DNA of 64,000 nt. Origin: Oscillibacter sp. GTDB lineage: Bacteria; Bacillota; Clostridia; Oscillospirales; Oscillospiraceae. A model generated the notes under the pieces. It was not told the DNA's origin, ran no database searches, and was given only the letters and a program-made list of their open reading frames with translations. The stretch's first letter is position 1. Each line of letters opens with the position of its first letter. Of this stretch, positions 1 to 64,000 are shown piece after piece. A program made the translations under genes and the position numbers. The stretch is from positions 1-64,000 of the forward strand of contig JAAVZX010000019.1 in NCBI GenBank assembly GCA_022791875.1, given 5' to 3'.

Positions 1-92
1 CCCAGCTACACATACTATTCCTCCACAATGGGGATCTCCCGGTTCATGATGGGCATGATGCAGGTTTTGCCCTAAAGATGCTTGTACCGCTA
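1..92 (-). other. Amber-interrupted continuation of the valS frame
   Basis: Downstream of the first stop of valS the same frame still reads as valyl-tRNA synthetase editing-domain sequence: RYKHL, then GKTCIMPIMNREIPIVEE, then YV. No frameshift is needed. Four TAG codons lie in this frame, at plus-strand positions 90-92, 72-74, 15-17 and 6-8. Homologous ValRS proteins carry ordinary residues at these places, commonly Glu or Asp around the DEYVE segment. TAG is a true terminator elsewhere in this window (ends of sigE, the DUF554 gene, rluB, dacF and the radical SAM gene), so wholesale reassignment is unlikely. The sequence shows a conserved frame with clustered ambers. Whether this is decay, contig-end error or suppression cannot be decided here. 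Confidence 0.8.
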
Positions 93-803
93 GTCCTCCG
101 GGTTCTCGGCCACGCCGGTGTCGCCCATCATGGTTTCGGGACGGGTGGTGGCAACTACCAGGTCGCCGGAGCCGTCGGCCAGAGGGTAGCGGATGTGCCA
201 GAGGTGTCCGGGCTTGTCCTGGTACTCCACCTCGGCGTCGCTGAGGGCGGTGATGCAGTGGGGGCACCAGTTGATGATGCGGCTTCCCTTGTAGATCAGG
301 CCCTTGTCGTAGAGCTCGCAGAAGGTCTCCCGGACGGCCTTGGAGAGGCCCGCGTCCATGGTGAAGCGGGAGCGGGACCAGTCACAGGAGACGCCCAGCT
401 TCTTCTGCTGCTGGACGATGCGGCTCCCGTACTTCTCCTTCCACTTCCAGACCCGCTGGAGGAACTTCTCACGGCCCAGGTCATAGCGGCTCAGGCCCTC
501 GTTGACCCGCAGGTCCTCCTCCACCTTCACCTGAGTGGAGATTCCCGCGTGGTCCACGCCGGGGACCCAGAGGGCGGCGTAGCCCTGCATCCGCTTGAAG
601 CGGGTGAGGATGTCCTGGAGGGTGGAGTCCATGGCGTGGCCCATGTGGAGCTGTCCGGTGACGTTGGGCGGGGGCATGACGATGGAAAAGGGCTTTTTCG
701 CGGGGTCCGGACTGCTGGAGAAGCAGCCGTTCTGCTCCCACATCTCGTAGATGCGGCCCTCCACCTGCTGGGGTTCGTAGACCTTGGGTAATTCTTTGTT
801 CAT
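90..803 (-). CDS. valS: Valine--tRNA ligase, N-terminal part, interrupted by amber codons
   Basis: Class I aminoacyl-tRNA synthetase that charges tRNA-Val in the cytoplasm. The 237 readable residues hold the nucleotide-binding half with the HIGH-type motif ([12 protein letters not shown], about residues 47-58), the SRSRFTMD segment and the start of the CP1 editing domain ([12 protein letters not shown]). A complete ValRS is close to 880 residues, so most of the catalytic fold and the KMSKS loop are missing. The ATG at 803 has AGGAG about ten bases upstream. The gene is third in a T-box-led operon behind two YcxB-like genes. The frame stops at a TAG and meets three more TAGs within 30 codons. 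If the sequence is right, this copy cannot make a full enzyme and another ValRS must exist. Confidence 0.85.
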
Positions 804-831
804 TCGTAACGCTCCTGTCTGATGAATTGGT

Positions 832-1470
832 TTATTTTTGTATATGGCTTTGAACGAAGGCTTCCAGCTCTTTGCCCTCGGGGCTCACCGGAAGGACCGG
901 CCTGCCCGTCTGGGCAATCCAGAAGGCCGGAAGCGCCTCTGGGTCGCCGCGGGTAAAATTGTGATGGGGAAGCATATAGTACGCATTCTTCCCCAGGTCC
1001 ACATAGAAGTGGCTCTCGTCCGCCCAGAGGTTTTTGACGGCGGAGAGGTCGTAGTGGTGGTCCACGCCGGGGCCGTGGGCGTCGAAGCCCTTTTCGGAGA
1101 TAATGAAGAGGTCCCGTTCACCGATTTTCTGGAATTTTCTGTAGGACCCCTGGACCCAGTAGGGGTAAACGGGCTGATCGGCGGAGCCGCGGTTCCGGTA
1201 GGCCGACCAGGCCCCCGCCAGAACCAGAAGGGTACACAGCAGCACATATACATGCGTTCCCGCTATCGGGCCAAGCTCGTGGTGAAGCCAGAATACTCCG
1301 GCAAAGCCCAGCAAGCCCAGGACCAGGGCGGCAATACTGTTCCGCTTGGCCTCCGCGCGGGTCATCATCTTCGGGGGAATCCGCCCCCCTTTCTTCTGGA
1401 CAAAGGCTTTCCAGTAAGCGTAAAAATCGTCTATGGTGTAGTCCATCCGGATTTCAAACTCGTTTTCCAT
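832..1470 (-). CDS. YcxB-like membrane protein
   Basis: A 212-residue protein with two predicted transmembrane helices (about residues 45-62 and 70-88) between a short charged N-terminus and a soluble C-terminal domain. The C-terminal half has the pattern of YcxB-like domains: an aromatic and basic strand ([19 protein letters not shown]), a [13 protein letters not shown] segment, and the ending [21 protein letters not shown]. The role of the family is unknown. It sits between a second, weakly similar protein and valS, so all three probably share the T-box leader. Linkage to valS suggests co-transcription with the valine-charging signal but not a shared function. Confidence 0.7.
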
Positions 1471-1489
1471 TCCCTCTCCCCTCCCCGGC

Positions 1490-2020
1490 TCAGCGCAGAT
1501 ACCGGACCGGACCGTGCAGACGCTGCTCTATAAAAGCGCGAAAATCATCCGGGGTGCCCTGGGTGAATCCGGCCATGCTCAGGATGACGCAGTGGATCTT
1601 ATCCAGGGCCAGAACGAAGTAGCCTGGAAGCTCGTAGGCGTTCTGGACCAGATCATAGCTGTAGACGGAGCGGACGCCCGCCTTTTCGGCCTGAAAGGCG
1701 TCTTCGGTGAAGAAGCAGCGGCGGGGGCCGTCGTCGCCCTGGAGCTGCCGCCGGATGCGTGCGGCAATCATGGAGCGGTAAAACAGCCCCTGGAGCACGC
1801 CCATGGGTCCCAGCACCAGGGTCATGCCCGTGACGATGTGTCCGGAGAAGTCCAGCCGCCGGAGCCGCCACAGGAGCAGGATGCCCGCGATGCAGCACCA
1901 CCCGCCCGCGATCAGAAGGACCCAGCGGCGGATGCGGGTCCGGCGGGAGGTCTTGATCTGCACGTCCGCCAGGGCGTACAGGGCTTCCTTGTCGTACAGG
2001 GTCGTGTTTTCAAAAACCAT
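1490..2020 (-). CDS. YcxB-like membrane protein, first gene after the T-box
   Basis: A 176-residue protein with a basic N-terminus (KTSRRTRIRR) leading into two transmembrane helices (about residues 32-50 and 61-80). A cytoplasmic C-terminal domain follows with the same order of elements as the downstream neighbour (YSYDLVQNAYE, then GYFVLALDKIHCVILSMAGFT). The ATG at 2020 has GGAGG seven bases upstream, directly after the T-box terminator, so this is the first coding region on the T-box transcript. Function unknown. The pair looks like an old tandem duplication, judged from shared architecture rather than high identity. Confidence 0.68.
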   Translation of the reverse strand: MVFENTTLYDKEALYALADVQIKTSRRTRIRRWVLLIAGGWCCIAGILLLWRLRRLDFSGHIVTGMTLVLGPMGVLQGLFYRSMIAARIRRQLQGDDGPRRCFFTEDAFQAEKAGVRSVYSYDLVQNAYELPGYFVLALDKIHCVILSMAGFTQGTPDDFRAFIEQRLHGPVRYLR

Positions 2021-2035
2021 GCTGTTCCTCCAAAA

Positions 2036-2283
2036 GAAAAACGCCCAAAGCCGTTAAGGCTCAGGGCGGACGAAAATCCGTGGTACCACCTGAATTCGCA
2101 CGGGGGACCGTGCGCACTCGTTTTCCCGGTAACGGCGGGAGGCCGCCGGGGCCTACTGCTGCTTCGGCCTCGGTGCTCGGGGACGACTTCGCCGCCGCTT
2201 CACGAGAGCTTCCACCAACCGCTCCCTCTCTTGGCATCCGCGCAACGGGTACTGCTTCCCTTCTTTGCAGTTCTGCAATATAC
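2036..2283 (-). promoter_or_regulatory. T-box leader, probably tRNA-Val responsive
   Basis: On the minus strand the leader contains the canonical T-box AGGTGGTACCACG at 2079-2091. A Rho-independent terminator follows at 2036-2068: CGCCC pairs with GGGCG around a GAGCC/GGCT inner stem and runs into TTTTT. Upstream is a stem I-like region (AGAGAGGGAGCGGTTGGTGG near 2207-2232). A plausible specifier, GTC (Val), lies just before CCCCGAGC at about 2182-2187. T-boxes antiterminate when the matching uncharged tRNA binds. The next aminoacyl-tRNA synthetase gene downstream is valS, which agrees with a valine specifier. The specifier assignment is by eye. Confidence 0.88.
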
Positions 2284-2289
2284 CGTGCC

Positions 2290-2318
2290 ATTATAATATA
2301 CAGATGGGCCGTTGTCAA
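2290..2318 (-). promoter_or_regulatory. Consensus sigma-A promoter of the T-box operon
   Basis: On the minus strand TTGACA (2313-2318) and TATAAT (2290-2295) are separated by exactly 17 bases. Both hexamers match the consensus perfectly, and the leader begins just downstream. Confidence 0.9.
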
Positions 2319-2399
2319 GGCTGAAAGCGACGCGTCAGTTCTCTTTACAATTAAAAGCCTCCCATCCCTTGCCGTGTCCGGCGCACAAGCCCGCCTCAC

Positions 2400-2462
2400 C
2401 CACCAGTTTCGCGTCGAGTTAAAGCTCTTTTTGCCTACTTTTTCTCTCGAGAAAAAGTAGGA
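2400..2462 (-). repeat. Palindromic CTCGAG repeat after sigE
   Basis: Read on the minus strand this is CTACTTTTTCTCGAGAGAAAAAGTAG (2435-2460), then an AAAAAGAGCTTTAACTCGACG tail and TGGTGGG. Related copies lie near 10027, 35506, 38801, 39690, 51170 and 55455. It begins within ten bases of the sigE stop and is oriented with sigE. The spacer from 2319 to 2400 shows nothing else I can name. Confidence 0.75.
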
Positions 2463-2468
2463 GCACCC

Positions 2469-3167
2469 CTAGCTCAAACGCAGAATCTCCTTCTTCAACC
2501 GGGAAATGATCCGCTTTTCCAGCCGCGAGATGTATGACTGTGAGATCCCGAGTTTGTCTGCCACCTCCTTCTGGGTCTGCTCCCGGCAGCCGCCGAGGCC
2601 GAAGCGGAGGGTGATGATCTCCTTTTCGCGGGGGGACAGGGTGTTGATGGCTGTGGCCAGAAGGGTGCGGTCTACGTCTTCTTCGATGGGGCGCATGACG
2701 ATGTCTTCGTCGGTGCCCAGGACGTCGGACAGGAGAAGCTCGTTGCCGTCCCAGTCGGTGTTCAGGGGTTCGTCGAAGGAGACTTCGCCTTTGCGGTTCG
2801 CGTTTTTGCGGAGGTACATCAGAATTTCGTTTTCGATGCAGCGAGAGGCGTAGGTCGCCAGCTTGATGTTCTTGTCTGTGCGGTACGTGCCCACCGCCTT
2901 GATGAGGCCGATTGTGCCGATGGAGATCAGGTCTTCAATGTTGATGCCCGTGTTCTCGAAACGCCTGGCTATGTAGACTACAAGACGCAGATTGTGTTCA
3001 ATCAGCTCCTGCCTGGCTGCTTCGTCCATGTTCGCCAGAAGCTCCGCTTCCCGTTCTCTCGGGAGGGGCGGCGGAAGAATGTCGCTGCCCCCGATGTAGT
3101 GAACGCCTTCCTCCGCCAGCAGTCCCAAGCGGACCAACAGACGCCGTATAGTTTCCAAAACGTCCAT
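2469..3167 (-). CDS. sigE: RNA polymerase sporulation sigma factor SigE
   Basis: Mother-cell sigma factor made as an inactive pro-protein and activated by SpoIIGA cleavage. The 232-residue product has region 2 ([55 protein letters not shown]) and region 4 with its helix-turn-helix ([38 protein letters not shown]). The stretch [20 protein letters not shown] is diagnostic of SigE/SigK and fits SigE best because spoIIGA is next to it. I chose the ATG at 3167, which has AAAGGAGG six bases upstream; a TTG at 3185 lies upstream in frame. The first 25 or so residues would be the pro-sequence. It ends with a genuine TAG. A sigG gene does not follow here, unlike in Bacillus. Confidence 0.95.
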
Positions 3168-4038
3168 GACTTCCTCCTTTTCCAACTGATCCGCCCCACA
3201 GGGCCGTGTACCCCGTCCCCAGCGCCGTAGGCGACAGCGCCGCCGTCAGGCCGGGAAAGCGCTCTCCGGCTATTTCCGTCCAGTCCGTCCGCACCGTCAG
3301 GAGCAGTCCCCCGGACGTCCCCACAGCGTGATACGGCGTCAGCCGCGGCCTCAGCCACGGGGCCGCGTCCCGCAGCGGTTCCAGAAGTTCCTCCGGGGAC
3401 TTCAAGCTCTCCGCCGACAGAAGCGCCCGCACCTCCCTGGGCAGCGCCCCGTCCAGCCCGCCGGGTGCCGTCACCAGCACCGCCCGCCCCCCAGGCTCCC
3501 GCAGCCCGTTCCCGCTGTCATAGAGCGCGGTCAGCGCCGCCGTCCGCCCATTCAGGCACACCCGCACCGGAAGCAGTTCCCCACGCACCCCATGCCGCGC
3601 CGCCGCCCGGAACACCAGCGACAAAACCAGATAGGCCCCCGCCGCCGTCAAAAGCAGCTCCCGCCCATCCACATTCGTATAAAAAATCCCATTCACCACC
3701 GGCACCGCCCGCCCCGCCAGCAGTCCCAGCCCCAGCACGCACCCCGCCATCCCGCACGCCAGCGCAAACAGCAGCACCGTCATCCGGACCAGCCGTTCCT
3801 CCCCCCCAAACGCCATCAGCGCCATCAGCACCCCCGCCGCCACCTTCACCGGCGTCTCCGCCAAAAACCCGCACCCCGGCAAAAACACCGCCGCCGCATA
3901 AGCCCCGCCCGCCACCGCCGCCGCCGCATACCGCCACCGCCGCAGAGGCACACCCGCCAGACGCGCCGCCGAAAGAAGCAGTACGTAATCCATCAGGCCG
4001 TTCAGCACAAACACACTGTCTATGTAGATGACCATCAT
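2998..4038 (-). CDS. spoIIGA: Sigma-E processing peptidase SpoIIGA, with an abnormal 3' overlap
   Basis: Membrane aspartic protease that cleaves pro-SigE at the septum. The N-terminus has about five hydrophobic helices (first [20 protein letters not shown]). The protease domain carries the catalytic [11 protein letters not shown] motif near residue 180 and ends with the family-typical [16 protein letters not shown] near residue 285. The ATG at 4038 follows AAGGAAGGAGC. After the expected C-terminus the frame runs on for about 56 residues through the first 170 bases of sigE in another frame, giving a Gly/Ser/Arg-rich tail. Family members are usually about 280-310 residues, so the 346-residue reading is too long. 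The tail may be a real readthrough overlap or may reflect a small indel near 3190. Confidence 0.88.
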
Positions 4039-4090
4039 GCCGCTGCTCCTTCCTTGCAATGGTGCCTGCCTACGGGGGACGATGGACGGG

Positions 4091-4172
4091 GGGCCTCCGG
4101 CGGCCAGGGGCTTTGCCCCTGGACCCCACCAGAGGGGCACGCGCCCCTCTGGACTCCGGCAGATCAGTTTTT
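4091..4172 (+). repeat. Double-hairpin repeat upstream of spoIIGA
   Basis: Read on plus: CCTCCGGCGG, hairpin CCAGGGGCTTTGCCCCTGG, spacer ACCCCA, hairpin CCAGAGGGGCACGCGCCCCTCTGG, ACTCCGGCAGATCAG and a T run. On the minus strand it lies just before the spoIIGA ribosome-binding site, joined by GTAGGCAGGCACCA, the same linker found before recG. In the plus direction it looks like a terminator. Between it and the MFS gene is a TATAAT-like -10 (4178-4190, minus strand) without a good -35. Confidence 0.85.
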
Positions 4173-4264
4173 CCTTCGGCTCTCTATTATAGGGCAGGCC
4201 CTTTGGAAAAAACGTCGGATTGTGTGCTGGGGTGCGAAAAACGATGCCGTGGGCGCGGCACCGT

Positions 4265-5512
4265 TTACGATTTGCTGGATTGCTGCTCCAGCGACTTGAA
4301 TAGATTGGCAGAGAGTGCGCCGACTGCGCAGATGAGCAGGCCCGTCGGAATTAGAACGATATGCACCGCGGTGCTGAATCGGTCAAACAGGAAGCCGTAG
4401 ACGATCTGCCCTAACGGCTGGGCGCATAGCGTGATGGTGGACGTGTAGGCCATCACCTTGCCAATCAGATGGTTCGGCGTCCTTTGCTGGATGATCGAAA
4501 CCGCAAAAATTGAGAAAATGCTGATCACTATCTCCATGCCGCAGAAAGATATGACATTGACAATATACCGCGCCAGCGGATCAGCCGGAACAATAAATGC
4601 AATCCCCGCAGGCACAGCAAAAATCCCCAAACTCCCCAGCATAATCGAAAGCCTGCAAATCCTAATCCGCCCCGTAAGCACCCCTGCGGCGATACTCCCC
4701 AGAATCGCCGCAACCGCCAAAGCGCTCTCCGCCGCCCCATAATACTCCGCCCCAAGCCCCAGTACATTCCGTACCAGAAACGGAAGCCCGACCACCGTAA
4801 TCCCCATCACAAAAAACCTCGAAACCGCCGTCAGAAACAGCATCTTCGAGACGACTGCTTGTTCCCTGAAAATATACCGCATACTCTCCGCAAAATCCCG
4901 CCGCACAACCGAAGCCACACTCCCCCCATCCTCTGGCGCATGGCGCTCCAACCGTATAAAGCACTCAAACCCCGCCGTCACGAAAAAGCAGACCGTGCTG
5001 GCAAGCATAACAGACCGCAGCCCTAGCGCCGCATAGCATACACCCCCCAGCACCGGTGCAGTCAAGTAAGAGAGAGACGCCGCTTGATTCACGACCGCGT
5101 TCCCCCGCATAATGTTGTCCCCCTCCAGCATAGAGGGGATGCACGCCTGCACCGTAGGTGTCTCAAACGCCCCCAAAACGGAGAGGACGATCATCAGCAC
5201 ACAGATCACAGCGATATCATTTTCCGCCCTCAGAAAGACCGCCGCGCACAGGACCGAAGCACCCGTCAAAGCGTCCAGCACGACCATAACAGTCCGCCGG
5301 TCCGCCCTGTCCGCGAGGATGCCACCCAAGGGCGAAAGCATGATCGTAGGAACCATAGCCGCCGACAAAATCCCCGCGAACACCGCCGCCGAACCGGTGG
5401 CGTCCAGCACATACATCGACAGCGCAAGCCGCAGTATAAAATTCCCGAACAGCGACGTAACCTGTCCCAGAATCAGCAGCACGAAATTTCTACAGAACAA
5501 TTTTTGCATCAT
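4265..5512 (-). CDS. MFS exporter, MFS_3/EntS-like
   Basis: A 415-residue major facilitator with 12 predicted transmembrane helices. The loop after helix 2 (GGILADRADRRTVMVVLD) is the family signature GxLaDRxdRR. The overall pattern (NFVLLILGQVTSLFGNFIL start, SLSYLTAPVLGG in helix 5) resembles the drug or siderophore exporter branch with EntS and MdfA-like pumps. It overlaps the TetR gene by four bases (ATGA), so the two are translationally coupled and the pump is probably repressed by that regulator. Substrate cannot be told from sequence. It may instead move a peptide or an antibiotic made by neighbours in the host habitat. Confidence 0.85.
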   Translation of the reverse strand: MMQKLFCRNFVLLILGQVTSLFGNFILRLALSMYVLDATGSAAVFAGILSAAMVPTIMLSPLGGILADRADRRTVMVVLDALTGASVLCAAVFLRAENDIAVICVLMIVLSVLGAFETPTVQACIPSMLEGDNIMRGNAVVNQAASLSYLTAPVLGGVCYAALGLRSVMLASTVCFFVTAGFECFIRLERHAPEDGGSVASVVRRDFAESMRYIFREQAVVSKMLFLTAVSRFFVMGITVVGLPFLVRNVLGLGAEYYGAAESALAVAAILGSIAAGVLTGRIRICRLSIMLGSLGIFAVPAGIAFIVPADPLARYIVNVISFCGMEIVISIFSIFAVSIIQQRTPNHLIGKVMAYTSTITLCAQPLGQIVYGFLFDRFSTAVHIVLIPTGLLICAVGALSANLFKSLEQQSSKS

Positions 5513-6165
5513 GCCTCCCTCCCCTCCCGGGAAACACCCGCCGCAAATTTTTCCGCATACTCCGCAAGCGCTCCGTCAAAAACCGGCAGGCCCATACAGG
5601 CCAGCACTTCCATCACAAACCGGTACTTCCGCCGCACATCCGCCTCCGCCCCCGGGAACACCTGCGGCAGAAGCCAGAAGTTCACAAGCGGCAAAAGCTC
5701 CGACAGCTCCCTGGCATACTCCGTCTTAATCGACCCGTCCCGCCTTCCTTCCTCCAGCAGTTCCTGCCACAGAGGCGTCAGCACCCGCCGGTTCTCATCC
5801 ACCGCCGCCGCCAGAATCTGCGGGTCCTTCAAAATCGAAGCGGCTTGCAGGTTGATCCCATTGCGCGTCTCGTCCCCGGAGTTAAGCAGGAGTACGGCCC
5901 TGATTTTTTCCAGGCCGTTCAAATCCGTGCGCCCCCTGACAAGCTCGAACGGGTTATTCTCAAAAAACATCTGGTTCCCCAAGGCGTGCATAAGCGCTTC
6001 CTTGCTCTGAAAATAGCGGTAAAACACCCCTTTCGCGCCCCCGACGGCGTTCATAATGTCAGAAACAGAAGTTTCCGCGTACCCATTTGACACAAACAGC
6101 TCCTTCGCCGCGTCCAAAATTTCCTGTCTCCACGCCTCCGGCGTTTTCTTCCCAGGCCGCGCCAT
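5509..6165 (-). CDS. TetR/AcrR-family transcriptional repressor
   Basis: A 218-residue regulator with an N-terminal helix-turn-helix of TetR type (ILDAAKELFVSNGYAETSVS, then NAVGGAKGVFYRYFQSKEAL, residues about 15-60). A divergent ligand-binding C-terminal domain follows. The ATG at 6165 has TTTAGGAGG eight bases upstream. It heads a two-gene operon with the MFS exporter. A 16-bp palindrome overlaps its promoter, so it very likely represses itself and the pump until a ligand binds. Confidence 0.9.
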   Translation of the reverse strand: MARPGKKTPEAWRQEILDAAKELFVSNGYAETSVSDIMNAVGGAKGVFYRYFQSKEALMHALGNQMFFENNPFELVRGRTDLNGLEKIRAVLLLNSGDETRNGINLQAASILKDPQILAAAVDENRRVLTPLWQELLEEGRRDGSIKTEYARELSELLPLVNFWLLPQVFPGAEADVRRKYRFVMEVLACMGLPVFDGALAEYAEKFAAGVSREGREA

Positions 6166-6186
6166 CTGTTTTGCACCTCCTAAAAA

Positions 6187-6245
6187 AAGATAGTTAATGA
6201 CCGTTGGTCACTAACTATCTTACCACAGCTCTGCTTCAAATGCAA
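6187..6245 (-). promoter_or_regulatory. tetR-MFS promoter with palindromic TetR operator
   Basis: On the minus strand TTGCAT (6240-6245) and TAAGAT (6217-6222) are spaced by 17 bases. The inverted repeat 6187-6221 has 16-bp arms (AAGATAGTTAATGACC and its complement, one mismatch) around a 3-bp centre. Its core TGACCGTTGGTCA is a typical TetR-family site. The operator covers the -10 and the start of transcription, the expected geometry for repression. Confidence 0.88.
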
Positions 6246-6252
6246 CAGAAAA

Positions 6253-6284
6253 GACGGACAGGAAGTGTTCGCTCCCCGTCCGTC
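6253..6284 (-). terminator. Rho-independent terminator of the class A PBP gene
   Basis: Minus-strand hairpin: GACGGAC pairs with GTCCGTC, with a short internal extension (GGA/TCC), and is followed by TTTTCT. It lies 16 bases after the PBP stop codon. Confidence 0.75.
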
Positions 6285-6299
6285 CTTATCCTATTCAGC

Positions 6300-9038
6300 T
6301 CATGTGTTGTTCCACAAGCCCTCGAACCAGTCTCCGCCAGGCTCCGTAGTGGTGGCCGGCGGATCAACCGACTCCGCCGGAGGCGTCACCGGCTCCGGGT
6401 CCGGCTCTGGCTCCGGCGCCACAGGCGGCGTCACCGGCTGAGACGTCGGACCGCCGCCGTAGCCCTCATGCGTCTCCCCGCCCTCGTTCGGGTCCGTCAC
6501 CGCTGGCGGCGGCGTGGGTTCCTCCGGATTCACGATGGGCGTATTCGGGTCTGTGGGCTGCTCCGGATTCTCCGGATCGACGGGTCCTTCGGGGTTTTCG
6601 GGATCGACCAGCTCCCCGCCCACGTGGACCGGGCACCCGCCCGCCTCCTCCACGGCCTTTTGCAGGTTCGGAAGCAGGTATGCGTCGTCGGAGGCGTAAA
6701 TGCCGGAGCCGTAGTCCTCCCGCTCATAGTCCAGGTAGGCCCGCTGGACGACGGATTCCTCCGGACAGGTCTCCCCGGCCAGGCACTCGCCCTCCGTGCA
6801 GTAGCCCACCATCGTGTGCATCGTGCAGTCCTCCGACGGCCCCGTGCCCGCGGCGATCTCAAAGGACACCGCGCGGCTTCCCCGCGGATCGGCGCGGCAG
6901 GCGTCCGTGCAGCGCATTCCGCTGTCCGCGCAGACCGTCACCCGCTCCAGGCCCGTGGCGGGCTTGTCGAAGTCGCGGTCCGGGAGATCCTCGTGGACCA
7001 GGGTCATGACCTTTTTCCACAGGTCCACGGCGGGGTTCGTGCTCCCGTTTACGTTGTAGCTGATTTTCGCGTTGTACTTGTAGCCGACCCAGACCGCGCC
7101 CACGTAGTACGGCGTGTAGCCCACGAAGTAGCGGTCAAAGTTGTCGTTGGTTGTACCGGTCTTTCCCGCCACCGTCATGCCGCTGATGCGGCCGGGACGG
7201 CCCGTGCCGTTCTGCACAGCGTTTTTCAGCATCTGGTTCATCAGGTACGCCGTGGTGTCCTTCATGGCCACGTGGCTCTCCCCTTCATTCTCCAGCACGG
7301 TCACTTCGTTTCCGCTGCTGTCGATCCGGGTCACACGCAGGTAGGTCCGGGGGGAGTTGTAGATGCCGCCGTTGGCAAAAGCCGCGTAGGCCGCCGCCAT
7401 CTCCATGGTGTTCAGGCCGTAGGTCAGGCCCCCCAGGCCCAGGGACGACGAGTTCACGTCCTCCGGCACCAGATTCAGGTGCAGCTTTTCCGTGGCGAAC
7501 AGGTACGCCTCCTCCGCGCCGATGGTCTCCAGGGCGTGGAGGGCGATGGTGTTCATGGAGATCCGGATGCCTTCGGTGACGCTGGACCAGCCGGAGTAGG
7601 TGTTGGGAGCGTTCTTCGGCCAGGGGTTGTTGTTCAGGAGCCGCAGGGGGTAGTTGTCGAAGGTGGTGGCGGGGCTGATGAGTCCCGCGTCCATGGCGGG
7701 GGCGTAGGCCGTCAGGGGCTTCATGGAGGAGCCCACCTGCCGCTTGTCCATGGCGTAGCTCATGATCAGGTTCCCCGTCTTCTCCCCGATATCACCCACC
7801 GTGGCCACCACGTTGCCCGTGGAGGGCTCGATGATGGTGATGCCGGACCGGATGGGCTGGCCGTCCCGGCTGGTCACATCCATGTTGCTCCGATCCTCAT
7901 AGATGGACTCCGCCATGGACTGGATCTTGGGGTCCAGGGTAGTATAGATCCGGTAGCCGCCGTTGTAAAGGCGCGTCAGGGCCTCGTCGGGCTTGATGCC
8001 CAGGCTCTTTGCCAGGTCCTGGGACACGTCCCGCTTCACCTGGTCCACAAACCAGGAGTCCACCTCAATGCCGCCCGTGGCCTGCTCCACCAGCTCCTTT
8101 GCCGACGTGGAGCCGTCGGAGAACTGGAGCACCTCCGCCTTGGCGGCGGCGGCTTGGGCCTCCGTCAGGAAGGGCTGGCCCGTCCTGGGGTTGATGACCT
8201 TCGTCATCTTGTCCAGAATCCAGCCCTGGCGGCGCTTGTTGGCCTCCCGGGGCGTGGTGGTGGTGCCGTCCGTGCGCTTGATGGTGATGTTGTACATGGG
8301 ACCGTACATGGAGGGGTTGTTGGTAATGGCGATCAGGCTGGCGCACTCCGCTACGCTCAGCTCGGAGACATCTTTATTGAAGTAGAACTGCGCCGCCGTC
8401 TGGACGCCGTAGCAGCCCTTCCCCAAATAGATGTTGTTCAGATACAGCTCCAGGATCTGCCACTTGTTGTAGTTTTCCTCGAACTTCAGGGCGCGAAAAA
8501 TCTCCCGGACCTTCCGGTTGATGGTGGTTTCCTTGTTCTTGGTTATGTTCTTCAGCACCTGCTGGGTGATGGTGGAGCCGCCGGAGATGCTGCTGCCGTT
8601 GAAGAGGCTCAGCACCGCCTTGCCGGTCATTTTCCAGTCCACGCCCTTGTGCTCGAAGAAGCGCTCGTCCTCAATGGCCACCGCGGCCTGCCACAGGGCG
8701 TCGGGGATCTCGTCGAAGTCCACCAGCACCCGGTTCTCCACGCCGTGGACATTCTGGAACTCCACCCACTGGCCCGTCTCACGGTCCTGGTAGTAGATGA
8801 AGGAGCTGAGGTTCATGGTGTAGTCCTCAGCGCGGACCTCCAGGGACGGGGCCAGGGAGGTGTTCACGTACTTCATGAAAATGCCGAACATCATGGCGGC
8901 TGTGCAGATGCCGATCAGAAGCAGGGTCCACAGGGTCAGGAAGATGCCGCCCACGATCCGCAGGCCGGTGCTACGGCGGCGAGGCCTTCTCCGGCGGACG
9001 GGCTGTTCTGTAGACTGCGTTCTCTTTCCTTGCTCCAA
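6300..9038 (-). CDS. Class A penicillin-binding protein (glycosyltransferase-transpeptidase)
   Basis: Bifunctional peptidoglycan synthase anchored by one N-terminal helix (about residues 25-52) after an Arg-rich cytoplasmic leader. The GT51 domain shows EDERFFEHKGVDW (catalytic Glu), GGSTITQQ and a KEIFRALK-like motif. The transpeptidase domain has SMKP as the SxxK site (VGSSMKPLTAY), SMN as SxN, and KTGTTN. After the transpeptidase there is an unusually long tail of about 130 residues rich in Pro, Glu, Asp, Thr and Gly (repeated DPENPE). The start is a TTG at 9038 with GGAGG ten bases upstream; no ATG is better placed. Closest to the PBP1A/PonA group. The tail may act as an extracellular wall-spanning linker. 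Confidence 0.93.
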   Translation of the reverse strand: MEQGKRTQSTEQPVRRRRPRRRSTGLRIVGGIFLTLWTLLLIGICTAAMMFGIFMKYVNTSLAPSLEVRAEDYTMNLSSFIYYQDRETGQWVEFQNVHGVENRVLVDFDEIPDALWQAAVAIEDERFFEHKGVDWKMTGKAVLSLFNGSSISGGSTITQQVLKNITKNKETTINRKVREIFRALKFEENYNKWQILELYLNNIYLGKGCYGVQTAAQFYFNKDVSELSVAECASLIAITNNPSMYGPMYNITIKRTDGTTTTPREANKRRQGWILDKMTKVINPRTGQPFLTEAQAAAAKAEVLQFSDGSTSAKELVEQATGGIEVDSWFVDQVKRDVSQDLAKSLGIKPDEALTRLYNGGYRIYTTLDPKIQSMAESIYEDRSNMDVTSRDGQPIRSGITIIEPSTGNVVATVGDIGEKTGNLIMSYAMDKRQVGSSMKPLTAYAPAMDAGLISPATTFDNYPLRLLNNNPWPKNAPNTYSGWSSVTEGIRISMNTIALHALETIGAEEAYLFATEKLHLNLVPEDVNSSSLGLGGLTYGLNTMEMAAAYAAFANGGIYNSPRTYLRVTRIDSSGNEVTVLENEGESHVAMKDTTAYLMNQMLKNAVQNGTGRPGRISGMTVAGKTGTTNDNFDRYFVGYTPYYVGAVWVGYKYNAKISYNVNGSTNPAVDLWKKVMTLVHEDLPDRDFDKPATGLERVTVCADSGMRCTDACRADPRGSRAVSFEIAAGTGPSEDCTMHTMVGYCTEGECLAGETCPEESVVQRAYLDYEREDYGSGIYASDDAYLLPNLQKAVEEAGGCPVHVGGELVDPENPEGPVDPENPEQPTDPNTPIVNPEEPTPPPAVTDPNEGGETHEGYGGGPTSQPVTPPVAPEPEPDPEPVTPPAESVDPPATTTEPGGDWFEGLWNNT

Positions 9039-9121
9039 TATTTTGGCGCCTCCTTTTTTCTATGGTATGGGCCTCCGGGCCTGTCCCATAGGCCGGAAGC
9101 ATTCACAAACGTTTTTCGCCA

Positions 9122-9165
9122 ATTGTACCATTTTCTATTGTACCACTGTCTGTCAATATTGAAAA
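9122..9165 (-). promoter_or_regulatory. Promoter region of the class A PBP gene with tandem TGGTACAAT
   Basis: On the minus strand TGGTACAAT occurs twice, at 9137-9145 and 9122-9130, with a 15-bp period, just after a TTGACA (9151-9156). Each TACAAT could be a -10. The TTGACA is 23 bases from the distal one and 8 from the proximal one, so neither pairing is standard. The repeated 9-mer may be a regulator site. The rest of 9039-9280 is an AT-rich spacer. Confidence 0.4.
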
Positions 9166-9246
9166 TGTCGATTTTTCTCGAAAAAAAGTGTTCGTATCGC
9201 ATTGTTTTCGGAAATTTGGGCAGGATAGCTTTCAGCAAACAGTCCA

Positions 9247-9312
9247 ACTTTTTTACTTTTTTACTTTTTTACGATTTCCACTCTTGCATTTGTGCGGAAT
9301 TTCGTGTACAAT
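9247..9312 (+). promoter_or_regulatory. Promoter of the DUF1292 gene, preceded by a TTTTTTAC tract
   Basis: TTGCAT (9284-9289), a 17-base spacer and TACAAT (9307-9312) form a good sigma-A promoter on plus. Just upstream an 8-base unit, CTTTTTTA, is repeated three times (9247-9271). The 148-base GC-rich leader from 9313 to 9460 has no motif I recognise. Confidence 0.78.
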
Positions 9313-9460
9313 AGCGGTGAACAGTAAAGAGGCCCCAGGCCGAACCCAGGGGGTGCACCCCGCGCGCCTCCGCCCAAAGCCCTGGGCCGCAAGGATTTCC
9401 GCCCAGACGAAATCAGCGGCGGATCGGCCCGCCGCCCCGGATCGAGAGGAGGTCCCCCCA

Positions 9461-9748
9461 ATGAGCGAGGATTTCGGCCCAACTTTTTTGACGGTTACAG
9501 ATGAAGAGGGAAACGAAATTGTCCTGGAGTTCATCGACGCCCTGGAGTACAAAGGAACGATGTACCAGGCTTTCTTCCCGGCGGAAACCGAGGACGAAGA
9601 GGGCGAAATGGTGGACGCCGACAGCGGCCTGGTGATCCTGAAAGTGATTCACGAGGACGGCGAAGATCTCCTCTCCACCCTGGATTCCGACGAAGAACTG
9701 GAAGCCGTCTACGACCTCTTCATGGAGTCCCTTTACGAGGACGACTGA
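9461..9748 (+). CDS. DUF1292 domain protein (YrzB-like)
   Basis: A 95-residue, very acidic protein. The core motif VTDEEGNEIVLEFIDALEY followed by GTMYQAFFPAE is the DUF1292 signature, and the end (SDEELEAVYDLFMESLYED) also fits. The ATG at 9461 is preceded by GAGAGGAGG. The family is widespread in Firmicutes, often beside Holliday-junction resolvase or mltG genes, without a firm function. Here it stands alone under its own promoter, followed by a 6S-like RNA on the same strand. Confidence 0.9.
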   Translation: MSEDFGPTFLTVTDEEGNEIVLEFIDALEYKGTMYQAFFPAETEDEEGEMVDADSGLVILKVIHEDGEDLLSTLDSDEELEAVYDLFMESLYEDD

Positions 9749-9776
9749 TTCAAACACCCATCACAACAATTAAAAG

Positions 9777-9983
9777 AAGTACCCTGCGGGGTTCGTGATA
9801 GATCTTTTTTTAACCCACATTTCGTTATACGGGACGCCAGATCAATACGTGGTTCGCAGGCCTCCCGGCTGCCGTTCGCGGCTGGAAGTTGGAAGCGGTA
9901 AAGCGTGTCGGAGGCGACCCACCTGTGCTTAGGAAGGTGCAGGTTATAACGAGGTCTACACGGCTCACGCGGGGTGCTTTTTT
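9777..9983 (+). ncRNA. ssrS: 6S RNA (ssrS-like)
   Basis: The 5' segment AAGTACCCTGCG (9777-9788) pairs along all 12 positions, allowing G-U, with CGCGGGGTGCTT (9968-9979). That 3' arm runs straight into a T tract, forming a closing stem and terminator. CCCTGCGGGGTTCG at the 5' end resembles the conserved 5' shoulder of Firmicutes 6S RNAs, and about 200 nt is the usual length. 6S RNA binds the housekeeping RNA polymerase holoenzyme through a large central bubble. Assignment rests on size, closing stem and 5' motif; a covariance search would settle it. Confidence 0.72.
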
Positions 9984-10004
9984 GCTCTTTGTAGTTCCTG
10001 CCCT

Positions 10005-10560
10005 TACGGGGGCCTCCGGCGGCTTCCTTTTCTCGAGAGAAAAGGAAGCGAAAAGAGCTTTAACTCGACGCGAATCTGGTGGGCGTTTTGGCTTGTCACA
10101 CGGTAACGGGGGAATTGCAGGTGGGACCTTCCATGGACATGGAAGGCCCCACAGGTTTTATTTTTCTGTGAGGGTGGTCTGCCCTTCCCTATGGCTCACA
10201 ACAGGCTATCCCCAACAGCCGCTGGACCGTAGGGGCGGACCTGCGTGTCCGCCCTGCCTTCGCAACCTCCGCACCTCTGGGGATGCTGTAACCACCTGCC
10301 AGGGCGAACACATAGGTTCGCCCCTACGGGTGCGGTATTCATAGGGGACGCCGCCCTCGGCGTCCCATCCCCCGCACCCACAAGGATGCCCCCCCACCCA
10401 CCCAGGTGGTTGACATGTACGCACCTCAACGCCCCTGGCACTCACTGAAAGAACCGATCTGCCAGGGTCCAGGGAGGCGCGCGCCTCCCTGGCGGAGAAT
10501 CCAAGGAGGCAGAGCCTCCTTGGCCGCCGGAGGCCCCCCGTCCCCCGTCCCTCGTCCCCC
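10005..10560 (+). repeat. Large mosaic intergenic repeat
   Basis: A composite in fixed order. It has the CTTTTCTCGAGAGAAAAG palindrome (10027-10044) with its GAGCTTTAACTCGACG tail, then ACGGTAACGGGGG, then an inverted repeat of the ACCTTCCATG type (10128-10150). GTAGGGGCGGAC and GGGCGAAC hairpin modules follow, then TAGGGGACGCCGCCCTCGG, then GTTGACATGTACGCACC, and finally a double-hairpin element in GATCTGCC-first orientation (10455-10540). The same order recurs at 35475-35950. No transposase frame or target duplication is visible. The hairpin end lies just upstream of the promoter of the PrsA-like gene. Confidence 0.8.
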
Positions 10561-10597
10561 GTTTGGCAGGCAGGAGGAAAAAAGTGAAAAATTTCTC

Positions 10598-10626
10598 TTG
10601 CACTATGGGGCGCTTTCCGGTATAAT
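10598..10626 (+). promoter_or_regulatory. Promoter of the PrsA-like gene
   Basis: TTGCAC (10598-10603), a 17-base spacer and a perfect TATAAT (10621-10626) lie about 70 bases before the start codon at 10697. Confidence 0.85.
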
Positions 10627-10696
10627 AGGAAAATGCGTAAAATGCAGGATACTGCATCTGATTACTATGATTACTCTGAGAGGACTGAAAGACAAC

Positions 10697-12259
10697 ATGA
10701 GCGCATCAAGAGAAAAACAGAACCGGCAGGCCAATGGGGCCGATCCCAAAACCGCACGTGAGGCACAGCAGCGGAAGGAAGAAAAACGCAGCAACTTTTT
10801 GTACGGCTTAATCGCCGTGGTCTTCCTGGCGGTCGTCATTATCTCCGTCGTGTGGCGGACCAATGTGATTCCCAGAATGGCTACCGCCGCTTCCATCGAC
10901 GGCGAAAACTACAACGCCGCCGAAGTCTCCTACTACTACCAGAGCGCCTACCGCAACTTCGTCAGCAACTACTCCTACTTCGTCAGCTACCTGGGCCTCG
11001 ACACCAGCATTTCCCTGAAAAACCAGGAGATGAACGAAACCGCTGTCTCCATGCTGGAAATCGAGGACCCCAAGGAGGGCATGACCTGGTACGACTACTT
11101 CATGGACCAGGCCCTTGAGAACATGGCCGTCATTCAGACCGGACTCAAGGCCGCGGCGGCTGAGAATTTCAGCTACCCCACCAGCGTCCAGGCCCAGTAC
11201 GACGAGACGATGGAGTCCCTGCGTACCGCGGCGGCCAGCAGCGGCGCGTCCGTCTCCCAATACCTCTCCGCCAATTTCGGCGGCGGGATCACGGAGAAGG
11301 TCTACAGCGAGCAGCTTATGCGGATGCTCCAGTACAGCGCCTACGCCACCGCCTACACCGAGGGCCTCTCCTACTCCGACAGCGAGCTCACCGAGGCTTA
11401 CAACGCGAACCGCAACACCTATGACCACGTGGCCTATGAGGTCGTGACCCTCTCCGGTGCGGCGGAGAGCACCACCGACGACGACGGCAACCCCGTCGAT
11501 CCCACCGAAGAGGAAAGCGCCGCCGCCATGGAAGCCGCCCGCAATACCATGAACGCGCTGCTTGACGATTTCAAGGACGGCGGAAACCTGGAAACCCTGG
11601 CCGAGGCCAGCGAGGCTACCTACAGCGAGAACGAGAACGGCAACTATTCCGCCGGGAGCGTCCTCAGCGAGTGGCTCTACGACAGCGCCCGCAAGGACGG
11701 CGACGCCGCTGTCCTGGAGGACGGGACCGTTCTGTACGTGGCCGTGTTCCACAACCGCTTCCGGGACGAGTACGCCACCGTCAACGTCCGCCACATCCTG
11801 CTGAACAAGGCCGCGGCTACCCTTGGCGCCGAGGACGAGGGCTACGACGCCGAGCAGGAGCAGCTTACCGCCGACGCCCACGCCAAAGCCGAGGAAGTCC
11901 TGGCCCAGTGGCAGTCCGGCGATGCCACCGAGGACTCCTTCGCCGCCCTGGCCTTCACCGAGTCCGGCGACGGCGGCTCCCGCTTCAACGGGGGCCTCTA
12001 TACCCGGGTCTACAAGGGCCAGATGTTGGAAACCTTCAACGACTGGTGTTTCGACGCCTCCCGCAAGCCCGGCGACACCGGCTTGGTTGACACCACCTAC
12101 GGCACCCACGTGATGTACTACGTGGGCACGGACCTGCCCCGCTGGCAGGCTCAGGTCACCGAGGCCAAGGCCAACGAGGACTATATCGCCTGGGAAGAGG
12201 GCCGTATCGAGGGCATCACTCCCGAGCTTCACAATTTCGGCATGGGCTTTGTCGACTGA
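10697..12259 (+). CDS. Membrane-anchored PpiC-type peptidyl-prolyl isomerase, PrsA/SurA-like
   Basis: A 520-residue extracytoplasmic foldase. A charged N-terminus is followed by one transmembrane helix (about residues 36-56) and no lipobox, so it is anchored by an uncleaved signal. A SurA/PrsA-type N-terminal helical region follows. The parvulin domain lies near residues 355-490, with TVNVRHILLNK as the first strand, then FAALAFTESGDGGSRFNGG and a C-terminal GTHVMYYVG. A second PpiC-like region may precede it. The chosen ATG at 10697 has GAGAGGA 14 bases upstream; an ATG at 10667 is in frame but has no ribosome-binding site. It stands alone between its promoter and a strong terminator. Likely helps fold secreted or wall proteins. 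Confidence 0.88.
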   Translation: MSASREKQNRQANGADPKTAREAQQRKEEKRSNFLYGLIAVVFLAVVIISVVWRTNVIPRMATAASIDGENYNAAEVSYYYQSAYRNFVSNYSYFVSYLGLDTSISLKNQEMNETAVSMLEIEDPKEGMTWYDYFMDQALENMAVIQTGLKAAAAENFSYPTSVQAQYDETMESLRTAAASSGASVSQYLSANFGGGITEKVYSEQLMRMLQYSAYATAYTEGLSYSDSELTEAYNANRNTYDHVAYEVVTLSGAAESTTDDDGNPVDPTEEESAAAMEAARNTMNALLDDFKDGGNLETLAEASEATYSENENGNYSAGSVLSEWLYDSARKDGDAAVLEDGTVLYVAVFHNRFRDEYATVNVRHILLNKAAATLGAEDEGYDAEQEQLTADAHAKAEEVLAQWQSGDATEDSFAALAFTESGDGGSRFNGGLYTRVYKGQMLETFNDWCFDASRKPGDTGLVDTTYGTHVMYYVGTDLPRWQAQVTEAKANEDYIAWEEGRIEGITPELHNFGMGFVD

Positions 12260-12274
12260 TTCACCGCACTTTAC

Positions 12275-12305
12275 GGGGCTGGCCGGAGGGCCAGCCCCTT
12301 CCCTT
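12275..12305 (+). terminator. Terminator after the PrsA-like gene
   Basis: GGGGCTGGCC and GGCCAGCCCC (12275-12298) form a perfect 10-bp stem with a GGAG loop, followed by TTCCCTTTT. It lies 15 bases after the stop codon. Confidence 0.88.
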
Positions 12306-12335
12306 TTCATTCTACATAGAAAGAAGGCGGCCATT

Positions 12336-13025
12336 ATGCTGACTGGTACGCTTGTCAATACCGCCACCGTCATGATCGGCTCTGTCATCGGGCTGTTTCT
12401 GGGGAACCTCCTGCCGGAGCGTTTGCGGGATACGGTCATGAAGGGCCTGGGGCTGTGTACCCTGTTCATTGGAGTCACCGGGATGCTGGACGGCGGGAAC
12501 GCGCTCATTACGATTATCTCCGTCGCCGTAGGAGCGGTGATCGGGGAGCTGTGCGACCTGGACGGGCGGCTGAACCGCTTTGCCGATGGCCTGGAGGCGC
12601 GGTTCAAACGGGACGGCAAGGGGCCGTCCATTGCGGAGGGCTTCGTGACGGCGTCGCTGGTGTTCTGCGTGGGGGCTATGACCATTGTGGGGGCCCTGAA
12701 CGACGGCCTGACGGGGAACCATGAAATGCTGTTCACCAAGGCAACGCTGGACTTTGTGTCCTCAATGATTTTCGCGTCGTCGCTGGGGATTGGGGTGCTC
12801 TTCGCGGCTGTGTCCGTGCTGGTGCTGGAGGGCGGGATCGCGTGCCTGGCCAGCCTGGTCGCCCCGGTCCTCCAGCAGAACGCCAGCACGATCCCGGAAA
12901 TGACCGTGGTGGGCTCGGTGCTGATCATGGGCCTGGGCCTGAACATTCTGGGCATCACAAAGCTAAAGGTTATGAACTACCTGCCCGCAATTTTCCTCCC
13001 CATCCTCCTGTGTTTATTCATGTAG
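12336..13025 (+). CDS. DUF554 membrane protein (YdfK-like)
   Basis: A 229-residue membrane protein with about six to seven helices. The start (MLTGTLVNTATVMIGSVIGL), the repeated glycine-rich helices and DGLTGNHEMLFTKATLDFVSSMI are typical of DUF554. Family members are annotated as possible transporters, without proof. The ATG at 12336 is preceded by AGAAGGCGG. It ends with TAG. It probably depends on readthrough of the upstream terminator or on a promoter I cannot see. Confidence 0.88.
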   Translation: MLTGTLVNTATVMIGSVIGLFLGNLLPERLRDTVMKGLGLCTLFIGVTGMLDGGNALITIISVAVGAVIGELCDLDGRLNRFADGLEARFKRDGKGPSIAEGFVTASLVFCVGAMTIVGALNDGLTGNHEMLFTKATLDFVSSMIFASSLGIGVLFAAVSVLVLEGGIACLASLVAPVLQQNASTIPEMTVVGSVLIMGLGLNILGITKLKVMNYLPAIFLPILLCLFM

Positions 13026-13039
13026 CGGCACGGAAAAGT

Positions 13040-13098
13040 TGGCAGGGTCCAGGGGGAAACATTTCCCCCTGGCGGGGTCCAGGGGCAGAGCCCCTGGA
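13040..13098 (-). repeat. Double-hairpin repeat after the DUF554 gene
   Basis: Two hairpins, CCAGGGGGAAACATTTCCCCCTGG and CCAGGGGCAGAGCCCCTGG, are separated by CGGGGT. The orientation is GGCAGGGTCC-first on plus, and A-rich sequence follows. The flanking CCTCCGGCGG module is missing in this copy. Confidence 0.78.
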
Positions 13099-13103
13099 AA
13101 AAA

Positions 13104-13135
13104 ACTGACGGGAGCCTAGCTCCCGTCAGTTTTTA
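13104..13135. terminator. Bidirectional terminator between convergent genes
   Basis: ACTGACGGGAG and CTCCCGTCAGT form a perfect 11-bp stem with a CCTAG loop. It is flanked by an A run on the left and a T run on the right, so it works for the DUF554 gene on plus and for the minus-strand operon ending at 13133. Confidence 0.9.
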
Positions 13136-13921
13136 AGCCCCCAGCAGCACCCTCCCATCCGGCAGAGCAAAATCACTTTCAGAAGGCTCTTCGATCAGCT
13201 CAAGGGACGGCGCCCCCATCCGATAAACCGTATTCCCATTCAGCAGCTTTTCCGCCGCAACCAGGAGCCCCGTGTCCACGTTGACCCAGTAGCGAAGAAC
13301 GTACCCACGGTCCTCAGCCGTCTCCACATAGATGCAGTTCAGCCCTGAGAGCGTGCGGTAGTCCGCGGTCACGATGTGCTCGGTGGGAAGCTCCAGGATG
13401 TCCTCGTAGGTGGGGATGGACTGCTCCGCGTCGGCGGAGATGCCTCCGGCGGGCCCTTCGTAGACGGCGCTGTCCCCGTCGTACCAGATATAGGTGCGGT
13501 CCTCTCCGGTGATGGTGTGGCGGACGTGCCCGCTTCCGATGGTGCGGTCCGTGCGGGTCCAGGGGCCTGCGGTGGTCACGGCGGTTTCATAGATGCCGCT
13601 GCCTCCGGTCCAGAGCTGCTCCACCTTCACCGTGCGGCGGTACGCCTCCGGGCGGGCCAGACTGCCAATGGCGGCCTGAACGGTTCCCGGCGTGACCTCG
13701 ATGACCGTGGGGCCTCTGACGGCGGAGGGATTGTCCTCCGGGGCCTGGCCCTGGGACTCGTCGGGGGGCGGCAGGGTGATGTGGGAGCTGCGGCGGAGGC
13801 TTCCGCTCATCATCAGTCCCACCACCAGCACCACCAGAACCACGAAGCCCCAGGTCACCCAGTCCAGCTTCCAGCGGGCCGCGGGCTCCTTCGGCGGCTG
13901 GGCGGATTTTTCAAGTCTCAT
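13133..13921 (-). CDS. Membrane-anchored extracellular protein of unknown function
   Basis: A 262-residue protein. A basic N-terminus is followed by one helix (about residues 22-42), a Ser/Pro/Gln linker, and then a beta-rich domain. The domain has alternating strands such as AYRRTVKVEQLW, RTYIWYDGDSAVYEG, GLNCIYVETAED and LRYWVNVDTGLLVAAEKL. The strand pattern and the length of the domain recall LolA/RseB-type folds, but no signature proves this. The ATG at 13921 overlaps the end of mnaA by 11 bases, so it is translationally coupled to the teichoic-acid-type sugar genes. A link to wall glycopolymer or envelope sensing is possible but is inference. Confidence 0.72.
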   Translation of the reverse strand: MRLEKSAQPPKEPAARWKLDWVTWGFVVLVVLVVGLMMSGSLRRSSHITLPPPDESQGQAPEDNPSAVRGPTVIEVTPGTVQAAIGSLARPEAYRRTVKVEQLWTGGSGIYETAVTTAGPWTRTDRTIGSGHVRHTITGEDRTYIWYDGDSAVYEGPAGGISADAEQSIPTYEDILELPTEHIVTADYRTLSGLNCIYVETAEDRGYVLRYWVNVDTGLLVAAEKLLNGNTVYRMGAPSLELIEEPSESDFALPDGRVLLGA

Positions 13922-15062
13922 AGTCCGCGGGGCGCTCCTCCCGCAGTCCGAAGCGCCACTCGATGGCGTCCGCAATCCGGCGGCAGGCGTGGCCGTCGCC
14001 GTAGGGGTTGACCGCGTGGGCCATTTTCTGATAGGCGCTCTTGTCCGTGATCAGCCGCTCCGCCATGGTCACGATGTCGTCTTGGACTACGCCCGCCAGT
14101 TTGACGGTCCCGGCGGCGACGGCCTCCGGGCGCTCCGTCTCCCGGCGGAGGACCAGAACGGGCTTGCCCAGGGCGGGGGCTTCCTCCTGGAGCCCGCCGG
14201 AGTCCGTCAGGACCAGGCAGCAGCGGGCCATGAGGTTGTGCATCTCCCCGGCGGGCAGGGGGTCGATCAGGTGGACGCGGGGCGCGCCCCGCAGGTACTG
14301 GTCCACGGACTCCCGCACCACGGGGCTCAGGTGGACGGGGTACACCAGCTCCACGTCCGGGTGGTCCTCCGCAATCTGGCGCAGAGCCAGCATGATGTTC
14401 TTCATGGGTTCGCCGTAGTTCTCCCGGCGGTGGCAGGTGACGAGAAGGACCTTCTTGTCCTTGTAGGGCAGGCGGTTCAGCTCGTCCGTCTCAAAGCAAT
14501 AGTCCTCCCGGACGGTGGTTTTTAGGGCATCGATGACCGTGTTTCCGGTGACGAAGATGTTGTCTCCCGTATGGCCCTCACGGGCCAGATTTTCCCGGTT
14601 CCCCGCCGTGGGGCAGAAGAACAGGTCCGCGATACCGGACACCAGCACCCGGTTCATCTCCTCCGGAAAGGGCGAATACTTGTCGTAGGTCCGCAGGCCC
14701 GCCTCCACGTGGCCCACGGGGATCTGATGGTAGAAGGCCGAGAGGGCCCCGGCAAAGGTGGTGGACGTGTCGCCGTGGACCAGGATCAGATCCGGTTTCA
14801 GGGCGGCGATGGCCTCGTCCATGCCCAGGAGGCATTTGCTGGTGATGCCGGACAGCGTCTGGCGGGGGGTCATGATGTCCAGGTCCCAGTCCGGCTTGAG
14901 CCGGAAGACCTCCAGCACCGCGTCCAGCATCTGGCGGTGCTGGGCTGTGACACAGCAAAGACTCTCGATGCCGGGCCGGGTCCCCAGCTCCTTCACCAGC
15001 GGACACATTTTAATGGCCTCCGGCCGGGTGCCGAAGACGCTTAAAACACGCAGTTTTCCCAT
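13911..15062 (-). CDS. mnaA: UDP-N-acetylglucosamine 2-epimerase
   Basis: Converts UDP-GlcNAc to UDP-ManNAc for wall glycopolymer linkage units. The 383 residues match the family length. Motifs visible are VLSVFGTRPEAIKMCPL at the N-terminus, HGDTSTTFAGAL, HVEAGLRTYDKYSPFPEEMNR, VTCHRRENYGEP, and DSGGLQEEAPALGKPVLVLR near the C-terminus (UDP-binding). The ATG at 15062 follows GGAGGAG. It lies three bases after tagO and overlaps the next gene, so trpS-tagO-mnaA-unknown read as one operon. This pair makes the linkage unit, but no teichoic acid polymerase is in the window. Confidence 0.96.
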   Translation of the reverse strand: MGKLRVLSVFGTRPEAIKMCPLVKELGTRPGIESLCCVTAQHRQMLDAVLEVFRLKPDWDLDIMTPRQTLSGITSKCLLGMDEAIAALKPDLILVHGDTSTTFAGALSAFYHQIPVGHVEAGLRTYDKYSPFPEEMNRVLVSGIADLFFCPTAGNRENLAREGHTGDNIFVTGNTVIDALKTTVREDYCFETDELNRLPYKDKKVLLVTCHRRENYGEPMKNIMLALRQIAEDHPDVELVYPVHLSPVVRESVDQYLRGAPRVHLIDPLPAGEMHNLMARCCLVLTDSGGLQEEAPALGKPVLVLRRETERPEAVAAGTVKLAGVVQDDIVTMAERLITDKSAYQKMAHAVNPYGDGHACRRIADAIEWRFGLREERPADYET

Positions 15063-15065
15063 GGC

Positions 15066-16205
15066 TCACTCCTCCTTCTCCCCTTCCGGTGCCTCCTCCG
15101 TTCCGCTCCGGTGGCCGTGGTCCCGCAGCTCTTCCAATTCCTCCTGGAGCTCCGCCCGCACCTCCTTCGGGAACACCACCCGCGCCGCCACCGCCGCCAC
15201 AATGCACAGCGCCGCGAAAAACAGAATCGCTTTCTGCTCCCCGCCCGTGGTCAGCACCACGGCGGACAGCCCCAGAATGGCCGAGATCACATACAGCGTC
15301 GCCACAGCCTGCTTCTGGTTCAGGCCCATATCGATGAGGCGGTGGTGGATGTGGCCCCGGTCGGGGTGCATGGGGCTCTGGCCGTGGGCGATGCGGCGGA
15401 TGAAGGCAAAGGTGGTGTCGAAAATCGGCAGGCCCAGGATCAGAAACGGGACCGCGAAGGAGATCACCGCGTAGAACTTGAACAGGCCCTGAATGGACAT
15501 GGTGGCCAGGATGTAGCCCAGGAAGGTGGCTCCCGTGTCCCCCATGAACATCTTTGCCGGGTTCAGGTTGTAGGGCATGAAGCCCACGCAGGCCCCCACC
15601 AGCGCCGCCATGACGATGGCGACCTGGGCCTCCGAGGCCAGAAGGGCGATCACCAGCATCGTCGTGGCCGAGATGGCCGACACGCCGTTGGCAAGGCCGT
15701 CCAGGCCGTCGATCAGGTTCACCGAGTTCGTGATGGCCACGATCCACAGCACAGTAAAGGGGATGGACAACGGCCCCAGGACCCAGTAGAGGTTGTCGGA
15801 AAAAATATTGAGGTTGGAAAACGCCTGGATCACCACGCCGTTCAGCGCCGGAATCAGCGCCGCCACAATCTGCACCACAAATTTCAGCATGGCGGGCAGG
15901 GCCATGATGTCGTCCACCACCCCCAGGACCACGATGATCACCGCCCCCATGAGGATGCTCTGCATCTGGGCGTTGCCCCGGATGTCCACCAGGAGCAGGA
16001 TGCTCACCATGAAGCCGATGAAGATCGCCAGGCCCCCCAGGCGGGGAATGGGGACCTTGTGCATCCGGCGGGCGTCCTTGGGCACGTCCACCGCGCCGAT
16101 CTTGTAGGCGAAGGTCTTTACCACGGGGGTCATCAAAAAGCTGACCGTCAGAGCCGCCAGGAGGGCCAGAACCACGCAGCCGATCAGCTGACTTTCAAAT
16201 GCCAT
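15066..16205 (-). CDS. tagO: Undecaprenyl-phosphate GlcNAc-1-phosphate transferase (TagO/WecA)
   Basis: Integral membrane transferase that loads GlcNAc-1-P from UDP-GlcNAc onto undecaprenyl phosphate, the first step of wall glycopolymer synthesis. About eleven helices are predicted. Conserved cytoplasmic motifs are present: VPKDARRMHKVPIPRLGG, the DDIMALP aspartates, NSVNLIDGLDGLANG, and MFMGDTGATFLGY. The HRLIDMGL segment includes the His-rich loop (HIHHRL) of this family. The last 50 residues form a charged cytoplasmic tail. The ATG at 16205 has GGAGG six bases upstream. It is 12 bases after trpS and directly before mnaA. Confidence 0.95.
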   Translation of the reverse strand: MAFESQLIGCVVLALLAALTVSFLMTPVVKTFAYKIGAVDVPKDARRMHKVPIPRLGGLAIFIGFMVSILLLVDIRGNAQMQSILMGAVIIVVLGVVDDIMALPAMLKFVVQIVAALIPALNGVVIQAFSNLNIFSDNLYWVLGPLSIPFTVLWIVAITNSVNLIDGLDGLANGVSAISATTMLVIALLASEAQVAIVMAALVGACVGFMPYNLNPAKMFMGDTGATFLGYILATMSIQGLFKFYAVISFAVPFLILGLPIFDTTFAFIRRIAHGQSPMHPDRGHIHHRLIDMGLNQKQAVATLYVISAILGLSAVVLTTGGEQKAILFFAALCIVAAVAARVVFPKEVRAELQEELEELRDHGHRSGTEEAPEGEKEE

Positions 16206-16217
16206 GGCGTTCCTCCG

Positions 16218-17225
16218 TCAGCGGGCCAGGAAGCCCACTTTTTTATAGACCTTGGACAGCGTGCGGTTGGCGACGTAAGCGGCCTTCTCCGCCCCGGCGC
16301 GGTACACGCCCTCCAGATAGGCTTTGTCCGCCAGAAGGCGCTCCGTCTCCTCCCGGATGGGGCGCAGGGTTTCCACAACCGCCTCGCCCACGGCGGGCTT
16401 GAAAACGCCGTAGCCCTTCCCGTCAAACTCCGCCTCAATTTCATCGAAGGTTTTCCCTGTGGCGGAGGCGTAAATCTGGATCAGATTAGACACGCCGGGC
16501 TTCTCCTCCGGGTCATAGCGGACGCAGCGCTCGGTGTCGCTGTCGGTCACAGACCGCTTGAACTTGCGCATAATGTCCTCGGGCTTCTCCAGAAGGAACA
16601 CGCAGCCGTCAGGCTGGGACTTGGACATCTTGGACGCGGGTGCGCTGAGGCTCTTGATTCTGGCGCCCACCTTGGCGATGTAAGGCTCAGGAACCTTGAA
16701 AACGTCGCCGTAGATGCCGTTGAAGCGGTTGGCGATATCCCGGCAGATCTCCACATGCTGGCGCTGATCCTCTCCCACGGGCACCATGTCGGCCTGGTAG
16801 ATCAGAATATCCGAGGCCATCAGAACCGGGTAGGTAAAAAGCCCCGCGTTGATATTGTCGGCGTTTTTGGCGGATTTATCCTTGAACTGGGTCATGCGGG
16901 ACAGCTCCCCAAACATGGTGTAGCAGTTCAGCACCCAGGAGAGCTGGCTGTGGGCGGGGACATGGGACTGGATAAACAGCACGCACTTCTCCGGGTCCAG
17001 CCCGCAGGCGATATATTGGGCCAGGAGGGTCAGGGTCTGCCTGCGCAGGTCCGCCGGGTTCTGGCGCACCGTGATGGTGTGCAGGTCGGCCATAAAGAAG
17101 TAGCAGTCAAATTCTTCGATCATCTCCGGCCAGTGGCGCAGAGGCCCCAGGTAATTGCCCAGGTGGAGCCGTCCGGAGGGCTGGATGCCGCTGAGGATTC
17201 TCTTTTTTACAGTTGCGTTTTCCAT
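16218..17225 (-). CDS. trpS: Tryptophan--tRNA ligase
   Basis: Class I synthetase that charges tRNA-Trp in the cytoplasm. The 335-residue length is normal. The HIGH motif appears as SGRLHLGNYLG (about residues 17-27) and the KMSKS loop as ASKMSKSQPDG (about 195-205). SHVPAHSQLSWVLNC and GEDQRQHVEICRDIANRFN are also typical. The ATG at 17225 is preceded by CGAGGTG. It has its own promoter and no T-box, which differs from the valS operon. The leader carries a small palindrome AGCCTG...CAGGCT (17246-17266) of unknown role. Confidence 0.97.
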   Translation of the reverse strand: MENATVKKRILSGIQPSGRLHLGNYLGPLRHWPEMIEEFDCYFFMADLHTITVRQNPADLRRQTLTLLAQYIACGLDPEKCVLFIQSHVPAHSQLSWVLNCYTMFGELSRMTQFKDKSAKNADNINAGLFTYPVLMASDILIYQADMVPVGEDQRQHVEICRDIANRFNGIYGDVFKVPEPYIAKVGARIKSLSAPASKMSKSQPDGCVFLLEKPEDIMRKFKRSVTDSDTERCVRYDPEEKPGVSNLIQIYASATGKTFDEIEAEFDGKGYGVFKPAVGEAVVETLRPIREETERLLADKAYLEGVYRAGAEKAAYVANRTLSKVYKKVGFLAR

Positions 17226-17279
17226 AGTAACACCTCGTATAAGAGCCTGAGTACGTCCAGGCTTCCATCTAATTTTTAC

Positions 17280-17308
17280 ATTATAGCATGACCCGCGGGA
17301 AAGTTCAA
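17280..17308 (-). promoter_or_regulatory. Promoter of the trpS-tagO-mnaA operon
   Basis: Minus strand: TTGAAC (17303-17308), 17 bases, TATAAT (17280-17285). It starts nine bases after the recN stop codon, separating this operon from the recN group. Confidence 0.85.
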
Positions 17309-17316
17309 TCCGTTCT

Positions 17317-18996
17317 TTACAGCCCTGCGCGGTAGTGCTCCGCGTTGTCCAGCAGTTCCCCCGCGCTCTCCAGAAGCGCCTCCGTCACCTTAGCCCCCCC
17401 GGTAATCCGCGCCAGCTCCGCCTTTCTCCGCTCTCGATCCAGAAGTACCACCTGCGTATAAGTCCGCCCCTTCCGCTCCCCCTTCTCCACGGAGAAATGG
17501 GTATCCGCCATAGCCGCCAGCTGCGGCAGATGGGTCACGCAAAGGACCTGCTTCCTCCGGCTCACCTGGGCCAGCTTTTCCGCAACCTTCTGCGCCGCCC
17601 GCCCGGACACGCCCGTGTCCACCTCGTCGAACACCAGCGTTCCGATGGACTCCTGCTCCGCCAGCACGTTTTTCAGCGCCAGCATAATCCGGGCCAGCTC
17701 GCCGCCGGAGGCGATTTTCGCGATGGGCTTCAAGTCCTCCCCGGCGTTGGCGGACATGAGGAAGCGCACCACGTCGCAGCCGTCCGCCGCTGCCTCCTTT
17801 TCCTCGAAGGCGATGGAGAAGCGCACCCGGTTCATGTCCAGGTCCCGCAGTTCCTGCTGGATGCGGGCCTCCAGGTCCAGTGCCGCCTGCTTCCGGGCCG
17901 CGGTCAGGGCCGCGCCGGCTGTCCGCACCTCCGCCTCCGCCTTTTTCAGCTTCTTCTCCAGGAAAATCAGCGTGTCCTCCGCCGTCTCGATGGCGTCCAG
18001 CTCCTTCCGGCACTGGTCCAGGTAGTCCAGCATATCCTCCACCGTGGCTCCGTACTTCCTTTTCAGCCGGTAGAGCTGGTCGGCGCGGCTCTCCGCCGCG
18101 TCCAATTCCTCCGGGGAGAAGTCGAAGGAGCTCCGCAGGTCCCGCACCGTTTCCGCCAGGTCGTAGGCTTCGCTCTGCAGGGATTCCAGGCGTTCGTACA
18201 CGTCGGAGATGCCCTCCAGGTCCTGGACCCCCGCCAGAGCGCCCGCCGCGCTTTGCAGGGCGCTGACGGCCCCCGCGCTGTCGTCGTCCCCGCTGAGGCA
18301 GTAGTCCGCCTCCGCCAGGGACGAGAGGTATTTTTCGCCGTTGCGCAGGAGGTTCCGGCGGGCGTTCAGCTCTTCTTCCTCGCCGGGTTCCAGCTCCGCC
18401 CGCTCCAGCTCGCCGATCTGGAACCGCAGGCTGTCCACCCGCCGCGCCTTCTCCGCCTCGTCCATTTGCAGGGCGTTCATTTCAGCCCGCAGTTTCGCCA
18501 TTTGCTGGTAGATTTTCTGGTAAGCCCCCAGGGGTTCCTCCGTCCGCCCAAAGCGGTCCAGGTAGGCCCCGTGCTGTTCCTCGTCCAGGAGCTGGGCCCC
18601 GTCATGCTGCCCATGGATATTGAGCAGTTCCGCCCCAATCTGCCGCAGCTGAGCCACTGTCAAGGGCCTCCCATTGACACGGCACACGTTCTTCCCCTCC
18701 GCGGAAATCTCCCGCTGAAGCAGCAGATTCCCGTCCTCATCCGGCGCAAACCCGCTCTCCGCCAGCCCCGGAAGCTCCGCCGGAACATTGGAAAACTCCG
18801 CGCTGACGAACGCCTTCGACGCCCCCGTCCGGATCAAATCCCGGGACGTCCGCCCACCCAGCACAGCCCCCATCGCGTCAATCACGATAGACTTACCCGC
18901 GCCCGTCTCGCCTGTCAGCGCGTTGAACCCAGGGTGAAACTGGATATCCGCTTCTTCTATCACTGCAATGTTCTCAATATGCAGCAGCTCCAGCAT
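17317..18996 (-). CDS. recN: DNA repair protein RecN
   Basis: SMC-like ATPase that organises ends during double-strand break repair. The 559-residue product has Walker A GETGAGKSIVIDAMGAVLGG (residues about 29-48). A long coiled-coil middle follows, then the ABC signature KIASGGELARIMLALK and Walker B TLVFDEVDTGVSGRAAQ. The ATG at 18996 gives the standard MLELLHIENIAVI start and is preceded by AGAGG; a longer reading to 19035 adds repeat-derived sequence. It closes the oapA-dxs-tlyA-nadK-argR group, although two extra genes separate it from argR here. Confidence 0.95.
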   Translation of the reverse strand: MLELLHIENIAVIEEADIQFHPGFNALTGETGAGKSIVIDAMGAVLGGRTSRDLIRTGASKAFVSAEFSNVPAELPGLAESGFAPDEDGNLLLQREISAEGKNVCRVNGRPLTVAQLRQIGAELLNIHGQHDGAQLLDEEQHGAYLDRFGRTEEPLGAYQKIYQQMAKLRAEMNALQMDEAEKARRVDSLRFQIGELERAELEPGEEEELNARRNLLRNGEKYLSSLAEADYCLSGDDDSAGAVSALQSAAGALAGVQDLEGISDVYERLESLQSEAYDLAETVRDLRSSFDFSPEELDAAESRADQLYRLKRKYGATVEDMLDYLDQCRKELDAIETAEDTLIFLEKKLKKAEAEVRTAGAALTAARKQAALDLEARIQQELRDLDMNRVRFSIAFEEKEAAADGCDVVRFLMSANAGEDLKPIAKIASGGELARIMLALKNVLAEQESIGTLVFDEVDTGVSGRAAQKVAEKLAQVSRRKQVLCVTHLPQLAAMADTHFSVEKGERKGRTYTQVVLLDRERRKAELARITGGAKVTEALLESAGELLDNAEHYRAGL

Positions 18997-19035
18997 CTTA
19001 TCACACTGCCTCTCTAATTTGATAGTGCCTGCCAT

Positions 19036-19117
19036 GCCTCCGGCGGCCAGGGGCTTTGCCCCTGGACCCCACCAGAGGGGCAGGCGCCCCTCTGGACTCC
19101 GGCAGATCGGCCCTTTT
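19036..19117 (+). repeat. Double-hairpin repeat upstream of recN
   Basis: The same element as at 4091, with the same hairpins CCAGGGGCTTTGCCCCTGG and CCAGAGGGG...CCCCTCTGG, ending GGCAGATCGG. On the minus strand its CCGCCGGAGGC end is 40 bases before the recN start and is joined by GGCAGGCAC, as before spoIIGA and recG. Confidence 0.85.
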
Positions 19118-19171
19118 TAGGGGCTTTTTCTGGACTTGGCATGGGTGGTGTTTTTGGTAAATTGTGCATGG

Positions 19172-19564
19172 TCATTCTTTCCTTTGGTGCTTATCAATGG
19201 CGATAGCGTACCGGATGATGAGAATGCCCATAAGTAAAATGCCTGCCAGATACAGGCGGCGCAGCCATTCGTAACCTTTTGGAACGCAGAAGCACAGAAC
19301 AGCCAGAATTATAAAGCCCGCCATAGGACCCCATTCCACAAAGGGCGCAAACGCGCCGTACAACTCCCGCCGGATGGCCTTTTTCCTCTCCGACAGTTCA
19401 ACACAGCGCGGGGAAAAGGCTTTGTAAAAACACACGCCGCCGACGAAAATCCCGGAGGCCGCGCTGAGCGCGTTGGAACCCTGGCGGACAAACAGATGCC
19501 ATGCCGTCATGCCCAGCATCAAAACGCCGCAGATCAGGAATTCCCTGTCATAAGCACGCTTCAT
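19172..19564 (-). CDS. Small membrane protein, paralogue of the upstream gene
   Basis: A 130-residue protein with four predicted helices. It aligns end to end with its upstream neighbour: MKRAYDREFLICG against VKRSYSMEYLVCG, YKAFSPRCVE against YRAFSPRYVE, IRRELYGAFAPFVEWGP against IRRELFGRFAPFVVWGP, and LYLAGILLMGILIIRYA against LYLAGILLMGVLVIWYS. The two are a clear tandem duplication. The ATG at 19564 lies one base after the neighbour's stop. No family recognised. The pair is inserted between argR and recN, which are normally adjacent. Confidence 0.75.
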   Translation of the reverse strand: MKRAYDREFLICGVLMLGMTAWHLFVRQGSNALSAASGIFVGGVCFYKAFSPRCVELSERKKAIRRELYGAFAPFVEWGPMAGFIILAVLCFCVPKGYEWLRRLYLAGILLMGILIIRYAIAIDKHQRKE

Positions 19565-19565
19565 T

Positions 19566-19964
19566 TTACTTCTTCTTCCGGCGCTTTTCAATCACGGACG
19601 AGTACCAGATGACCAGGACGCCCATAAGCAAAATCCCTGCGAGGTACAGCCAGAACAGCCACTTATACCCCTCCGGAATGCGCAGGCTCAGAACCATCAG
19701 CACAACAGCCACCACGGGAGGCCCCCATACCACGAAGGGCGCAAATCTGCCAAACAGCTCCCGCCGGATGGTCCGTTCCTCTTCCTCTCTTTCCACATAG
19801 CGGGGCGAAAAGGCCCGGTAAATATTCGTGCCGCCTATGACGCCCCACATGGCCGCAAGGAACCAGTTAGGACTGTTAACCATTGGGAAAACCAGATAAG
19901 AAACCGCCAGAACCAGAATCAGAATGCCGCAGACAAGGTACTCCATGCTGTAAGAACGTTTCAC
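19566..19964 (-). CDS. Small membrane protein, first of a tandem pair
   Basis: A 132-residue protein with four predicted helices and a conserved cytoplasmic loop rich in Arg and Glu (YVEREEEERTIRRELFGRFAPF). I chose the GTG at 19964 because it aligns with the start of the paralogue and has AAGGGG just upstream; the in-frame extension to 19985 has no support. It follows argR by 40 bases with no visible terminator, so it is probably co-transcribed with the argR group. Function unknown. Confidence 0.72.
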   Translation of the reverse strand: MKRSYSMEYLVCGILILVLAVSYLVFPMVNSPNWFLAAMWGVIGGTNIYRAFSPRYVEREEEERTIRRELFGRFAPFVVWGPPVVAVVLMVLSLRIPEGYKWLFWLYLAGILLMGVLVIWYSSVIEKRRKKK

Positions 19965-20004
19965 TTTACACCCCTTTCCTTTCAATGAAAGCCCCGGTTT
20001 CCTC

Positions 20005-20454
20005 CTACAAAATCTCCTTGATTTCCTCGCAGAACTCCGCGGCGGACTCCGTGTCCTTCATCACCAGAAAGGCCGTGTCGTCCCCCGCCAGGGAGCCCAC
20101 GATATCCGTCTCCTCCATGTTGTCCAGAGCGGAGCAGGCCCCGTTGGCAAGCCCCGGCATGGTCTTGATCACCACGATGTTCTGGGCGTAGGCCACGCTG
20201 ATGATGCTCTCCCGGAAGATGGTTTGCAGCTTCTCCGCGATATTGAGCTGGGACCGGTTTCCGGAGACAACGTACTTGTACTTCCCCCGCCCCAGAGGTT
20301 CCTTGATCAGGTGCAGCTCCTTGATGTCCCGGGAGATGGTGGCCTGGGTGCTGACGATGCCCCGCTGCTGGAGGCAGCTCAGAAGCTGCTCCTGGGTCTC
20401 CACGTTCTCCTGGGCAATGATATCCAAAATCATGGTCTGACGGTCGTTTTTCAT
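20005..20454 (-). CDS. argR: Arginine repressor ArgR/AhrC
   Basis: Arginine-sensing regulator. The 149-residue product has an N-terminal winged helix (LLSCLQQRGIVSTQATISRD, about 20-42; then IKELHLIKEPLGRGKYKYV). The C-terminal hexamerisation and arginine-binding domain has IVVIKTMPGLANGACSALD and GSLAGDDTAFLV, where the paired Asp residues bind arginine. The ATG at 20454 overlaps the nadK stop (ATGA) and follows GGAGGCTTGG. In Clostridia the gene commonly sits in the nadK-argR-recN group, as here. Confidence 0.95.
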   Translation of the reverse strand: MKNDRQTMILDIIAQENVETQEQLLSCLQQRGIVSTQATISRDIKELHLIKEPLGRGKYKYVVSGNRSQLNIAEKLQTIFRESIISVAYAQNIVVIKTMPGLANGACSALDNMEETDIVGSLAGDDTAFLVMKDTESAAEFCEEIKEIL

Positions 20455-21329
20455 CCTTCCAAGCCTCCAGGCAGCATTTTCTGGGCAAAGATTTCGCAAA
20501 AGCTCCGCTCCGACAGGCGCACCAGCCGGGTCACGTACTTCGATCGCCGCACCTGGATCTGGTCGTCCGCTTTCAGTGCGAAGGCGCGGCTCTCGTCCAC
20601 GAAGAGGTACACCGGCTTCCGCCCGTTCCGCTCCAGCTCCACCGTCAGCACGTGTTCCGGGGAGAGGACGTAGGAGGAAAAGCGCATGTTGTGGATGCAG
20701 ATGGGGCAGACCACCATGGCCTGGGCCACCGGCTCCACCACGGGGCCTCCCGCCGAGAGGGAGTAGGCCGTGGAGCCCGTGGGCGTGGCCACGATCACGC
20801 CGTCTCCGGCGATGTCCGCCAGGTGCCGCCCGTCGGAGGACAGTTTCAAGTGGATCACGTGGGAGATAGGGCCCTCCCGGATCACCGCGTCATTCAGGCC
20901 CAGATTCGTGTAGATCTGCCGCCCGTCCCGGAGGACGGACACGTCCAGCATCATCCGCTGTTCCGTCTCGAAGTTCCAGTCTTTCAGCTTCCGCAGGGTT
21001 TCCAGCTCCCCCGCCTCCAGCTCCGCCACGAAGCCCAGGCCCCCCATGTTGATCCCCAGCACGGGCATCTTGTGCAGCGCCGCCAGCTTCGCCAGGTGCA
21101 GGATGGTGCCGTCGCCGCCGAAGGTGATCAGCAGGTCCGCCCCCCGCAGCTCCTGGGGCAGGGGCTTCACGTCGTAGTCGGCGAACGCGCCCTCCTTCCG
21201 GTCCCGGAAGGGGGAGCAGACCACCGTCTGGAACCCGATGCCGTGGAGAATTTTCTCCGCCGTCCGGGTGGCCTTCATGCCCTGGTCCCGGTTGGGGTTC
21301 GGGCAGAGGATGATTTTCTTGGGATTCAT
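20451..21329 (-). CDS. nadK: NAD kinase
   Basis: Phosphorylates NAD to NADP with ATP or polyphosphate. The 292-residue product has the hallmark GGDGTILHLAKLAAL (residues about 70-84), GINMGGLGFVAELE, the NEP-like loop as LNDAVIREGPISHVI, and DGVIVATPTGSTAYSLSAGGP. The ATG at 21329 overlaps the tlyA stop by four bases. The order dxs-tlyA-nadK-argR is fully coupled by overlaps, so expression should be coordinated. Confidence 0.96.
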   Translation of the reverse strand: MNPKKIILCPNPNRDQGMKATRTAEKILHGIGFQTVVCSPFRDRKEGAFADYDVKPLPQELRGADLLITFGGDGTILHLAKLAALHKMPVLGINMGGLGFVAELEAGELETLRKLKDWNFETEQRMMLDVSVLRDGRQIYTNLGLNDAVIREGPISHVIHLKLSSDGRHLADIAGDGVIVATPTGSTAYSLSAGGPVVEPVAQAMVVCPICIHNMRFSSYVLSPEHVLTVELERNGRKPVYLFVDESRAFALKADDQIQVRRSKYVTRLVRLSERSFCEIFAQKMLPGGLEG

Positions 21330-22147
21330 GCGCTTCCCACCTCTTCCTTTAACGTCCGGTGGGATTCCTCCACCAGCGCTTTTAAGTCAAATGTGCAGGG
21401 GGCTTCCTCATGGTCCCCCAGAAAGCCCAGGTATTCGATGTTTCCCTCGGGGCCCCGGATAGGGGAATAGGTCAGCCCCAGGACGGAGAAATCCGCCGCG
21501 GCGGCGTGGTCCAGAAAGTGCTCCAGGACTTCCTGGTGGACGGCGGGGTCCCGGACCACGCCCTTCTTCCCCACCTTCTCCCGTCCCGCCTCAAACTGGG
21601 GCTTCACCAGGCAGACCACGTGTCCGCCCTCCCGCAGAAGCGTCCGCAGGGGGGGCAGAATCAGCTTGAGGGAGATGAAGCTCACGTCCACGGAGGCGAA
21701 ATCCAGGGGTTCGGGAATCTGCTCTCTGGACAGGTAGCGGGCGTTGGTTTTCTCCAGACACACCACCCGTTCGTCAATCCGCAGCTTCCAGGCCAGCTGG
21801 CCCCGGCCCACGTCCACGGCGTAGACCTTTGCCGCACCGTTCTGGAGCATACAGTCTGTGAAGCCCCCCATGGACGCGCCGATATCGGCGCACACGCTGC
21901 CCGCCAGCGCAATGGGGAAGGTGCTCATGGCCTTCTCCAGCTTCAAGCCCCCGCGGCTCACGTAGCGCAGGCCCCCGCGGACCTCGAGCTCCGCCTCCGC
22001 CGGGACGGCGGTGCCGGGCTTGTCCACCCGCCTGCCCGCCACGTACACCTGGCCGCTCATGATCACCGCCTGGGCCCGCTGCCGCGTCTCCTCCAGGCCC
22101 CGCTCCACCAGAAGCAGGTCCAAACGCATCTTTTTAATCGCTCCCAT
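21326..22147 (-). CDS. tlyA: TlyA-type rRNA 2'-O-methyltransferase / hemolysin family protein
   Basis: A 273-residue protein with an N-terminal S4 RNA-binding domain (MRLDLLLVERGLEETRQRAQ, then VYVAGRRVDKPGT) and a C-terminal FtsJ-like methyltransferase fold. The fold has the SAM site VCADIGASMGGFTDCML and DFASVDVSFISLKLILPPL. In mycobacteria TlyA methylates 16S and 23S rRNA; the Clostridial orthologue (YqxC) is presumed similar. I chose the ATG at 22147 because GGGAGG lies six bases upstream; the ATG at 22129 is also possible. It overlaps the end of dxs by 14 bases. Confidence 0.92.
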   Translation of the reverse strand: MGAIKKMRLDLLLVERGLEETRQRAQAVIMSGQVYVAGRRVDKPGTAVPAEAELEVRGGLRYVSRGGLKLEKAMSTFPIALAGSVCADIGASMGGFTDCMLQNGAAKVYAVDVGRGQLAWKLRIDERVVCLEKTNARYLSREQIPEPLDFASVDVSFISLKLILPPLRTLLREGGHVVCLVKPQFEAGREKVGKKGVVRDPAVHQEVLEHFLDHAAAADFSVLGLTYSPIRGPEGNIEYLGFLGDHEEAPCTFDLKALVEESHRTLKEEVGSA

Positions 22148-23993
22148 GTGCCGCCTCCCGCACCGCCGCGGCCACCCCGGCGGCGTCCAATCCAAATGCG
22201 TGCTCCAGCTGGGGGACGCTGCCCTCCGGCGGGAACCTGTCGCCTAAGTTTTTCAGGATCAAATGCGCCGGGGCCTCCCCCCGCTCCGCCAGCAGGGCCG
22301 CGATTCTCTGCCCCACACAGCCGGCGCTGTACGCATCCTCCAGTATCAGTAATGTACCCGTATTTTTGAAAAAGCCATCCAACGTTTCCGTGTCCAGGGG
22401 GGCAATGCGGTTCAGCTTTAAAACCTCCGCCTCAATGCCCTCCTTGGCCAGCAGTGCCGCCGCCTCCAGGGCGGAGTTGATCAGGACGCCGTAGCTCAGC
22501 AAAGTCACGTCCTTCCCAGCCCGCAGGCGGATCAAGGGTGCGCCGGAGGCGTCCTCCCGGAAGAAGCCCTCGCCGCCCCGCGGGTAGCGCACCGCCACGG
22601 GGCCGGGAATGTCGAACAGGGCCTGACGCAGCATGTGCCGCAGTTCCGCAAAGCTGGAGGGGCACAGGACCGTGAAGCCCGGAATGGACGGCAGGAACAG
22701 GGCGTCGAAGCAGCCCTGGTGCGTCTCTCCGTCGGGGCCAACCAGACCCGCCCGGTCCACGCCCAGGACCACGTGCAGCTTTTCCAGGGCCGCGTCGTGG
22801 ATCAGCATATCGTAGGCCCGCTGCAAAAACGTGGAGTAGACTGCGAAAACGGGGATCATCCCCTGGGCCGCAAGGCCCGCCGACATGGCGACGCCGTGGC
22901 CCTCCGCGATGCCCACGTCGAAAAAGCGCTCGGGAAACGCCTTCGCGAACTCCGTCAGGCCCGTGCCGTCCGCCATGGCGGCGGTGACGGCGCAGACCCG
23001 TCCGTCCTCTTCGGCGCAGTTGAGAAGCGTCCTGCCGAAGACGGCGGAAAAGTTCTCCCCGCCCTCCTTTTTCAGCAGGCCCGTTGCCGGGTCGAAGGGG
23101 CTGATGCCGTGAAACTTGTCCGGGTTCTGCTCTGCGAAGGAGTACCCCTTCCCCTTCACCGTGTTCACGTGGACCAGCACTGGACAGCGCAGGTCCCGCG
23201 CCCACTCCAGCACGTCGCACAGGCGGGGCAGGTCGTGGCCGTCGATGGGGCCCAGGTAGGTGAAGCCCATGTCCTCAAACAGGGTGCTCCCCGGCCAGAG
23301 GGTCCGTTTCAGCCAGGTCTTCATGCCGTGGTTGAAGCGGTACAGCGGGTTCCCCATGGGCCTGCGCCCGAAGAGGCTCCTGTACCACTTCTTAAAATGG
23401 TAGTAGGCGGGCTTGGAGCGGAGCTTCGCAAGGTGGGTGGGAATGGCCCCCACGTTGCGGTTGATGGACATTCCGTTATCGTTTAAGATCACAATCAGGG
23501 GTTCGCCGGAGGCTCCGGCGTTGTTCAGGCCCTCGTAGGCCAGCCCCCCCGTCAGCGCCCCGTCCCCCAGGAGGGCCAGGACGCTGTAGTCCCCCTTTTG
23601 CAGCGTCCGGGCGCGGGCCATGCCCAGGGCCACGGACACGGAGTTGGAGGCGTGTCCGGCGATAAAGGCGTCGTGGACACTCTCCTTGGGCTTGGGGAAG
23701 CCCGAGAGGCCCTGGAACTGCCGGAGCGTCGCGAAGAGCTCCCGCCGCCCCGTGAGGGCCTTGTGGACGTAGCACTGGTGCCCTACGTCGAAGACCAGGC
23801 GGTCCCGCTCCGTGTCGAAGACCCGGTGGAGGGCCACGGTCAGCTCCACGGCCCCCAGGTTGGAGGCCAGGTGCCCCCCCGTCCCGGAGACGCTCTGCAC
23901 AAGAAACTCCCTCAGCTCCTGGCAGAGCTGGGGGAGCTGTCCGGCGGGCAGTGCCCGAAGGTCCGCCGGGGAATGGATCAACTCCAGCAGCAT
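22134..23993 (-). CDS. dxs: 1-deoxy-D-xylulose-5-phosphate synthase
   Basis: Thiamine-diphosphate enzyme that condenses pyruvate and glyceraldehyde-3-phosphate, the first step of the MEP isoprenoid pathway. The 619-residue product shows GTGGHLASNLGAVELTVALH, the ThDP motif GDGALTGGLAYEGLNNAG, the transketolase pyrimidine domain (DVGIAEGHGVAMSAGLAAQG), and HDLPRLCDVLEWA. The ATG at 23993 fits the family start (MLLELIHSPADLRALP); AGGAG lies 14 bases upstream, which is long. A TTG at 24017 is an alternative. It lies between oapA and tlyA as in other OLE-type operons. Confidence 0.96.
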   Translation of the reverse strand: MLLELIHSPADLRALPAGQLPQLCQELREFLVQSVSGTGGHLASNLGAVELTVALHRVFDTERDRLVFDVGHQCYVHKALTGRRELFATLRQFQGLSGFPKPKESVHDAFIAGHASNSVSVALGMARARTLQKGDYSVLALLGDGALTGGLAYEGLNNAGASGEPLIVILNDNGMSINRNVGAIPTHLAKLRSKPAYYHFKKWYRSLFGRRPMGNPLYRFNHGMKTWLKRTLWPGSTLFEDMGFTYLGPIDGHDLPRLCDVLEWARDLRCPVLVHVNTVKGKGYSFAEQNPDKFHGISPFDPATGLLKKEGGENFSAVFGRTLLNCAEEDGRVCAVTAAMADGTGLTEFAKAFPERFFDVGIAEGHGVAMSAGLAAQGMIPVFAVYSTFLQRAYDMLIHDAALEKLHVVLGVDRAGLVGPDGETHQGCFDALFLPSIPGFTVLCPSSFAELRHMLRQALFDIPGPVAVRYPRGGEGFFREDASGAPLIRLRAGKDVTLLSYGVLINSALEAAALLAKEGIEAEVLKLNRIAPLDTETLDGFFKNTGTLLILEDAYSAGCVGQRIAALLAERGEAPAHLILKNLGDRFPPEGSVPQLEHAFGLDAAGVAAAVREAAHGSD

Positions 23994-24021
23994 GACTCGT
24001 TCAAACGCTCCTCTCAACGGC

Positions 24022-24582
24022 TCAGATATGGAAGATATGGAGAATCCGCCCGGCCAGGTAGACCACCTTCGTGCTCCGGGAGATGGCGACGGTCTTCCCC
24101 AGGGCCTTCCCGCCGATGGTGAGGCCGGACACGAGGGCCGTCACGCCCACGGAGATCAGCACCGAGCGGAGGTTCAGGGCCCTCTGGAGCTGGGTGACGA
24201 TAACCGCCCCCGTGGCGCCGCTGACGATGCCGCAGATGTCGCCCACCACGTCGTTGCAGACGCTGGAGACGCGCCCAGCGTTCCGCAGGAGCATGAGGGC
24301 CTCCTTGGCCCCCTTCTCCTTGTGGGCGGCCATGGCGTGGAAGGGCTTGGGGTCCGCCGCGGTGACGGAGACGCCGATGATGTCGAAAACAATGCCCAGG
24401 CCGATAAAAGCGGCCAACAGCAAAAGAGCGGTCGCCACGCCCGCGCCGTCCAGCATCGCCTCGGACGCCAGACTCAATACGCCGGACAGGGCCACCGCCA
24501 TGAGAAAGACCGTTAAGGCCCAGCGATATTGGGCGGACGCTTTGCCTTTATCCTTTCCCTTGGAATTGTGTGCCTTTTTCAA
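24022..24582 (-). CDS. oapA: OLE-associated membrane protein OapA (DUF21-like)
   Basis: A 186-residue protein with four predicted helices (about 22-42, 48-70, 108-128 and 138-158). A cytoplasmic stretch, EKGAKEALMLLRNAGRVSSVCNDVVGD, resembles the DUF21/CNNM membrane domain. The start is a TTG at 24582 with GGGGAGG seven bases upstream; the longer in-frame reading runs into repeat sequence. The gene follows the OLE-like RNA and precedes dxs, the position OapA holds in known OLE operons. OapA is the integral membrane partner of OLE RNA. Identity here rests on topology, the DUF21-like segment and this gene order. Confidence 0.83.
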   Translation of the reverse strand: MKKAHNSKGKDKGKASAQYRWALTVFLMAVALSGVLSLASEAMLDGAGVATALLLLAAFIGLGIVFDIIGVSVTAADPKPFHAMAAHKEKGAKEALMLLRNAGRVSSVCNDVVGDICGIVSGATGAVIVTQLQRALNLRSVLISVGVTALVSGLTIGGKALGKTVAISRSTKVVYLAGRILHIFHI

Positions 24583-24689
24583 GAAAAAACCTCCCCTGGC
24601 CTGTTGGGCCAGATGAATGTGAATGTACAGTGCATAAACGGAGCGTGCCGGAAGCCGCGGACGGGTTTTTCCGGGCGCGGCAGACATGG

Positions 24690-25010
24690 GCGCGGTTCCG
24701 CGGGTGCGGCGGACGCGAAGGACGGGCGGACACAGAGGTCCGCCCCTACAGGGTGTGTCAGGTGGATATGTGCATGTTGAGGGGTGCATCCCCATTGGTC
24801 TGGCATTCGCGAAGGACGGGCCGCCGAGGGCGGCGGCCCCTACGGTGTGCATCCCATGAAGCCTGGCAGTGGACGTGTACGCACCTCAACGCCCCTGGCA
24901 GTTACAGAAAGAAAGTGATCTGGCGGGGTCCAGGGGAAACCGTTTCCCCTGGCAGGAGTCCAGAGGGCAGCGCCCTCTGGCGGGGTCTGGGGCAGAGCCC
25001 CAGCGCAGGC
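24690..25010 (+). repeat. Mosaic repeat between OLE RNA and oapA
   Basis: On plus it contains GGACGGGCGGACACAGAGG hairpin modules, the CGCCGAGGGCGGCGGCCCC module, GACGTGTACGCACCTCAACG, and then a double-hairpin element in GATCTGG-first orientation (24917-25000). Modules and order match the right part of the mosaics at 10005 and 35475. Here it sits inside the OLE-oapA transcript, antisense to it. The spacer 24583-24690 shows nothing else. Confidence 0.75.
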
Positions 25011-25039
25011 ACTACAGACAGAAGTATGTTGGTGCTAAG

Positions 25040-25690
25040 CGGCGGCGGCAGAAAAAGTAAATCTTACGGCTTAGGTACGGGTTGGATTTCCCCGCAGAGC
25101 GCCTCTCGTTGCCGATGGAGGCGGTTTCCCGTTCGGCCCTGCGGCACGGCGTCGCCTGTCCGCGCTACCCGACTGCCACTTAGTCCGCACTGCAATCCTT
25201 TTTCTGCCCCGCTGAAAGACAGCCTAGGTGATTTCCACCACAGTCCGTCCGTTTCTTTAGCCTCTTTTGCAGAACGGGTTTCAGGGGGCGATCACGGCAC
25301 AGCCCTGGCCGGGGCCTTACCGCGTAGTTCCCTCATCCACCCGCCCCACGCAAGGCAGGCTACAGCTGCACACAGCGTTACCGCCCGAAGACGGATGCAC
25401 CGCATTGCAGGTTCATCATCTGTTTCGTACACAGGCCGGAAATACCACGTCGGGAGTACGTCCATGCACAAGAACAGGTCTCCACGGAAACAGGGTCGGA
25501 TTGACCATGCCATTGGAAAGCGCCCTGAGTCCGCAAGCATACCAAAGGGTACGCTTCCCCCCAGCACCCACCCAAAACTGGGCGTAATAAGCAGGCACCA
25601 GAGGTTTCATCGGTGTGCCCTTCAGAGGATTTTTAGGCCCTCCTTAGGAAACGGCAGATCTGACTAGAATACTGCGCCGCCGCCTAGCAT
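25040..25690 (-). ncRNA. OLE RNA (ornate, large, extremophilic)
   Basis: About 650 bases without a credible gene, bounded by a strong minus-strand promoter at 25696-25724 and by oapA downstream. On the minus strand it is full of short complementary segments and GNRA-like turns, for example GGCGGGTGGATGAGGGAAC near 25330-25312 and ACGCGGTAAGGCCCCGG just after it. The length, the position between a promoter and oapA, and the following dxs-tlyA-nadK-argR-recN order match the known OLE RNA context in Bacillus halodurans and anaerobic Clostridia. Short open frames inside it have no ribosome-binding sites and no family resemblance. Ends are approximate. RNase P and tmRNA were considered and their core motifs are absent. 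Confidence 0.83.
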
Positions 25691-25695
25691 TCCAT

Positions 25696-25724
25696 AGTAT
25701 ACCACGCCATTCATAATTATGCAA
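25696..25724 (-). promoter_or_regulatory. Promoter of the OLE RNA operon
   Basis: Minus strand: TTGCAT (25719-25724), 17 bases, TATACT (25696-25701). It begins 33 bases after the rluB stop, so the RNA can be made independently of rluB. The predicted start is near 25689. Confidence 0.86.
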
Positions 25725-25756
25725 GATATACCGTATGTTAATTTTTTGCGAAAGCC

Positions 25757-26458
25757 CTACTTCCGGAGCGCGCCGAGTTCCGCGGGGGTGAGATGCCGCC
25801 ATTTTCCGACAGGCAGGCTTCCCAGATGCAGGCAGTGCTCCCGGACGCGCCGCAGGCGCGTCACGCGCAGGCCGCAGGCCGCGCACATGCGGCGGACCTG
25901 GCGGTTCTTCCCCTCGTGGATGACGACGGAGAGGACGGCGGCATCGCCGTCCTTACGTAAGAAAGCGGCCCGGGCGGGGCGGATGGGCTCACCCTCCAGG
26001 TCCGTGATCTGGGCCAGCCGCGCGGCGGCGGAGGCGGTGTCGCCCCGGACCCAGACGTAGTACTCCTTTTCGGCCTCATAGCTGGGGTGCAGAAGGCGCT
26101 GAGTCAAAGCGCCGTCGTTGGTCATCAGGAGCAGGCCCTCAGAATCCAGGTCCAGGCGTCCCACGGGGTACACCCGCGCCCCGCAGTCCCGCACCAGATC
26201 CGCCACGGTCCTCCGCCCCTTCTCGTCGGAGAGCGTGGACACGTAGCCGCGGGGCTTGTTCAGGAGCAAATACACCGGTTCGGATTTCGACGCCACGGGC
26301 TTTCCGTCCACCCGCACGTCGTCGCAGTCCAAATCCGCCCGCATCCCCAGCGTGGCCGTCTCCCCGTTTACCGTGACCCGGCCCGCTTGGATCAAGCTCT
26401 CCGCCGCCCTCCTGGAACAGATCCCCGCGGCGGAAAGAATCTTTTGCAGTCTGTCCAT
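25757..26458 (-). CDS. rluB: Ribosomal large-subunit pseudouridine synthase, RluB/RsuA family
   Basis: Isomerises specific uridines in rRNA. The 233-residue product has an N-terminal S4 domain (MDRLQKILSAAGICSRRAAE, then GRVTVNGETATLG). The RsuA/RluB catalytic domain carries GRLDLDSEGLLLMTNDG with the catalytic Asp and the GKNRQVRRMCAACG segment. The ATG at 26458 follows GGAGGGG. It ends with TAG. It is downstream of dacF by 57 bases and belongs to the ytfJ-dacF-rluB side rather than to the OLE operon. RluB versus RsuA cannot be separated with certainty by eye. Confidence 0.93.
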   Translation of the reverse strand: MDRLQKILSAAGICSRRAAESLIQAGRVTVNGETATLGMRADLDCDDVRVDGKPVASKSEPVYLLLNKPRGYVSTLSDEKGRRTVADLVRDCGARVYPVGRLDLDSEGLLLMTNDGALTQRLLHPSYEAEKEYYVWVRGDTASAAARLAQITDLEGEPIRPARAAFLRKDGDAAVLSVVIHEGKNRQVRRMCAACGLRVTRLRRVREHCLHLGSLPVGKWRHLTPAELGALRK

Positions 26459-26473
26459 ACGCCCCTCCGTCCG

Positions 26474-26500
26474 CTGCCAGGGGGAACCGCTTCCCCCTGG
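26474..26500. repeat. Single hairpin of the double-hairpin family
   Basis: CCAGGGGGAACCGCTTCCCCCTGG is a lone half-element between dacF and rluB, with a GCTG flank on one side and GTTCCCAC on the other. Confidence 0.65.
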
Positions 26501-26514
26501 GTTCCCACAGCTGT

Positions 26515-27621
26515 CTAACCCGCCGGCCTGCCCTTCTCTCTGGGCTTCCACACGCTCAGCGCGGACGCCGCCTTGGGCGTAACCGTTTCGCCGCAGAGCA
26601 GATCCACCTGGCCTGCTTCCCGGCCGTTCACCAGAAAGACCGCCGCGCCCACCTTCGTACCCGCCAGCACCGGAGCGCTGAGCGCGCCGTCCAGGCGGAT
26701 CTCCGTCTCCAACGTTTCCCCCTGCCCCAGGGGCCAGGAAAAGCTGTCCGCCGCAACCAGCGGAACCCGCTCCTTGAGCCCCCCCGGCACGGTCCCATAG
26801 TCCACTACCCGCCCCAGCACCGCCGGACGCGCCGCCGGGTACGCCGCGAAGCCGTACTCGTACAGGCTCTGGTGGTCCGCCCAGTCGTTCCCGTCCTGGA
26901 GGGTCACGGCCACCAGGCGCTGGCCGTTCCGCTCCGCGCAGCTCACCAGCGTCCGGCCCGCCGCGCGGGTGTACCCGGTTTTCAGGCCGATGCATCCGTC
27001 CATGTATTGCAGCAGCTTGTTGTGGTTCGTCATGGTCCGCCCGCCCACCGTGGCCGTTCGGGTGGAGGCGATCCGCATCAGCGTTTCGTCCGCCACCGCC
27101 GCGCAGGCCAGACGGGCCATGTCCCGCGCCGTGGAGTAGTGGCGCTCATGGTCCAGGCCGTGGGGGTTGGCGAAGGACGAATTGGTCATGCCGATCTGAC
27201 GCGCCGTCGCGTTCATCATGGCCGCGAAGGCGTCCACCGAGCCGCCTATGTGTTCCGCGATGGCCGTCGCCGCGTCGTTGCCCGAGCACATCAGAAGGCC
27301 GTACAGAAGGGACTCCAGCGTCAGCTGTTCCCCCTCTTTCAGGTACATGGAGGAGCCCTCCGTGTACGCCGCCGCGTGGCTCACCGTCACCACGTCCGTG
27401 GGGTTTCCCTCCCGGATTGCCACCAGCGCCGTGAGAATCTTCGTCGTGCTGGCAATCAGCATCCGGGCGTCCGCGTTCTGTTCGTACAGCACCCGCCCGC
27501 TCTCCACGTCCATCAAGATCGCGGAGGTCGCGGACGTGCTCACCGCCTCCGCCCGCCCAGGCAGCAGGCACAGCGCCAGCATCCCCGCCGCCAGCAGGCG
27601 GCGCAGGAACCGTTTCGCCAA
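26515..27621 (-). CDS. dacF: D-alanyl-D-alanine carboxypeptidase (DacF/PBP5 type)
   Basis: Secreted low-molecular-weight penicillin-binding protein that trims the terminal D-Ala of peptidoglycan stems. The N-terminal signal peptide (LLAAGMLALCLLPGRAEA) ends near residue 26. Catalytic motifs are ASTTKILTAL (SxxK, Ser about 58), CSGNDAATAIAEH (SxN) and LKTGYTRAAGRTLVS (KTG). A PBP5-like C-terminal beta domain follows. The start is a TTG at 27621 with GAGGTGAT seven bases upstream; no ATG fits the frame. The neighbour ytfJ is a spore protein gene, so a sporulation role like DacF is plausible but not proven. Confidence 0.92.
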   Translation of the reverse strand: MAKRFLRRLLAAGMLALCLLPGRAEAVSTSATSAILMDVESGRVLYEQNADARMLIASTTKILTALVAIREGNPTDVVTVSHAAAYTEGSSMYLKEGEQLTLESLLYGLLMCSGNDAATAIAEHIGGSVDAFAAMMNATARQIGMTNSSFANPHGLDHERHYSTARDMARLACAAVADETLMRIASTRTATVGGRTMTNHNKLLQYMDGCIGLKTGYTRAAGRTLVSCAERNGQRLVAVTLQDGNDWADHQSLYEYGFAAYPAARPAVLGRVVDYGTVPGGLKERVPLVAADSFSWPLGQGETLETEIRLDGALSAPVLAGTKVGAAVFLVNGREAGQVDLLCGETVTPKAASALSVWKPREKGRPAG

Positions 27622-27677
27622 GGTTCATCACCTCAATTTGTCAGAAGTGATGTATAGTATACCCACCTGGCACGCGC

Positions 27678-28076
27678 TCAAAGCGTCTCGTCCGCTTTCT
27701 TCTTGTCTAAAAATTTTTCCACTTTCTCCAGAATGTCCGGAGCCATTTCCACGATCCGCTCCACCGCCGACACAGGCGGCATCGCCACCGGCAGGACCCG
27801 GGTAATGCCGTCCTTGATCACCAGGAACGCCACCGGATCGATCCGCACGCCCCCCGCGCCGCCGCCTCCGAAGCCATGGGGCTGAACTTTTCCGTAGTCC
27901 CCGCCGCCGGTGCCGAAGCCGATGTTCACACGGGAAATCGGGATCAGCGTCACGCCGTCGGGGGTGTTGATGGGCTGGCCTACGATGGTGTTGGTGTCTG
28001 CCATCTCGTGGATTTTCTCGATTGTGGAACGCATCAGGTCGTTTATTTGGTGTCTCTTCTCCGTTGTGTTATCCAT
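27678..28076 (-). CDS. ytfJ: Spore protein YtfJ (GerW family)
   Basis: A 132-residue member of the YtfJ/GerW family, needed for germination in Bacillus and Clostridium. The sequence has the family core DTNTIVGQPINTPDGVTLIPISRV followed by a glycine-rich segment, NIGFGTGGGDYG and GFGGGGAGGVRIDPVAFLV. The C-terminal amphipathic helix is KVEKFLDKKK. The ATG at 28076 follows AAAGGAAG. It lies directly after a DUF2953 gene (YtfI), the same pairing as in Bacillus. Confidence 0.93.
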   Translation of the reverse strand: MDNTTEKRHQINDLMRSTIEKIHEMADTNTIVGQPINTPDGVTLIPISRVNIGFGTGGGDYGKVQPHGFGGGGAGGVRIDPVAFLVIKDGITRVLPVAMPPVSAVERIVEMAPDILEKVEKFLDKKKADETL

Positions 28077-28138
28077 TTCGCGCTTCCTTTCTCATGTCTG
28101 AAATAGAGTAGTAGCATTGGTTGACAGGCATCGCCGCC

Positions 28139-28825
28139 TCACGCGGCGGGGTCTTTCACAGGTTCAGCTTTTTCCGCCTCCGCGGCACGCTTTTTCAGGC
28201 GTTTCCGGAATTTCAGGAACCACCGCACCGCTGGGAAAGCGATCCCGAAGCCCACGGCGATCAGCGTCCCGATCCGGAACGTCACCCCCACCTCGCCCTC
28301 CACGGCAGGAGCAGCCGCCAGGAAGTCCACGCCCGTGTGGATGTACGGCTCAGGGATATCCACCAGCTTTTCCAGCACCGGCATCCCGTTCCAGACCGCG
28401 GCCTGGATCTCCCCATAGAGCTTCGCAGAAGCGGCAGGGTCCACCAGTCCCCCCAACACCACGGACAGCCGCAAAGGCCGAATCCGCACCCCCTTCCGCG
28501 TTCTCCCCAGAGCCCGCCGCAAAGGCGGAAACAGGGTCCGCACAGCGTCCTTCACATCCTCAAAGGTAAAGGGAAGTTTTTTCTTCTCCCCCCCCTCATC
28601 CGTCTTAGCCTCCACCTTTTTCTCAGGCTTAGCCTTCTTCTTTTTCTCCGCCTTACCGCCCTTCCTCTTCTTGACCTTAGCGGGCAGAATATGTACCCGC
28701 AGAACCCCAACCCGCACATCCAACCGAACCCCATCCCCGCCAAACGCCGCCCAGACGCCCACACGGGTCACGCACACCAACAAAATCAACGCAGCAATCA
28801 CCAGCAGAATCCACAGCCAAAGCAA
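28139..28825 (-). CDS. ytfI: DUF2953 protein (YtfI-like)
   Basis: A 228-residue protein with one N-terminal helix (about residues 1-20), a Lys/Glu-rich linker (KKRKGGKAEKKKKAKPEKK) and a DUF2953 domain. The domain has PFTFEDVKDAVRTLFPPLRR, IRPLRLSVVLGGLVDPA and a C-terminal hydrophobic segment. YtfI and YtfJ are usually adjacent in spore formers. I prefer the TTG at 28825, which has GGGGAGG eight bases upstream; a GTG at 28834 overlaps that ribosome-binding site. A double-hairpin repeat lies just upstream. Confidence 0.85.
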   Translation of the reverse strand: MLWLWILLVIAALILLVCVTRVGVWAAFGGDGVRLDVRVGVLRVHILPAKVKKRKGGKAEKKKKAKPEKKVEAKTDEGGEKKKLPFTFEDVKDAVRTLFPPLRRALGRTRKGVRIRPLRLSVVLGGLVDPAASAKLYGEIQAAVWNGMPVLEKLVDIPEPYIHTGVDFLAAAPAVEGEVGVTFRIGTLIAVGFGIAFPAVRWFLKFRKRLKKRAAEAEKAEPVKDPAA

Positions 28826-28871
28826 CGTCTGCACCTCCCCTCTTTTCGGTAGTCTCTACCTGGTTTTTGTG

Positions 28872-28966
28872 CCTCCGGCGGGCGGGGGGCCTCCGGCGGC
28901 CAAAGGGCTTTGCCCTCTGGACTCCCACCAGGGAGGCACGCGCCTCCCTGGACCCTGGCAGATCAG
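28872..28966 (+). repeat. Double-hairpin repeat upstream of ytfI
   Basis: CCTCCGGCGG appears twice, then CCAAAGGGCTTTGCCCTCTGG, ACTCCCA, CCAGGGAGGCACGCGCCTCCCTGG, and ACCCTGGCAGATCAG. It is sense-oriented (GATCTGCC-first) to ytfI on the minus strand. Confidence 0.85.
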
Positions 28967-28970
28967 TCCA

Positions 28971-29570
28971 TTATTGTGGGCCTTCTTCCGTCATGCGTGC
29001 TTCCAGCGCTTCCGCCAGTTCTCCCGCTTCGCCCAGACCGAAGGCGGCGGCACCGCCGTTCAGCTCCGGCAGCGGCGGCAGATCGTCCAGGCTGCTCAGA
29101 TGGAACGACCGTAGAAACTGGTTCGTCGTCCTATACAGTCTGGGCCGTCCCGGCACTTGCAGACGCCCGCACTCTTCGATCAGCTTCCTCTGAAGCAACA
29201 AACTCACCGTATAAGCGCTGTCCACGCCCCGGATCTGATCCACACGCGCCCGCGTAGCAGGCTGGTAATACGCAATAATCGCCAACGCCTCCAGCGCCGG
29301 AGGACTCAGCTTCGCAGGCTTACGGATCTCCAGCACGCTCCGGATCTGCTCCGCATACTCCGGCGCGGAGCACAGCTGCCAGCTGTCCTCGATATGCAGC
29401 AGGCGAATCCCCCGCCGCTCAAAAGCGTACCCATCCCCCAGCCTCTGCAAAGCCTTTTCCACGTCAGCACGCTTCGCCTCCAGCGCGGCGCACAGCCGTT
29501 CCGTCTCCACCGGCTCCCCGGAGGCGAACAGAACAGCCTCCGCCGCCGCCTCGATTTCACTGCGCGCCAT
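28971..29570 (-). CDS. scpB: Segregation and condensation protein B
   Basis: Kleisin-associated winged-helix subunit of the SMC-ScpAB condensin. The 199-residue product starts MARSEIEAAAEAVLFASGEP, has LSPPALEALAIIAYYQPATR and IRGVDSAYTVSLLLQRKLIEECGR. The tail DDLPPLPEL is typical. The ATG at 29570 overlaps scpA by 14 bases. It ends next to a double-hairpin repeat. Confidence 0.96.
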   Translation of the reverse strand: MARSEIEAAAEAVLFASGEPVETERLCAALEAKRADVEKALQRLGDGYAFERRGIRLLHIEDSWQLCSAPEYAEQIRSVLEIRKPAKLSPPALEALAIIAYYQPATRARVDQIRGVDSAYTVSLLLQRKLIEECGRLQVPGRPRLYRTTNQFLRSFHLSSLDDLPPLPELNGGAAAFGLGEAGELAEALEARMTEEGPQ

Positions 29571-30363
29571 AGGCGTCTTCCTCCTCCCGTTCCGGCGGCT
29601 CTTCCACACGGCGCACGCCGCACTCCACCTCCATTCCGCTTCCCGTCAGCTCAATCAGCCGCGTCCGGCACAGCTCCAGCACCGCCAGAAACGTAGCCAC
29701 CAGCTCGCTCCGGCTCTGGTTCCCCCGGAACAGTGCCCGGAACGCCGTCACGCCCCGACCCGCCAGCCGTCCCAGGATTTCCCGCACCTTGTTCTCCACC
29801 GGGTACGGCTCATGCTGCACAATTTCCTGAAACGCGGCCCGCGGCGGCGGGAGGCGGCGCTCCATACGGTTTTGCAGTTCTTCCATAGCCGCCCGCAAAT
29901 CCTCGCGCCTGTGATCGTAGACGAAAATTTTCCCCGACTGCCGCGACGCCGGCGTCCGCACAAAAATATTCCGTCCGAACTCCCCCATGGCGCTCAGGGC
30001 TTCCGCCGCCGTTTTAATCTGCGCGTAGCTCTCCCCCCGGCTCCGTTCCTCCAGGGACTGGATCAGCGCCGCCATCTCGTTTTTGGCTTCCTCGTCCTCG
30101 ATAGACAAAAGCATCCGCGTCTTGAGGTACACCAGATGGGACGCCATAGCCGCGAACTCGCTGGCCACCTCCAGATCCATCCGCTGCCTCTGCTCCAGCC
30201 ATTCCAGGTACTGGGCGCAGATCAGCGAGATCGAGATATCCTGAATTTCCATCCGGTTCTTCCCCAGCAGGAACAGAATCAGATCCAGCGGCCCCTCAAA
30301 GTCCTGCAATTCCTCCGACCGGACATGGACCACCTTTTCCAGCTTGAATACGGGATTTTCCAA
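29557..30363 (-). CDS. scpA: Segregation and condensation protein A
   Basis: Kleisin subunit that bridges the SMC heads. The 268-residue product contains FEGPLDLILFLLGKNRMEIQ near the start, YLEWLEQRQRMDLEVASEF, and MASHLVYLKTRMLLSI. The C-terminal winged helix (VATFLAVLELCRTRLIELTG) is also present. The start is a TTG at 30363 with AGGAGGTATTTT upstream. It is coupled to scpB by overlap and is preceded at 33 bases by the M50 protease gene, a common Clostridial arrangement. Confidence 0.95.
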   Translation of the reverse strand: MENPVFKLEKVVHVRSEELQDFEGPLDLILFLLGKNRMEIQDISISLICAQYLEWLEQRQRMDLEVASEFAAMASHLVYLKTRMLLSIEDEEAKNEMAALIQSLEERSRGESYAQIKTAAEALSAMGEFGRNIFVRTPASRQSGKIFVYDHRREDLRAAMEELQNRMERRLPPPRAAFQEIVQHEPYPVENKVREILGRLAGRGVTAFRALFRGNQSRSELVATFLAVLELCRTRLIELTGSGMEVECGVRRVEEPPEREEEDAYGAQ

Positions 30364-30396
30364 AAAATACCTCCTGGTTCCCCCGCCGCACAGCGC

Positions 30397-31023
30397 TCAG
30401 AAGAACAGATAAAACATTGTCATGTACACCCACATAATCGCGCCGTTGATCAACCGGCTCGTCACCCCCAGATAAGACAGCGCCAGCAACACGACCATGC
30501 CATACCGCTCATACTGCATCAACCGGAAATAAGTCCGATCCGGCAAAAGCGCCCCCAGTACCTTAGCTCCGTCCAAAGGCGGAATCGGCAGCAGGTTAAA
30601 CAGCCCCAGCCCGATAGACAGCGGCGCCAGCGTAAACACGCAGAACTCAAACACCCCATTGGCAATCGTACCAAAAGGCACAACCTCCGCAATAGCCCAC
30701 CCCGCCGCCAGCGCCAGAAACGCCAGCACCAGATTAGACACCGGCCCCGCCAGCGCCGTAACCGCCATTCCCTGTTTCGGCTTCCGAAAATACCGCGGGT
30801 CCACCGGCACAGGCTTCGCCCACCCAAACCCCGCCACCAGCATCATCGCCAGCCCCAGCCAGTCAATATGCCGCAGCGGATTCAAACTCAGCCGGTGCAT
30901 CGACCTCGCCGTCGGGTCCCCCAGCGCCAGCGCCGCCAGCCCGTGGCACGTCTCATGCACCGTCAGGCACAGCAGCACCGCCAGGACGCGGAACACAGTC
31001 TCACGCAAAAACTCTAGATCCAT
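30397..31023 (-). CDS. Site-2-protease-like M50 metallopeptidase (YwhC-like)
   Basis: A 208-residue polytopic membrane protein of the M50B group. HETCHGLAAL near residue 23 is the HExxH zinc motif, with Thr-Cys in the variable positions. NLLPIPPLDGAKVLG near residue 145 supplies the third zinc ligand (Asp). GPVSNLVLAFLAL is also typical. The ATG at 31023 has an AGGGGG 12 bases upstream, and a double-hairpin repeat precedes it. It sits upstream of scpA-scpB as in many Clostridia. Its substrate is unknown. Confidence 0.92.
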   Translation of the reverse strand: MDLEFLRETVFRVLAVLLCLTVHETCHGLAALALGDPTARSMHRLSLNPLRHIDWLGLAMMLVAGFGWAKPVPVDPRYFRKPKQGMAVTALAGPVSNLVLAFLALAAGWAIAEVVPFGTIANGVFEFCVFTLAPLSIGLGLFNLLPIPPLDGAKVLGALLPDRTYFRLMQYERYGMVVLLALSYLGVTSRLINGAIMWVYMTMFYLFF

Positions 31024-31048
31024 GCTTGATTGTTACCCCCTGCTTATG

Positions 31049-31135
31049 CCTCCGGCGGCCAGGGGCTTTTTCACACGGCCCCTGGACCCCACCAGGGAGG
31101 CAAGCGCCTCCCTGGACCCTGGCAGATCACTTTTT
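31049..31135 (+). repeat. Double-hairpin repeat upstream of the M50 protease gene
   Basis: CCTCCGGCGG, then a first hairpin whose loop has grown (AGGGGCTTTTTCACACGGCCCC), then CCAGGGAGGCAAGCGCCTCCCTGG, ACCCTGGCAGATCAC and TTTTT. It is a slightly degenerate copy, in sense orientation to the protease gene. Confidence 0.82.
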
Positions 31136-31231
31136 CCTTGTACCCTTTGCTACTATTTTAGATTTTCTATTCATTATAGCAGTTTCCATTGGGAAATACA
31201 AGAAAAATCCCTGCTTTGTTGCCGCCGGAAT

Positions 31232-31260
31232 TTGACAGGCTGGAATTTTTATGCTAAACT
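31232..31260 (+). promoter_or_regulatory. Promoter of the DUF4180 gene
   Basis: Plus strand: perfect TTGACA (31232-31237), 17 bases, TAAACT (31255-31260), 47 bases before the ATG. Confidence 0.85.
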
Positions 31261-31307
31261 CTCTTCTAAACTGGAATCCGCACCGCGGAGAAAGACAGGT
31301 GAAATTT

Positions 31308-31676
31308 ATGAAAATTGATTGCATCAAGCAAAACGGAGTGGATTTCGCGGTGGTTTCCAGCGCTGATCTGATTTTGACGGACCCGCAGTCCGCCCTCGAC
31401 CTGGCCATGTCCGTCCGGTACGAAACCGGCGCGGAGCGAATCGTCCTGAACAAGGAGGCCGTCTGCGAGGACTTCTTCATCCTCAGCACCGGACTGGCCG
31501 GAGAAATTCTCCAAAAATTCATCAACTACCACATTAAAGCCGCCATCTACGGCGACTTCTCCCGCTATACCAGCAAGCCCCTCAAAGATTTTATCTACGA
31601 GTCCAACAACGGACGCCACTTCTTCTTCACCGCCTCGAAAGAAGAAGCGCTTCAAAAACTGGCAGAGGCAAATTAA
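31308..31676 (+). CDS. DUF4180 domain protein
   Basis: A 122-residue soluble protein. The sequence from SALDLAMSVRYETGAERIVL through KEAVCEDFFILSTGLAGEIL and YTSKPLKDFIYESNNG is characteristic of DUF4180. The domain has no established function. The ATG at 31308 has AGGTGA six bases upstream; the in-frame extension to 31251 lacks support. It is one of few plus-strand genes in the first half of the window, with its own promoter and terminator, so it is a self-contained unit. Confidence 0.9.
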   Translation: MKIDCIKQNGVDFAVVSSADLILTDPQSALDLAMSVRYETGAERIVLNKEAVCEDFFILSTGLAGEILQKFINYHIKAAIYGDFSRYTSKPLKDFIYESNNGRHFFFTASKEEALQKLAEAN

Positions 31677-31736
31677 CGCCGCCCCGCGGATTCCAGCCCC
31701 GCATTTCCCGGGAAATGCACCCCAACACATAAAAAG

Positions 31737-31770
31737 GACCGCCTGCGCCCACGCGCAGACGGTCTTTTTT
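31737..31770. terminator. Terminator between the DUF4180 gene and ftsK
   Basis: GACCG and CGGTC with inner GCGC/GCGC pairing form a stem flanked by AAAAA and TTTTTT. It can serve both convergent genes. Confidence 0.85.
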
Positions 31771-31791
31771 GCTGCAAAGCGAAAGCCCTTG

Positions 31792-34440
31792 TCACTCTTC
31801 GTCCTGCAAGTCTTCCGCGGATTCTTCAACCTCCGGAGCTGGCAGGCCGCCGCCCTCGGCGTTCATCTGCATCTCCTGCCACTGGGCCTTGGTGATCAGC
31901 ACCTTCCGGGGCTTAGACCCCACGAAGGGCCCCACGATTCCCCGGTCCTCCATCTGGTCCACCAGACGCCCCGCCCGGGAGTAATGCACCCGCAGGCGGC
32001 GCTGGAGCATGGACACAGACGCCTGCCCCATCTCCAGCACGATATCCACGGCGGCGGGGAACAGCTCGTCGCAGGACTCTTCCTCCGAATCGGGGCCTTT
32101 CTTCCCCTCGTCCTTCCCGCCCTTGGCATCCTTCACGGACTCCTCAATCTTCGCGATAACCTCATCGGAATACTGGGCCTCGCCGGTCTGCTTCACGAAG
32201 GCCACCACCTGCTCAATTTCCTCCGGAGTGATGAAGCAGCCCTGCACACGGGTGGGCTTGCCGCCGCCCAGGGGGGCATACAGCATATCGCCGCGGCCCA
32301 CCAGCTTTTCCGCGCCGTTGTCGTCCAGGATGATCCGGGACTCCATGCCGGACGCCACCGCAAAAGCGATCCGGCTGGGGACATTGGCCTTCATCAGGCC
32401 GGTGATCACGTCGGCGGAGGGCCGCTGCGTGGCGATGACCAAATGCATTCCAGCGGCGCGGCCCATCTGGGCCACACGGCAGATGGAGTCCTCCACCTCT
32501 TTCCCCGCCACCAGCATCAAATCCGCCAGCTCGTCGATGACCACCACCACCACTGGCAGCGGCGTCAAATCCTCACGGCTCCGGGCCAGCTGGTTGTATT
32601 CCTCCAGTTTCTTCACGCCCGTCTCCTTGAAGGACGTGTAGCGCTTCATCATCTCGTAGACCGCCCATTGCAGCGCGCCCGCGGCCTTTTTCGGGTCTGT
32701 CACCACGGGGATCAGCAGATGGGGAATTCCGTTATACGGGGCCAGCTCCACCATTTTAGGGTCCACCATAATAAAGCGCACTTCCTCCGGCGTGGACTTG
32801 TACAGGAGGCTCACGATCAGAGAGTTGGTACACACGGACTTGCCGGAACCGGTGGTTCCTGCGATCAGCACATGAGGCAGGGTCCCAATGTCTCCAACAA
32901 CGCTCTGGCCACTGATATCCTTTCCCAGTGCAAACGCCACCTGAGAATGGTGGTCCTGGAACGCCGGAGACTCAATCACGTCCCGGATCAGCACCGGCGT
33001 CACCTGCTTGTTGGGCACCTCGATGCCCACCACGGAAATCTTGTCAGGAATCGGCGCAATCCGCACGCCCGTAGCGCCCAGAGCCAGGGCAATATCGTCC
33101 GCCAGATTCGTGATCTTGGACAGCTTCACACCCCGGTTCAGCACGAATTCGTACCGGGTCACGGCGGGGCCGTGGATCACGTCTCCGGGCGTGGCGTCGA
33201 CGTTGAAGCTGGCAAGGGTTTCCGCCAGGCGGCGGGAGTTGTTCCGCAGCTCCGCGCCAGCCTCCACGTGGTTTTCCGCGTGGTTCTTCCGAAGCAGCTC
33301 CACGGGAGGATATTGGTACTCCCCTTCCCCCGCGGCCAGCTTTTCTTCGATCTCTGAGGCAATGGCGGCGGTCTGGGCCGCGACCTCCTTCGCCGTGTCG
33401 GCTTTCCCGCCCCTGGAGAACAGGGGCAGATCCACCTTCGGCTTCTCCGCCGCAGGCTCCGGCTCCTGAACGGGCGGCTCTACCACAATTGGGGCCGGTT
33501 CCGGCGCAGGCACAGGCGAGACCGGCGGCTCCGGGGGGATAGCCGGGGGAATGGGTACGGAGACATGGGGCTTCTTCGGCGGAGGGGGCGGGGAAACGGA
33601 CTCCTCCGCCGCAGGCGGCACAGGTTCGGGCTCCGGGTCCCGCATGTCCGCCAGAACCTGATCCGGCGTCCGCTGGTGGTCGGACTTGTGGCGGAAGAAG
33701 CTGGTGAAGCGGCCCGGCTCCTTGGCCGGAGGCGCGGCGCTCTCCGCCGTCTCGCCGTCCAGGGGGATGTCGATCCGGGGCTTCGCCCTGCGCTTCTGGG
33801 GGATGGCGGGCTGGGGGGCCTCCCACTCCTCCTCTTCATACATGGGCCGCTCCCGGTGCCGCTCCATCAGCGCCGCCAGCGCCAGCCGCGTGGCGATCAG
33901 CACCACCGTCACCAGCAAAACCGTGAACAGAATCACCGACGCCAGTTTCGAGAACACCGCCACGGACGCGTTGGCCAGCACGCCGGAGACAGCGCCGCCG
34001 GACTCCAGCGCCAGGCCGTCCTTCCAGATGCTTACCAGCATCTTGAAAAAGCCGGGGGCGTAAGTCTTCTCGCACAGCACCATGTGGGCCAGGGACCCGA
34101 ACAGCACCGGCGTCAGCAGGGCGCAGGTTGTCCGGAGCTGGACGGGGCGTCCGTGGTGGAACAGCAGGATCAGGCCCGCCAGGAGCAGGCAGGGGCCCGC
34201 CAGCCAGTAGCCGTAGCCAAACAGGCCCTTGATCAGCTGGGCGAACCAGTCGATGAACAGGGCGTTGATGTGGAAATAGCTGACGAATACACACAGCGTC
34301 AGCACCAGCAGGACGCCCGCCCCGACCTCCCGCCGGACGGGCTGTTTCTGGGGAGGGCGCTTCGCGCCGCTTTTGGCGCGGGTCCCTCCGGAGGATGCGC
34401 TTCGCTTTCCTGATGTGGATTTCTTCTGTGAGGAAGCCAC
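31792..34440 (-). CDS. ftsK: DNA translocase FtsK/SpoIIIE
   Basis: Septal dsDNA motor that clears or pumps chromosome through the division or spore septum. The 882-residue product has four N-terminal transmembrane helices (about 40-170) and a Pro/Glu-rich linker (about 200-370). The motor follows, with Walker A LIAGTTGSGKSVCTNSLI, Walker B VVVIDELADLMLVAGKE, and IRIAFAV-type signature ANVPSRIAFAVASG. The C-terminal gamma winged helix that reads SRS/KOPS sites is MGQASVSMLQRRLRVHYSRA. The start is a GTG at 34440 with GGGAGG ten bases upstream. Only one copy is in the window, so it may do both vegetative and sporulation work. Confidence 0.95.
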   Translation of the reverse strand: MASSQKKSTSGKRSASSGGTRAKSGAKRPPQKQPVRREVGAGVLLVLTLCVFVSYFHINALFIDWFAQLIKGLFGYGYWLAGPCLLLAGLILLFHHGRPVQLRTTCALLTPVLFGSLAHMVLCEKTYAPGFFKMLVSIWKDGLALESGGAVSGVLANASVAVFSKLASVILFTVLLVTVVLIATRLALAALMERHRERPMYEEEEWEAPQPAIPQKRRAKPRIDIPLDGETAESAAPPAKEPGRFTSFFRHKSDHQRTPDQVLADMRDPEPEPVPPAAEESVSPPPPPKKPHVSVPIPPAIPPEPPVSPVPAPEPAPIVVEPPVQEPEPAAEKPKVDLPLFSRGGKADTAKEVAAQTAAIASEIEEKLAAGEGEYQYPPVELLRKNHAENHVEAGAELRNNSRRLAETLASFNVDATPGDVIHGPAVTRYEFVLNRGVKLSKITNLADDIALALGATGVRIAPIPDKISVVGIEVPNKQVTPVLIRDVIESPAFQDHHSQVAFALGKDISGQSVVGDIGTLPHVLIAGTTGSGKSVCTNSLIVSLLYKSTPEEVRFIMVDPKMVELAPYNGIPHLLIPVVTDPKKAAGALQWAVYEMMKRYTSFKETGVKKLEEYNQLARSREDLTPLPVVVVVIDELADLMLVAGKEVEDSICRVAQMGRAAGMHLVIATQRPSADVITGLMKANVPSRIAFAVASGMESRIILDDNGAEKLVGRGDMLYAPLGGGKPTRVQGCFITPEEIEQVVAFVKQTGEAQYSDEVIAKIEESVKDAKGGKDEGKKGPDSEEESCDELFPAAVDIVLEMGQASVSMLQRRLRVHYSRAGRLVDQMEDRGIVGPFVGSKPRKVLITKAQWQEMQMNAEGGGLPAPEVEESAEDLQDEE

Positions 34441-34526
34441 GGGTATGTACCTCCCAAAACTAATGGATTTTTAGAATTAAAGAAAGTTCAGACAATATCG
34501 GGTTTGCAGCAGCGGGGATCGAAAAC

Positions 34527-35390
34527 TCACTTCTGCGTCAGAATCAGCGCCAGAGTCACCACGCCTGCCAGCCAGCAGTAATAAGCGAAGAAGCCGAACT
34601 TCCCCTTCTCCGCCACCAGCTTCAAGAGCCGGATGCACAGATACCCGACCACTGCCGCCACAGCGACGCCTACCAGGTAAACGGGCACTTCCTCCCAAAT
34701 CACCCCGGACTCCAAAGCGTCCTTCAAGGTCAGCAGATTCGCCCCCAGAATCGCGGGAATGGACATCAGGAACGAAAAGCGCACCGCAAATTTCCGCTCC
34801 AGCCCGGTAAAGCACCCAACAGTGATGGTAGTGCCGGACCGTGAAATCCCGGGACAGGTAGCCACTGCCTGCCCGATGCCCACCAAAAAGGCGTCCAGCA
34901 CCGTAGCGCTCCGCTCCGTCTTCCGCCCCCGCCGGACCCGATCGCTGGCAAAGAGCAGGCACCCGGTAGCCAGCAGCGCCCAAGCCACGAAGTACATGTT
35001 ATCCCCAAGCCCCTCAATCTTGTCCTTCACAGGCAGCACTGCAAACAAGGGCAAGGTCCCGACAATGATCAGCACGATCAGCCGCCGTGCCGGAGGCACC
35101 GGCGCAGGAGTAGTCCCATGCACCAGATCCCCGACCCCAAGAAAGAACTCAACGATCATATCCCGAATATCTTCCCAATAAGCCACAAAAACCGCCAAAA
35201 GCGTCCCAAGATGCAGCAGCACATCAAAGAACTCAGGCACCGAAACCCCCGAGACATTCAAAAGATGCTCCGCAATCGCCAAATGCCCTGAACTGGAAAC
35301 CGGCAAAAACTCAGTAACCCCCTGAATCACCCCAAGCACCACAGAAGAACCCAAAGTCAACCAATTCACTCCCCTTACTCTCAATATCAC
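34527..35390 (-). CDS. uppP: Undecaprenyl-diphosphatase UppP/BacA
   Basis: Integral membrane enzyme that recycles undecaprenyl pyrophosphate and gives bacitracin tolerance. The sequence shows GVIQGVTEFLPVSSSGHLAI (the E..PVSSSGH motif) and CPGISRSGTTITVGCFTGLE (PGxSRSG). About eight helices are predicted, typical for about 280 residues. The start is uncertain: the reading opens with GTG at 35390, while a TTG at 35360 has a better spaced AAGGGGA. It follows the mosaic repeat at 35475 and precedes ftsK by about 90 bases. Confidence 0.95.
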   Translation of the reverse strand: MILRVRGVNWLTLGSSVVLGVIQGVTEFLPVSSSGHLAIAEHLLNVSGVSVPEFFDVLLHLGTLLAVFVAYWEDIRDMIVEFFLGVGDLVHGTTPAPVPPARRLIVLIIVGTLPLFAVLPVKDKIEGLGDNMYFVAWALLATGCLLFASDRVRRGRKTERSATVLDAFLVGIGQAVATCPGISRSGTTITVGCFTGLERKFAVRFSFLMSIPAILGANLLTLKDALESGVIWEEVPVYLVGVAVAAVVGYLCIRLLKLVAEKGKFGFFAYYCWLAGVVTLALILTQK

Positions 35391-35474
35391 CGCAGGACAA
35401 CACCCCGCAATTTAATCAGTATAACACAGACAAGCCATAAATTCCAGTAATATTTCCCTTTTGTAGCCTCGTGC

Positions 35475-35950
35475 GGCCTCCGGCGGGCGGGGGGCCTCCG
35501 GCGGCTTACTTTTCTTGAAAGAAAAGTAAGCAAAAGAACTTTAGATCCGCTCTATGCTCTGGTGGGCGCGAAAGTTTACCGCACGGTAACGGGGGTGCTG
35601 TGCGGGTGGAACCTTCCATTGGCATGGAAGGTTCCACGGGTTTATTTTTTCTGCGGGGATGGTCTTCCCTTCCCTGCGGCCCACAACAGGCCATTCCCTA
35701 ACAACCACCGGACCACGATAAACGAATCCGTAGGGGACGCCGCCCTCGGCGTCCCGTCCCCCGCGCCCACCGCACCCACAAGGATGCACCCCCACCTCCC
35801 AGGTGGTTGATATGCACGCACCCCAACACCCCTGGCACTCACTGAAAGAACCGATCTGCCAGGGGCCAGGGAGGCGCGCGCCTCCCTGGCGGAGAATCCA
35901 AGGAGGCAGAGCCTCCTTGGCCGCCGGAGGCCCCCCGCCCGCCGGAGGCC
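35475..35950 (+). repeat. Large mosaic intergenic repeat, second copy
   Basis: Same order as 10005-10560. CCTCCGGCGG is followed by a palindrome TTACTTTTCTTGAAAGAAAAGTAA (35506-35529) and AAAGAACTTTAGATCCGCTC. ACGGTAACGGGGG and GGAACCTTCCATTGGCATGG come next, with their inverted arm, then GTAGGGGACGCCGCCCTCGG, GGTGGTTGATATGCACGCACC, and a GATCTGCC-first double hairpin (35853-35949). It lacks the GGGCGGAC/GGGCGAAC hairpin modules of the first copy. The remaining spacer 35950-36014 shows nothing else. Confidence 0.82.
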
Positions 35951-36014
35951 GTATGCACCTTATGTAGTGCTGAAGGGTGAAGAAAGCAGGCGCGTGGGCG
36001 CCCGCTTTTGGGGG

Positions 36015-36386
36015 TTAGACGCGGCCTTTTTCGATGAAGTCGCAGATGCGGCCGAAGGTTTCGTCGCTTAGGTCGTGTTCTACTTTGCAGGCGTCTGCTA
36101 CCGCCTGCGCCGGGGAGACGCCTAGGCGCTCGAAGAGCTTTGTGATCGTTTTGTGGCGGCTGTAGATTCTGGTCGCTATTTCCAGGCCGCTTTCGTTCAG
36201 GGTGATGGTGCCGTCGCCTGCCATTGAGATGTAGCCGCTTTCGCGGAGCTTCTTCATGGCGATGCTTACGCTGGGCTTTGAAAAGCCCAGACGGTTCACT
36301 ATGTCGATTGAACGGACCTGGCCGATCTGCTCCTGTAAAATCAAGATCGACTCCAGATAATCCTCCGCCGATTCGTGTATCACCAT
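36015..36386 (-). CDS. DtxR/MntR-family metal-dependent regulator
   Basis: A 123-residue regulator. MVIHESAEDYLESILILQEQ opens the winged helix, with VRSIDIVNRLGFSKPSVSIA as the helix-turn-helix and ESGYISMAGDGTITLNESG as the wing. The C-terminal dimerisation domain has ACKVEHDLSDETFGRICDFI, where Cys, Glu and His match metal ligands of the short MntR type. There is no SH3 domain, in keeping with the manganese or iron branch. The ATG at 36386 has AAGGAGG upstream. Its target genes are not in this window. Confidence 0.92.
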   Translation of the reverse strand: MVIHESAEDYLESILILQEQIGQVRSIDIVNRLGFSKPSVSIAMKKLRESGYISMAGDGTITLNESGLEIATRIYSRHKTITKLFERLGVSPAQAVADACKVEHDLSDETFGRICDFIEKGRV

Positions 36387-36503
36387 ATCCGCCGCCTCCT
36401 TTGCCTTGATTCGCAATATCTGGTATCATACCAAGTTTTTCGCTCAATTGCAAGAAGTTTCTGTGAACAATGGCCAGACCTACTGCGATTCCTGCATTTT
36501 TCC

Positions 36504-37130
36504 TCATAGAGCCGGAAGCTCCCAGCCGACGGCCAGAGCGCCGCGTCGGACGGTAATCTCCGCCTCGGGGGCTATGATGTGATTGCTGACGCCCAGGGGC
36601 ATGTCCGGCGTCAGCACGGCGTCCCGCAGGGGATACTGGAAGCCTGTTTCATACACGCCCTCCGCCCTGTCCCCCAGGCAGAAGGCGGAAAACAGGCCCC
36701 ATTCTACCGTTTTTCGGACCGTCAGGGATTCGTTTTCGATGACGGTCCAGATAAAGTCCTCGCCGTAGAGCCAGCCCCGTGCCCCGCGGCGGCGGAGAAA
36801 CAGCAGGGTTTGCAGGTTCGCCAGGGTGTGGTCCAGGCGCTTGCCGCCGGTGCCGCCGTAAATATAAAAGGTATCAAACTTTTGCTCCAATGCGCTGCGG
36901 ACAGCGGCCAGGGTGTCCGTGTCGTCCTTCTCCACCGGGAGGCGCACCACCTTGGCGCTCCCGCCCGGGGGCTCCATGGAGTCGAAGTCTCCCAGAAGCA
37001 CGTCCGGTACAAGGCCCGCCGCCTGGCAGGCTATGGCCCCCGCGTCCGCGGCAATCACCAGGTCCTCCGGAGCGGGGCGCTCCCGCAGGCCGTAGAAGGT
37101 GCCTGCGGCAAAAATAAAGCAGCGTTTCAT
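36504..37130 (-). CDS. thiN: Thiamine pyrophosphokinase
   Basis: Transfers pyrophosphate from ATP to thiamine to make thiamine diphosphate. The 208 residues match ThiN. Motifs include VIAADAGAIACQAAGLVPDV, LLGDFDSME, PVEKDDTDTLAAV (metal-binding acidic cluster) and YGGTGGKRLDHTLANLQTLL. The ATG at 37130 is preceded by AAAGGAGAC. It sits divergent from the DNA-repair module, with about 120 bases between start codon and the opposing promoter. Confidence 0.95.
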   Translation of the reverse strand: MKRCFIFAAGTFYGLRERPAPEDLVIAADAGAIACQAAGLVPDVLLGDFDSMEPPGGSAKVVRLPVEKDDTDTLAAVRSALEQKFDTFYIYGGTGGKRLDHTLANLQTLLFLRRRGARGWLYGEDFIWTVIENESLTVRKTVEWGLFSAFCLGDRAEGVYETGFQYPLRDAVLTPDMPLGVSNHIIAPEAEITVRRGALAVGWELPAL

Positions 37131-37251
37131 GGCAGTCTCCTTTGCGCTTGGTTTCGCTTCCTCTGATTATACATCATTTTTCAGAAAAGGCTATAGGCAA
37201 ACGGAATTTTCTATCGTATTTTTGTTTCTCGAAAAAATTTTCGATTTTCTC

Positions 37252-37291
37252 TTGACAAAAACGAGAGTTCGAGTTATAATCACAGTCGAAC
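37252..37291 (+). promoter_or_regulatory. Consensus promoter of the DNA-repair module with a dyad over the -10
   Basis: Perfect TTGACA (37252-37257), 17 bases, perfect TATAAT (37275-37280). An inverted repeat, GTTCGA (37267-37272) and TCGAAC (37286-37291), brackets the -10. GAACAGCAATTC at 37288-37299 is one base from a GAAC-N4-GTTC LexA-type box. A strong promoter under a repressor site, possibly SOS-controlled, is the likely reading. Confidence 0.8.
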
Positions 37292-37338
37292 AGCAATTCT
37301 AACTCAAAAGATAACCTTGCACAAGGAGGACTCTTGCT

Positions 37339-37548
37339 ATGATGAACGGATGGACGCTCTTTTTCATCATCATCGGCCTCGCGGCGGCAACCGCCCAGCT
37401 CTTCCGCCTGGTGGACCTTATCGAGTACCCCCAGCGCCACCCTGTCTGGATGGCCGTCTGGGAGGCCCGCCCCCAGGGGCGGAACGGCTGGAAAGTGTTC
37501 TTCTCCAACCTGCTGGAGGATGTGCGATGGATGTTCTGGAGAAGCTGA
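37339..37548 (+). CDS. Small single-helix protein upstream of the repair radical SAM gene
   Basis: A 69-residue protein with one N-terminal helix (FFIIIGLAAATAQLFRL) and an aromatic, basic tail (VWEARPQGRNGWKVFFSNLL, ending RWMFWRS). AAGGAGG lies eight bases before the first ATG. Its end overlaps the radical SAM start by 22 bases, so the two are coupled. No family recognised. It is the first gene under the strong promoter. Confidence 0.68.
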   Translation: MMNGWTLFFIIIGLAAATAQLFRLVDLIEYPQRHPVWMAVWEARPQGRNGWKVFFSNLLEDVRWMFWRS

Positions 37549-38786
37549 CCATTCTCACCGACGCCGCGAAGTATGACGCCGCCTGTACCTCCAGCGGCGG
37601 GAAGCGCACCGCGAAAAAAGGGTACATCGGCAACACCTCCACCGCCTCTGCGGGCTGCTGCCACACCTTTTCCGCCGACGGGCGCTGCGTCACGCTGCTG
37701 AAAGTGCTCCTGACCAACCGCTGTGTGTACGACTGCAAATACTGCGTGAACCGCCGGAGCAACGAGACGCGCCGCGCCGCCTTCACCCCGGAGGAATTGG
37801 CCGATTTGACCATCAGCTTCTACCGCAGGAACTATATCGAAGGTTTGTTCCTCTCCTCCGGCGTATACCGCAGTCCGGACTACACAACTGAACTGATGAT
37901 CCGCACCCTGTCCCTCCTGCGGGAGCGCTGGCGCTTCAACGGATACATCCACGCCAAGGCGATTCCGGGCACTTCCCCGGAGCTGATCGAACGTCTGGGC
38001 TTTCTGGCGGACAGGCTCAGTGTGAATATCGAACTGCCGTCCGAAACGGGTCTGAACCGCCTCGCGCCGGACAAAACGAAGCGGGCGATTCTGACGCCCA
38101 TGCGTCAGATTCAGAACCGGAACCACCAGAGCCGGGAGGAATTGGTGAAATTCCGCCACGCGCCCCGCTTTGCACCCGCAGGACAGAGCACGCAGCTGAT
38201 CGTCGGCGCCACCCAGGACAGCGACTTTCATATCCTGCGCTTGACGCAAGGGCTGTATGATCAGTACCGGTTAAAACGCGTGTTTTACTCCGCTTACGTC
38301 CCAGTCGTCGAGCACGCCCTTCTCCCGGCGAAGGACGTAAAGCCGCCCCTCCTGCGGGAACACCGGCTCTACCAGGCAGATTGGCTCCTGCGCTTTTACG
38401 GCTTCCGCGCCGAGGAACTCCTGGACAGGGACCACCCGGACTTCGACACCCGCGTGGACCCCAAATGCAGCTGGGCCCTGGCCCACCTGGATTTCTTCCC
38501 GATAGAGGTCAACACCGCCGACTACGAAACCCTGCTCCGTGTTCCCGGCATCGGCGTCACCTCCGCCAAGCGCATCCTCTCAGCCCGCCGCGTCGGCCCC
38601 CTCCGCATCGAAAACCTGAAAAAACTGGGCGTCGTCATGAAACGCGCCCAGTATTTCCTGACCGCCTCCGGACAAATCGCCGAGGGCCTGCGTTTTACGC
38701 CCGATACACTTCTGCGCAGTCTGATTGCCGCTGAGAGGCCGCTGCTGCCGGAACAGGAGTGCGTGCAGTTGTCGCTGTTTGCGTAG
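37527..38786 (+). CDS. Putative DNA modification/repair radical SAM protein (TIGR03916 type)
   Basis: A 419-residue protein starting MDVLEKLTILTDAAKYDAAC. The radical SAM cluster motif is CVYDCKYCVNRRS (CxxxCxxC), followed by LSSGVYRSPDYTTELMI. The C-terminal helix-hairpin-helix (NTADYETLLRVPGIGVTSAK) should bind DNA. This family is nearly always next to a DUF4130-type partner (TIGR03915), as it is here, and is proposed to act in DNA repair. The chemistry is unknown. The ATG at 37527 has GGAGG six bases upstream. It ends with TAG and is followed by a palindromic repeat. Confidence 0.93.
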   Translation: MDVLEKLTILTDAAKYDAACTSSGGKRTAKKGYIGNTSTASAGCCHTFSADGRCVTLLKVLLTNRCVYDCKYCVNRRSNETRRAAFTPEELADLTISFYRRNYIEGLFLSSGVYRSPDYTTELMIRTLSLLRERWRFNGYIHAKAIPGTSPELIERLGFLADRLSVNIELPSETGLNRLAPDKTKRAILTPMRQIQNRNHQSREELVKFRHAPRFAPAGQSTQLIVGATQDSDFHILRLTQGLYDQYRLKRVFYSAYVPVVEHALLPAKDVKPPLLREHRLYQADWLLRFYGFRAEELLDRDHPDFDTRVDPKCSWALAHLDFFPIEVNTADYETLLRVPGIGVTSAKRILSARRVGPLRIENLKKLGVVMKRAQYFLTASGQIAEGLRFTPDTLLRSLIAAERPLLPEQECVQLSLFA

Positions 38787-38800
38787 GGGAGGCGCGTTCG

Positions 38801-38878
38801 TTACTTTTTCTCGAGAGAAAAAGTAACCAAAAAGAGCTTTAGATCCGCTCTTCGGCTGGGTGGGAGCCGAAGGCGTCT
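38801..38878 (+). repeat. Palindromic CTCGAG repeat after the radical SAM gene
   Basis: TTACTTTTTCTCGAGAGAAAAAGTAA (38801-38826) is a perfect palindrome. AAAAGAGCTTTAGATCCGCTC and CTGGGTGGGAGCCG follow. It starts 15 bases after the stop and is sense to that gene, between the two repair genes. Confidence 0.82.
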
Positions 38879-38911
38879 GCGACGGCAACCTGGATTTGCG
38901 AGGGTGTTTTT

Positions 38912-39670
38912 ATGGATGTTATTTTTCATTATGACGGGAGTTTTTATGGGTTTTTGTGCTGTATTTTTGAGCGGTACAATTGGCGGGAGGAGCCTGCTGC
39001 GATTTTTTGCGGGGATGAGGACGCGTTTTCCCTGTTCGAGACGCGAGAGATAAAAACAGACCCGGACCACGCGGTCCGGGTTCTTAGAAAAGTCTCCGCC
39101 TGCTCCGGCGAGGCGGCTGCTTTGCTGCGCTGCGGCTTCCTCTCCTGCCTGCCGGAGAAGGAGGTCCGCCTGCTCCATCTCGTGGAAAAGCTGCTCCGCG
39201 AGGGCCCCGGCTTCCTCCGGGACCGCTCCGATGAAACCTATTACCCCGTGGCGCGGGCCGTCCAGCACCTTCACGGCGAGGTCCACCTTTTGAAAGGCTT
39301 CACCCGCTTCTCCGACCTGGGCGGCGTCCTGGGCGGCGAAATCGAGCCGAAGAACCGGGTCCTCCCCCTCCTGAAAAGCCACTTCTGCGCCCGCTACCGG
39401 AACGAATGCTTCTTCCTCTACGACCGCACCCACAAGGAAGCTCTTTTCTACGCCAACGGAAAAGCAGCCATCCGCCCCCTGGAGAGCTTTGAAATGGCCC
39501 CTCCGGACGATGCCGAGATCCACTACCGCACCCTCTGGAAACGCTTTTATGATACGATTGCGATTAAAGAAAGGTATAACCCCCGCCTCCGCATGAGCAA
39601 CATGCCCAAACGCTACTGGTCCACCATGACCGAACTCCAGACTGGGTTGCCGTCGCAGAGGCCCAAGTAA
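38912..39670 (+). CDS. TIGR03915/DUF4130 family DNA metabolism protein
   Basis: A 252-residue protein. MDVIFHYDGSFYGFLCCIFE is the typical opening. EVHLLKGFTRFSDLGGVLGGEIEPKN, SHFCARYRNECFFLYDRTHK and DAEIHYRTLWKRFYDTIAIKERYNPRL mark DUF4130. Distant uracil-DNA-glycosylase-like relations have been proposed for the partner system. It is expected to work with the radical SAM protein encoded just upstream. The ATG at 38912 is preceded by GCGAGGGTG; the 125-base gap holds only a palindromic repeat. Confidence 0.92.
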   Translation: MDVIFHYDGSFYGFLCCIFERYNWREEPAAIFCGDEDAFSLFETREIKTDPDHAVRVLRKVSACSGEAAALLRCGFLSCLPEKEVRLLHLVEKLLREGPGFLRDRSDETYYPVARAVQHLHGEVHLLKGFTRFSDLGGVLGGEIEPKNRVLPLLKSHFCARYRNECFFLYDRTHKEALFYANGKAAIRPLESFEMAPPDDAEIHYRTLWKRFYDTIAIKERYNPRLRMSNMPKRYWSTMTELQTGLPSQRPK

Positions 39671-39679
39671 CCACCAGGC

Positions 39680-39742
39680 CGCAGAGCGAGTTAAAAAGTT
39701 CTTTTTTTGGTTACTTTTTTTCTTTCAAGAAAAAAAGTGACC
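39680..39742 (-). repeat. Palindromic repeat after sigF
   Basis: On minus: TCACTTTTTTTCTTGAAAGAAAAAAAGTAACC, then AAAAAAAGAACTTTTTAACTCGCTC and CTGGTGG. The centre is CTTGAAAG instead of CTCGAGAG, as in the copies at 35506 and 55455. It starts right at the sigF stop and also serves as spacer for the convergent DUF4130 gene. Confidence 0.8.
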
Positions 39743-40444
39743 TCACGTAAACGCGTCCCTCAGCCTCTTCAGCCCCCGCCGCTCCAGGCGGGAAACCTGG
39801 ACCTGGGAGACGCCCAGGATTCTGGCGCACTGTTCCTGGGTGAGGCCCTTGAAGTAGCGGAGGAGGATGGTCATGCGTTCCTTTTCCGGGAGCTGGTCGA
39901 TGGCTTCCCGGAGGGCGATGCGTTCGACCATGCTTTCCTCCGGGGCCTCGGTGCCCAGGGAGCCTTCCAGGGTTAGGCCGTCGGCGGTTTCCTGCTGGAG
40001 GGATTCGGGGGTGTCTGTGGCCAGGTCCGTCTGGGCGATTTCCTCCGGTTCCAGGCCGGTGGCCTCTGAGAGCTCCGAGAGGGCCGGTTCGCGGCCCAGC
40101 TCGTGGCGGAGGCGTTCCCGGACGCTGTACAGCATCTGGGCCCGCTCGCGGATGCTGCGGCCTACCTTTAACGTGCCGTCGTCCCGGAGGAAGCGGCGGA
40201 TCTCCCCCGCTATCTTGGGGACCGCGTAGGTGGAAAAGCAGGTGCCGTACTCGAAGTCGAAGCCCTGCACCGCTTTCAGAAAACCCAGACAGCCCAGCTG
40301 GTACAGGTCGTCGGGCTCCACGCCGCGGCCGTAGTAGCGGCGGACTACGCTCCAGATCAAACCGTTATTCTCAATCACGGCCCGCTCGCAGGCGTCCCGG
40401 TCCCCCTGCTGGGCCGCCCGCAGGAGTTCCAGCGCCGCACTCAT
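39743..40444 (-). CDS. sigF: RNA polymerase sporulation sigma factor SigF
   Basis: First forespore sigma factor, held inactive by SpoIIAB. The 233-residue product has ENNGLIWSVVRRYYGRGVEP and DDLYQLGCLGFLKAVQGFDF (region 2), TCFSTYAVPKIAGEIRRFLR, a region 3 (REPALSELSEATGLEPEEIA), and region 4 (KERMTILLRYFKGLTQEQCA, then SQVQVSRLERRGLKRLR). SigF is chosen over SigG because spoIIAB and spoIIAA are directly upstream. The ATG at 40444 overlaps the spoIIAB stop. Confidence 0.95.
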   Translation of the reverse strand: MSAALELLRAAQQGDRDACERAVIENNGLIWSVVRRYYGRGVEPDDLYQLGCLGFLKAVQGFDFEYGTCFSTYAVPKIAGEIRRFLRDDGTLKVGRSIRERAQMLYSVRERLRHELGREPALSELSEATGLEPEEIAQTDLATDTPESLQQETADGLTLEGSLGTEAPEESMVERIALREAIDQLPEKERMTILLRYFKGLTQEQCARILGVSQVQVSRLERRGLKRLRDAFT

Positions 40445-40884
40445 TTCCGGACCCGGGACGCCAGCTTCTTCTTCATCGTCACCGTCGTCCCCTTGTTCAC
40501 CGCGGAGCGCACCGTCACCGTGTCCATGAAGCTCTCCATAATCGTAAATCCCATACCGCTGCGCTCCTCTCCCCCCGTGGTGTACATGGGCTGGCGGGCC
40601 CTGTCCACGTCCGGGATGCCCCGCCCGTGGTCCTTCACCGTCAGCTCCAGAACGTTCCCTGGACAGACCCGGACCCGGACCAGCACCTTCCCGATGGCGT
40701 CCGGGTAGCCGTGGACAATGGCGTTGGTGACCGCCTCGCTCACCGCCGTCTTGATGTCCTCCAGCTCGTTGAGGGTGGGGTCCATCTGGGCCGCAAAGCA
40801 GGCCACGGCGGAACGGGCGAAGCCCTCGTTGCTGCTGTGGCTGGGGAACTCGATGGCCGTTTCGTTGACTGCCTTGGTCTTCAT
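40441..40884 (-). CDS. spoIIAB: Anti-sigma F factor SpoIIAB
   Basis: Serine kinase and anti-sigma factor that binds SigF and phosphorylates SpoIIAA. The 147 residues show the GHKL ATPase motifs: N-box DIKTAVSEAVTNAIVHGYPD, G1 VKDHGRGIPDVD, and G2 EERSGMGFTIMESFMD. The ATG at 40884 follows GAGGAGGCG. Gene order and overlaps with sigF and spoIIAA are the classical spoIIA operon. Confidence 0.96.
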   Translation of the reverse strand: MKTKAVNETAIEFPSHSSNEGFARSAVACFAAQMDPTLNELEDIKTAVSEAVTNAIVHGYPDAIGKVLVRVRVCPGNVLELTVKDHGRGIPDVDRARQPMYTTGGEERSGMGFTIMESFMDTVTVRSAVNKGTTVTMKKKLASRVRK

Positions 40885-40898
40885 TTATGTACGCCTCC

Positions 40899-41204
40899 TC
40901 ACTTGATCGTCACCAGCCGGCTGATTCCGGCGGCGTCCAAAACGCGCTTGGCCTGGGGCGGGACGTTCCGGACCAGCAGGCCGCCCTCCAGGAGCTGCAT
41001 GTGCTGCTGGGCCCGCAGAATCAGGGCGATGCCGGAGCTGTCCATGAAGGTGACGCCGCCGAGGTCCAGCACCAGATTCCGCGGCAGGGCCGCGTCCAGG
41101 GCCATCTCCAGCTCCCGGAGGGCGCTGCGCGCCCCGTGGTGGTCCAGCTCGCCGCTGACCTCCAGCAGGAGGTTGCGGTCCGCGCTTTTCGCGAGTATTT
41201 CCAT
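40899..41204 (-). CDS. spoIIAA: Anti-anti-sigma factor SpoIIAA
   Basis: STAS-domain protein of 101 residues that releases SigF from SpoIIAB when unphosphorylated. The switch serine is in LGGVTFMDSSGIALILRA (DSSG). The ATG at 41204 has GAGGGGG five bases upstream; the frame extends upstream to 41351 but only through promoter sequence. Confidence 0.95.
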   Translation of the reverse strand: MEILAKSADRNLLLEVSGELDHHGARSALRELEMALDAALPRNLVLDLGGVTFMDSSGIALILRAQQHMQLLEGGLLVRNVPPQAKRVLDAAGISRLVTIK

Positions 41205-41294
41205 GGTGGTCCCCCTCTTTTTCCGTTCTGGGTTGGGCCTGTCCCATTGGGCCGGGCTTCTTCTTATGGAAATCATACCATGTTCCGGAGCGTA

Positions 41295-41306
41295 TTTTTG
41301 TCGAAA
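41295..41306 (+). promoter_or_regulatory. Spo0A box upstream of the spoIIA operon
   Basis: TTTTTGTCGAAA on plus contains the 0A-box core TGTCGAA with a T-rich 5' side. It lies about 90 bases upstream of the spoIIAA start, the place where Spo0A-P acts in Bacillus. The matching sigma-H hexamers are not clear to me. Confidence 0.75.
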
Positions 41307-41428
41307 GCTACAACTCTGGAAGTAAATTTTGTTAATTTTTCTATTTTCCATCCCAGCGGTCCCCGCGCAGGTCTAAGCACTCCGCCCTCCGCATAGGATA
41401 CAGCATCACAACCGAGAGGTGGACAACG

Positions 41429-42040
41429 ATGACGACAAGAAACGAGGTGCTTGTGGAAGGGCGGGTCCAGACGGCGCCGGAGTGGTCCCACGAGAACCAC
41501 GGCACGCAATTCTACCGCTTTTTTCTCCAGGTCCCCAGGCTTTCCGGCCAGATCGACCTGCTTCCCGTGCTGATCACGGACACGATGCTCGGCCTGGCGG
41601 AACCTGGAGCCAGCCTGCGGGTGCGGGGCCAGCTCCGCTCCTTCAACAACCGCAGCGGCGTGGGCAGCAAGCTGGTCCTGACGGTCTACGCCCAGGAGAT
41701 CCAGCCGGGCCAGGAGGCGCTGTGCAACCAGATCACCCTCTCCGGCGCGCTGTGCAAGGAGCCGACGTTCCGCCGGACGCCCTTGGGCCGCAGCATCTGC
41801 GACCTGATGCTGGCCGCGCCCCGGCGCTACGGCCGGGCGGACTACCTGCCCGTAATTGCCTGGGGCCAGCTCGCCATCCGCGCCAGCAAGCTCCACACCG
41901 GCGACCCGCTGTCCCTGGAGGGCCGTGTCCAGAGCCGTACATACAACAAGGTCCTTCCCAGCGGCGAAACGGAGGAACGGACCGCATACGAGGTATCCAT
42001 GATGCGCCTGCTGGAGGAATCCATCAGTAAAGCCCCCTAA
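41429..42040 (+). CDS. Two-OB-fold single-stranded DNA-binding-like protein
   Basis: A 203-residue protein with two successive OB folds of SSB/PriB type. The first is EVLVEGRVQTAPEWSHENHG to LRVRGQLRSFNNRSGVGSKL. The second is NQITLSGALCKEPTFRRTPL to LSLEGRVQSRTYNKVLPSGE. There is no acidic SSB tail. Similar proteins occur in Clostridia, annotated as SSB, with unknown role. The ATG at 41429 has GAGAGGTGG upstream. It is divergent from the spoIIA operon and shares the 224-base region with the Spo0A box. Confidence 0.85.
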   Translation: MTTRNEVLVEGRVQTAPEWSHENHGTQFYRFFLQVPRLSGQIDLLPVLITDTMLGLAEPGASLRVRGQLRSFNNRSGVGSKLVLTVYAQEIQPGQEALCNQITLSGALCKEPTFRRTPLGRSICDLMLAAPRRYGRADYLPVIAWGQLAIRASKLHTGDPLSLEGRVQSRTYNKVLPSGETEERTAYEVSMMRLLEESISKAP

Positions 42041-42103
42041 CCTTACAGCGCAAAAATTTTATTTAGGGGGCAAATTGCTCCAATTTGCCCCAGATAAAGT
42101 TTA

Positions 42104-42155
42104 GGGTCCAGCCCTTTTCAAAGGGCTGGTGGGGTCCAGGGGCAAAGCCCCTAGT
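42104..42155 (-). repeat. Degenerate double-hairpin repeat
   Basis: GGGTCCAGCCCTTTTCAAAGGGCTGG and GGGTCCAGGGGCAAAGCCCCT are two hairpins with the family linkers, but the GATCTGCC and CCTCCGG ends are missing. It follows the SSB-like gene. Confidence 0.7.
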
Positions 42156-42170
42156 GCAGGAAGCCGCAAA

Positions 42171-42208
42171 AACCAGGGAATTGCCGTAGATGGCTAATTC
42201 CCTGGTTT
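42171..42208. terminator. Terminator between the SSB-like gene and ftsZ
   Basis: AACCAGGGAATT pairs with AATTCCCTGGTT, with an inner GCC/GGC. On minus it is followed by TTTTTGC, so it terminates ftsZ. It probably also stops the convergent gene. Confidence 0.85.
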
Positions 42209-42228
42209 CAGTCTAATACGTACTATGT

Positions 42229-43362
42229 TCAGCCGTGGGGATTGTCAAAAATTTTCAGAATAGCCTCGAAGGGGTCGTCCTCCTTCACGTCCAGCTTCGG
42301 GATGTCCTTCTCCTCCAGGGGCATAGGCGCAGGGGGGGCACCGGTTGTTCCCTGGGCAGGCTGTGCAGGCTGGGCGGCGTCGGCGATTTTGGGGAGCTGG
42401 CCAGGGGCCTTCTCGAAGCCGGTGGCAATGACGGTGACGCGGACCTCGTCGTCCAGGTTTTCGTCGAAAATAGCGCCGAAAATCGTGTTTGCATCGGGGT
42501 GGACGGCCTTTTTCACCAGGTCCGCCGCCTGCTCCACTTCCTCCAGGGCGATGTCCATAGGAATGGTGAAGTTCAGCAGAACGCCCTTCGCGCCTTCGAT
42601 GGAGGTCTCCAGCAGGGGGCTGGAAATGGCCATGCGGGCCGCCTCCTCCGTCTTGCCCTTGCCTGCGGCGCGGCCCACGCCCATGTGGGCCATGCCCGCG
42701 CCCTTCATGATGGCCGTCACGTCGGCGAAGTCCAGGTTGATGAAGCCCGTGTCCCGGATCAGGTCCGAAATGGACTGGACCGCCTGGCGCAGAACGTCGT
42801 CCGCAATCTCAAAGGCGTTGGCGAAGGTGATCTTCTGGTCCGTGGCGTGCTTGAGGCGCTCGTTGGGGATGATGACAAGGGAATCCACTTTCGTGCGCAG
42901 TTCCTCCACGCCGCCCTCCGCCTGCTGCATCCTGCGGCGCCCCTCAAAGCCGAAGGGCTTCGTGACCACGGCCACGGTGAGCACATCCAGCTCCTTGGCG
43001 ATCTCCGCCACGATGGGGGCCGCGCCGGTGCCGGTGCCGCCGCCCATGCCGGCGGTGATGAACACCATGTCCGTGTCCTCCAGAGCCTTCGCAATCTGGT
43101 TGCGGCTCTCCTCGGCGCTCTTGCGGCCCACCTCCGGGTTGGAGCCTGCGCCCTGCCCGTGGGTCAGCTTCTCGCCAATCTGAATCTTGTACGTGGCGCT
43201 GGATACGTTCAGCGCCTGCTTATCTGTATTGATCGCAATGAACTCCACGCCCTTCGTGCCGGAGCGGACCATGCGGTTGACAACGTTGTTTCCGGCTCCG
43301 CCTACGCCGATGACCTTAATATTGACAACGGTATCAGGACCGGTTTCCAAGCCAAATGCCAT
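42229..43362 (-). CDS. ftsZ: Cell division protein FtsZ
   Basis: Tubulin-like GTPase forming the division ring. The 377-residue product starts [20 protein letters not shown], with [11 protein letters not shown], the tubulin signature [19 protein letters not shown], and the synergy loop in [20 protein letters not shown]. The C-terminal peptide is [20 protein letters not shown], of the usual D-P.F type. The ATG at 43362 has AGGAGG eight bases upstream. It has its own promoter at the end of the dcw cluster. ftsA is absent, normal for many Clostridia. Confidence 0.97.
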
Positions 43363-43446
43363 AATGCTGCCTCCTGATCTTTTGTGGAAAAACGGACAGA
43401 GCCATTCTTTCCTGGGATTCCCTGCAAAGTAAGAGATCTTTACCCT

Positions 43447-43475
43447 ATTGTAAGACACTTTTCCGCTTTGGTCAA
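43447..43475 (-). promoter_or_regulatory. Promoter of ftsZ
   Basis: Minus strand: TTGACC (43470-43475), 17 bases, TACAAT (43447-43452), about 85 bases before the ATG. A weak GGGCC/GGCCT hairpin with a T run near 43513-43535 may terminate ftsQ upstream. Confidence 0.83.
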
Positions 43476-43565
43476 GTGTTCATTCGGGTTTCGACGCAAA
43501 TTCTCAAAAAAACAGGCCGTCTTCCGGGCCCCGCACCCGTTTTTATCCAGTTTCTTCCTGACCTG

Positions 43566-44336
43566 TCAACGGACGTTCGGGATGAAGTAAACATTTTCAC
43601 TGTCCGAGAGCAGGTCGAAGGTCCCGGTCATGTTGCTCTGGATGGCGTCTTTGGAGAGGGCCTTTGTCAGCTTCTGGAGCTCCCAGTCGTAGTCCGCGCC
43701 GTAAGCCATGCGGACCGTGAAGCGCCCGCCGTAGTCCATGGAGAGGAAGCCCAGGTCGTCCAGGTGTACGGCGTCCACCTCGTCCAGGAGCTCCATGGAC
43801 TCCAGGGCGGTGAGCAGGCCGATGAGGCTGGTCTGCTGGGCGCTGTACTCCGTGGCCAGGGCGATGGGGGTGCCCACGGAGGGGGCCAGAAGGGTGCAGC
43901 CGGTAATCGCGCCGTAGTCCACCGCGTCTCCGGACTCCGCCCGGCCCACCACCTTTCCGTGGGGGCTCACCAGCCACACGCCGTCCTCCTGGCTCACGGC
44001 CAGGGGCCGCCCGCACTCCGTCACGTCGATGATCAGCGTGTCCGGGAGGCGGCGGTAGGGGTGGACGTTTTCGATGTACGGAAGGGCCTCTACAATTCGG
44101 GCCGCTACGTCGTTCTTGTTCAGCAGATACAGGTTGTCGCCGGGCTTTACCCCCGCCGCCTCCCGAATTTCATCCTCTGTGTAGCGCAGCTCGCCGTTGA
44201 CCTCGATGGTGTCCACCCGAAAAAACAAGGTCAGCGCCAGGATGATCGCCATGCAGATCAGCAATACGGACAACAGCTTATATAAAAAGCCGCTCCCTCC
44301 CCTTCTCCGCCTTCTGCTACTTCTCCGTCTTGCCAT
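43566..44336 (-). CDS. ftsQ: Division protein FtsQ/DivIB
   Basis: Bitopic divisome protein of 256 residues. The cytoplasmic start is an Arg/Ser run (MARRRSSRRRRRGGSG), followed by one helix (about 17-40). The POTRA domain follows, FFRVDTIEVNGELRYTEDEI to NVHPYRRLPDTLIIDVTECG. The FtsQ beta domain ends the protein. The ATG at 44336 has GGAG nine bases upstream. It lies 28 bases after murA within the dcw cluster. Confidence 0.9.
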   Translation of the reverse strand: MARRRSSRRRRRGGSGFLYKLLSVLLICMAIILALTLFFRVDTIEVNGELRYTEDEIREAAGVKPGDNLYLLNKNDVAARIVEALPYIENVHPYRRLPDTLIIDVTECGRPLAVSQEDGVWLVSPHGKVVGRAESGDAVDYGAITGCTLLAPSVGTPIALATEYSAQQTSLIGLLTALESMELLDEVDAVHLDDLGFLSMDYGGRFTVRMAYGADYDWELQKLTKALSKDAIQSNMTGTFDLLSDSENVYFIPNVR

Positions 44337-44364
44337 TTCCGCCGCTCCAGTTCTCTTTGTTTCT

Positions 44365-45618
44365 TTACGCCTCGCGGGCGATGTCCGCGCCCAGCGCCCC
44401 CAGGTCCCGGGCAATGTCCTCGTAGCCCCGGTCGATATGTCCGGTTTCCCGCACCTGGGTGGTTCCCTCCGCCGCCAGGGCCGCGACGCACAGCGCCGCA
44501 CCGCCCCGGAGGTCCGTGCAGTACACCGGCGCGCCGTGAAGGGCCTCCACCCCCGTCACCACCGCCGTCCGGCCCGAGACGCGGATGCCGGCCCCCATCC
44601 GGGTCAGCTCGTCTACGTGGCGGTAGCGGTTCTCGAATATGTTCTCCTCGAAGACTGTGGCCCCCCGGCTCCTGAGCAGCGCCGCCATCAGGACCGCCTG
44701 GGCGTCGGTGGGGAAGCCGGGATAGGGGGCCGTCCGCACCGGGCGCACCGCGTTCAGGCGTTCCCGGCAGGCGCAGGCGATGCCCGCCCCGTCCGGGGAC
44801 ACGGTGCAGCCCGCCTCCCGCAGAACGGCGGTGACGGTGGACAGATGTGTCTCCCGCGCGCCCCGGAGGAAGACCTCGCCTCCCGCCGCCGCGCAGGCGC
44901 ACAGGTATGTCGCCGCCACAATCCGGTCCGGCATCACTGTGTAGGCGCAGCCGTGGAGGGGCGCTTTCCCCTCGATGGTGATCGTCGAGGTCCCCGCGCC
45001 GGAGACCCGGGCCCCGCAGGCCTGCAGGAAGTTCTGCAGGTCCACGATCTCCGGCTCCCGGGCGGCGTTGGAGATGGACGTGACCCCCGACGCGCCGCAG
45101 GCGGCCAGCATCAGGTTTTCCGTCGCGCCTACGGAGGGAATGCCCAGCACCACCTCCCGCCCTTCCATGCGGGGGGCCTTGCAGTGGAGGACGCCGCCGC
45201 TTTCGCGGATCTCCGCCCCCAGGTCCCGCAGGCCCGAGAGGTGCAGGTCGATGGGCCGGGGGCCCAGCTCACAGCCGCCGGGGTAGCTCAGCTCCGCCTC
45301 CCCGCAGCGGGCCAGAATGGCCCCCAGGAAGATGGCGGAGGACCGCATCTCACGCATCAGTATATCAGAAATCCCCCAGGCATTCAAGCCGGATGTGGAG
45401 ACGATCAGGCTGTCTCCCTCCCAGCGGGCCCCGCAGCCCAGGCCGCGCAGAATGCGGATGGACGCGTCCACGTCCCGCAGGCGGGGACAGGCCCGCAGCT
45501 CCACCTCGTCCTTCGTCAGCAGCGTCGCCGCCAGTATGGGGAGCACGCTGTTTTTCGCACCCTGCACGGTCACTTCGCCCTTCAGGCGGCCCCCGCCCTT
45601 TATCAAAAGCTGAGTCAT
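44365..45618 (-). CDS. murA: UDP-N-acetylglucosamine 1-carboxyvinyltransferase
   Basis: First committed enzyme of peptidoglycan precursor synthesis. The 417-residue product has VQGAKNSVLPILAATLLTKD near the start and SYPGGCELGPRPIDLHLSGL with the catalytic Cys that fosfomycin attacks. YPGFPTDAQAVLMAALL and RYRHVDELTRMGAGIRVSGR are also typical. The ATG at 45618 follows GGAGGG. It sits between murG and ftsQ, the place of murB or murA in related clusters. Confidence 0.95.
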   Translation of the reverse strand: MTQLLIKGGGRLKGEVTVQGAKNSVLPILAATLLTKDEVELRACPRLRDVDASIRILRGLGCGARWEGDSLIVSTSGLNAWGISDILMREMRSSAIFLGAILARCGEAELSYPGGCELGPRPIDLHLSGLRDLGAEIRESGGVLHCKAPRMEGREVVLGIPSVGATENLMLAACGASGVTSISNAAREPEIVDLQNFLQACGARVSGAGTSTITIEGKAPLHGCAYTVMPDRIVAATYLCACAAAGGEVFLRGARETHLSTVTAVLREAGCTVSPDGAGIACACRERLNAVRPVRTAPYPGFPTDAQAVLMAALLRSRGATVFEENIFENRYRHVDELTRMGAGIRVSGRTAVVTGVEALHGAPVYCTDLRGGAALCVAALAAEGTTQVRETGHIDRGYEDIARDLGALGADIAREA

Positions 45619-45678
45619 ACGCTTTTTCCCTCCGCTCCATGAATGGTGTCCCATCCTATGGGCAAAAGGGGCTTCTTG

Positions 45679-46818
45679 TTACCCCAGGATTTCCAGAATG
45701 GTCTGGTAAATCCGCTCTGAGGCGTCCCGGACCCCCAGGGAGGCCATGGATTTTTCCATTCCCGCCCGCCGCTCCCCGCTGTGGAGGATGCCGCAGGCCG
45801 CTTGAAACAGAGCCGCGCCGGAGGACACGGACTCCAGGAGCACCACCGCCCCGCCGGATTCCTCCAGGGCGCGGGCGTTCTTCTCCTGGTGGTTGTTCGT
45901 CACGTAGGGCGAGGGCACGATCAGCGCCGGGACTCCCAGGGCCGTCAGCTCGCTGATGGTGGACGCGCCCGCGCGGCAGATCACCAGGTCCGCGGCCCGC
46001 ATCACGGGGGCCATGTCGTAGATATACTCCCGGAGCTGGAGGGCGGGGTGCTCCTCCAGCCGGACGCCCTTCTCTGCCAGGAGGCTCTGGACGAGGGCGT
46101 AGCCCTCCTTCCCTGCGCCGTGGATGTGGTGGAAGGGCTCTTTCGCCGACTCCAGGGCCAGGAAACCGGCCATCTGGCGGTTCATCCCCGAGGCCCCCAG
46201 AGACCCCCAGAAGGAGACGATCAAAGGCCGTCCGTCGTCCACCCCCAACTGGCGCTTCGCCTCCGCCTTGGATCGGGAGAAGAAGTCGCCCCGGACGGGG
46301 GTGCCCGTCACGATGACCTTTTCCGGGTGCCGGTAGTGCTTCCGGCAGGACTCGAAGCCCACCATAATGCGGTCCGCATAGGGCTCCAGCATTTCCGTCG
46401 TCAGGCCGGGAACCATGTTGGACTCGTGGACCGCCGTGGGGATTTTCAGCTTCGCGGCGGACTTCACGATGGGGTAGCTGGCGTAGCCGCCGGTGCCCAC
46501 CACGGCGTCGGGCCGGAACTCCCGCAGGATGGCCCGGGCCTCGTGGGGGGACCGCAGGAGGTTCCCGGCGGAGATAAGGTTGTGCTCGATTTCACGGAGC
46601 CTGAAAGAGCGGTGGAAGCTGGAGATGTGGACGGTGCGGAAGGCGTAGCCCGCCTTGGGAATCAGGTCCTTTTCGAGGCCCCGTTCCGCGCCCACGAAGA
46701 GGAACTCCGTCTCCGGGTCCTTCTCGTGCATGAGCTGCGCCAGGGCAATCGCGGGGTTCACGTGCCCCGCCGTCCCGCCGCAGGTGAAGATTACGCGCCT
46801 GAGCTTTCTGATTGCCAA
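45679..46818 (-). CDS. murG: Undecaprenyl-PP-MurNAc-pentapeptide GlcNAc transferase MurG
   Basis: Peripheral membrane transferase that makes lipid II. The 379 residues have VIFTCGGTAGHVNPAIALAQ at the N-terminus (GGTxGH), HESNMVPGLTTEML, SFWGSLGASGMNRQM, and CRAGASTISELTALGVPALI (UDP-GlcNAc site). The start is a TTG at 46818 with GGAGGTGAT upstream; no ATG fits. It is between ftsW and murA. Confidence 0.95.
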   Translation of the reverse strand: MAIRKLRRVIFTCGGTAGHVNPAIALAQLMHEKDPETEFLFVGAERGLEKDLIPKAGYAFRTVHISSFHRSFRLREIEHNLISAGNLLRSPHEARAILREFRPDAVVGTGGYASYPIVKSAAKLKIPTAVHESNMVPGLTTEMLEPYADRIMVGFESCRKHYRHPEKVIVTGTPVRGDFFSRSKAEAKRQLGVDDGRPLIVSFWGSLGASGMNRQMAGFLALESAKEPFHHIHGAGKEGYALVQSLLAEKGVRLEEHPALQLREYIYDMAPVMRAADLVICRAGASTISELTALGVPALIVPSPYVTNNHQEKNARALEESGGAVVLLESVSSGAALFQAACGILHSGERRAGMEKSMASLGVRDASERIYQTILEILG

Positions 46819-46861
46819 AATTGCATCACCTCCTGCCAGCCTGGCTGTACGTGAACGGCGG

Positions 46862-48205
46862 CTAACCTGCTTTGGTTGGGCGCATTTGCCGCGATACCGA
46901 TAGGACCACGCCCATTTCCGCCAGCTGCATGGACAGGGCCGTGCCGCCGTAGCTGAAGAAGGGCAGCGAGATGCCGGTGGTCGGCAGCAGGCCCGTCACC
47001 ACGCCGATGTTCAGGAACGTCTGCATCGCGATCAGCGTCGTGACGCCCACCACCAGCAGGCTTCCGAAGCGGTCCCGGGCGTGGAGCGCGATCCAGTAGC
47101 CCCGCAGAATCAGCGCCGCGAACAGCAGCATAATGAGCGTTGCGCCGATGAGTCCAAGTTCCTCGCAGATAATCGCGAAAATGAAGTCGTTGTGCTCCTC
47201 GGGCAGGTACAGGAACTTCTGACGGCTCTTTCCCAGGCCCACGCCCAGCAGGCCCCCGGAGCCTATCGTGATCATGCTCTGCCAGAGCTGGTAGCCCTTC
47301 CCCCGGGCGTCCTCCCAGGGTTTCAGCCAATACTGGATGCGGGATGTATTGTACCCTATCACGTACAGCATGAAGTACGCCCCGCCCGCCGCCATGCCCA
47401 GAACGCTGAACACGTAGCGCCACTTGATGCCGCCCACCAGCATCAGCACCGCCCCGGCGCCCGCGATCAGCAGCGCGCCGGACAGGTGCGGCTCCACGGC
47501 CACCAGGCCCGCCGTCACGGCCAGCCAGATCACGTAGGGCAGAATGCCATCTTTGAGCGTCAGCATTTTGTCTTTTTTGCGGGAAATACTGTCGGAGAAG
47601 TAGATGATAATGGCCATCTTTGCGATCTCCGAGGGCTGGAAGGAGAACAGATCGCCTACGCCCAGCCAGCGCGTGGCGTTGTTCCGCGTCACCGCCAGGG
47701 GGTTGCCGGGGATAATGACCAGGGCCAGCATAAAAATGGACACGTACAAAAGGATTTTCGCCGCGCCCCGGAAGCGCTGGTAGTTGATTTTCCCGATGAA
47801 CAGCATGGCCGCAATGCCCATGATGTCGAAAATGCCCTGGCGGGTGAAGTAGAACAGCGGATTTTTGCTGCGCGTTTCAAGATACGCGGAGGGAAAACTG
47901 GCCGACAGCAGCATCACCAGCCCGATCGCCGCCAGCACCAGCACCAGCAGGCAGAAGGGCAGATCAATCGGCCCCTTCGCCAGCTCCCGGCTCTCTTCCT
48001 GCAACGCCTGCCGGTGCTCCCGGCGCTCCTGACGCGCCAGCGCCTCCTCCCGCGTCAGCGGCCTCCGCCGCGCCTTCCTCTGCGGCTGCGGCCCATAAGG
48101 CCGCGCAGGCGCACGCCCCGTCGCCGTCGACCGGTACGGCGGCGAACTGGTCCTGCGCTGCGCCGGGGGCCTCCGGCGGGCCGCTGATCCATTCTGTGGT
48201 GCCAC
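46862..48205 (-). CDS. ftsW: Lipid II polymerase FtsW/SpoVE (SEDS family)
   Basis: SEDS glycosyltransferase of 447 residues with about ten helices. PLAVTRNNATRWLGVGDLFS, FQPSEIAKMAII, AVEPHLSGALLIAGAG (catalytic Asp replaced by the normal E-P-x-x region), EEHNDFIFAIICEELGLIG and TGISLPFFSYGGTALSM are SEDS hallmarks. Before the first helix there is an unusual 80-residue Arg, Pro and Gln-rich cytoplasmic arm. The start is GTG at 48205 with GGAGG seven bases upstream. A double-hairpin repeat lies directly upstream, where murD would be expected in other clusters. Confidence 0.92.
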   Translation of the reverse strand: MAPQNGSAARRRPPAQRRTSSPPYRSTATGRAPARPYGPQPQRKARRRPLTREEALARQERREHRQALQEESRELAKGPIDLPFCLLVLVLAAIGLVMLLSASFPSAYLETRSKNPLFYFTRQGIFDIMGIAAMLFIGKINYQRFRGAAKILLYVSIFMLALVIIPGNPLAVTRNNATRWLGVGDLFSFQPSEIAKMAIIIYFSDSISRKKDKMLTLKDGILPYVIWLAVTAGLVAVEPHLSGALLIAGAGAVLMLVGGIKWRYVFSVLGMAAGGAYFMLYVIGYNTSRIQYWLKPWEDARGKGYQLWQSMITIGSGGLLGVGLGKSRQKFLYLPEEHNDFIFAIICEELGLIGATLIMLLFAALILRGYWIALHARDRFGSLLVVGVTTLIAMQTFLNIGVVTGLLPTTGISLPFFSYGGTALSMQLAEMGVVLSVSRQMRPTKAG

Positions 48206-48247
48206 GGCCTTGCCTCCTTTCGGTAGTCTGTGCTCAAGTTTTTTGTG

Positions 48248-48330
48248 CCTCCGGCGGCCAGGGGCTTTGCCCCTGGACCCCACCAGGGAGGCAGGCGCCT
48301 CCCTGGACCCTGGCAGATCAGTCTCTTTTT
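48248..48330 (+). repeat. Double-hairpin repeat between mraY and ftsW
   Basis: CCTCCGGCGG, CCAGGGGCTTTGCCCCTGG, ACCCCA, CCAGGGAGGCAGGCGCCTCCCTGG, ACCCTGGCAGATCAG, CTTTTT. It is in sense orientation to ftsW. Confidence 0.86.
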
Positions 48331-48382
48331 GTCGGACTTCTGCGGGGTTCGGTGCCTGCTTTTTTATTTGCTCTGGTGGGTA

Positions 48383-49384
48383 TCAATAGCGGCCTTGGAT
48401 GCCTAGCCAGGCCAGGATGCAGAATAGGAGCGTTACGCCGGAAAATACTGTTACCAGCTTTGCTTCGCTCCAGCCAGACAGCTCCAGGTGGTGGTGCAGG
48501 GGGGCCATCTTGAAGAAGCGCTTTCCGTGGGTCGCTTTGAAATAAGCTACCTGGATGATGTCGGACATGGTTTCCGCGATGTAGATGATACCGACGGGGA
48601 TCAGAATCAGCGGCATATCCATCGCGAAGCCCAGCGCAGCTACCGCGCCGCCCAGGAACAGACTTCCCGTGTCGCCCATGAAAACCTTCGCGGGGTGGTG
48701 GTTGTAGAGGAAAAACGCCGCAAGGCCACCCGCCAGGGCCGCGGGGAACAGCGCCAGGGGCGTCAGACGCCATAGAGCCGCCGCCGCTGTGAAAAACGCC
48801 ATCACTACGAAGGTCACGCCCGTCGCCTGGCCGTCGATGCCGTCTGTAAGGTTCACCGCATTTACACAGCCTACAATCACAAAGGCCGCGAAGATCAGGT
48901 ACATAATCCAGTTGATCTCGATGCTCACATTCAGGAACGGCACGTACAGCAGGTTTGTCAGCAAACCCTCGTAGCGCATCAGGCTCAGGAACACCACCGC
49001 CGCCAGGAGCTGGAGCAGAAATTTCTGCTTGGCCGTGAGGCCCTCGTTCTGGTGCTGGCGGACCTTTCTGTAGTCGTCCACGAAGCCGATCAGGCCGAAA
49101 ATCAAGGCAAACAGGTACACGTACAAGTGGGCAAAAACCCCATTCAGCATCTGGTTCCAGCCCAGGATAAACACCGTTACGCCGGAGCCGATGATGAACA
49201 TGATGCCGCCCATGGTGGGCGTGCCCGCCTTTCCGGCGTGCCAGGCGGGGCCGTCCTTGCGGATCTCCTGGCCTGCTTTCAGCTTCCGAAGCTCGGCCAG
49301 GACGTAACGCCCGATGACCAGCGTCAGCAGGAAGCTCACGCCTGCCGCTATGGCAAGGGGCGTCAGAAATGCTTTTAACTCCAT
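48383..49384 (-). CDS. mraY: Phospho-N-acetylmuramoyl-pentapeptide transferase MraY
   Basis: Makes lipid I in the membrane. The 333-residue product, about ten helices, has GKAGTPTMGGIMFIIGSGVT, FVDDYRKVRQHQNEGLTAKQ (metal-binding DDxxK), NAVNLTDGIDGQATG, FMGDTGSLFLGGAVAALG and the HHHLELSGWSE catalytic His cluster. The ATG at 49384 follows GAGGGAGAG. It is 40 bases after murE; murF is not between them. Confidence 0.96.
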   Translation of the reverse strand: MELKAFLTPLAIAAGVSFLLTLVIGRYVLAELRKLKAGQEIRKDGPAWHAGKAGTPTMGGIMFIIGSGVTVFILGWNQMLNGVFAHLYVYLFALIFGLIGFVDDYRKVRQHQNEGLTAKQKFLLQLLAAVVFLSLMRYEGLLTNLLYVPFLNVSIEINWIMYLIFAAFVIVGCVNAVNLTDGIDGQATGVTFVVMAFFTAAAALWRLTPLALFPAALAGGLAAFFLYNHHPAKVFMGDTGSLFLGGAVAALGFAMDMPLILIPVGIIYIAETMSDIIQVAYFKATHGKRFFKMAPLHHHLELSGWSEAKLVTVFSGVTLLFCILAWLGIQGRY

Positions 49385-49424
49385 ATCTCTCCCTCTCACT
49401 CTCTCCCGCGCCGCGGGCGCGTTT

Positions 49425-50885
49425 TCACCGTTCCTCTTTTGCGCTGCCGGACAAATAGTCCGCCACGATTTCCCGCTCGTCCATGTGGTGCTTCACGTGC
49501 CCGATTTCCTGGTACGTCTCGTGTCCCTTGCCGCAGAGGACAATCACGTCCCCCGCCTGGGCGTGGTCCATGGCCCAGTGGATCGCCTCGATCCGGTCCT
49601 CAATGACCGTGTAGGGCGTTGTGCCCTCCTTCATGCCGGTGAGGATGTCTTCTATGATCGCGCCGGGAGCCTCCATGCGGGGGTTGTCGGTGGTGACGAT
49701 GGCGAAGTCTGCCAGATCCATGGCGATTTTCCCCATTTTCGGGCGCTTCCCCTTGTCACGGTCCCCGCCGCAGCCGAACAGGGCCACCGTCCGCCCCTTC
49801 GCGAAGCCTTTTACTGTGGTGAGTACGTTTTTCAGGCTGTCGGGGCTGTGGGCGTAGTCGATCAGGATGGTGTAGTCCTTCCCTGGGGTTGGGACCACCT
49901 CTACCCGCCCTTTTACGTGGGGCACCTCCGCCAGGGCGGCGACGCTCTCCTCCAGCGGTACCCCCAGCGCCAGGGCCGCGCCCAGTACGTCCAGGGTGTT
50001 GTATACCATGAAATGGCCTGGGATGTTTACTCGAATGGGCACCCGCTTCCCTTCGTGGACCGCCGTGAAAGACACGTGGTCCGCGGCTAACTGTATATCC
50101 TCTGCCCGCAGGTCCGCGGAGGCGTCTTCACCGTAGGTCAGAACTTTGCACGTTGCGTTTTTCATCAGGCGGGGCGTCCATGGGTCGGAGGCGTTTACGA
50201 CGCCGGTGGCGCAGTTCCGGAACAGGAGCGACTTCGCGTCGCAGTAGGACTCCATGGTGCCGTGGAAATCCAGGTGGTCCTGGGTCAGGTTCGTGAAGAC
50301 GCCGACGGCGTAGGGGACGCCGTAGACCCGGTCCAGAGACAGGGCGTGGGAGGATACCTCCATGACGACGTGGGTGCAGCCTGCGTCCCGCATCTGGGCG
50401 AAGAGTTTTTGCAGCTCGAAGGATTCCGGGGTGGTGCGCTCTGTGGGCAGGATTTCCTCTCCGATCATATTCTGGTTTGTGCCGATCAATCCCACTTTCT
50501 TTCCCGTCCGTTCCAGGACGGCTTTCAGGAGGTAGGTGGTTGTGGTTTTGCCGTTGGTTCCGGTGATGCCGATCATGGTCATGGCGTCTGCGGGATGATC
50601 GCAGAAATTCGCGCCGACGACCGCCAGGGCGCGCCGGGAGTCCTGGACCTGGATAAAGGGGATGTCGAGGCCGTCGGGGGGCGTCTGGCAGAGGACGGCG
50701 GCGGCCCCAGCGGCCACGGCCTGGGGGATGAATTTGTGGCCGTCCACGGCGAAGCCGGGCATGGCTACGAAGAGGTCGCCGGGCTTTACTTGGCGGGAGT
50801 CGTAGCAGACGCCGGAAACGACCAACTCCAGCGTTTCCGGCTGGGGCGGGAAGTCCAGGCCCTCCAGCAGTTTTCTCAGTTTCAT
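49425..50885 (-). CDS. murE: UDP-MurNAc-tripeptide synthetase MurE (meso-DAP type)
   Basis: ATP ligase that adds the third stem residue. The 486-residue product has GITGTNGKTTTTYLLKAVLE (P-loop), EVSSHALSLDRVYGVPYAVG, and the DNPR motif (VTTDNPRMEAP), which in characterised enzymes selects meso-diaminopimelate over lysine. The ATG at 50885 has GGGAGG 11 bases upstream; the reading to 51014 runs into repeat sequence. It is separated from ftsI by a mosaic repeat. Confidence 0.96.
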   Translation of the reverse strand: MKLRKLLEGLDFPPQPETLELVVSGVCYDSRQVKPGDLFVAMPGFAVDGHKFIPQAVAAGAAAVLCQTPPDGLDIPFIQVQDSRRALAVVGANFCDHPADAMTMIGITGTNGKTTTTYLLKAVLERTGKKVGLIGTNQNMIGEEILPTERTTPESFELQKLFAQMRDAGCTHVVMEVSSHALSLDRVYGVPYAVGVFTNLTQDHLDFHGTMESYCDAKSLLFRNCATGVVNASDPWTPRLMKNATCKVLTYGEDASADLRAEDIQLAADHVSFTAVHEGKRVPIRVNIPGHFMVYNTLDVLGAALALGVPLEESVAALAEVPHVKGRVEVVPTPGKDYTILIDYAHSPDSLKNVLTTVKGFAKGRTVALFGCGGDRDKGKRPKMGKIAMDLADFAIVTTDNPRMEAPGAIIEDILTGMKEGTTPYTVIEDRIEAIHWAMDHAQAGDVIVLCGKGHETYQEIGHVKHHMDEREIVADYLSGSAKEER

Positions 50886-50934
50886 GTGGAAAAATCCTCC
50901 CTTGGCGGGTTTTTCGTGGAGTAATGCGGGGTGC

Positions 50935-51200
50935 GTGGTCGTCTCCAGTGGTGCCCAGGTCGCGGGGGACGGGACGCCGAGGGCGGCGTCCCCTACGGTA
51001 TGCACCCCAGTCAACCTTAGCGGTCACGAAAGCCGGATAAACATACCCTGCGGAACCTTCCATGCCCCATGGAAGGTTCCGCACGCAATTCCCCCGTTAC
51101 CGTGCGGAAAATTTTAACACCCTCCAATGTATAGAGCGAAGATAAAGCTCTTTTCGCTTCCTTTTCTCTCGAGAAAAGGAAGCCGCCGGAGGCCCCCCGT
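50935..51200 (-). repeat. Mosaic repeat between ftsI and murE
   Basis: On minus: GGCCTCCGGCGGCTTCC, palindrome CTTTTCTCGAGAGAAAAG (51157-51174), GAGCTTTATCTTCGCTC, CACGGTAACGGGGG, and GGAACCTTCCATGGGGCATG with its inverted arm. It ends with TAGGGGACGCCGCCCTCGGC. The double-hairpin part is missing. It begins 13 bases after the ftsI stop and is sense to it. Confidence 0.82.
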
Positions 51201-51212
51201 AGGCATGGCACC

Positions 51213-53669
51213 TCAGTCCAGCACAGAGCTGTCGCCAAACCGTACCGTCACGACGCTGCCGGGTTCGAGTTCGGTGCCTGCTTCTTTGTCCTGGGAGATG
51301 GCGTGGACGTTTCCGGATTGGGTTGCGGTTGTTCCGGCGACGCGCATGATGAGGCCGGCGTTTGTGATGGTTTGGTTGGCGTCGGCGGCGGTTTTGCCTA
51401 CTACGTTGGGGACGGTGCAGGTGGTGATCTCCTTTTCTGCGCCGAGGTAGAGGACGATTGTGGCGTTGTTGGGGACGATGGCTCCGCCTGCGGGGGTCTG
51501 GTCTGTTACGGTATCGCCGGTGCCGATGGTCTTGTAGGGGAAGCCGGCATTTTCCAGGCGGGCGGTGGCTTCCGCTGCGGTCTGGCCTACTACGTAGGGG
51601 ACGGCGGCGTCCGCGCCCTCCAATTCCTCGGCGGAGTATTCGCGCTCAACGCCCAGGATGGGGAGAATCTCGCTCATGATCTGGCTGGCGGCGGGGGCGA
51701 CCATCTGACCGCCGGAGGGCCAGGTGCCGGTGGTGCGGCTGGGGGTGTCCATGGTGATCAGCATGATATACTGGGGATCGTCCGCGGGGGCGAAGCACAT
51801 GAAGGAGACTACGAGATCGCCTTTGGGGTTGTCTTCCGTGGCGGTGCCGGTCTTGTCGGCGGTGCCGGTTTTGCCGCCGATGCGGTAACCCGCTACCTGG
51901 CCGTTCTTGCCGGTGCCCGCCGCTACTACGTGCTCCAGGCACTCCCGTACCTTCGCCGACGTCTCCTCGCTGATGACCTGGCGGATGCACTCGGGCTCGT
52001 GCTGCTGGAGGATGTTGCCGTCGCTGTCCAGGACCTGCTCGACGATGTAGGGCTGGTAGAGATAGCCGCCGTTGACGCAGGCCGCCTGGGCGCGGATCAG
52101 CTCCAGGGGGGTGACGTTGAAGGTCTGGCCGAAGGAGTAGGAGGCCAGGGAGACGATGTTGGAATTGAAGCTCTTTTCGTCGGCGAAAATGCCGGGAACC
52201 TCGCCGATCATGTCCACGCCCGTCTTCTCCATCAGGCCGAAGGATTTCAGGTACTGATAATACTTCTGGGTCCCGATTTTCAGGCCGATGTTGATGAAGG
52301 CCGGGTTGCAGGAGTTGCCCACCGCCTCTTTCAGAATCTGATGGCCGTGTCCGGAGCTGCGGGAGCAGCGGATGGGCTTATCCCAGCCCTTGACCGTGAT
52401 GGAACCGCTGCACTCGAAGGTGGAGTTCATGTTGATCACACCCTCCTCCAGCGCCGCCGCCAGGGTGATGGGCTTGAAGGTGGAGCCGGGCTCGTAGGTG
52501 GAGTCGATGCACTTGTTCCGCCACTGGGTCTGGATGGCTTTCGTCTTCGTCTCGGAAACCGCCGTGTCGTACTCCTTCTCCGTCTCGTACTTTTCACGGT
52601 TCAGCTCCAGGTCCGCCAGCTCTTTGTCCAGCTTCGCCCTGAGCTTTTCGTCGTAAATGGCGCCGGATTGGTTGGAGTTGTAGTTGGGATAGGAGGCCAT
52701 GCCGACGATCGCGCCGGTGTTCACGTTCATGACGATGCCCGTGCCGCCGTTGGCGGCGCTGAACTTGCTGAGCATCGCCTCAATGCCCTTCTCCAGGGCA
52801 ATCTGGACGTTGATGTCCAGGGTCAGCATCAGGTCGTTTCCGTTCTCGGCGTCGAAATACTGATCATAGTCGAAAAGAAGGGGCTGGTCCGTGCGGTTGA
52901 CCTTGGCGGAGATGGTCATGCCGGAGGTGCCGGAGAGGGTGCTCTCGTACTTGGCCTCCAGACCCACGCCGCCCTTGTTCTCGCCGCTGACGAAGCCGAT
53001 CACGTTGGCCGCCAGGGCGTTGTAGGGGTAGTAGCGCTTGGAGTCGGGGCGGAGGAAGACGCCGCTGATGGTCCGGCGGGTTTCTTCAAGCTCCCGGCCC
53101 TCCTCGTCGATCTCGCCGTTGATGAAGCGGCGGACCTCGTCGGCCAGGTCCTTCTCCGTCCGAGCCTTGACCACAACATACTGGTCCCCCGTCTTCTCCA
53201 TGGTCCCCCGGAGCCACTCCTGATCCACGTCCAGAATCCGGCTGAGGCCCCGGGCGATGTAGTCCTGGTCAAGCAGCACAGGGGGTGTATAGGCTTCCCC
53301 CTTTTCAGCCGCTTTGGCCGCTGCCTCCGCCTGGGTCTGCTTCTGGTTGGACACGAACTTGTCGATCTCCATGGGGGAGATGTTGATGAGCTCCGTGGAG
53401 GCGGACATGGCGAGGACGTTCCGGTTCTTGTCGTAGATGGTGCCCCGGGAGGCCGTCACGGGGGTTTTCAGGGTCTGCTGGTTCACCGCACGGGCCTGCA
53501 TATCCTTGTGCTGGGTGATTTGCAGGTCGAAGAGCTTCCAGAAGAGAAGCAAAAAGGTGCAGAAGCCCAGCAGGAACATGACCAGCAGGGTCCGCATCCG
53601 GATGACCTGGTTGGCCCGCCGGGCGGCGTCGCTTTTGCGGTGGATGTTTTTCTGGGGATTTCCTGCCAT
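51213..53669 (-). CDS. ftsI: Class B penicillin-binding transpeptidase with two PASTA domains (FtsI/SpoVD type)
   Basis: Septal or spore-cortex transpeptidase of 818 residues. One N-terminal helix (about 26-47) is followed by the dimerisation domain (KTPVTASRGTIYDKNRNVLA). The transpeptidase has EPGSTFKPITLAAALEEG (SxxK), VGNSCNPAFINIG (SxN) and YRIGGKTGTADKTGT (KTG). Two C-terminal PASTA repeats begin VPYVVGQTAAEATARLENAG and VPNVVGKTAADANQTITNAG. The ATG at 53669 follows AAGGAGG. Only one such gene is here where Bacillus has pbpB and spoVD, so it may cover division, sporulation or both. Confidence 0.93.
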   Translation of the reverse strand: MAGNPQKNIHRKSDAARRANQVIRMRTLLVMFLLGFCTFLLLFWKLFDLQITQHKDMQARAVNQQTLKTPVTASRGTIYDKNRNVLAMSASTELINISPMEIDKFVSNQKQTQAEAAAKAAEKGEAYTPPVLLDQDYIARGLSRILDVDQEWLRGTMEKTGDQYVVVKARTEKDLADEVRRFINGEIDEEGRELEETRRTISGVFLRPDSKRYYPYNALAANVIGFVSGENKGGVGLEAKYESTLSGTSGMTISAKVNRTDQPLLFDYDQYFDAENGNDLMLTLDINVQIALEKGIEAMLSKFSAANGGTGIVMNVNTGAIVGMASYPNYNSNQSGAIYDEKLRAKLDKELADLELNREKYETEKEYDTAVSETKTKAIQTQWRNKCIDSTYEPGSTFKPITLAAALEEGVINMNSTFECSGSITVKGWDKPIRCSRSSGHGHQILKEAVGNSCNPAFINIGLKIGTQKYYQYLKSFGLMEKTGVDMIGEVPGIFADEKSFNSNIVSLASYSFGQTFNVTPLELIRAQAACVNGGYLYQPYIVEQVLDSDGNILQQHEPECIRQVISEETSAKVRECLEHVVAAGTGKNGQVAGYRIGGKTGTADKTGTATEDNPKGDLVVSFMCFAPADDPQYIMLITMDTPSRTTGTWPSGGQMVAPAASQIMSEILPILGVEREYSAEELEGADAAVPYVVGQTAAEATARLENAGFPYKTIGTGDTVTDQTPAGGAIVPNNATIVLYLGAEKEITTCTVPNVVGKTAADANQTITNAGLIMRVAGTTATQSGNVHAISQDKEAGTELEPGSVVTVRFGDSSVLD

Positions 53670-53797
53670 ACCGTTCCTCCTTTGGATGTAAGGCGTATAT
53701 GCTTGACAGTCTTTGCCGCGTCTTCTGTACAGGAATGGGGAGCAAGAAGATGCTTTCTTCTCACTCCCCGCTGTACCAGTCCATTATAGTGCGGCAG

Positions 53798-54352
53798 TCA
53801 GTCGAAATATTCCACCACCGCGTAAACGCCATGGTTTAACGATGTGAGCAGACTCCGGAACAGGCCGGGATTCTCCTTCTGGTAGGCCACGGCGCTGTCG
53901 CCGCCCGAGAGGTCCAGGTGGTAGACCTGCCCGCTGCTGGGCTTCTGCATACCGGCGGCCTCCGCCGCCTCCTTCACGGTGGCCATGTCAAACATCTGCT
54001 CATACTCGGCCGTCAGGAACACGTGGTCCGTCTCCAGCTCCTGGAGCTGGCTTTGCAGGTGGACCATCTCGGAGGACAGAACCGTCAGCTCCACGTAATT
54101 CATCAGAATCAGCACCGCCAGAACCGCTACCGCCGCGGCGCCCAGCACCGCGGGCCAGGAGACATACTGCCGCTCCCGGACCTGAACCCGGGCGGCGGAG
54201 TGGACCTTCGGAACCGCTTTTCCCTTCGCTTTCGGGGCCTCCCCCGCGTGGCGCAGCTCCCGTTCCCGAACCGCCCAATTCAAATCCTCAGCCAGACTGC
54301 CGTCTACGGCCTGTCTTCCACGATAGCGCAGGTCCCGTGCCGCTGATGCCAT
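53798..54352 (-). CDS. ftsL: FtsL-like divisome protein
   Basis: A 184-residue bitopic protein. A long basic cytoplasmic arm (about 1-70) is followed by one helix (VLGAAAVAVLAVLILMNYVE) and a short extracellular coiled coil (EMVHLQSQLQELETDHVFLT). Position between rsmH and ftsI, plus topology, identify it; FtsL sequences are poorly conserved. The ATG at 54352 follows GGAGG. Confidence 0.82.
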   Translation of the reverse strand: MASAARDLRYRGRQAVDGSLAEDLNWAVRERELRHAGEAPKAKGKAVPKVHSAARVQVRERQYVSWPAVLGAAAVAVLAVLILMNYVELTVLSSEMVHLQSQLQELETDHVFLTAEYEQMFDMATVKEAAEAAGMQKPSSGQVYHLDLSGGDSAVAYQKENPGLFRSLLTSLNHGVYAVVEYFD

Positions 54353-54428
54353 AGGGGGGCCTCCTTTCGCGGGACGGTCCCCCTCCTCCCCGCCGGAGGC
54401 GGGACGCGGGGCCTGTCCGCTTCATTCG

Positions 54429-55364
54429 TCAAATATCCGGGCACCGCTCCGCCGTGCGGAGGCGGGCGCTCCGCGCCCTGGGGTTGTCCGCGATTTCCTC
54501 CAGAGAGGGCGTCACGGGCTTCAAAACCCGCAGTAAAGGCTTTTTACCGCACACGCACACAGGGAAAGACGGCGGGCAGGTGCAGCCTTGGGCCAGCTCC
54601 CGCATGATGCGCTTCACGATCCGGTCCTCCAGGGAGTGGAAGGTGATGACCGCCAGGCGTCCGCCGGGGGCCAGGTGCTCCGCCGCCGCTTTCAGCATCG
54701 GGGGCAGGGTGTCCAGCTCGCCGTTGACGGCGATGCGGATGGCCTGAAAGCTCCGCTTGGCGGGGTGCTGCTTCTCCCGCAGGGCCGCGGGGGGCATGGC
54801 CGACTTGATGATGTCCACCAGCTCCAGGGTGGTTTCGATGGGTTTGAGCGCCCTGGCCTGGGTGATGGCGCGGGCGATACGGGGGGCGTAGCGCTCTTCG
54901 CCGTAGTCGTAGAGGATGCGGCGCAGTTCCGCTTCGCTCCAGGTGTTCACGATATCGCGGGCCGTCAGGGGGTCCCGGGCGTCCATGCGCATATCGAGAG
55001 GCGCGTCCTTCATGTAGGAGAAGCCCCGAGAGGCGTCGTCCAGCTGGGGGGACGAAACGCCTAAGTCGAAGAGCATTCCGTCCGCCTTCGGGGCGTCCGC
55101 GGCGGTCAGAACCCGGTCTAAATCGGCAAAGTTGCTGTGAACCAAAGTCACTTTATCCATCCACGGCTCCAGCCGTTCCCGGGCGGCGTCAATCGCGGCC
55201 TGGTCCCGGTCGATGCAGATCAGCCGCCCCGAGGTCAGCTGCTTCGCAATCTCCCGCGAATGCCCCGCCCGCCCCAGGGTCCCGTCCACAAAAGTGCCGT
55301 CCCCGCGCACTTGCAGCGCCTCAATACACGCCTCCAGCAGCACGGGCCTATGCGTAAACTCCAA
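54429..55364 (-). CDS. rsmH: 16S rRNA (cytosine-1402-N4)-methyltransferase RsmH
   Basis: Methylates 16S rRNA in the P-site region. The 311 residues have TFVDGTLGRAGHSREIAKQL (SAM site), MLFDLGVSSPQLDDASRGFS, and GGRLAVITFHSLEDRIVKRI. The start is a TTG at 55364, which gives the canonical MEFTHRPVLLEACIEAL, with GGGGG four bases upstream. It follows mraZ in the normal dcw order. Confidence 0.96.
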   Translation of the reverse strand: MEFTHRPVLLEACIEALQVRGDGTFVDGTLGRAGHSREIAKQLTSGRLICIDRDQAAIDAARERLEPWMDKVTLVHSNFADLDRVLTAADAPKADGMLFDLGVSSPQLDDASRGFSYMKDAPLDMRMDARDPLTARDIVNTWSEAELRRILYDYGEERYAPRIARAITQARALKPIETTLELVDIIKSAMPPAALREKQHPAKRSFQAIRIAVNGELDTLPPMLKAAAEHLAPGGRLAVITFHSLEDRIVKRIMRELAQGCTCPPSFPVCVCGKKPLLRVLKPVTPSLEEIADNPRARSARLRTAERCPDI

Positions 55365-55429
55365 AATCCCCCAACACCTTCCGCAGTACCGTCACCGTGC
55401 CCCCAGCCCAAGTCTTCCACCGGAGCCGG

Positions 55430-55476
55430 TGGCGGATCTAAAGTTCTTTTGGTCCTTTTCTTTCAAGAAAAGGACG
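55430..55476 (-). repeat. Palindromic repeat overlapping the end of mraZ
   Basis: On minus: GTCCTTTTCTTGAAAGAAAAGGAC, then AAAAGAACTTTAGATCCGCC. The last three codons and the stop of mraZ (TCC TTT TCT TGA) lie inside the palindrome, so the repeat defines the C-terminus of the protein. Confidence 0.78.
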
Positions 55477-55915
55477 GCCCGTTCCTCCGCGCCCGCGCCA
55501 GCGCGTCCATGGCAGCGGCCATGTCCTCCTCCTCCAGCATCCTGCGCTCCCGTTCGTTCCAGGTTTCCTCGTCCCAGATTTCGGCGAAGGTGTTGAGCCC
55601 CACGATGGTGCAGGTCTTTTTCAGGGCGGCGTACTTGCGGAGGCCGGCGGGGATGAGGACGCGGCCCTGGGCGTCGGGTTCGCACTGGACGGCGTTGGCG
55701 TAGAGAAGGGTCAGGGCCCGGGCGGCGGTGTAGGGCAGCTCGTCCATTTCGTCGGACATCTGCTCCCACTTGGCCTGGGGATAAATGGTCAGGCAGTGCT
55801 CGGCGCCGATGGTGATATAAAATGTTTCGCCCAGCGCGTCCCGCATGGCGGAGGGAATCACGAGGCGGCCCTTGGTGTCGATGCTGTTGTTGGATTTTCC
55901 CAGCAGCCTCTTCAC
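55463..55915 (-). CDS. mraZ: Transcriptional regulator MraZ
   Basis: AbrB-like DNA-binding protein that represses the dcw operon. The 150-residue product has two repeats with the DxxGR signature: [20 protein letters not shown] and [21 protein letters not shown] chose the GTG at 55915 with GAGGGGGAG upstream, giving the family-like start (V)[10 protein letters not shown]; a GTG at 55978 would add 21 unsupported residues. The C-terminus ends in repeat sequence. Two MraZ boxes precede it. Confidence 0.93.
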
Positions 55916-55983
55916 AGCGGGCTCCCCCTCTCCCCCTTTTTTGGGTTTTGGATGGGTCTGTGTACCACTTACGCACACAAATT

Positions 55984-56037
55984 ACCCACTTTCCCCCACC
56001 TGTCTTTGAGTATAAGCAAATCCTTTCCGAATTGCAA
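55984..56037 (-). promoter_or_regulatory. dcw promoter with MraZ boxes
   Basis: Minus strand: TTGCAA (56032-56037), 17 bases, TATACT (56009-56014). Just downstream are TGGGG (55994-55998) and TGGGT (55984-55988) separated by five bases, the TGGGN-N5-TGGGN pattern of MraZ operators. This predicts autorepression. Confidence 0.88.
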
Positions 56038-56154
56038 GGGTTTTTTTGCGACACAAAGAGACACTTTCCCCCTACTTACACGTAAAATCCCATAAAAAAT
56101 GTTATTTTGAAACGTTAGATCTATCCAATTCCAGCTTATTACCGAGAAAGTAAA

Positions 56155-56192
56155 GTTGCGAAAAGGCACTATATTTTGTGCCTTTTCGCAAC
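56155..56192. terminator. Perfect 15-bp inverted repeat, likely terminator
   Basis: GTTGCGAAAAGGCAC and its exact complement are separated by TATATTTT. On minus it follows the coaD group and is trailed by TTTACTTT; there is no long T run. It could be an operator instead. The rest of 56038-56287 is AT-rich with no other feature seen. Confidence 0.6.
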
Positions 56193-56287
56193 ATTCAACT
56201 ATATCTTGATTCATTTTTCAGGCAACTGGAAAAAACCTCCAAAGGCTATTTGTATATTTTGCACAAAAATTTCGGGATTCTGCACAA

Positions 56288-56809
56288 TCAGCCCCCGCCG
56301 CCCTCCGGGCCGGGCTTTTTCTCCAATTTTTCCCGCTGTTCCTGCATCTTCGCCGTGGATGTGGTGCGGAAGCGGATGCGGGACTGCTTCACCTCGTCCA
56401 GAGCCGCCTGCACCGCCTCCTCCGTCCGGGCCAGGGCGTCCTCCGCGTACTCGTTGGCCACCTGGTACAGCTGCCGGGAGCGCTCCTCCGCGCGGGCCAC
56501 AATCTGACGCGCCCGCTCCTTCGCCGTGTAGAGCACCTCGCTCTCGGACACCTTCGTCTTCGCCTCCAGCTCCGCCTGGCGCATCATCCGATCCGCCTCC
56601 CGGCGGGCCTCCTCCACGAACTTGTCCCGGGCCGCAAGAAGCTCCTGGGCACGCTTGAGTTCCACCGGCAGCTGGGCCTTCAGCTCCTCCAGCAGGTCCA
56701 GCAGCTCGTCCCGGTCCACGATGCTCATCCCGGGGCGCAGGGCGGGGGCCTTGGCCTCCTCGATTTGCTGATAAATAATATCAATCAAACGGTTAATGTC
56801 GTTCGCCAT
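56288..56809 (-). CDS. Coiled-coil protein of unknown function, coupled to coaD
   Basis: A 173-residue, almost all-helical protein. It opens MANDINRLIDIIYQQIEEAK and continues as a charged coiled coil (LLAARDKFVEEARREADRMM, then ARQIVARAEERSRQLYQVAN), with a low-complexity end. Homologues beside coaD in Clostridia are often called ATPase because of similarity to V-type ATPase stalk coils; no nucleotide site is visible. The ATG at 56809 overlaps coaD by 17 bases. DivIVA-like scaffolding is another possibility. Confidence 0.8.
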   Translation of the reverse strand: MANDINRLIDIIYQQIEEAKAPALRPGMSIVDRDELLDLLEELKAQLPVELKRAQELLAARDKFVEEARREADRMMRQAELEAKTKVSESEVLYTAKERARQIVARAEERSRQLYQVANEYAEDALARTEEAVQAALDEVKQSRIRFRTTSTAKMQEQREKLEKKPGPEGGGG

Positions 56810-57305
56810 GGCAAACCCCTTCCTTTTCCTTCATGAGTGCCTCCACCAGAGGGACCACGGGCCCGGGCAGGTAGCGCTCCAGCGGCTGGCGGTAGCGGAT
56901 CATCTCCCGTGCCATGGAGGAGCTGAAATACTGGTATTCCGCGCTGGCGGGCAGAAACAGCGTCTCCAGCCCCGGCCGGAGCTGGCGGTTGATCAGGGCC
57001 ATCTGGTACTCCACGTCGAAATCCGTGACGCAGCGGACGCCCCGGACGATCACGTCCGCCCCGTGGGCGGCGGCGAAGTCCGCCAGGAGGCCGGGAAACA
57101 GCTCCGCCCCAACGTTGGGCAGGTCTGCCACGGCGGTTTCTACAAACAGGAGCTTCTGCTCCGGGGAAAACATTTGGTTGCGCTTCTCCGCGTTGGGGCT
57201 CACGCAGACCCAGACCTGATCGAAGCAGGCCGCGGCCCGCCGGATGATATCCAGGTGGCCCAGGGTGACGGGGTCGAAGCTGCCGGAGCAGATGGCTGTT
57301 TTCAT
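56793..57305 (-). CDS. coaD: Phosphopantetheine adenylyltransferase
   Basis: Penultimate enzyme of coenzyme A synthesis. The 170 residues have ICSGSFDPVTLGHLDIIRRA (the T/HxGH nucleotidyltransferase motif), NVGAELFPGLLADFAAAHGA, and VRGVRCVTDFDVEYQMALIN. FSSSMAREMIRY near the end is also typical. The ATG at 57305 follows GAGG. It lies 19 bases after rsmD, a standard pair. Confidence 0.96.
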   Translation of the reverse strand: MKTAICSGSFDPVTLGHLDIIRRAAACFDQVWVCVSPNAEKRNQMFSPEQKLLFVETAVADLPNVGAELFPGLLADFAAAHGADVIVRGVRCVTDFDVEYQMALINRQLRPGLETLFLPASAEYQYFSSSMAREMIRYRQPLERYLPGPVVPLVEALMKEKEGVCHGERH

Positions 57306-57324
57306 CGGTCCATTCCTCGTTGTT

Positions 57325-57882
57325 CTATTCGTTCCCGCCCCGGCGGAAGAGGGTCACGGCGATTTTGCCGTAGCGGTAGGTCCGCTGGAGGCGGCAGGGC
57401 GGCGGCAGGCTCGGGAGAACCTTGTCCGCCGGGTGTTCCGCTACGATTATACCATAAGGCCGAAGAATGTCAAACCCCGGCGCGGTGATGCGCTCCAAAA
57501 TCTCCTCCAGGAGGCCGGAGGCGTAGGGCGGGTCCAGGAACACCAGGTCGAAACGCTCGCTGGTCCGGGTTACGAAATCCCGGGCGTTTCCGTTGATCAC
57601 GGTCCCCCGGTCCGCCAGGCCCGTCAGGGCCAGGTTCTTTTTCACAAGGCCCGCGGCGTCCTTCCGCAGTTCCACAAAAACCGCCGATTCCGCCCCGCGG
57701 CTCAGGCATTCGATGCCCAGCTGGCCCGTGCCCGCGAAGAGGTCCAGCACCTTCGCGCCCTCAATGTCGAATTGCAGAGCGCTGAACAGGCCCTCCTTCA
57801 CACGGTCGGTGGTAGGGCGGGTTTCGGAGCCCTCCAGCTCCAGCAGGCGGCGGCCACGGGCGGTGCCTGTAATGACGCGCAT
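57325..57882 (-). CDS. rsmD: 16S rRNA (guanine-966-N2)-methyltransferase RsmD
   Basis: The 185-residue product has MRVITGTARGRRLLELEG, RPTTDRVKEGLFSALQFDIE, VLDLFAGTGQLGIECLSRGA (SAM site) and the catalytic DLVFLDPPYASGLLEEIL (DPPY). The ATG at 57882 has AAGGAGAGG 12 bases upstream. It starts the rsmD-coaD-coiled-coil operon. Confidence 0.96.
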   Translation of the reverse strand: MRVITGTARGRRLLELEGSETRPTTDRVKEGLFSALQFDIEGAKVLDLFAGTGQLGIECLSRGAESAVFVELRKDAAGLVKKNLALTGLADRGTVINGNARDFVTRTSERFDLVFLDPPYASGLLEEILERITAPGFDILRPYGIIVAEHPADKVLPSLPPPCRLQRTYRYGKIAVTLFRRGGNE

Positions 57883-57939
57883 AGAGAAAAAATCCTCTCC
57901 TTCCCTCCTCCGCGCCCTGCGAGGCGCGTTCGCTTTTTT

Positions 57940-57968
57940 ATTTTACGGCAAAACCCTCCGTATTTCAA
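57940..57968 (-). promoter_or_regulatory. Promoter of the rsmD-coaD operon
   Basis: Minus strand: TTGAAA (57963-57968), 17 bases, TAAAAT (57940-57945), about 60 bases before rsmD. Confidence 0.78.
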
Positions 57969-58106
57969 TAGCTTTTTCCCTGAAAAAAATACAGAAATCT
58001 TTCTATTCAACCTTCTTCCAGGGTAAAGCCCCCGAAAATCCTGCACTTTTCACAAAATCCGGCGGGTTCTGGCGAGAAAAAATTGTAAATTTTCCTGATT
58101 TCCTAT

Positions 58107-58136
58107 TTGACGGCAGAGGCCGGTGCCGCTTATAAT
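58107..58136 (+). promoter_or_regulatory. Promoter of the malic enzyme gene
   Basis: Plus strand: TTGACG (58107-58112), 18 bases, TATAAT (58131-58136), 60 bases before the ATG. With the rsmD promoter it accounts for most of the 314-base divergent region; the AT-rich middle shows nothing else. Confidence 0.83.
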
Positions 58137-58196
58137 ATAGGTAAGTCTGTCCGCGGCTCCCGGAGGCGCGGCGTTATTGAAAAGGAGAACGGAACT

Positions 58197-59372
58197 ATGG
58201 ATTACGCGAAGGAATCCCTGCGGCTGCATTACGAGTGGAAGGGCAAGCTGGAGGTCACCCCCCGGGCTGCGGTGGACAGCAAGGACGCCCTCTCCCTGGC
58301 CTACACCCCCGGCGTGGCCCAGCCCTGCCTGGAGATCCAGAAGGATGTGAACAAGAGCTATGAGCTGACCCGGCGCTGGAACACCGTGGCCGTGGTCACG
58401 GACGGCACCGCCGTCCTGGGGCTGGGGGACATCGGGCCCGAGGCCGGGATGCCTGTCATGGAGGGCAAGTGCGTGCTGTTCAAGGCGTTCGGCGACGTGG
58501 ACGCGATTCCCCTCTGCGTCCGGAGCAAGGACGTGGACGACATTGTGAACACCGTGGCCCTGCTGGCGGGCTCCTTCGGCGGCGTGAATCTGGAGGACAT
58601 CGCCGCGCCCCGCTGCTTTGAGATTGAGCGCAAGCTGAAGGAGCGCTGCGACATTCCTATTTTCCACGACGACCAGCACGGCACCGCCGTCATCACCCTG
58701 GCGGGCCTCAGCAACGCCCTGAAAGTGGTGGGCAAGAAGCTGGAGGAGGTCCGCATTGTCATCAACGGCGCGGGCGCCGCCGCCGTGGCCATCACGAAGC
58801 TCCTTCTCTCCGCGGGGGCGAAGGACATCACCCTCTGCGACCGCACCGGAGCCGTCTACGCCGGACGCGAAAAGGGCATGAACTGGATCAAGGAAGAGCT
58901 GGCCCAGGTGACAAATCTGGACAAGAAGCAGGGCGCTCTGGCGGATATTCTGGCCGGTGCGGACGTTTTCATCGGCGTCTCTGCCCCTAACTCCGTCACC
59001 GTGGACATGGTGAAGACCATGAACAAGGACGCCATCGTCTTCGCCTGCGCCAACCCCACCCCCGAGATCTTCCCCGACGACGCCAAAGCAGGCGGCGCGG
59101 CCGTCGTCTCCACGGGCCGTAGCGACTACCCCAACCAGATCAACAACGTCCTCGCCTTCCCCGGCATCTTCCGCGGCGCCCTCGACGTCCGCGCCAGCGA
59201 CATCAACGACGCCATGAAGATCGCCGCCGCCCACGCCCTCGCCGGCATCATCTCCGACGCCGAGCTCTCCGCCGACTACATCATCCCCGCCGCCTTCGAC
59301 CCCCGCGTCAAAGACGCCGTCGCTGCTGCGGTGCGTCAGGCGGCTGTCGACTCCGGGGTTGCCAGGATCTGA
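58197..59372 (+). CDS. NAD(P)-dependent malic enzyme
   Basis: Decarboxylates malate to pyruvate. The 391-residue length is that of the short bacterial type. SLAYTPGVAQPCLEIQKDVN, VVTDGTAVLGLGDIGPEAGM, PIFHDDQHGTAVITLAGLSN (metal-binding) and VINGAGAAAVAITKLLLSAG (Rossmann) are all present. DVFIGVSAPNSVTVDMVKTM and FACANPTPEIFPDDAKAGGA follow. The ATG at 58197 has AAAAGGAG nine bases upstream. It is a single-gene unit closed by a double-hairpin repeat. Confidence 0.96.
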   Translation: MDYAKESLRLHYEWKGKLEVTPRAAVDSKDALSLAYTPGVAQPCLEIQKDVNKSYELTRRWNTVAVVTDGTAVLGLGDIGPEAGMPVMEGKCVLFKAFGDVDAIPLCVRSKDVDDIVNTVALLAGSFGGVNLEDIAAPRCFEIERKLKERCDIPIFHDDQHGTAVITLAGLSNALKVVGKKLEEVRIVINGAGAAAVAITKLLLSAGAKDITLCDRTGAVYAGREKGMNWIKEELAQVTNLDKKQGALADILAGADVFIGVSAPNSVTVDMVKTMNKDAIVFACANPTPEIFPDDAKAGGAAVVSTGRSDYPNQINNVLAFPGIFRGALDVRASDINDAMKIAAAHALAGIISDAELSADYIIPAAFDPRVKDAVAAAVRQAAVDSGVARI

Positions 59373-59395
59373 CGAAAGTGTGTGGGCGCGGAGGC

Positions 59396-59470
59396 TTCCA
59401 GAGGGCAAAGCCCTCTGGACTCCCACCAGGGGGGACGTTCCCCCCTGGACCCTGCCATCTAGATTCTTTT
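59396..59470 (+). repeat. Double-hairpin repeat after the malic enzyme gene
   Basis: CCAGAGGGCAAAGCCCTCTGG, ACTCCCA, CCAGGGGGGACGTTCCCCCCTGG, ACCCTGCCATCTAGATTCTTTT. Hairpins plus a T-rich end suggest it terminates the upstream gene. Confidence 0.83.
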
Positions 59471-59550
59471 ATGGGCTTGTAACGTGTTCCGGCGGCGGTT
59501 CCGTTTGCGGGGAACGCCGCCGGACGCTTTGGGGAAGGAGTTGCTTTTCT

Positions 59551-59961
59551 ATGAGAATTTTTCAGGTTTTGCGGCGGAATGCCGTTGTGATCGTGGGGGT
59601 GCTGATGGGGCTTGTTTTGCTTGCGGGGCTTTGGTGGAATTATTCTGCCAGACAGGCGGAGCGGCTTTATGGCACCTACTCCCTCAGCGGCTCGATGGAT
59701 ACGCGCTCCGAGTTCCTCACCCTTCCCGGCGGGGATTGCTATGTGCGCTACCAGAACGGAGAATTGCTAAGTCGGGGAACGATTAAGCCTATCAATGGGG
59801 AGACGCCTTTGTATGAGTTCCTTCCCGACGGCGGGGCGGACGGGGAGATTTTCGTCCTCTCCGGCGGCGTGCTCTACCAGGCTCTGGGGGAGGAATTTCA
59901 CTTCTTCCAGCGCATCGACAAACGGCCTGTCTATATCAACTACAGTCCCCGCAGTGCGTGA
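59551..59961 (+). CDS. Small anchored extracellular protein of unknown function
   Basis: A 136-residue protein with one N-terminal helix (VVIVGVLMGLVLLAGLWW) and a short outer domain, including YGTYSLSGSMDTRSEFLTLP and GEIFVLSGGVLYQALGEEFH. The ATG at 59551 has GAAGGAG ten bases upstream. No family recognised. It is 15 bases before another unknown gene, so the two form a small operon. Confidence 0.7.
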   Translation: MRIFQVLRRNAVVIVGVLMGLVLLAGLWWNYSARQAERLYGTYSLSGSMDTRSEFLTLPGGDCYVRYQNGELLSRGTIKPINGETPLYEFLPDGGADGEIFVLSGGVLYQALGEEFHFFQRIDKRPVYINYSPRSA

Positions 59962-59976
59962 ACCAGGAGCGTTTTT

Positions 59977-60654
59977 ATGATTTCCTATGACCTCTTCATA
60001 AGCGTGGAAAAGGCGCTTGCCGCCTATACCAGGGGGCAGGTTCTTGCGCTGGCGGCGCTGGGGCTGGAGCGGCTTTGGCCCATGTTTTACGACTGGACCT
60101 GCACGGACGGCGACCCGCTTTTGTATCAGAAGCCCATCGCGTTTCGGAAGCCCATGCGGGACCTTCTGGACGCATTCTGGGCGCAGGCTGAGGGCGGTCA
60201 AATGAAAGAGGAAACCAGCGGGATGTTGGATAGCTTTCTGGATTTCATCAACGCCTCCTGCGACGGGAACGACGCGCCTGATGTGGACATGGGGACGGGA
60301 CGGCCCCTGCTGGACCTGCTCTTTGGCGGCGTGGACTGCTTCTTCTCCGAGCGGGACGCGGAAGCGGACGCCAGCGACTGTATCACAAGATATGCGGCCT
60401 ACCTGTCAGACCGCCTCTATGACCGCCACTGCGGTCGCTGTAAAGCGGAGCTTTCCGGCTTCGAGGGCCCCGAAGCAGCGCGTCAGCGTCATTTCAGCCA
60501 GCGCATGGACTCAGCTGCAGCAGACGACCCCCTATGGCGTCAAGAGCTTGCGCGCATTGAGCAGGATTTCAGGCTTGTAAAAAGCCCCGATCTCACTCCC
60601 CAGCACCTGCTTACACGAAGAAAAGAGCTGCATAAAATGGCATATGTAACATAA
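59977..60654 (+). CDS. Hypothetical soluble protein
   Basis: A 225-residue, acidic, mostly helical protein with several Cys and Trp (WPMFYDWTCTDGDP, DRHCGRCKAELSG). It carries no motif I can name. The ATG at 59977 follows AGGAGCG. It ends with TAA seven bases before a double-hairpin repeat that leads into recG. Confidence 0.68.
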   Translation: MISYDLFISVEKALAAYTRGQVLALAALGLERLWPMFYDWTCTDGDPLLYQKPIAFRKPMRDLLDAFWAQAEGGQMKEETSGMLDSFLDFINASCDGNDAPDVDMGTGRPLLDLLFGGVDCFFSERDAEADASDCITRYAAYLSDRLYDRHCGRCKAELSGFEGPEAARQRHFSQRMDSAAADDPLWRQELARIEQDFRLVKSPDLTPQHLLTRRKELHKMAYVT

Positions 60655-60660
60655 AGGACT

Positions 60661-60742
60661 GATCTGCCAGGGTCCAGGGAGGCGCGTGCCTCCCTGGTGG
60701 GAGTCCAGAGGGCAAAGCCCTCTGGCCGCCGGAGGCCCCCCG
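60661..60742 (-). repeat. Double-hairpin repeat directly upstream of recG
   Basis: On plus: GATCTGCCAGGGTCC, AGGGAGGCGCGTGCCTCCCT, GGTGGGAGTCC, AGAGGGCAAAGCCCTCT, GGCCGCCGGAGGCCCCCC, then the linker GTAGGCAGGCACCA and the recG ribosome-binding site. Confidence 0.87.
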
Positions 60743-60770
60743 TAGGCAGGCACCACAAGGAGGTACAGGC

Positions 60771-62819
60771 ATGGCGGATTTGGGCACGGAGGTACGGTAT
60801 GTCAAGGGGATTGGGGAGCAGCGTGCGAAGGCGCTCCAGAAGTTGGGGATTCTGACGATGGAGGACTTGATTGGGTGGTTTCCCAGGCGGTATGAGGATC
60901 GGCGGGCGGTGAAGACGATTGCGGAGCTGGGGGCGGATGAGATGGCGTGTGTTTCCGCTATGATTGCGGAGGTGCCTGTGGTTTCCCATATCCGCAAGGG
61001 GATGGATCTGGTGAAGGTCCGGGCGGTGGACGCTACGGGGGTGCTGGATGTCACCTTTTTTAACCAGACCTGGCTGAAAACCTCCCTCCAGAGGGGAGGG
61101 ACTTACGTCTTCTATGGCAGGGCTGAGGGGACGCAGAACCGGAAGCGGATGGCGTCGCCTGTTGTGGAGCCGGAGGGGAAACAGGAGGTTACGGGGCGGA
61201 TTGTGCCGGTGTATCCTTTGACGGCGGGGGTCAGCCAGTTGATTCTCTCCCGGTCTATCCGGCAGGGGCTGGACGCCTGTGCGGAGATTTTGCCGGATAT
61301 TCTTCCTGATGATATCCGGCAGAAGTACCAGCTTTGCCGGATTGGGTACGCCTATGAGAACATCCATTTTCCGGAAAGCGAAGAGGCTTTGAGCCTGGCG
61401 CGTCGACGGCTGGCCTTTGAAGAGCTGTTCCTCTTTTCCATTGGACTGCGGCGGCTGAGGCAGCGGAAAGAGGCGATCCAGGTTCCGCCCTGCAAGGATG
61501 TGGACATGGAGGCGTTTTACAGCGCCCTCCCCTTCTCCCTCACGGACGCGCAGCGGCGCTGCATTGACGAGGCCCTGGCCGACATGCGCTCCGGCACGCC
61601 CATGAACCGCCTCTGCCAGGGCGACGTAGGCTCCGGCAAGACCATGGTCGCCGCCGCCTGCGTCTACTTCTGCGTCAAAAACGGGAGGCAGGCCGCGCTC
61701 ATGGCCCCTACGGAAATCCTGGCCCGCCAGCACTTTGCGGGGCTGGCGGCGCTTCTGGAACCTCTGGGAATCCGCTGTGCCCTGCTCACCGGTTCGACTC
61801 CCGCAAAGGAGAAAAAGGCCACCTCCGCCCGCCTCGCCGCAGGCGAAATCGACTTCGTAACGGGCACCCACGCCCTGATCTCCGGCGGCGTGGAATACGC
61901 CTCCCTGGGCCTGGTGGTGACGGACGAACAGCACCGTTTCGGCGTTGCCCAGCGGGCCGCCCTGGCCGCGAAGGCGGAGCACCCCCACACCCTGGTCATG
62001 TCTGCCACCCCCATCCCCCGCACGCTGGCTCTGATTCTCTACCGCGACCTGGACGTATCCATTATCGACCAGCTCCCCCCGGGCCGCAGGCCCGTGGAAA
62101 CCTACGCCGTCCCCAGCAGCTACCACCCCCGCGTCTACAAGTTCATCCGCAAGCTGGCCGCGGAGGGCCGTCAGGCGTATATCGTCTGCTCCCAGGTCAC
62201 GGAGAACGAGGAACAGCCGGACGAGCGCAAGGCCGTCACAAAGTACGCGAAAACCTTGCAGGAGAAGGTCTTCCCGGATCTAAAGGTTGCCTTTGTCCAC
62301 GGCAAGATGAAGCCCAAGGAAAAGGACGCCGTCATGACCGCCTTCGCCGCTCACGAGACGGACATTCTCGTCTCCACCACCGTGATTGAAGTCGGCGTCG
62401 ACGTCCCAAACGCCGCCGTCATGGTCGTCGAAGACGCCGACCGCTTCGGCCTCAGCCAGCTCCACCAGCTCCGCGGCCGCGTCGGACGGGGCAAACACCA
62501 ATCCTACTGCATCCTGATTTCCGACAACAAAAACGAAGAGACCCGCCAGCGCCTCCACGTCATGGCAAAAACGGCAGACGGCTTCAAAATTGCGGAAGAA
62601 GACCTGCGCCTCCGGGGCCCTGGCGATTTCTTCGGGCAGCGCCAGCACGGCCTCCCCGGCCTCAAAATCGCCGACCTCGGCTGCGACACAAAGCTCCTCC
62701 AGGACGCCCAGACCGCCGCTGAGGACCTCCTTGCCCGTGACCCGGACCTGGAGAGCTGCCCCGCCGTGTCCGGACGGATGACGCAGCTCTTTACGCAGGC
62801 TGAGGGTGCGCTGAATTGA
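60771..62819 (+). CDS. recG: ATP-dependent DNA helicase RecG
   Basis: Branch-migrating helicase for stalled forks. The 682-residue product has an N-terminal wedge OB fold (VRAVDATGVLDVTFFNQTWL). Helicase motifs follow: GDVGSGKTMVAAACVYFCV (Walker A), VVTDEQHRFGVAQRAALAAK (DEQH), MSATPIPRTLALILYRDLDV, and VSTTVIEVGVDVPNAAVMVV. Motif VI is QLHQLRGRVGRGKHQSYC, and the TRG-type end is LRLRGPGDFFGQRQHGLPGL. The ATG at 60771 follows AAGGAGG. Confidence 0.97.
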   Translation: MADLGTEVRYVKGIGEQRAKALQKLGILTMEDLIGWFPRRYEDRRAVKTIAELGADEMACVSAMIAEVPVVSHIRKGMDLVKVRAVDATGVLDVTFFNQTWLKTSLQRGGTYVFYGRAEGTQNRKRMASPVVEPEGKQEVTGRIVPVYPLTAGVSQLILSRSIRQGLDACAEILPDILPDDIRQKYQLCRIGYAYENIHFPESEEALSLARRRLAFEELFLFSIGLRRLRQRKEAIQVPPCKDVDMEAFYSALPFSLTDAQRRCIDEALADMRSGTPMNRLCQGDVGSGKTMVAAACVYFCVKNGRQAALMAPTEILARQHFAGLAALLEPLGIRCALLTGSTPAKEKKATSARLAAGEIDFVTGTHALISGGVEYASLGLVVTDEQHRFGVAQRAALAAKAEHPHTLVMSATPIPRTLALILYRDLDVSIIDQLPPGRRPVETYAVPSSYHPRVYKFIRKLAAEGRQAYIVCSQVTENEEQPDERKAVTKYAKTLQEKVFPDLKVAFVHGKMKPKEKDAVMTAFAAHETDILVSTTVIEVGVDVPNAAVMVVEDADRFGLSQLHQLRGRVGRGKHQSYCILISDNKNEETRQRLHVMAKTADGFKIAEEDLRLRGPGDFFGQRQHGLPGLKIADLGCDTKLLQDAQTAAEDLLARDPDLESCPAVSGRMTQLFTQAEGALN

Positions 62820-62828
62820 GCAGGCGTG

Positions 62829-62930
62829 CCTCCGGCGGGCGGGGGGCCTCCGGCGGCCAGAGGGCTTTGCCCTCTGGACTCCCACCAGGGAGGCGTGCGC
62901 CTCCCTGGACCCTGGCAGATCACTCCTTTT
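62829..62930 (+). repeat. Double-hairpin repeat after recG
   Basis: CCTCCGGCGG twice, CCAGAGGGCTTTGCCCTCTGG, ACTCCCA, CCAGGGAGGCGTGCGCCTCCCTGG, ACCCTGGCAGATCAC, CCTTTT. It probably terminates recG. Confidence 0.86.
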
Positions 62931-63055
62931 GAGGGGCCTCTGCTTCTTTCATTTCGGTTTCTTTTTGTCCCAATTCTGCTTCATGTTCCCAGTAAAATTC
63001 AGTGGATGAATATACCGCATTATACAAAAATGATTTTGAATCAGGTGGATATTAA

Positions 63056-63272
63056 GTGAATCTTTTAATTGAAAACATTGATAAACTTCATACAACAGAG
63101 CTAGGTATCAAGCGAATAAAAGGGAACTGCCAAATAGAAACAGATGATGTTGTCCATTGGAGTAAAGTACAAAATTTAGATGAAACCGCCAAAATTGAAA
63201 GAATCGGAAAAAATTGGTACGTAGAACGCACACAGTTATACAATTATCACTGCACATAAGGTTAAGACATAA
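63056..63272 (+). pseudogene. DUF3781 gene broken by a small deletion
   Basis: From a GTG at 63056 (AGGTGG upstream) the sequence reads MNLLIENIDKLHTTELGIKR, then TDDVVHWSKVQNLDE and GKNWYV, the start of a DUF3781 domain. At about 63222 the frame changes, and in another frame the family's ending NAHSYTIITAHKVKT follows to a TAA at 63270. Intact members have about ten more residues between NWYV and NAHSYT, so a deletion that also shifted the frame fits. The region 62940-63430 is AT-rich, unlike the rest of the window, which suggests recent transfer. Before it, DEYTALYKNDFESGGY (63009-63056 region) may be another gene remnant. Nothing else is seen up to 63471. Confidence 0.72.
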
Positions 63273-63471
63273 TCTGCTCAATTTAAGCTGTGGATTTTTA
63301 TACACAAAAACGATAGTTAAGGTATTGGGAACACAAAAGCGAATTGGGAGTTCTTTTTGTGGGTTTTTCTCTACTCACCAAAATAATGGTTGCATCCTGG
63401 ACGAAAATATGACAGAATAGAGACAGCGCATGTTTACTTTACGGCATCACTGTGATTTGAGGAGGCATTTT

Positions 63472-64000
63472 ATGGAACGCAGCGTCAAAATTCTGCAAGG
63501 CATCGACAACCAGTATTACCGCGCAACCCTGAAATCCATGGGCTTCACCACCGAGGACCTCAAGAGGCCCGTCATCGGCATCGCCAACGCCTGGAGTGAG
63601 TGTGTCCCCGGACACTTCAACCTCCGCCAGGTCGCCCAGCGCGTCCGGGACGGCGTCTACCGCGCCGGAGGCACCCCCATCGAGTTCGGCGTCATCGGCG
63701 GCTGCGACGGCATGGGCCAGGGCCACGACGGGATGCACTACATCCTCCCCTCCCGGGAGCTCATCGCCAACTCCATCGAATCCATGGCCCAGATCAACCT
63801 CTTCGACGGTCTGGTCCTCCTGGGCTCCTGCGACAAAATCGTCCCCGGTATGCTCATGGCCGCGGCGCGGCTGGACATCCCCTGCATCTTCCTCCCCGGC
63901 GGTCCCATGGACGGCGGCGTGGTCTTCGACGGGCGGCAGTCCGACCAGACCTCCAGCGCCGAGGCCCTGGGTATGCTCTCCGCCGGTAAGATCACCGAGG
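63472..64000 (+). CDS. ilvD: IlvD/Edd-family dehydratase, 5' part
   Basis: Iron-sulfur dehydratase, most likely dihydroxy-acid dehydratase of branched-chain amino acid synthesis. The 176 residues seen have LKRPVIGIANAWSECVPGHF, IGGCDGMGQGHDGMHYILPS and LGSCDKIVPGMLMAAARLDI (cluster Cys and catalytic region). The start MERSVKILQGIDNQYYRATL and the CDGMGQGHDGM variant differ from canonical IlvD (CDGIAMGHEGM), so a related sugar-acid dehydratase is possible. The ATG at 63472 follows GAGGAGG. The gene runs off the window. Confidence 0.82.
   Translation, partial: MERSVKILQGIDNQYYRATLKSMGFTTEDLKRPVIGIANAWSECVPGHFNLRQVAQRVRDGVYRAGGTPIEFGVIGGCDGMGQGHDGMHYILPSRELIANSIESMAQINLFDGLVLLGSCDKIVPGMLMAAARLDIPCIFLPGGPMDGGVVFDGRQSDQTSSAEALGMLSAGKITE

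Follow-up and report, generated by a model that had tools for sequence, protein, structure and literature searches.

The OLE RNA locus

The window, by which is meant the whole stretch of 64,000 nucleotides that was analysed (contig JAAVZX010000019.1 of an Oscillibacter sp. assembly, positions 1 to 64,000), carries an OLE RNA gene on its minus strand, with oapA and further genes downstream. The features of the locus are given below in window coordinates, following the minus strand.

25696..25724, minus strand: sigma-A-type promoter TTGCAT-17-TATACT with TG before the -10 (sequence; conserved in relatives)
25710..25723, minus strand: ARG-box-like element TGCATAATTATGAA over the -35, a candidate ArgR site (argG-derived matrix)
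25026..25696, minus strand: OLE RNA gene, span of the Rfam RF01071 model (cmscan)
25535..25556, minus strand: extra hairpin in mid-J5/6, AAGCGUACC-CUUU-GGUAUGCUU (21-base insert relative to the Rfam consensus)
25307..25310, minus strand: palindrome GGCC of L9.3, kissing loop of the published OLE dimer (alignment; PMC12286853)
24583..25025, minus strand: ole-oapA spacer of about 443 bases, largely pieces of dispersed repeats (BLAST)
24022..24582, minus strand: oapA, encoding a CNNM-like, OLE-associated membrane protein (start codon probably TTG; Pfam CNNM below cut-off)
22134..24017, minus strand: dxs, longest open frame (TIGR00204, 675.2 bits)
21326..22195, minus strand: tlyA, longest open frame (TIGR00478, 280.6 bits)
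20451..21329, minus strand: nadK, NAD kinase (NCBIfam NAD kinase models, best 209.5 bits, below equivalog cut-offs)
20005..20499, minus strand: argR (TIGR01529, 137.4 bits, above the cut-off of 130.45)
17317..19035, minus strand: recN (TIGR00634, 537.6 bits)

The whole window was searched with cmscan. RF01071 was matched at 392.5 bits (gathering score 50; E 8.4e-112), over positions 1-616 of the 616 of the model and without truncation; the span is 671 bases on the Rfam model. Three matches in the window exceeded the curated Rfam scores, namely OLE, a T-box leader (2274-2059, minus strand, 113.7 bits) and a 6S RNA (9778-9979, plus strand, 69.5 bits). The source genome (assembly of 2.95 Mb in 88 contigs, 84.6% complete) yielded a single OLE match. 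Phage records gave no match.

An OLE RNA between an rluB-type gene and oapA had been proposed in a preliminary description made from the sequence, and the full-length match bears this out. The check named there, a search of the minus strand with the Rfam OLE covariance model, placed the RNA at 25696-25026, so refutation by lack of an OLE hit failed, and a search of the interval for a good match to another RNA family did not refute it. The interval first described, 25040-25724, runs from the start of the -35 to 14 bases short of the end of the Rfam model. The minus-strand promoter TTGCAT-17-TATACT lies at 25724-25696 as claimed, and oapA, dxs, tlyA, nadK, argR and recN follow in this order on the 3' side of OLE. 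That the gap holds no credible protein is right in general, but a 365-codon open frame does exist on the plus strand, antisense to OLE (24570-25667); it is probably an artefact of G+C content.

Conserved structure

OLE RNAs were aligned in 171 real rows (the empty row L077 was left out), forming 135 clusters at 98% identity; the own-genus and the named (OapA-relative) row sets overlap in 24 clusters. Pairing was assessed on 32 OLE RNAs of the same family, using the 158 pairs of the Rfam structure and the nine of one extra helix. Across these, 88.9% of cells were paired, and 102 of the 167 pairs had changed on both sides. The covariation score was 0.362, and none of 500 shuffles scored as high, a comparison that is inflated by relatedness; sliding the partners by 1-3 columns, a control that retains relatedness, reduced pairing to 38.7-50.3%. 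Four of the 23 helices paired poorly in this set (helix 7, 45.2%; helix 12, 59.8%; helix 16, 65.2%; helix 17, 22.2%).

A kissing contact of L9.3 in the OLE RNA dimer is described in PMC12286853. The palindrome GGCC was found in the L9.3 arm of 169/171 aligned OLE RNAs, and the two that lack it carry other palindromes in the predicted loop (CCGG in L098, CGTACG in L269). On these two cases, the L9.3 palindromes agree with the published contact.

Extra hairpin in J5/6 and the kink-turns

The 21-base insert sits at the exact middle of four unpaired bases between the helices taken as P5 and P6. It forms nine pairs with a fold of -14.2 kcal/mol (z -2.58). Eight of the nine pairs have changed on both sides in the same-family set, with 90.4% of cells paired and the helix present in 24 of the 32 rows. 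A long J5/6 with the hairpin was found in all 37 own-genus rows and all 73 real OapA-relative rows, and in 16/32 rows from other genera of the family. It was absent from the 29 rows of other families, where the J5/6 segment is always 14 bases; these rows come from the 30 top-scoring class loci, of which L202 was not aligned. Counted by clusters at 98% identity, the hairpin occurs in 77/77 of own genus and OapA relatives, 16/32 of other genera and 0/26 of other families. Among 40 lower-scoring class matches, drawn from the 151 genomes with a match, 36 had a short J5/6 (21 called by a first pattern, 15 with another pattern or on visual inspection), four were unreadable and the hairpin was seen in none. 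As sampled, the J5/6 helix thus appears to be confined to part of the family. It looks new, and published consensus figures or alignments may already draw it. The J5/6 segment is expanded to 121-194 bases in five rows (L267, L268, L091, L276 and L269), and such expansion explains why some OLE matches of the family reach about 745-833 bases.

The insert falls in a region for which two kink-turns have been described at the OapC site. K-turn 1a is formed by J4a/5 with J5/6 and part of P6 (PMC9723947), and k-turn 1b, seen by cryo-EM, by J4a/5 with J6/7 (PMC12286853). The two are reported as mutually exclusive, yet both can form, and in-line probing of the Halalkalibacterium halodurans RNA indicated that k-turn 1a is favoured on binding of bS21 (PMC12054373); both states may therefore exist in other hosts. 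The J5/6 strand of k-turn 1a, GGRGTTAAGG, is present in all 29 other-family rows and in none of the 110 own-genus and OapA-relative rows. The J6/7 strand of k-turn 1b, GYGGAGRC, is kept in 110/110 rows of the clade and in 171/171 overall, the window included; in a set of 15 more distant OLE RNAs, searched with a second pattern, it was missing from the stretch searched in two. Since the J5/6 strand is gone, the J6/7 strand is kept and OapC is still encoded, OapC in this clade most likely meets k-turn 1b and not k-turn 1a. An alternative is a kink-turn embedded within a three-way junction.

Protein partners

An OapC homologue is encoded in the source genome.

L112, 1761-1513, minus strand: OapC/YbxF homologue, adjoining rpsL (solved YbxF 3v7e, E 3.3e-11)

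The usual place of OapB is before infA. The source assembly (84.6% complete) gave no match to infA and thus lacks this place, and its sole KOW match is NusG-like by eye; the bin probably lacks part of a ribosomal-protein operon. A KOW-type (OapB-type) protein was found directly before infA in 11/11 same-genus genomes that have infA, and for the one compared with solved structures, OLE-associated protein B was matched (7k9b, 3.3e-7). Four genomes of other genera gave one OapB-type protein, two unparsed cases and one in which it was not seen among the frames searched (long frames left out). One of the eleven same-genus genomes with the OapB-type gene (G207, 95% complete) gave no OLE match. OapB is thus not specific to OLE hosts, in agreement with the literature.

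Promoter and candidate ArgR site

The -35 (TTGCAT) occupies 25724-25719 and the -10 (TATACT) 25701-25696, with a spacer of 17 bases. As TATACT ends at 25696, transcription probably starts near 25689, about 7 bases past the -10, and the first bases of the Rfam OLE span are probably promoter. A scan with consensus promoters did not list TTGCAT-17-TATACT and listed TTAACA-17-AATTAT instead. OLE promoters were placed in 103 of 105 regions (window included, two skipped), with a spacer of 17 bases in 97 and of 16 in six; the placing script slightly favours 17, and two or more of the placements appear to be wrong. In 75/103 of these promoters, 22-24 bases separate the end of the -10 from a conserved block of the GTATYCTAGTC type.

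An ARG-box-like element, TGCATAATTATGAA, overlies the -35. A matrix was derived from the upstream regions of argG in relatives and in the source genome, of which 17/24 contain a box TGNATWWWWATNC[AG]; that of the source genome is TGTATAAATATTCA. In 16 of the 17 the box lies at the TTG of the -35, with a -10 at 16-18 bases; the seventeenth (L160) lies elsewhere and is counted in the matrix. argC was considered as a source of boxes and rejected, being behind another gene in most loci. The element scores 15.8 bits on this matrix, whose own boxes range from 15.0 to 21.2, and shares the register of those 16 argG boxes. It differs from the ARG box palindrome TGNATWWWWATNCA by one mismatch, and most relatives keep the left half only. 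With the -35 fixed and local composition used, the chance of such a box is 0.00037, rising to a few per cent once it is corrected for being the best of 95.

The best matrix match lies in the argG register in 40/95 ole promoters. In the own genus, 34 of 37 ole promoters were read, and 23 reached at least 8 bits in register; a score of at least 15 was reached in the window alone. At least 10 bits were reached by 26/95 ole promoters against 2.4% of shuffles, which also destroy the -35. The box was found in 23/65 OLE promoters against 1/86 control promoters of the same loci, and that one is itself an ole promoter; this control set is small, consists in part of one orthologous promoter and is lower in A+T. 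Outside the family, 30 OLE loci were scored, and 10 bits were not reached in the 150 bases upstream of any of them. A broader upstream operator, ATACNGWATATNTTGYATA, was rejected, as it gave 13 matches in the source genome with up to three mismatches against 10 for the reversed control. The ole promoter is its only perfect match in that genome, and the three sites with two mismatches, read in context, lie in or near genes with no apparent link to arginine.

These data bear on a possible addition to the main explanation, in which ArgR would repress the OLE operon through the box over the -35. Feedback would follow from the position of argR inside the operon together with the report that ArgR binds OLE RNA in H. 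halodurans; PMC10898510 states this interaction and notes that argR is often near ole. The score of the box and its argG register, its recurrence in own-genus promoters, its excess over the controls, the downstream position of argR in 52/57 loci and the reported interaction all speak for such a loop. Against it stand the degenerate right half (most relatives lack its CA, and the window alone enters the argG score range), the correction for the best of 95, the nature of the controls, the lack of the box in the out-of-family loci and the failure of the wider element to recur in the genome. With the right half degenerate in most relatives, the element is suggestive only as an ArgR site, and we regard the repression loop as tentative and on balance doubtful. 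If the element binds ArgR, OLE would be tied to amino-acid supply. We know of no specific transcriptional control of OLE described before, and ArgR binding would be the first.

The ole-oapA spacer and gene order

The upstream neighbour of OLE is a pseudouridine synthase of the RluB/RsuA type. Among the loci of named relatives, 57 exceed 12.4 kb. RluB was found in just six of these, so it is not a general upstream neighbour, and 52 have oapA, dxs, tlyA, nadK and argR in the same order as here. OapA itself matched Pfam CNNM at 22.4 bits (E 1.1e-4), under the cut-off of 28.4, and no NCBIfam family was assigned. The gap between argR and recN (19172-19985, minus strand) contains two similar 139-codon frames that are membrane-protein-like by eye.

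From 515 confirmed OapA relatives the best 80 were kept; each of their loci has OLE on the oapA strand and upstream of that gene, and six of the OLE matches are partial at a contig start. The gap between OLE and the matched OapA segment is below 100 bases in 61/80 of these loci and above 443 in three. By BLAST, the spacer matched a further 10 pieces of the window and six within five other pieces of the genome; these short, dispersed, G+C-rich repeats also occur in the argG locus. Longer spacers were seen in L095 (about 2.4 kb), L083 (0.74 kb) and L071 (864-6001), where a gap of about 5.1 kb holds two large open frames that are lipoprotein-like by eye. A terminator-like hairpin at 24613-24580 on the minus strand of the window overlaps the ribosome-binding region of oapA and could tune read-through from ole into oapA.

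No run of at least six T was found within 45 bases past the model end in the window, and such runs occur near the OLE end in 31/105 relatives; read-through into oapA is therefore likely. This, with the constant position of OLE 5' of oapA in the 80 loci, would fit a segment that acts chiefly in cis as a leader of oapA or its operon and not as a separate RNA. The size and structure, however, fit a family shown elsewhere in the literature to be an RNP component, and in L071 the RNA is separated from oapA by the two large frames, so that we consider a leader role very unlikely. A separate OLE RNA, transcribed from its own promoter, is the preferred reading.

Distribution

OLE was found in 54/61 same-genus genomes, in 30/31 of those with completeness of 90% or more and contamination of 5% or less, in 56/200 same-family genomes searched and in 151/391 same-class genomes searched, the source genome being counted in the genus, family and class. 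Broken or variant OLE RNAs were considered in G184, G620, G602 and G624; the matches sit at contig ends and were taken as assembly cuts. In the GTDB survey of Fernando and Breaker (2024; PMC11332333), 2,822 OLE hits in Bacillota are given, and the uncultured gut clades TANB77 and RF39 are included. OLE is nearly universal in the genus and common in the class, and this host adds no range; the expectation that a high-GC gut member of the Clostridia would extend it is refuted by these counts and by the survey. No literature on OLE RNA together with Oscillibacter was found.

The closest relatives of OapA in named genomes belong to Oscillibacter, Dysosmobacter and other Oscillospiraceae, mostly MAGs, and the titles of many carry gut or host names. 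Judged from these relatives, the host would be Oscillibacter-like. The bacterium is probably a gut dweller. Non-MAG strains among them are Oscillibacter valericigenes An411, An860 and An890, and Oscillibacter sp. 1-3, PC13 and ER4.

Two same-genus OLE RNAs are truncated by contig ends and score 157.5 and 227.9; all others score 323-412, so the 392.5 bits of the window are a property of the clade. That the locus is a degenerate, inactive remnant in a gut bacterium losing OLE, as a score below the best class member (560.2) and the repeats in the ole-oapA spacer might suggest, is scarcely credible given the full-length match with covarying helices, the conserved promoter, the intact oapA frame and the presence of OLE in most same-genus genomes.

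Proposed role and significance

OLE RNA is a large noncoding RNA whose biochemical function has yet to be solved in the model species as well. A role as a membrane stress-response RNP can be proposed here by analogy with H. halodurans. A full-length OLE RNA would be made from its own sigma-A promoter, and transcription would probably read on into oapA-dxs-tlyA-nadK-argR. By analogy with H. halodurans and Clostridium acetobutylicum, the RNA would dimerise through its 5' domain, with the GGCC kissing loop of L9.3 among other contacts; OapA would hold it at the membrane, OapB and OapC would fold it, and the RNP would help the cell to cope with stresses, among them an excess of Mg2+ and growth on poor carbon sources. 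With the J5/6 hairpin of this clade, OapC would meet the kink-turn of J4a/5 and J6/7 (k-turn 1b). We hold this overall explanation, an OLE locus with its own promoter, an RNP role and use of k-turn 1b by OapC, with high confidence. A stronger claim is that the Oscillospiraceae OLE RNP has been remodelled so that the J5/6 helix does away with one of the two competing kink-turn states and locks the k-turn 1b form with OapC, and that an ArgR-arginine loop acts at the ole -35; we think it improbable as a whole.

OLE loci are known in their thousands, and OLE is the rule in this lineage; less ordinary are the clade-specific J5/6 variant and the promoter hint of ArgR. The clade is in effect a natural mutant of a contested switch region, with the J5/6 strand replaced and the J6/7 strand kept, and binding of OapC and bS21 to hairpin-bearing and hairpin-free OLE RNA would bear on which k-turn matters.

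Comparison with known systems

The OLE systems of H. halodurans and C. acetobutylicum resemble the present one in the full-length model match, the adjoining oapA, an OapC in the genome, OapB (here in the genus), the GGCC of L9.3 and the J6/7 strand of k-turn 1b. The window RNA differs from them in its span (671 bases against about 600 nt), in the covarying hairpin that splits J5/6 and in the long, repeat-filled spacer before oapA. According to a published proposal, the MpfA family (CNNM-CBS-CorC magnesium exporters) takes the place of the OLE RNP in species that lack this RNP; a CNNM-type domain is said to be common to MpfA and OapA, and MpfA is all protein. OLE variants 1 (TANB77) and 2 (RF39), as described in PMC11332333, are likewise gut-associated, clade-specific departures from the full-length form; they shorten or lose P7-P9, whereas the OLE RNA of the window has its full length and an added helix in J5/6.
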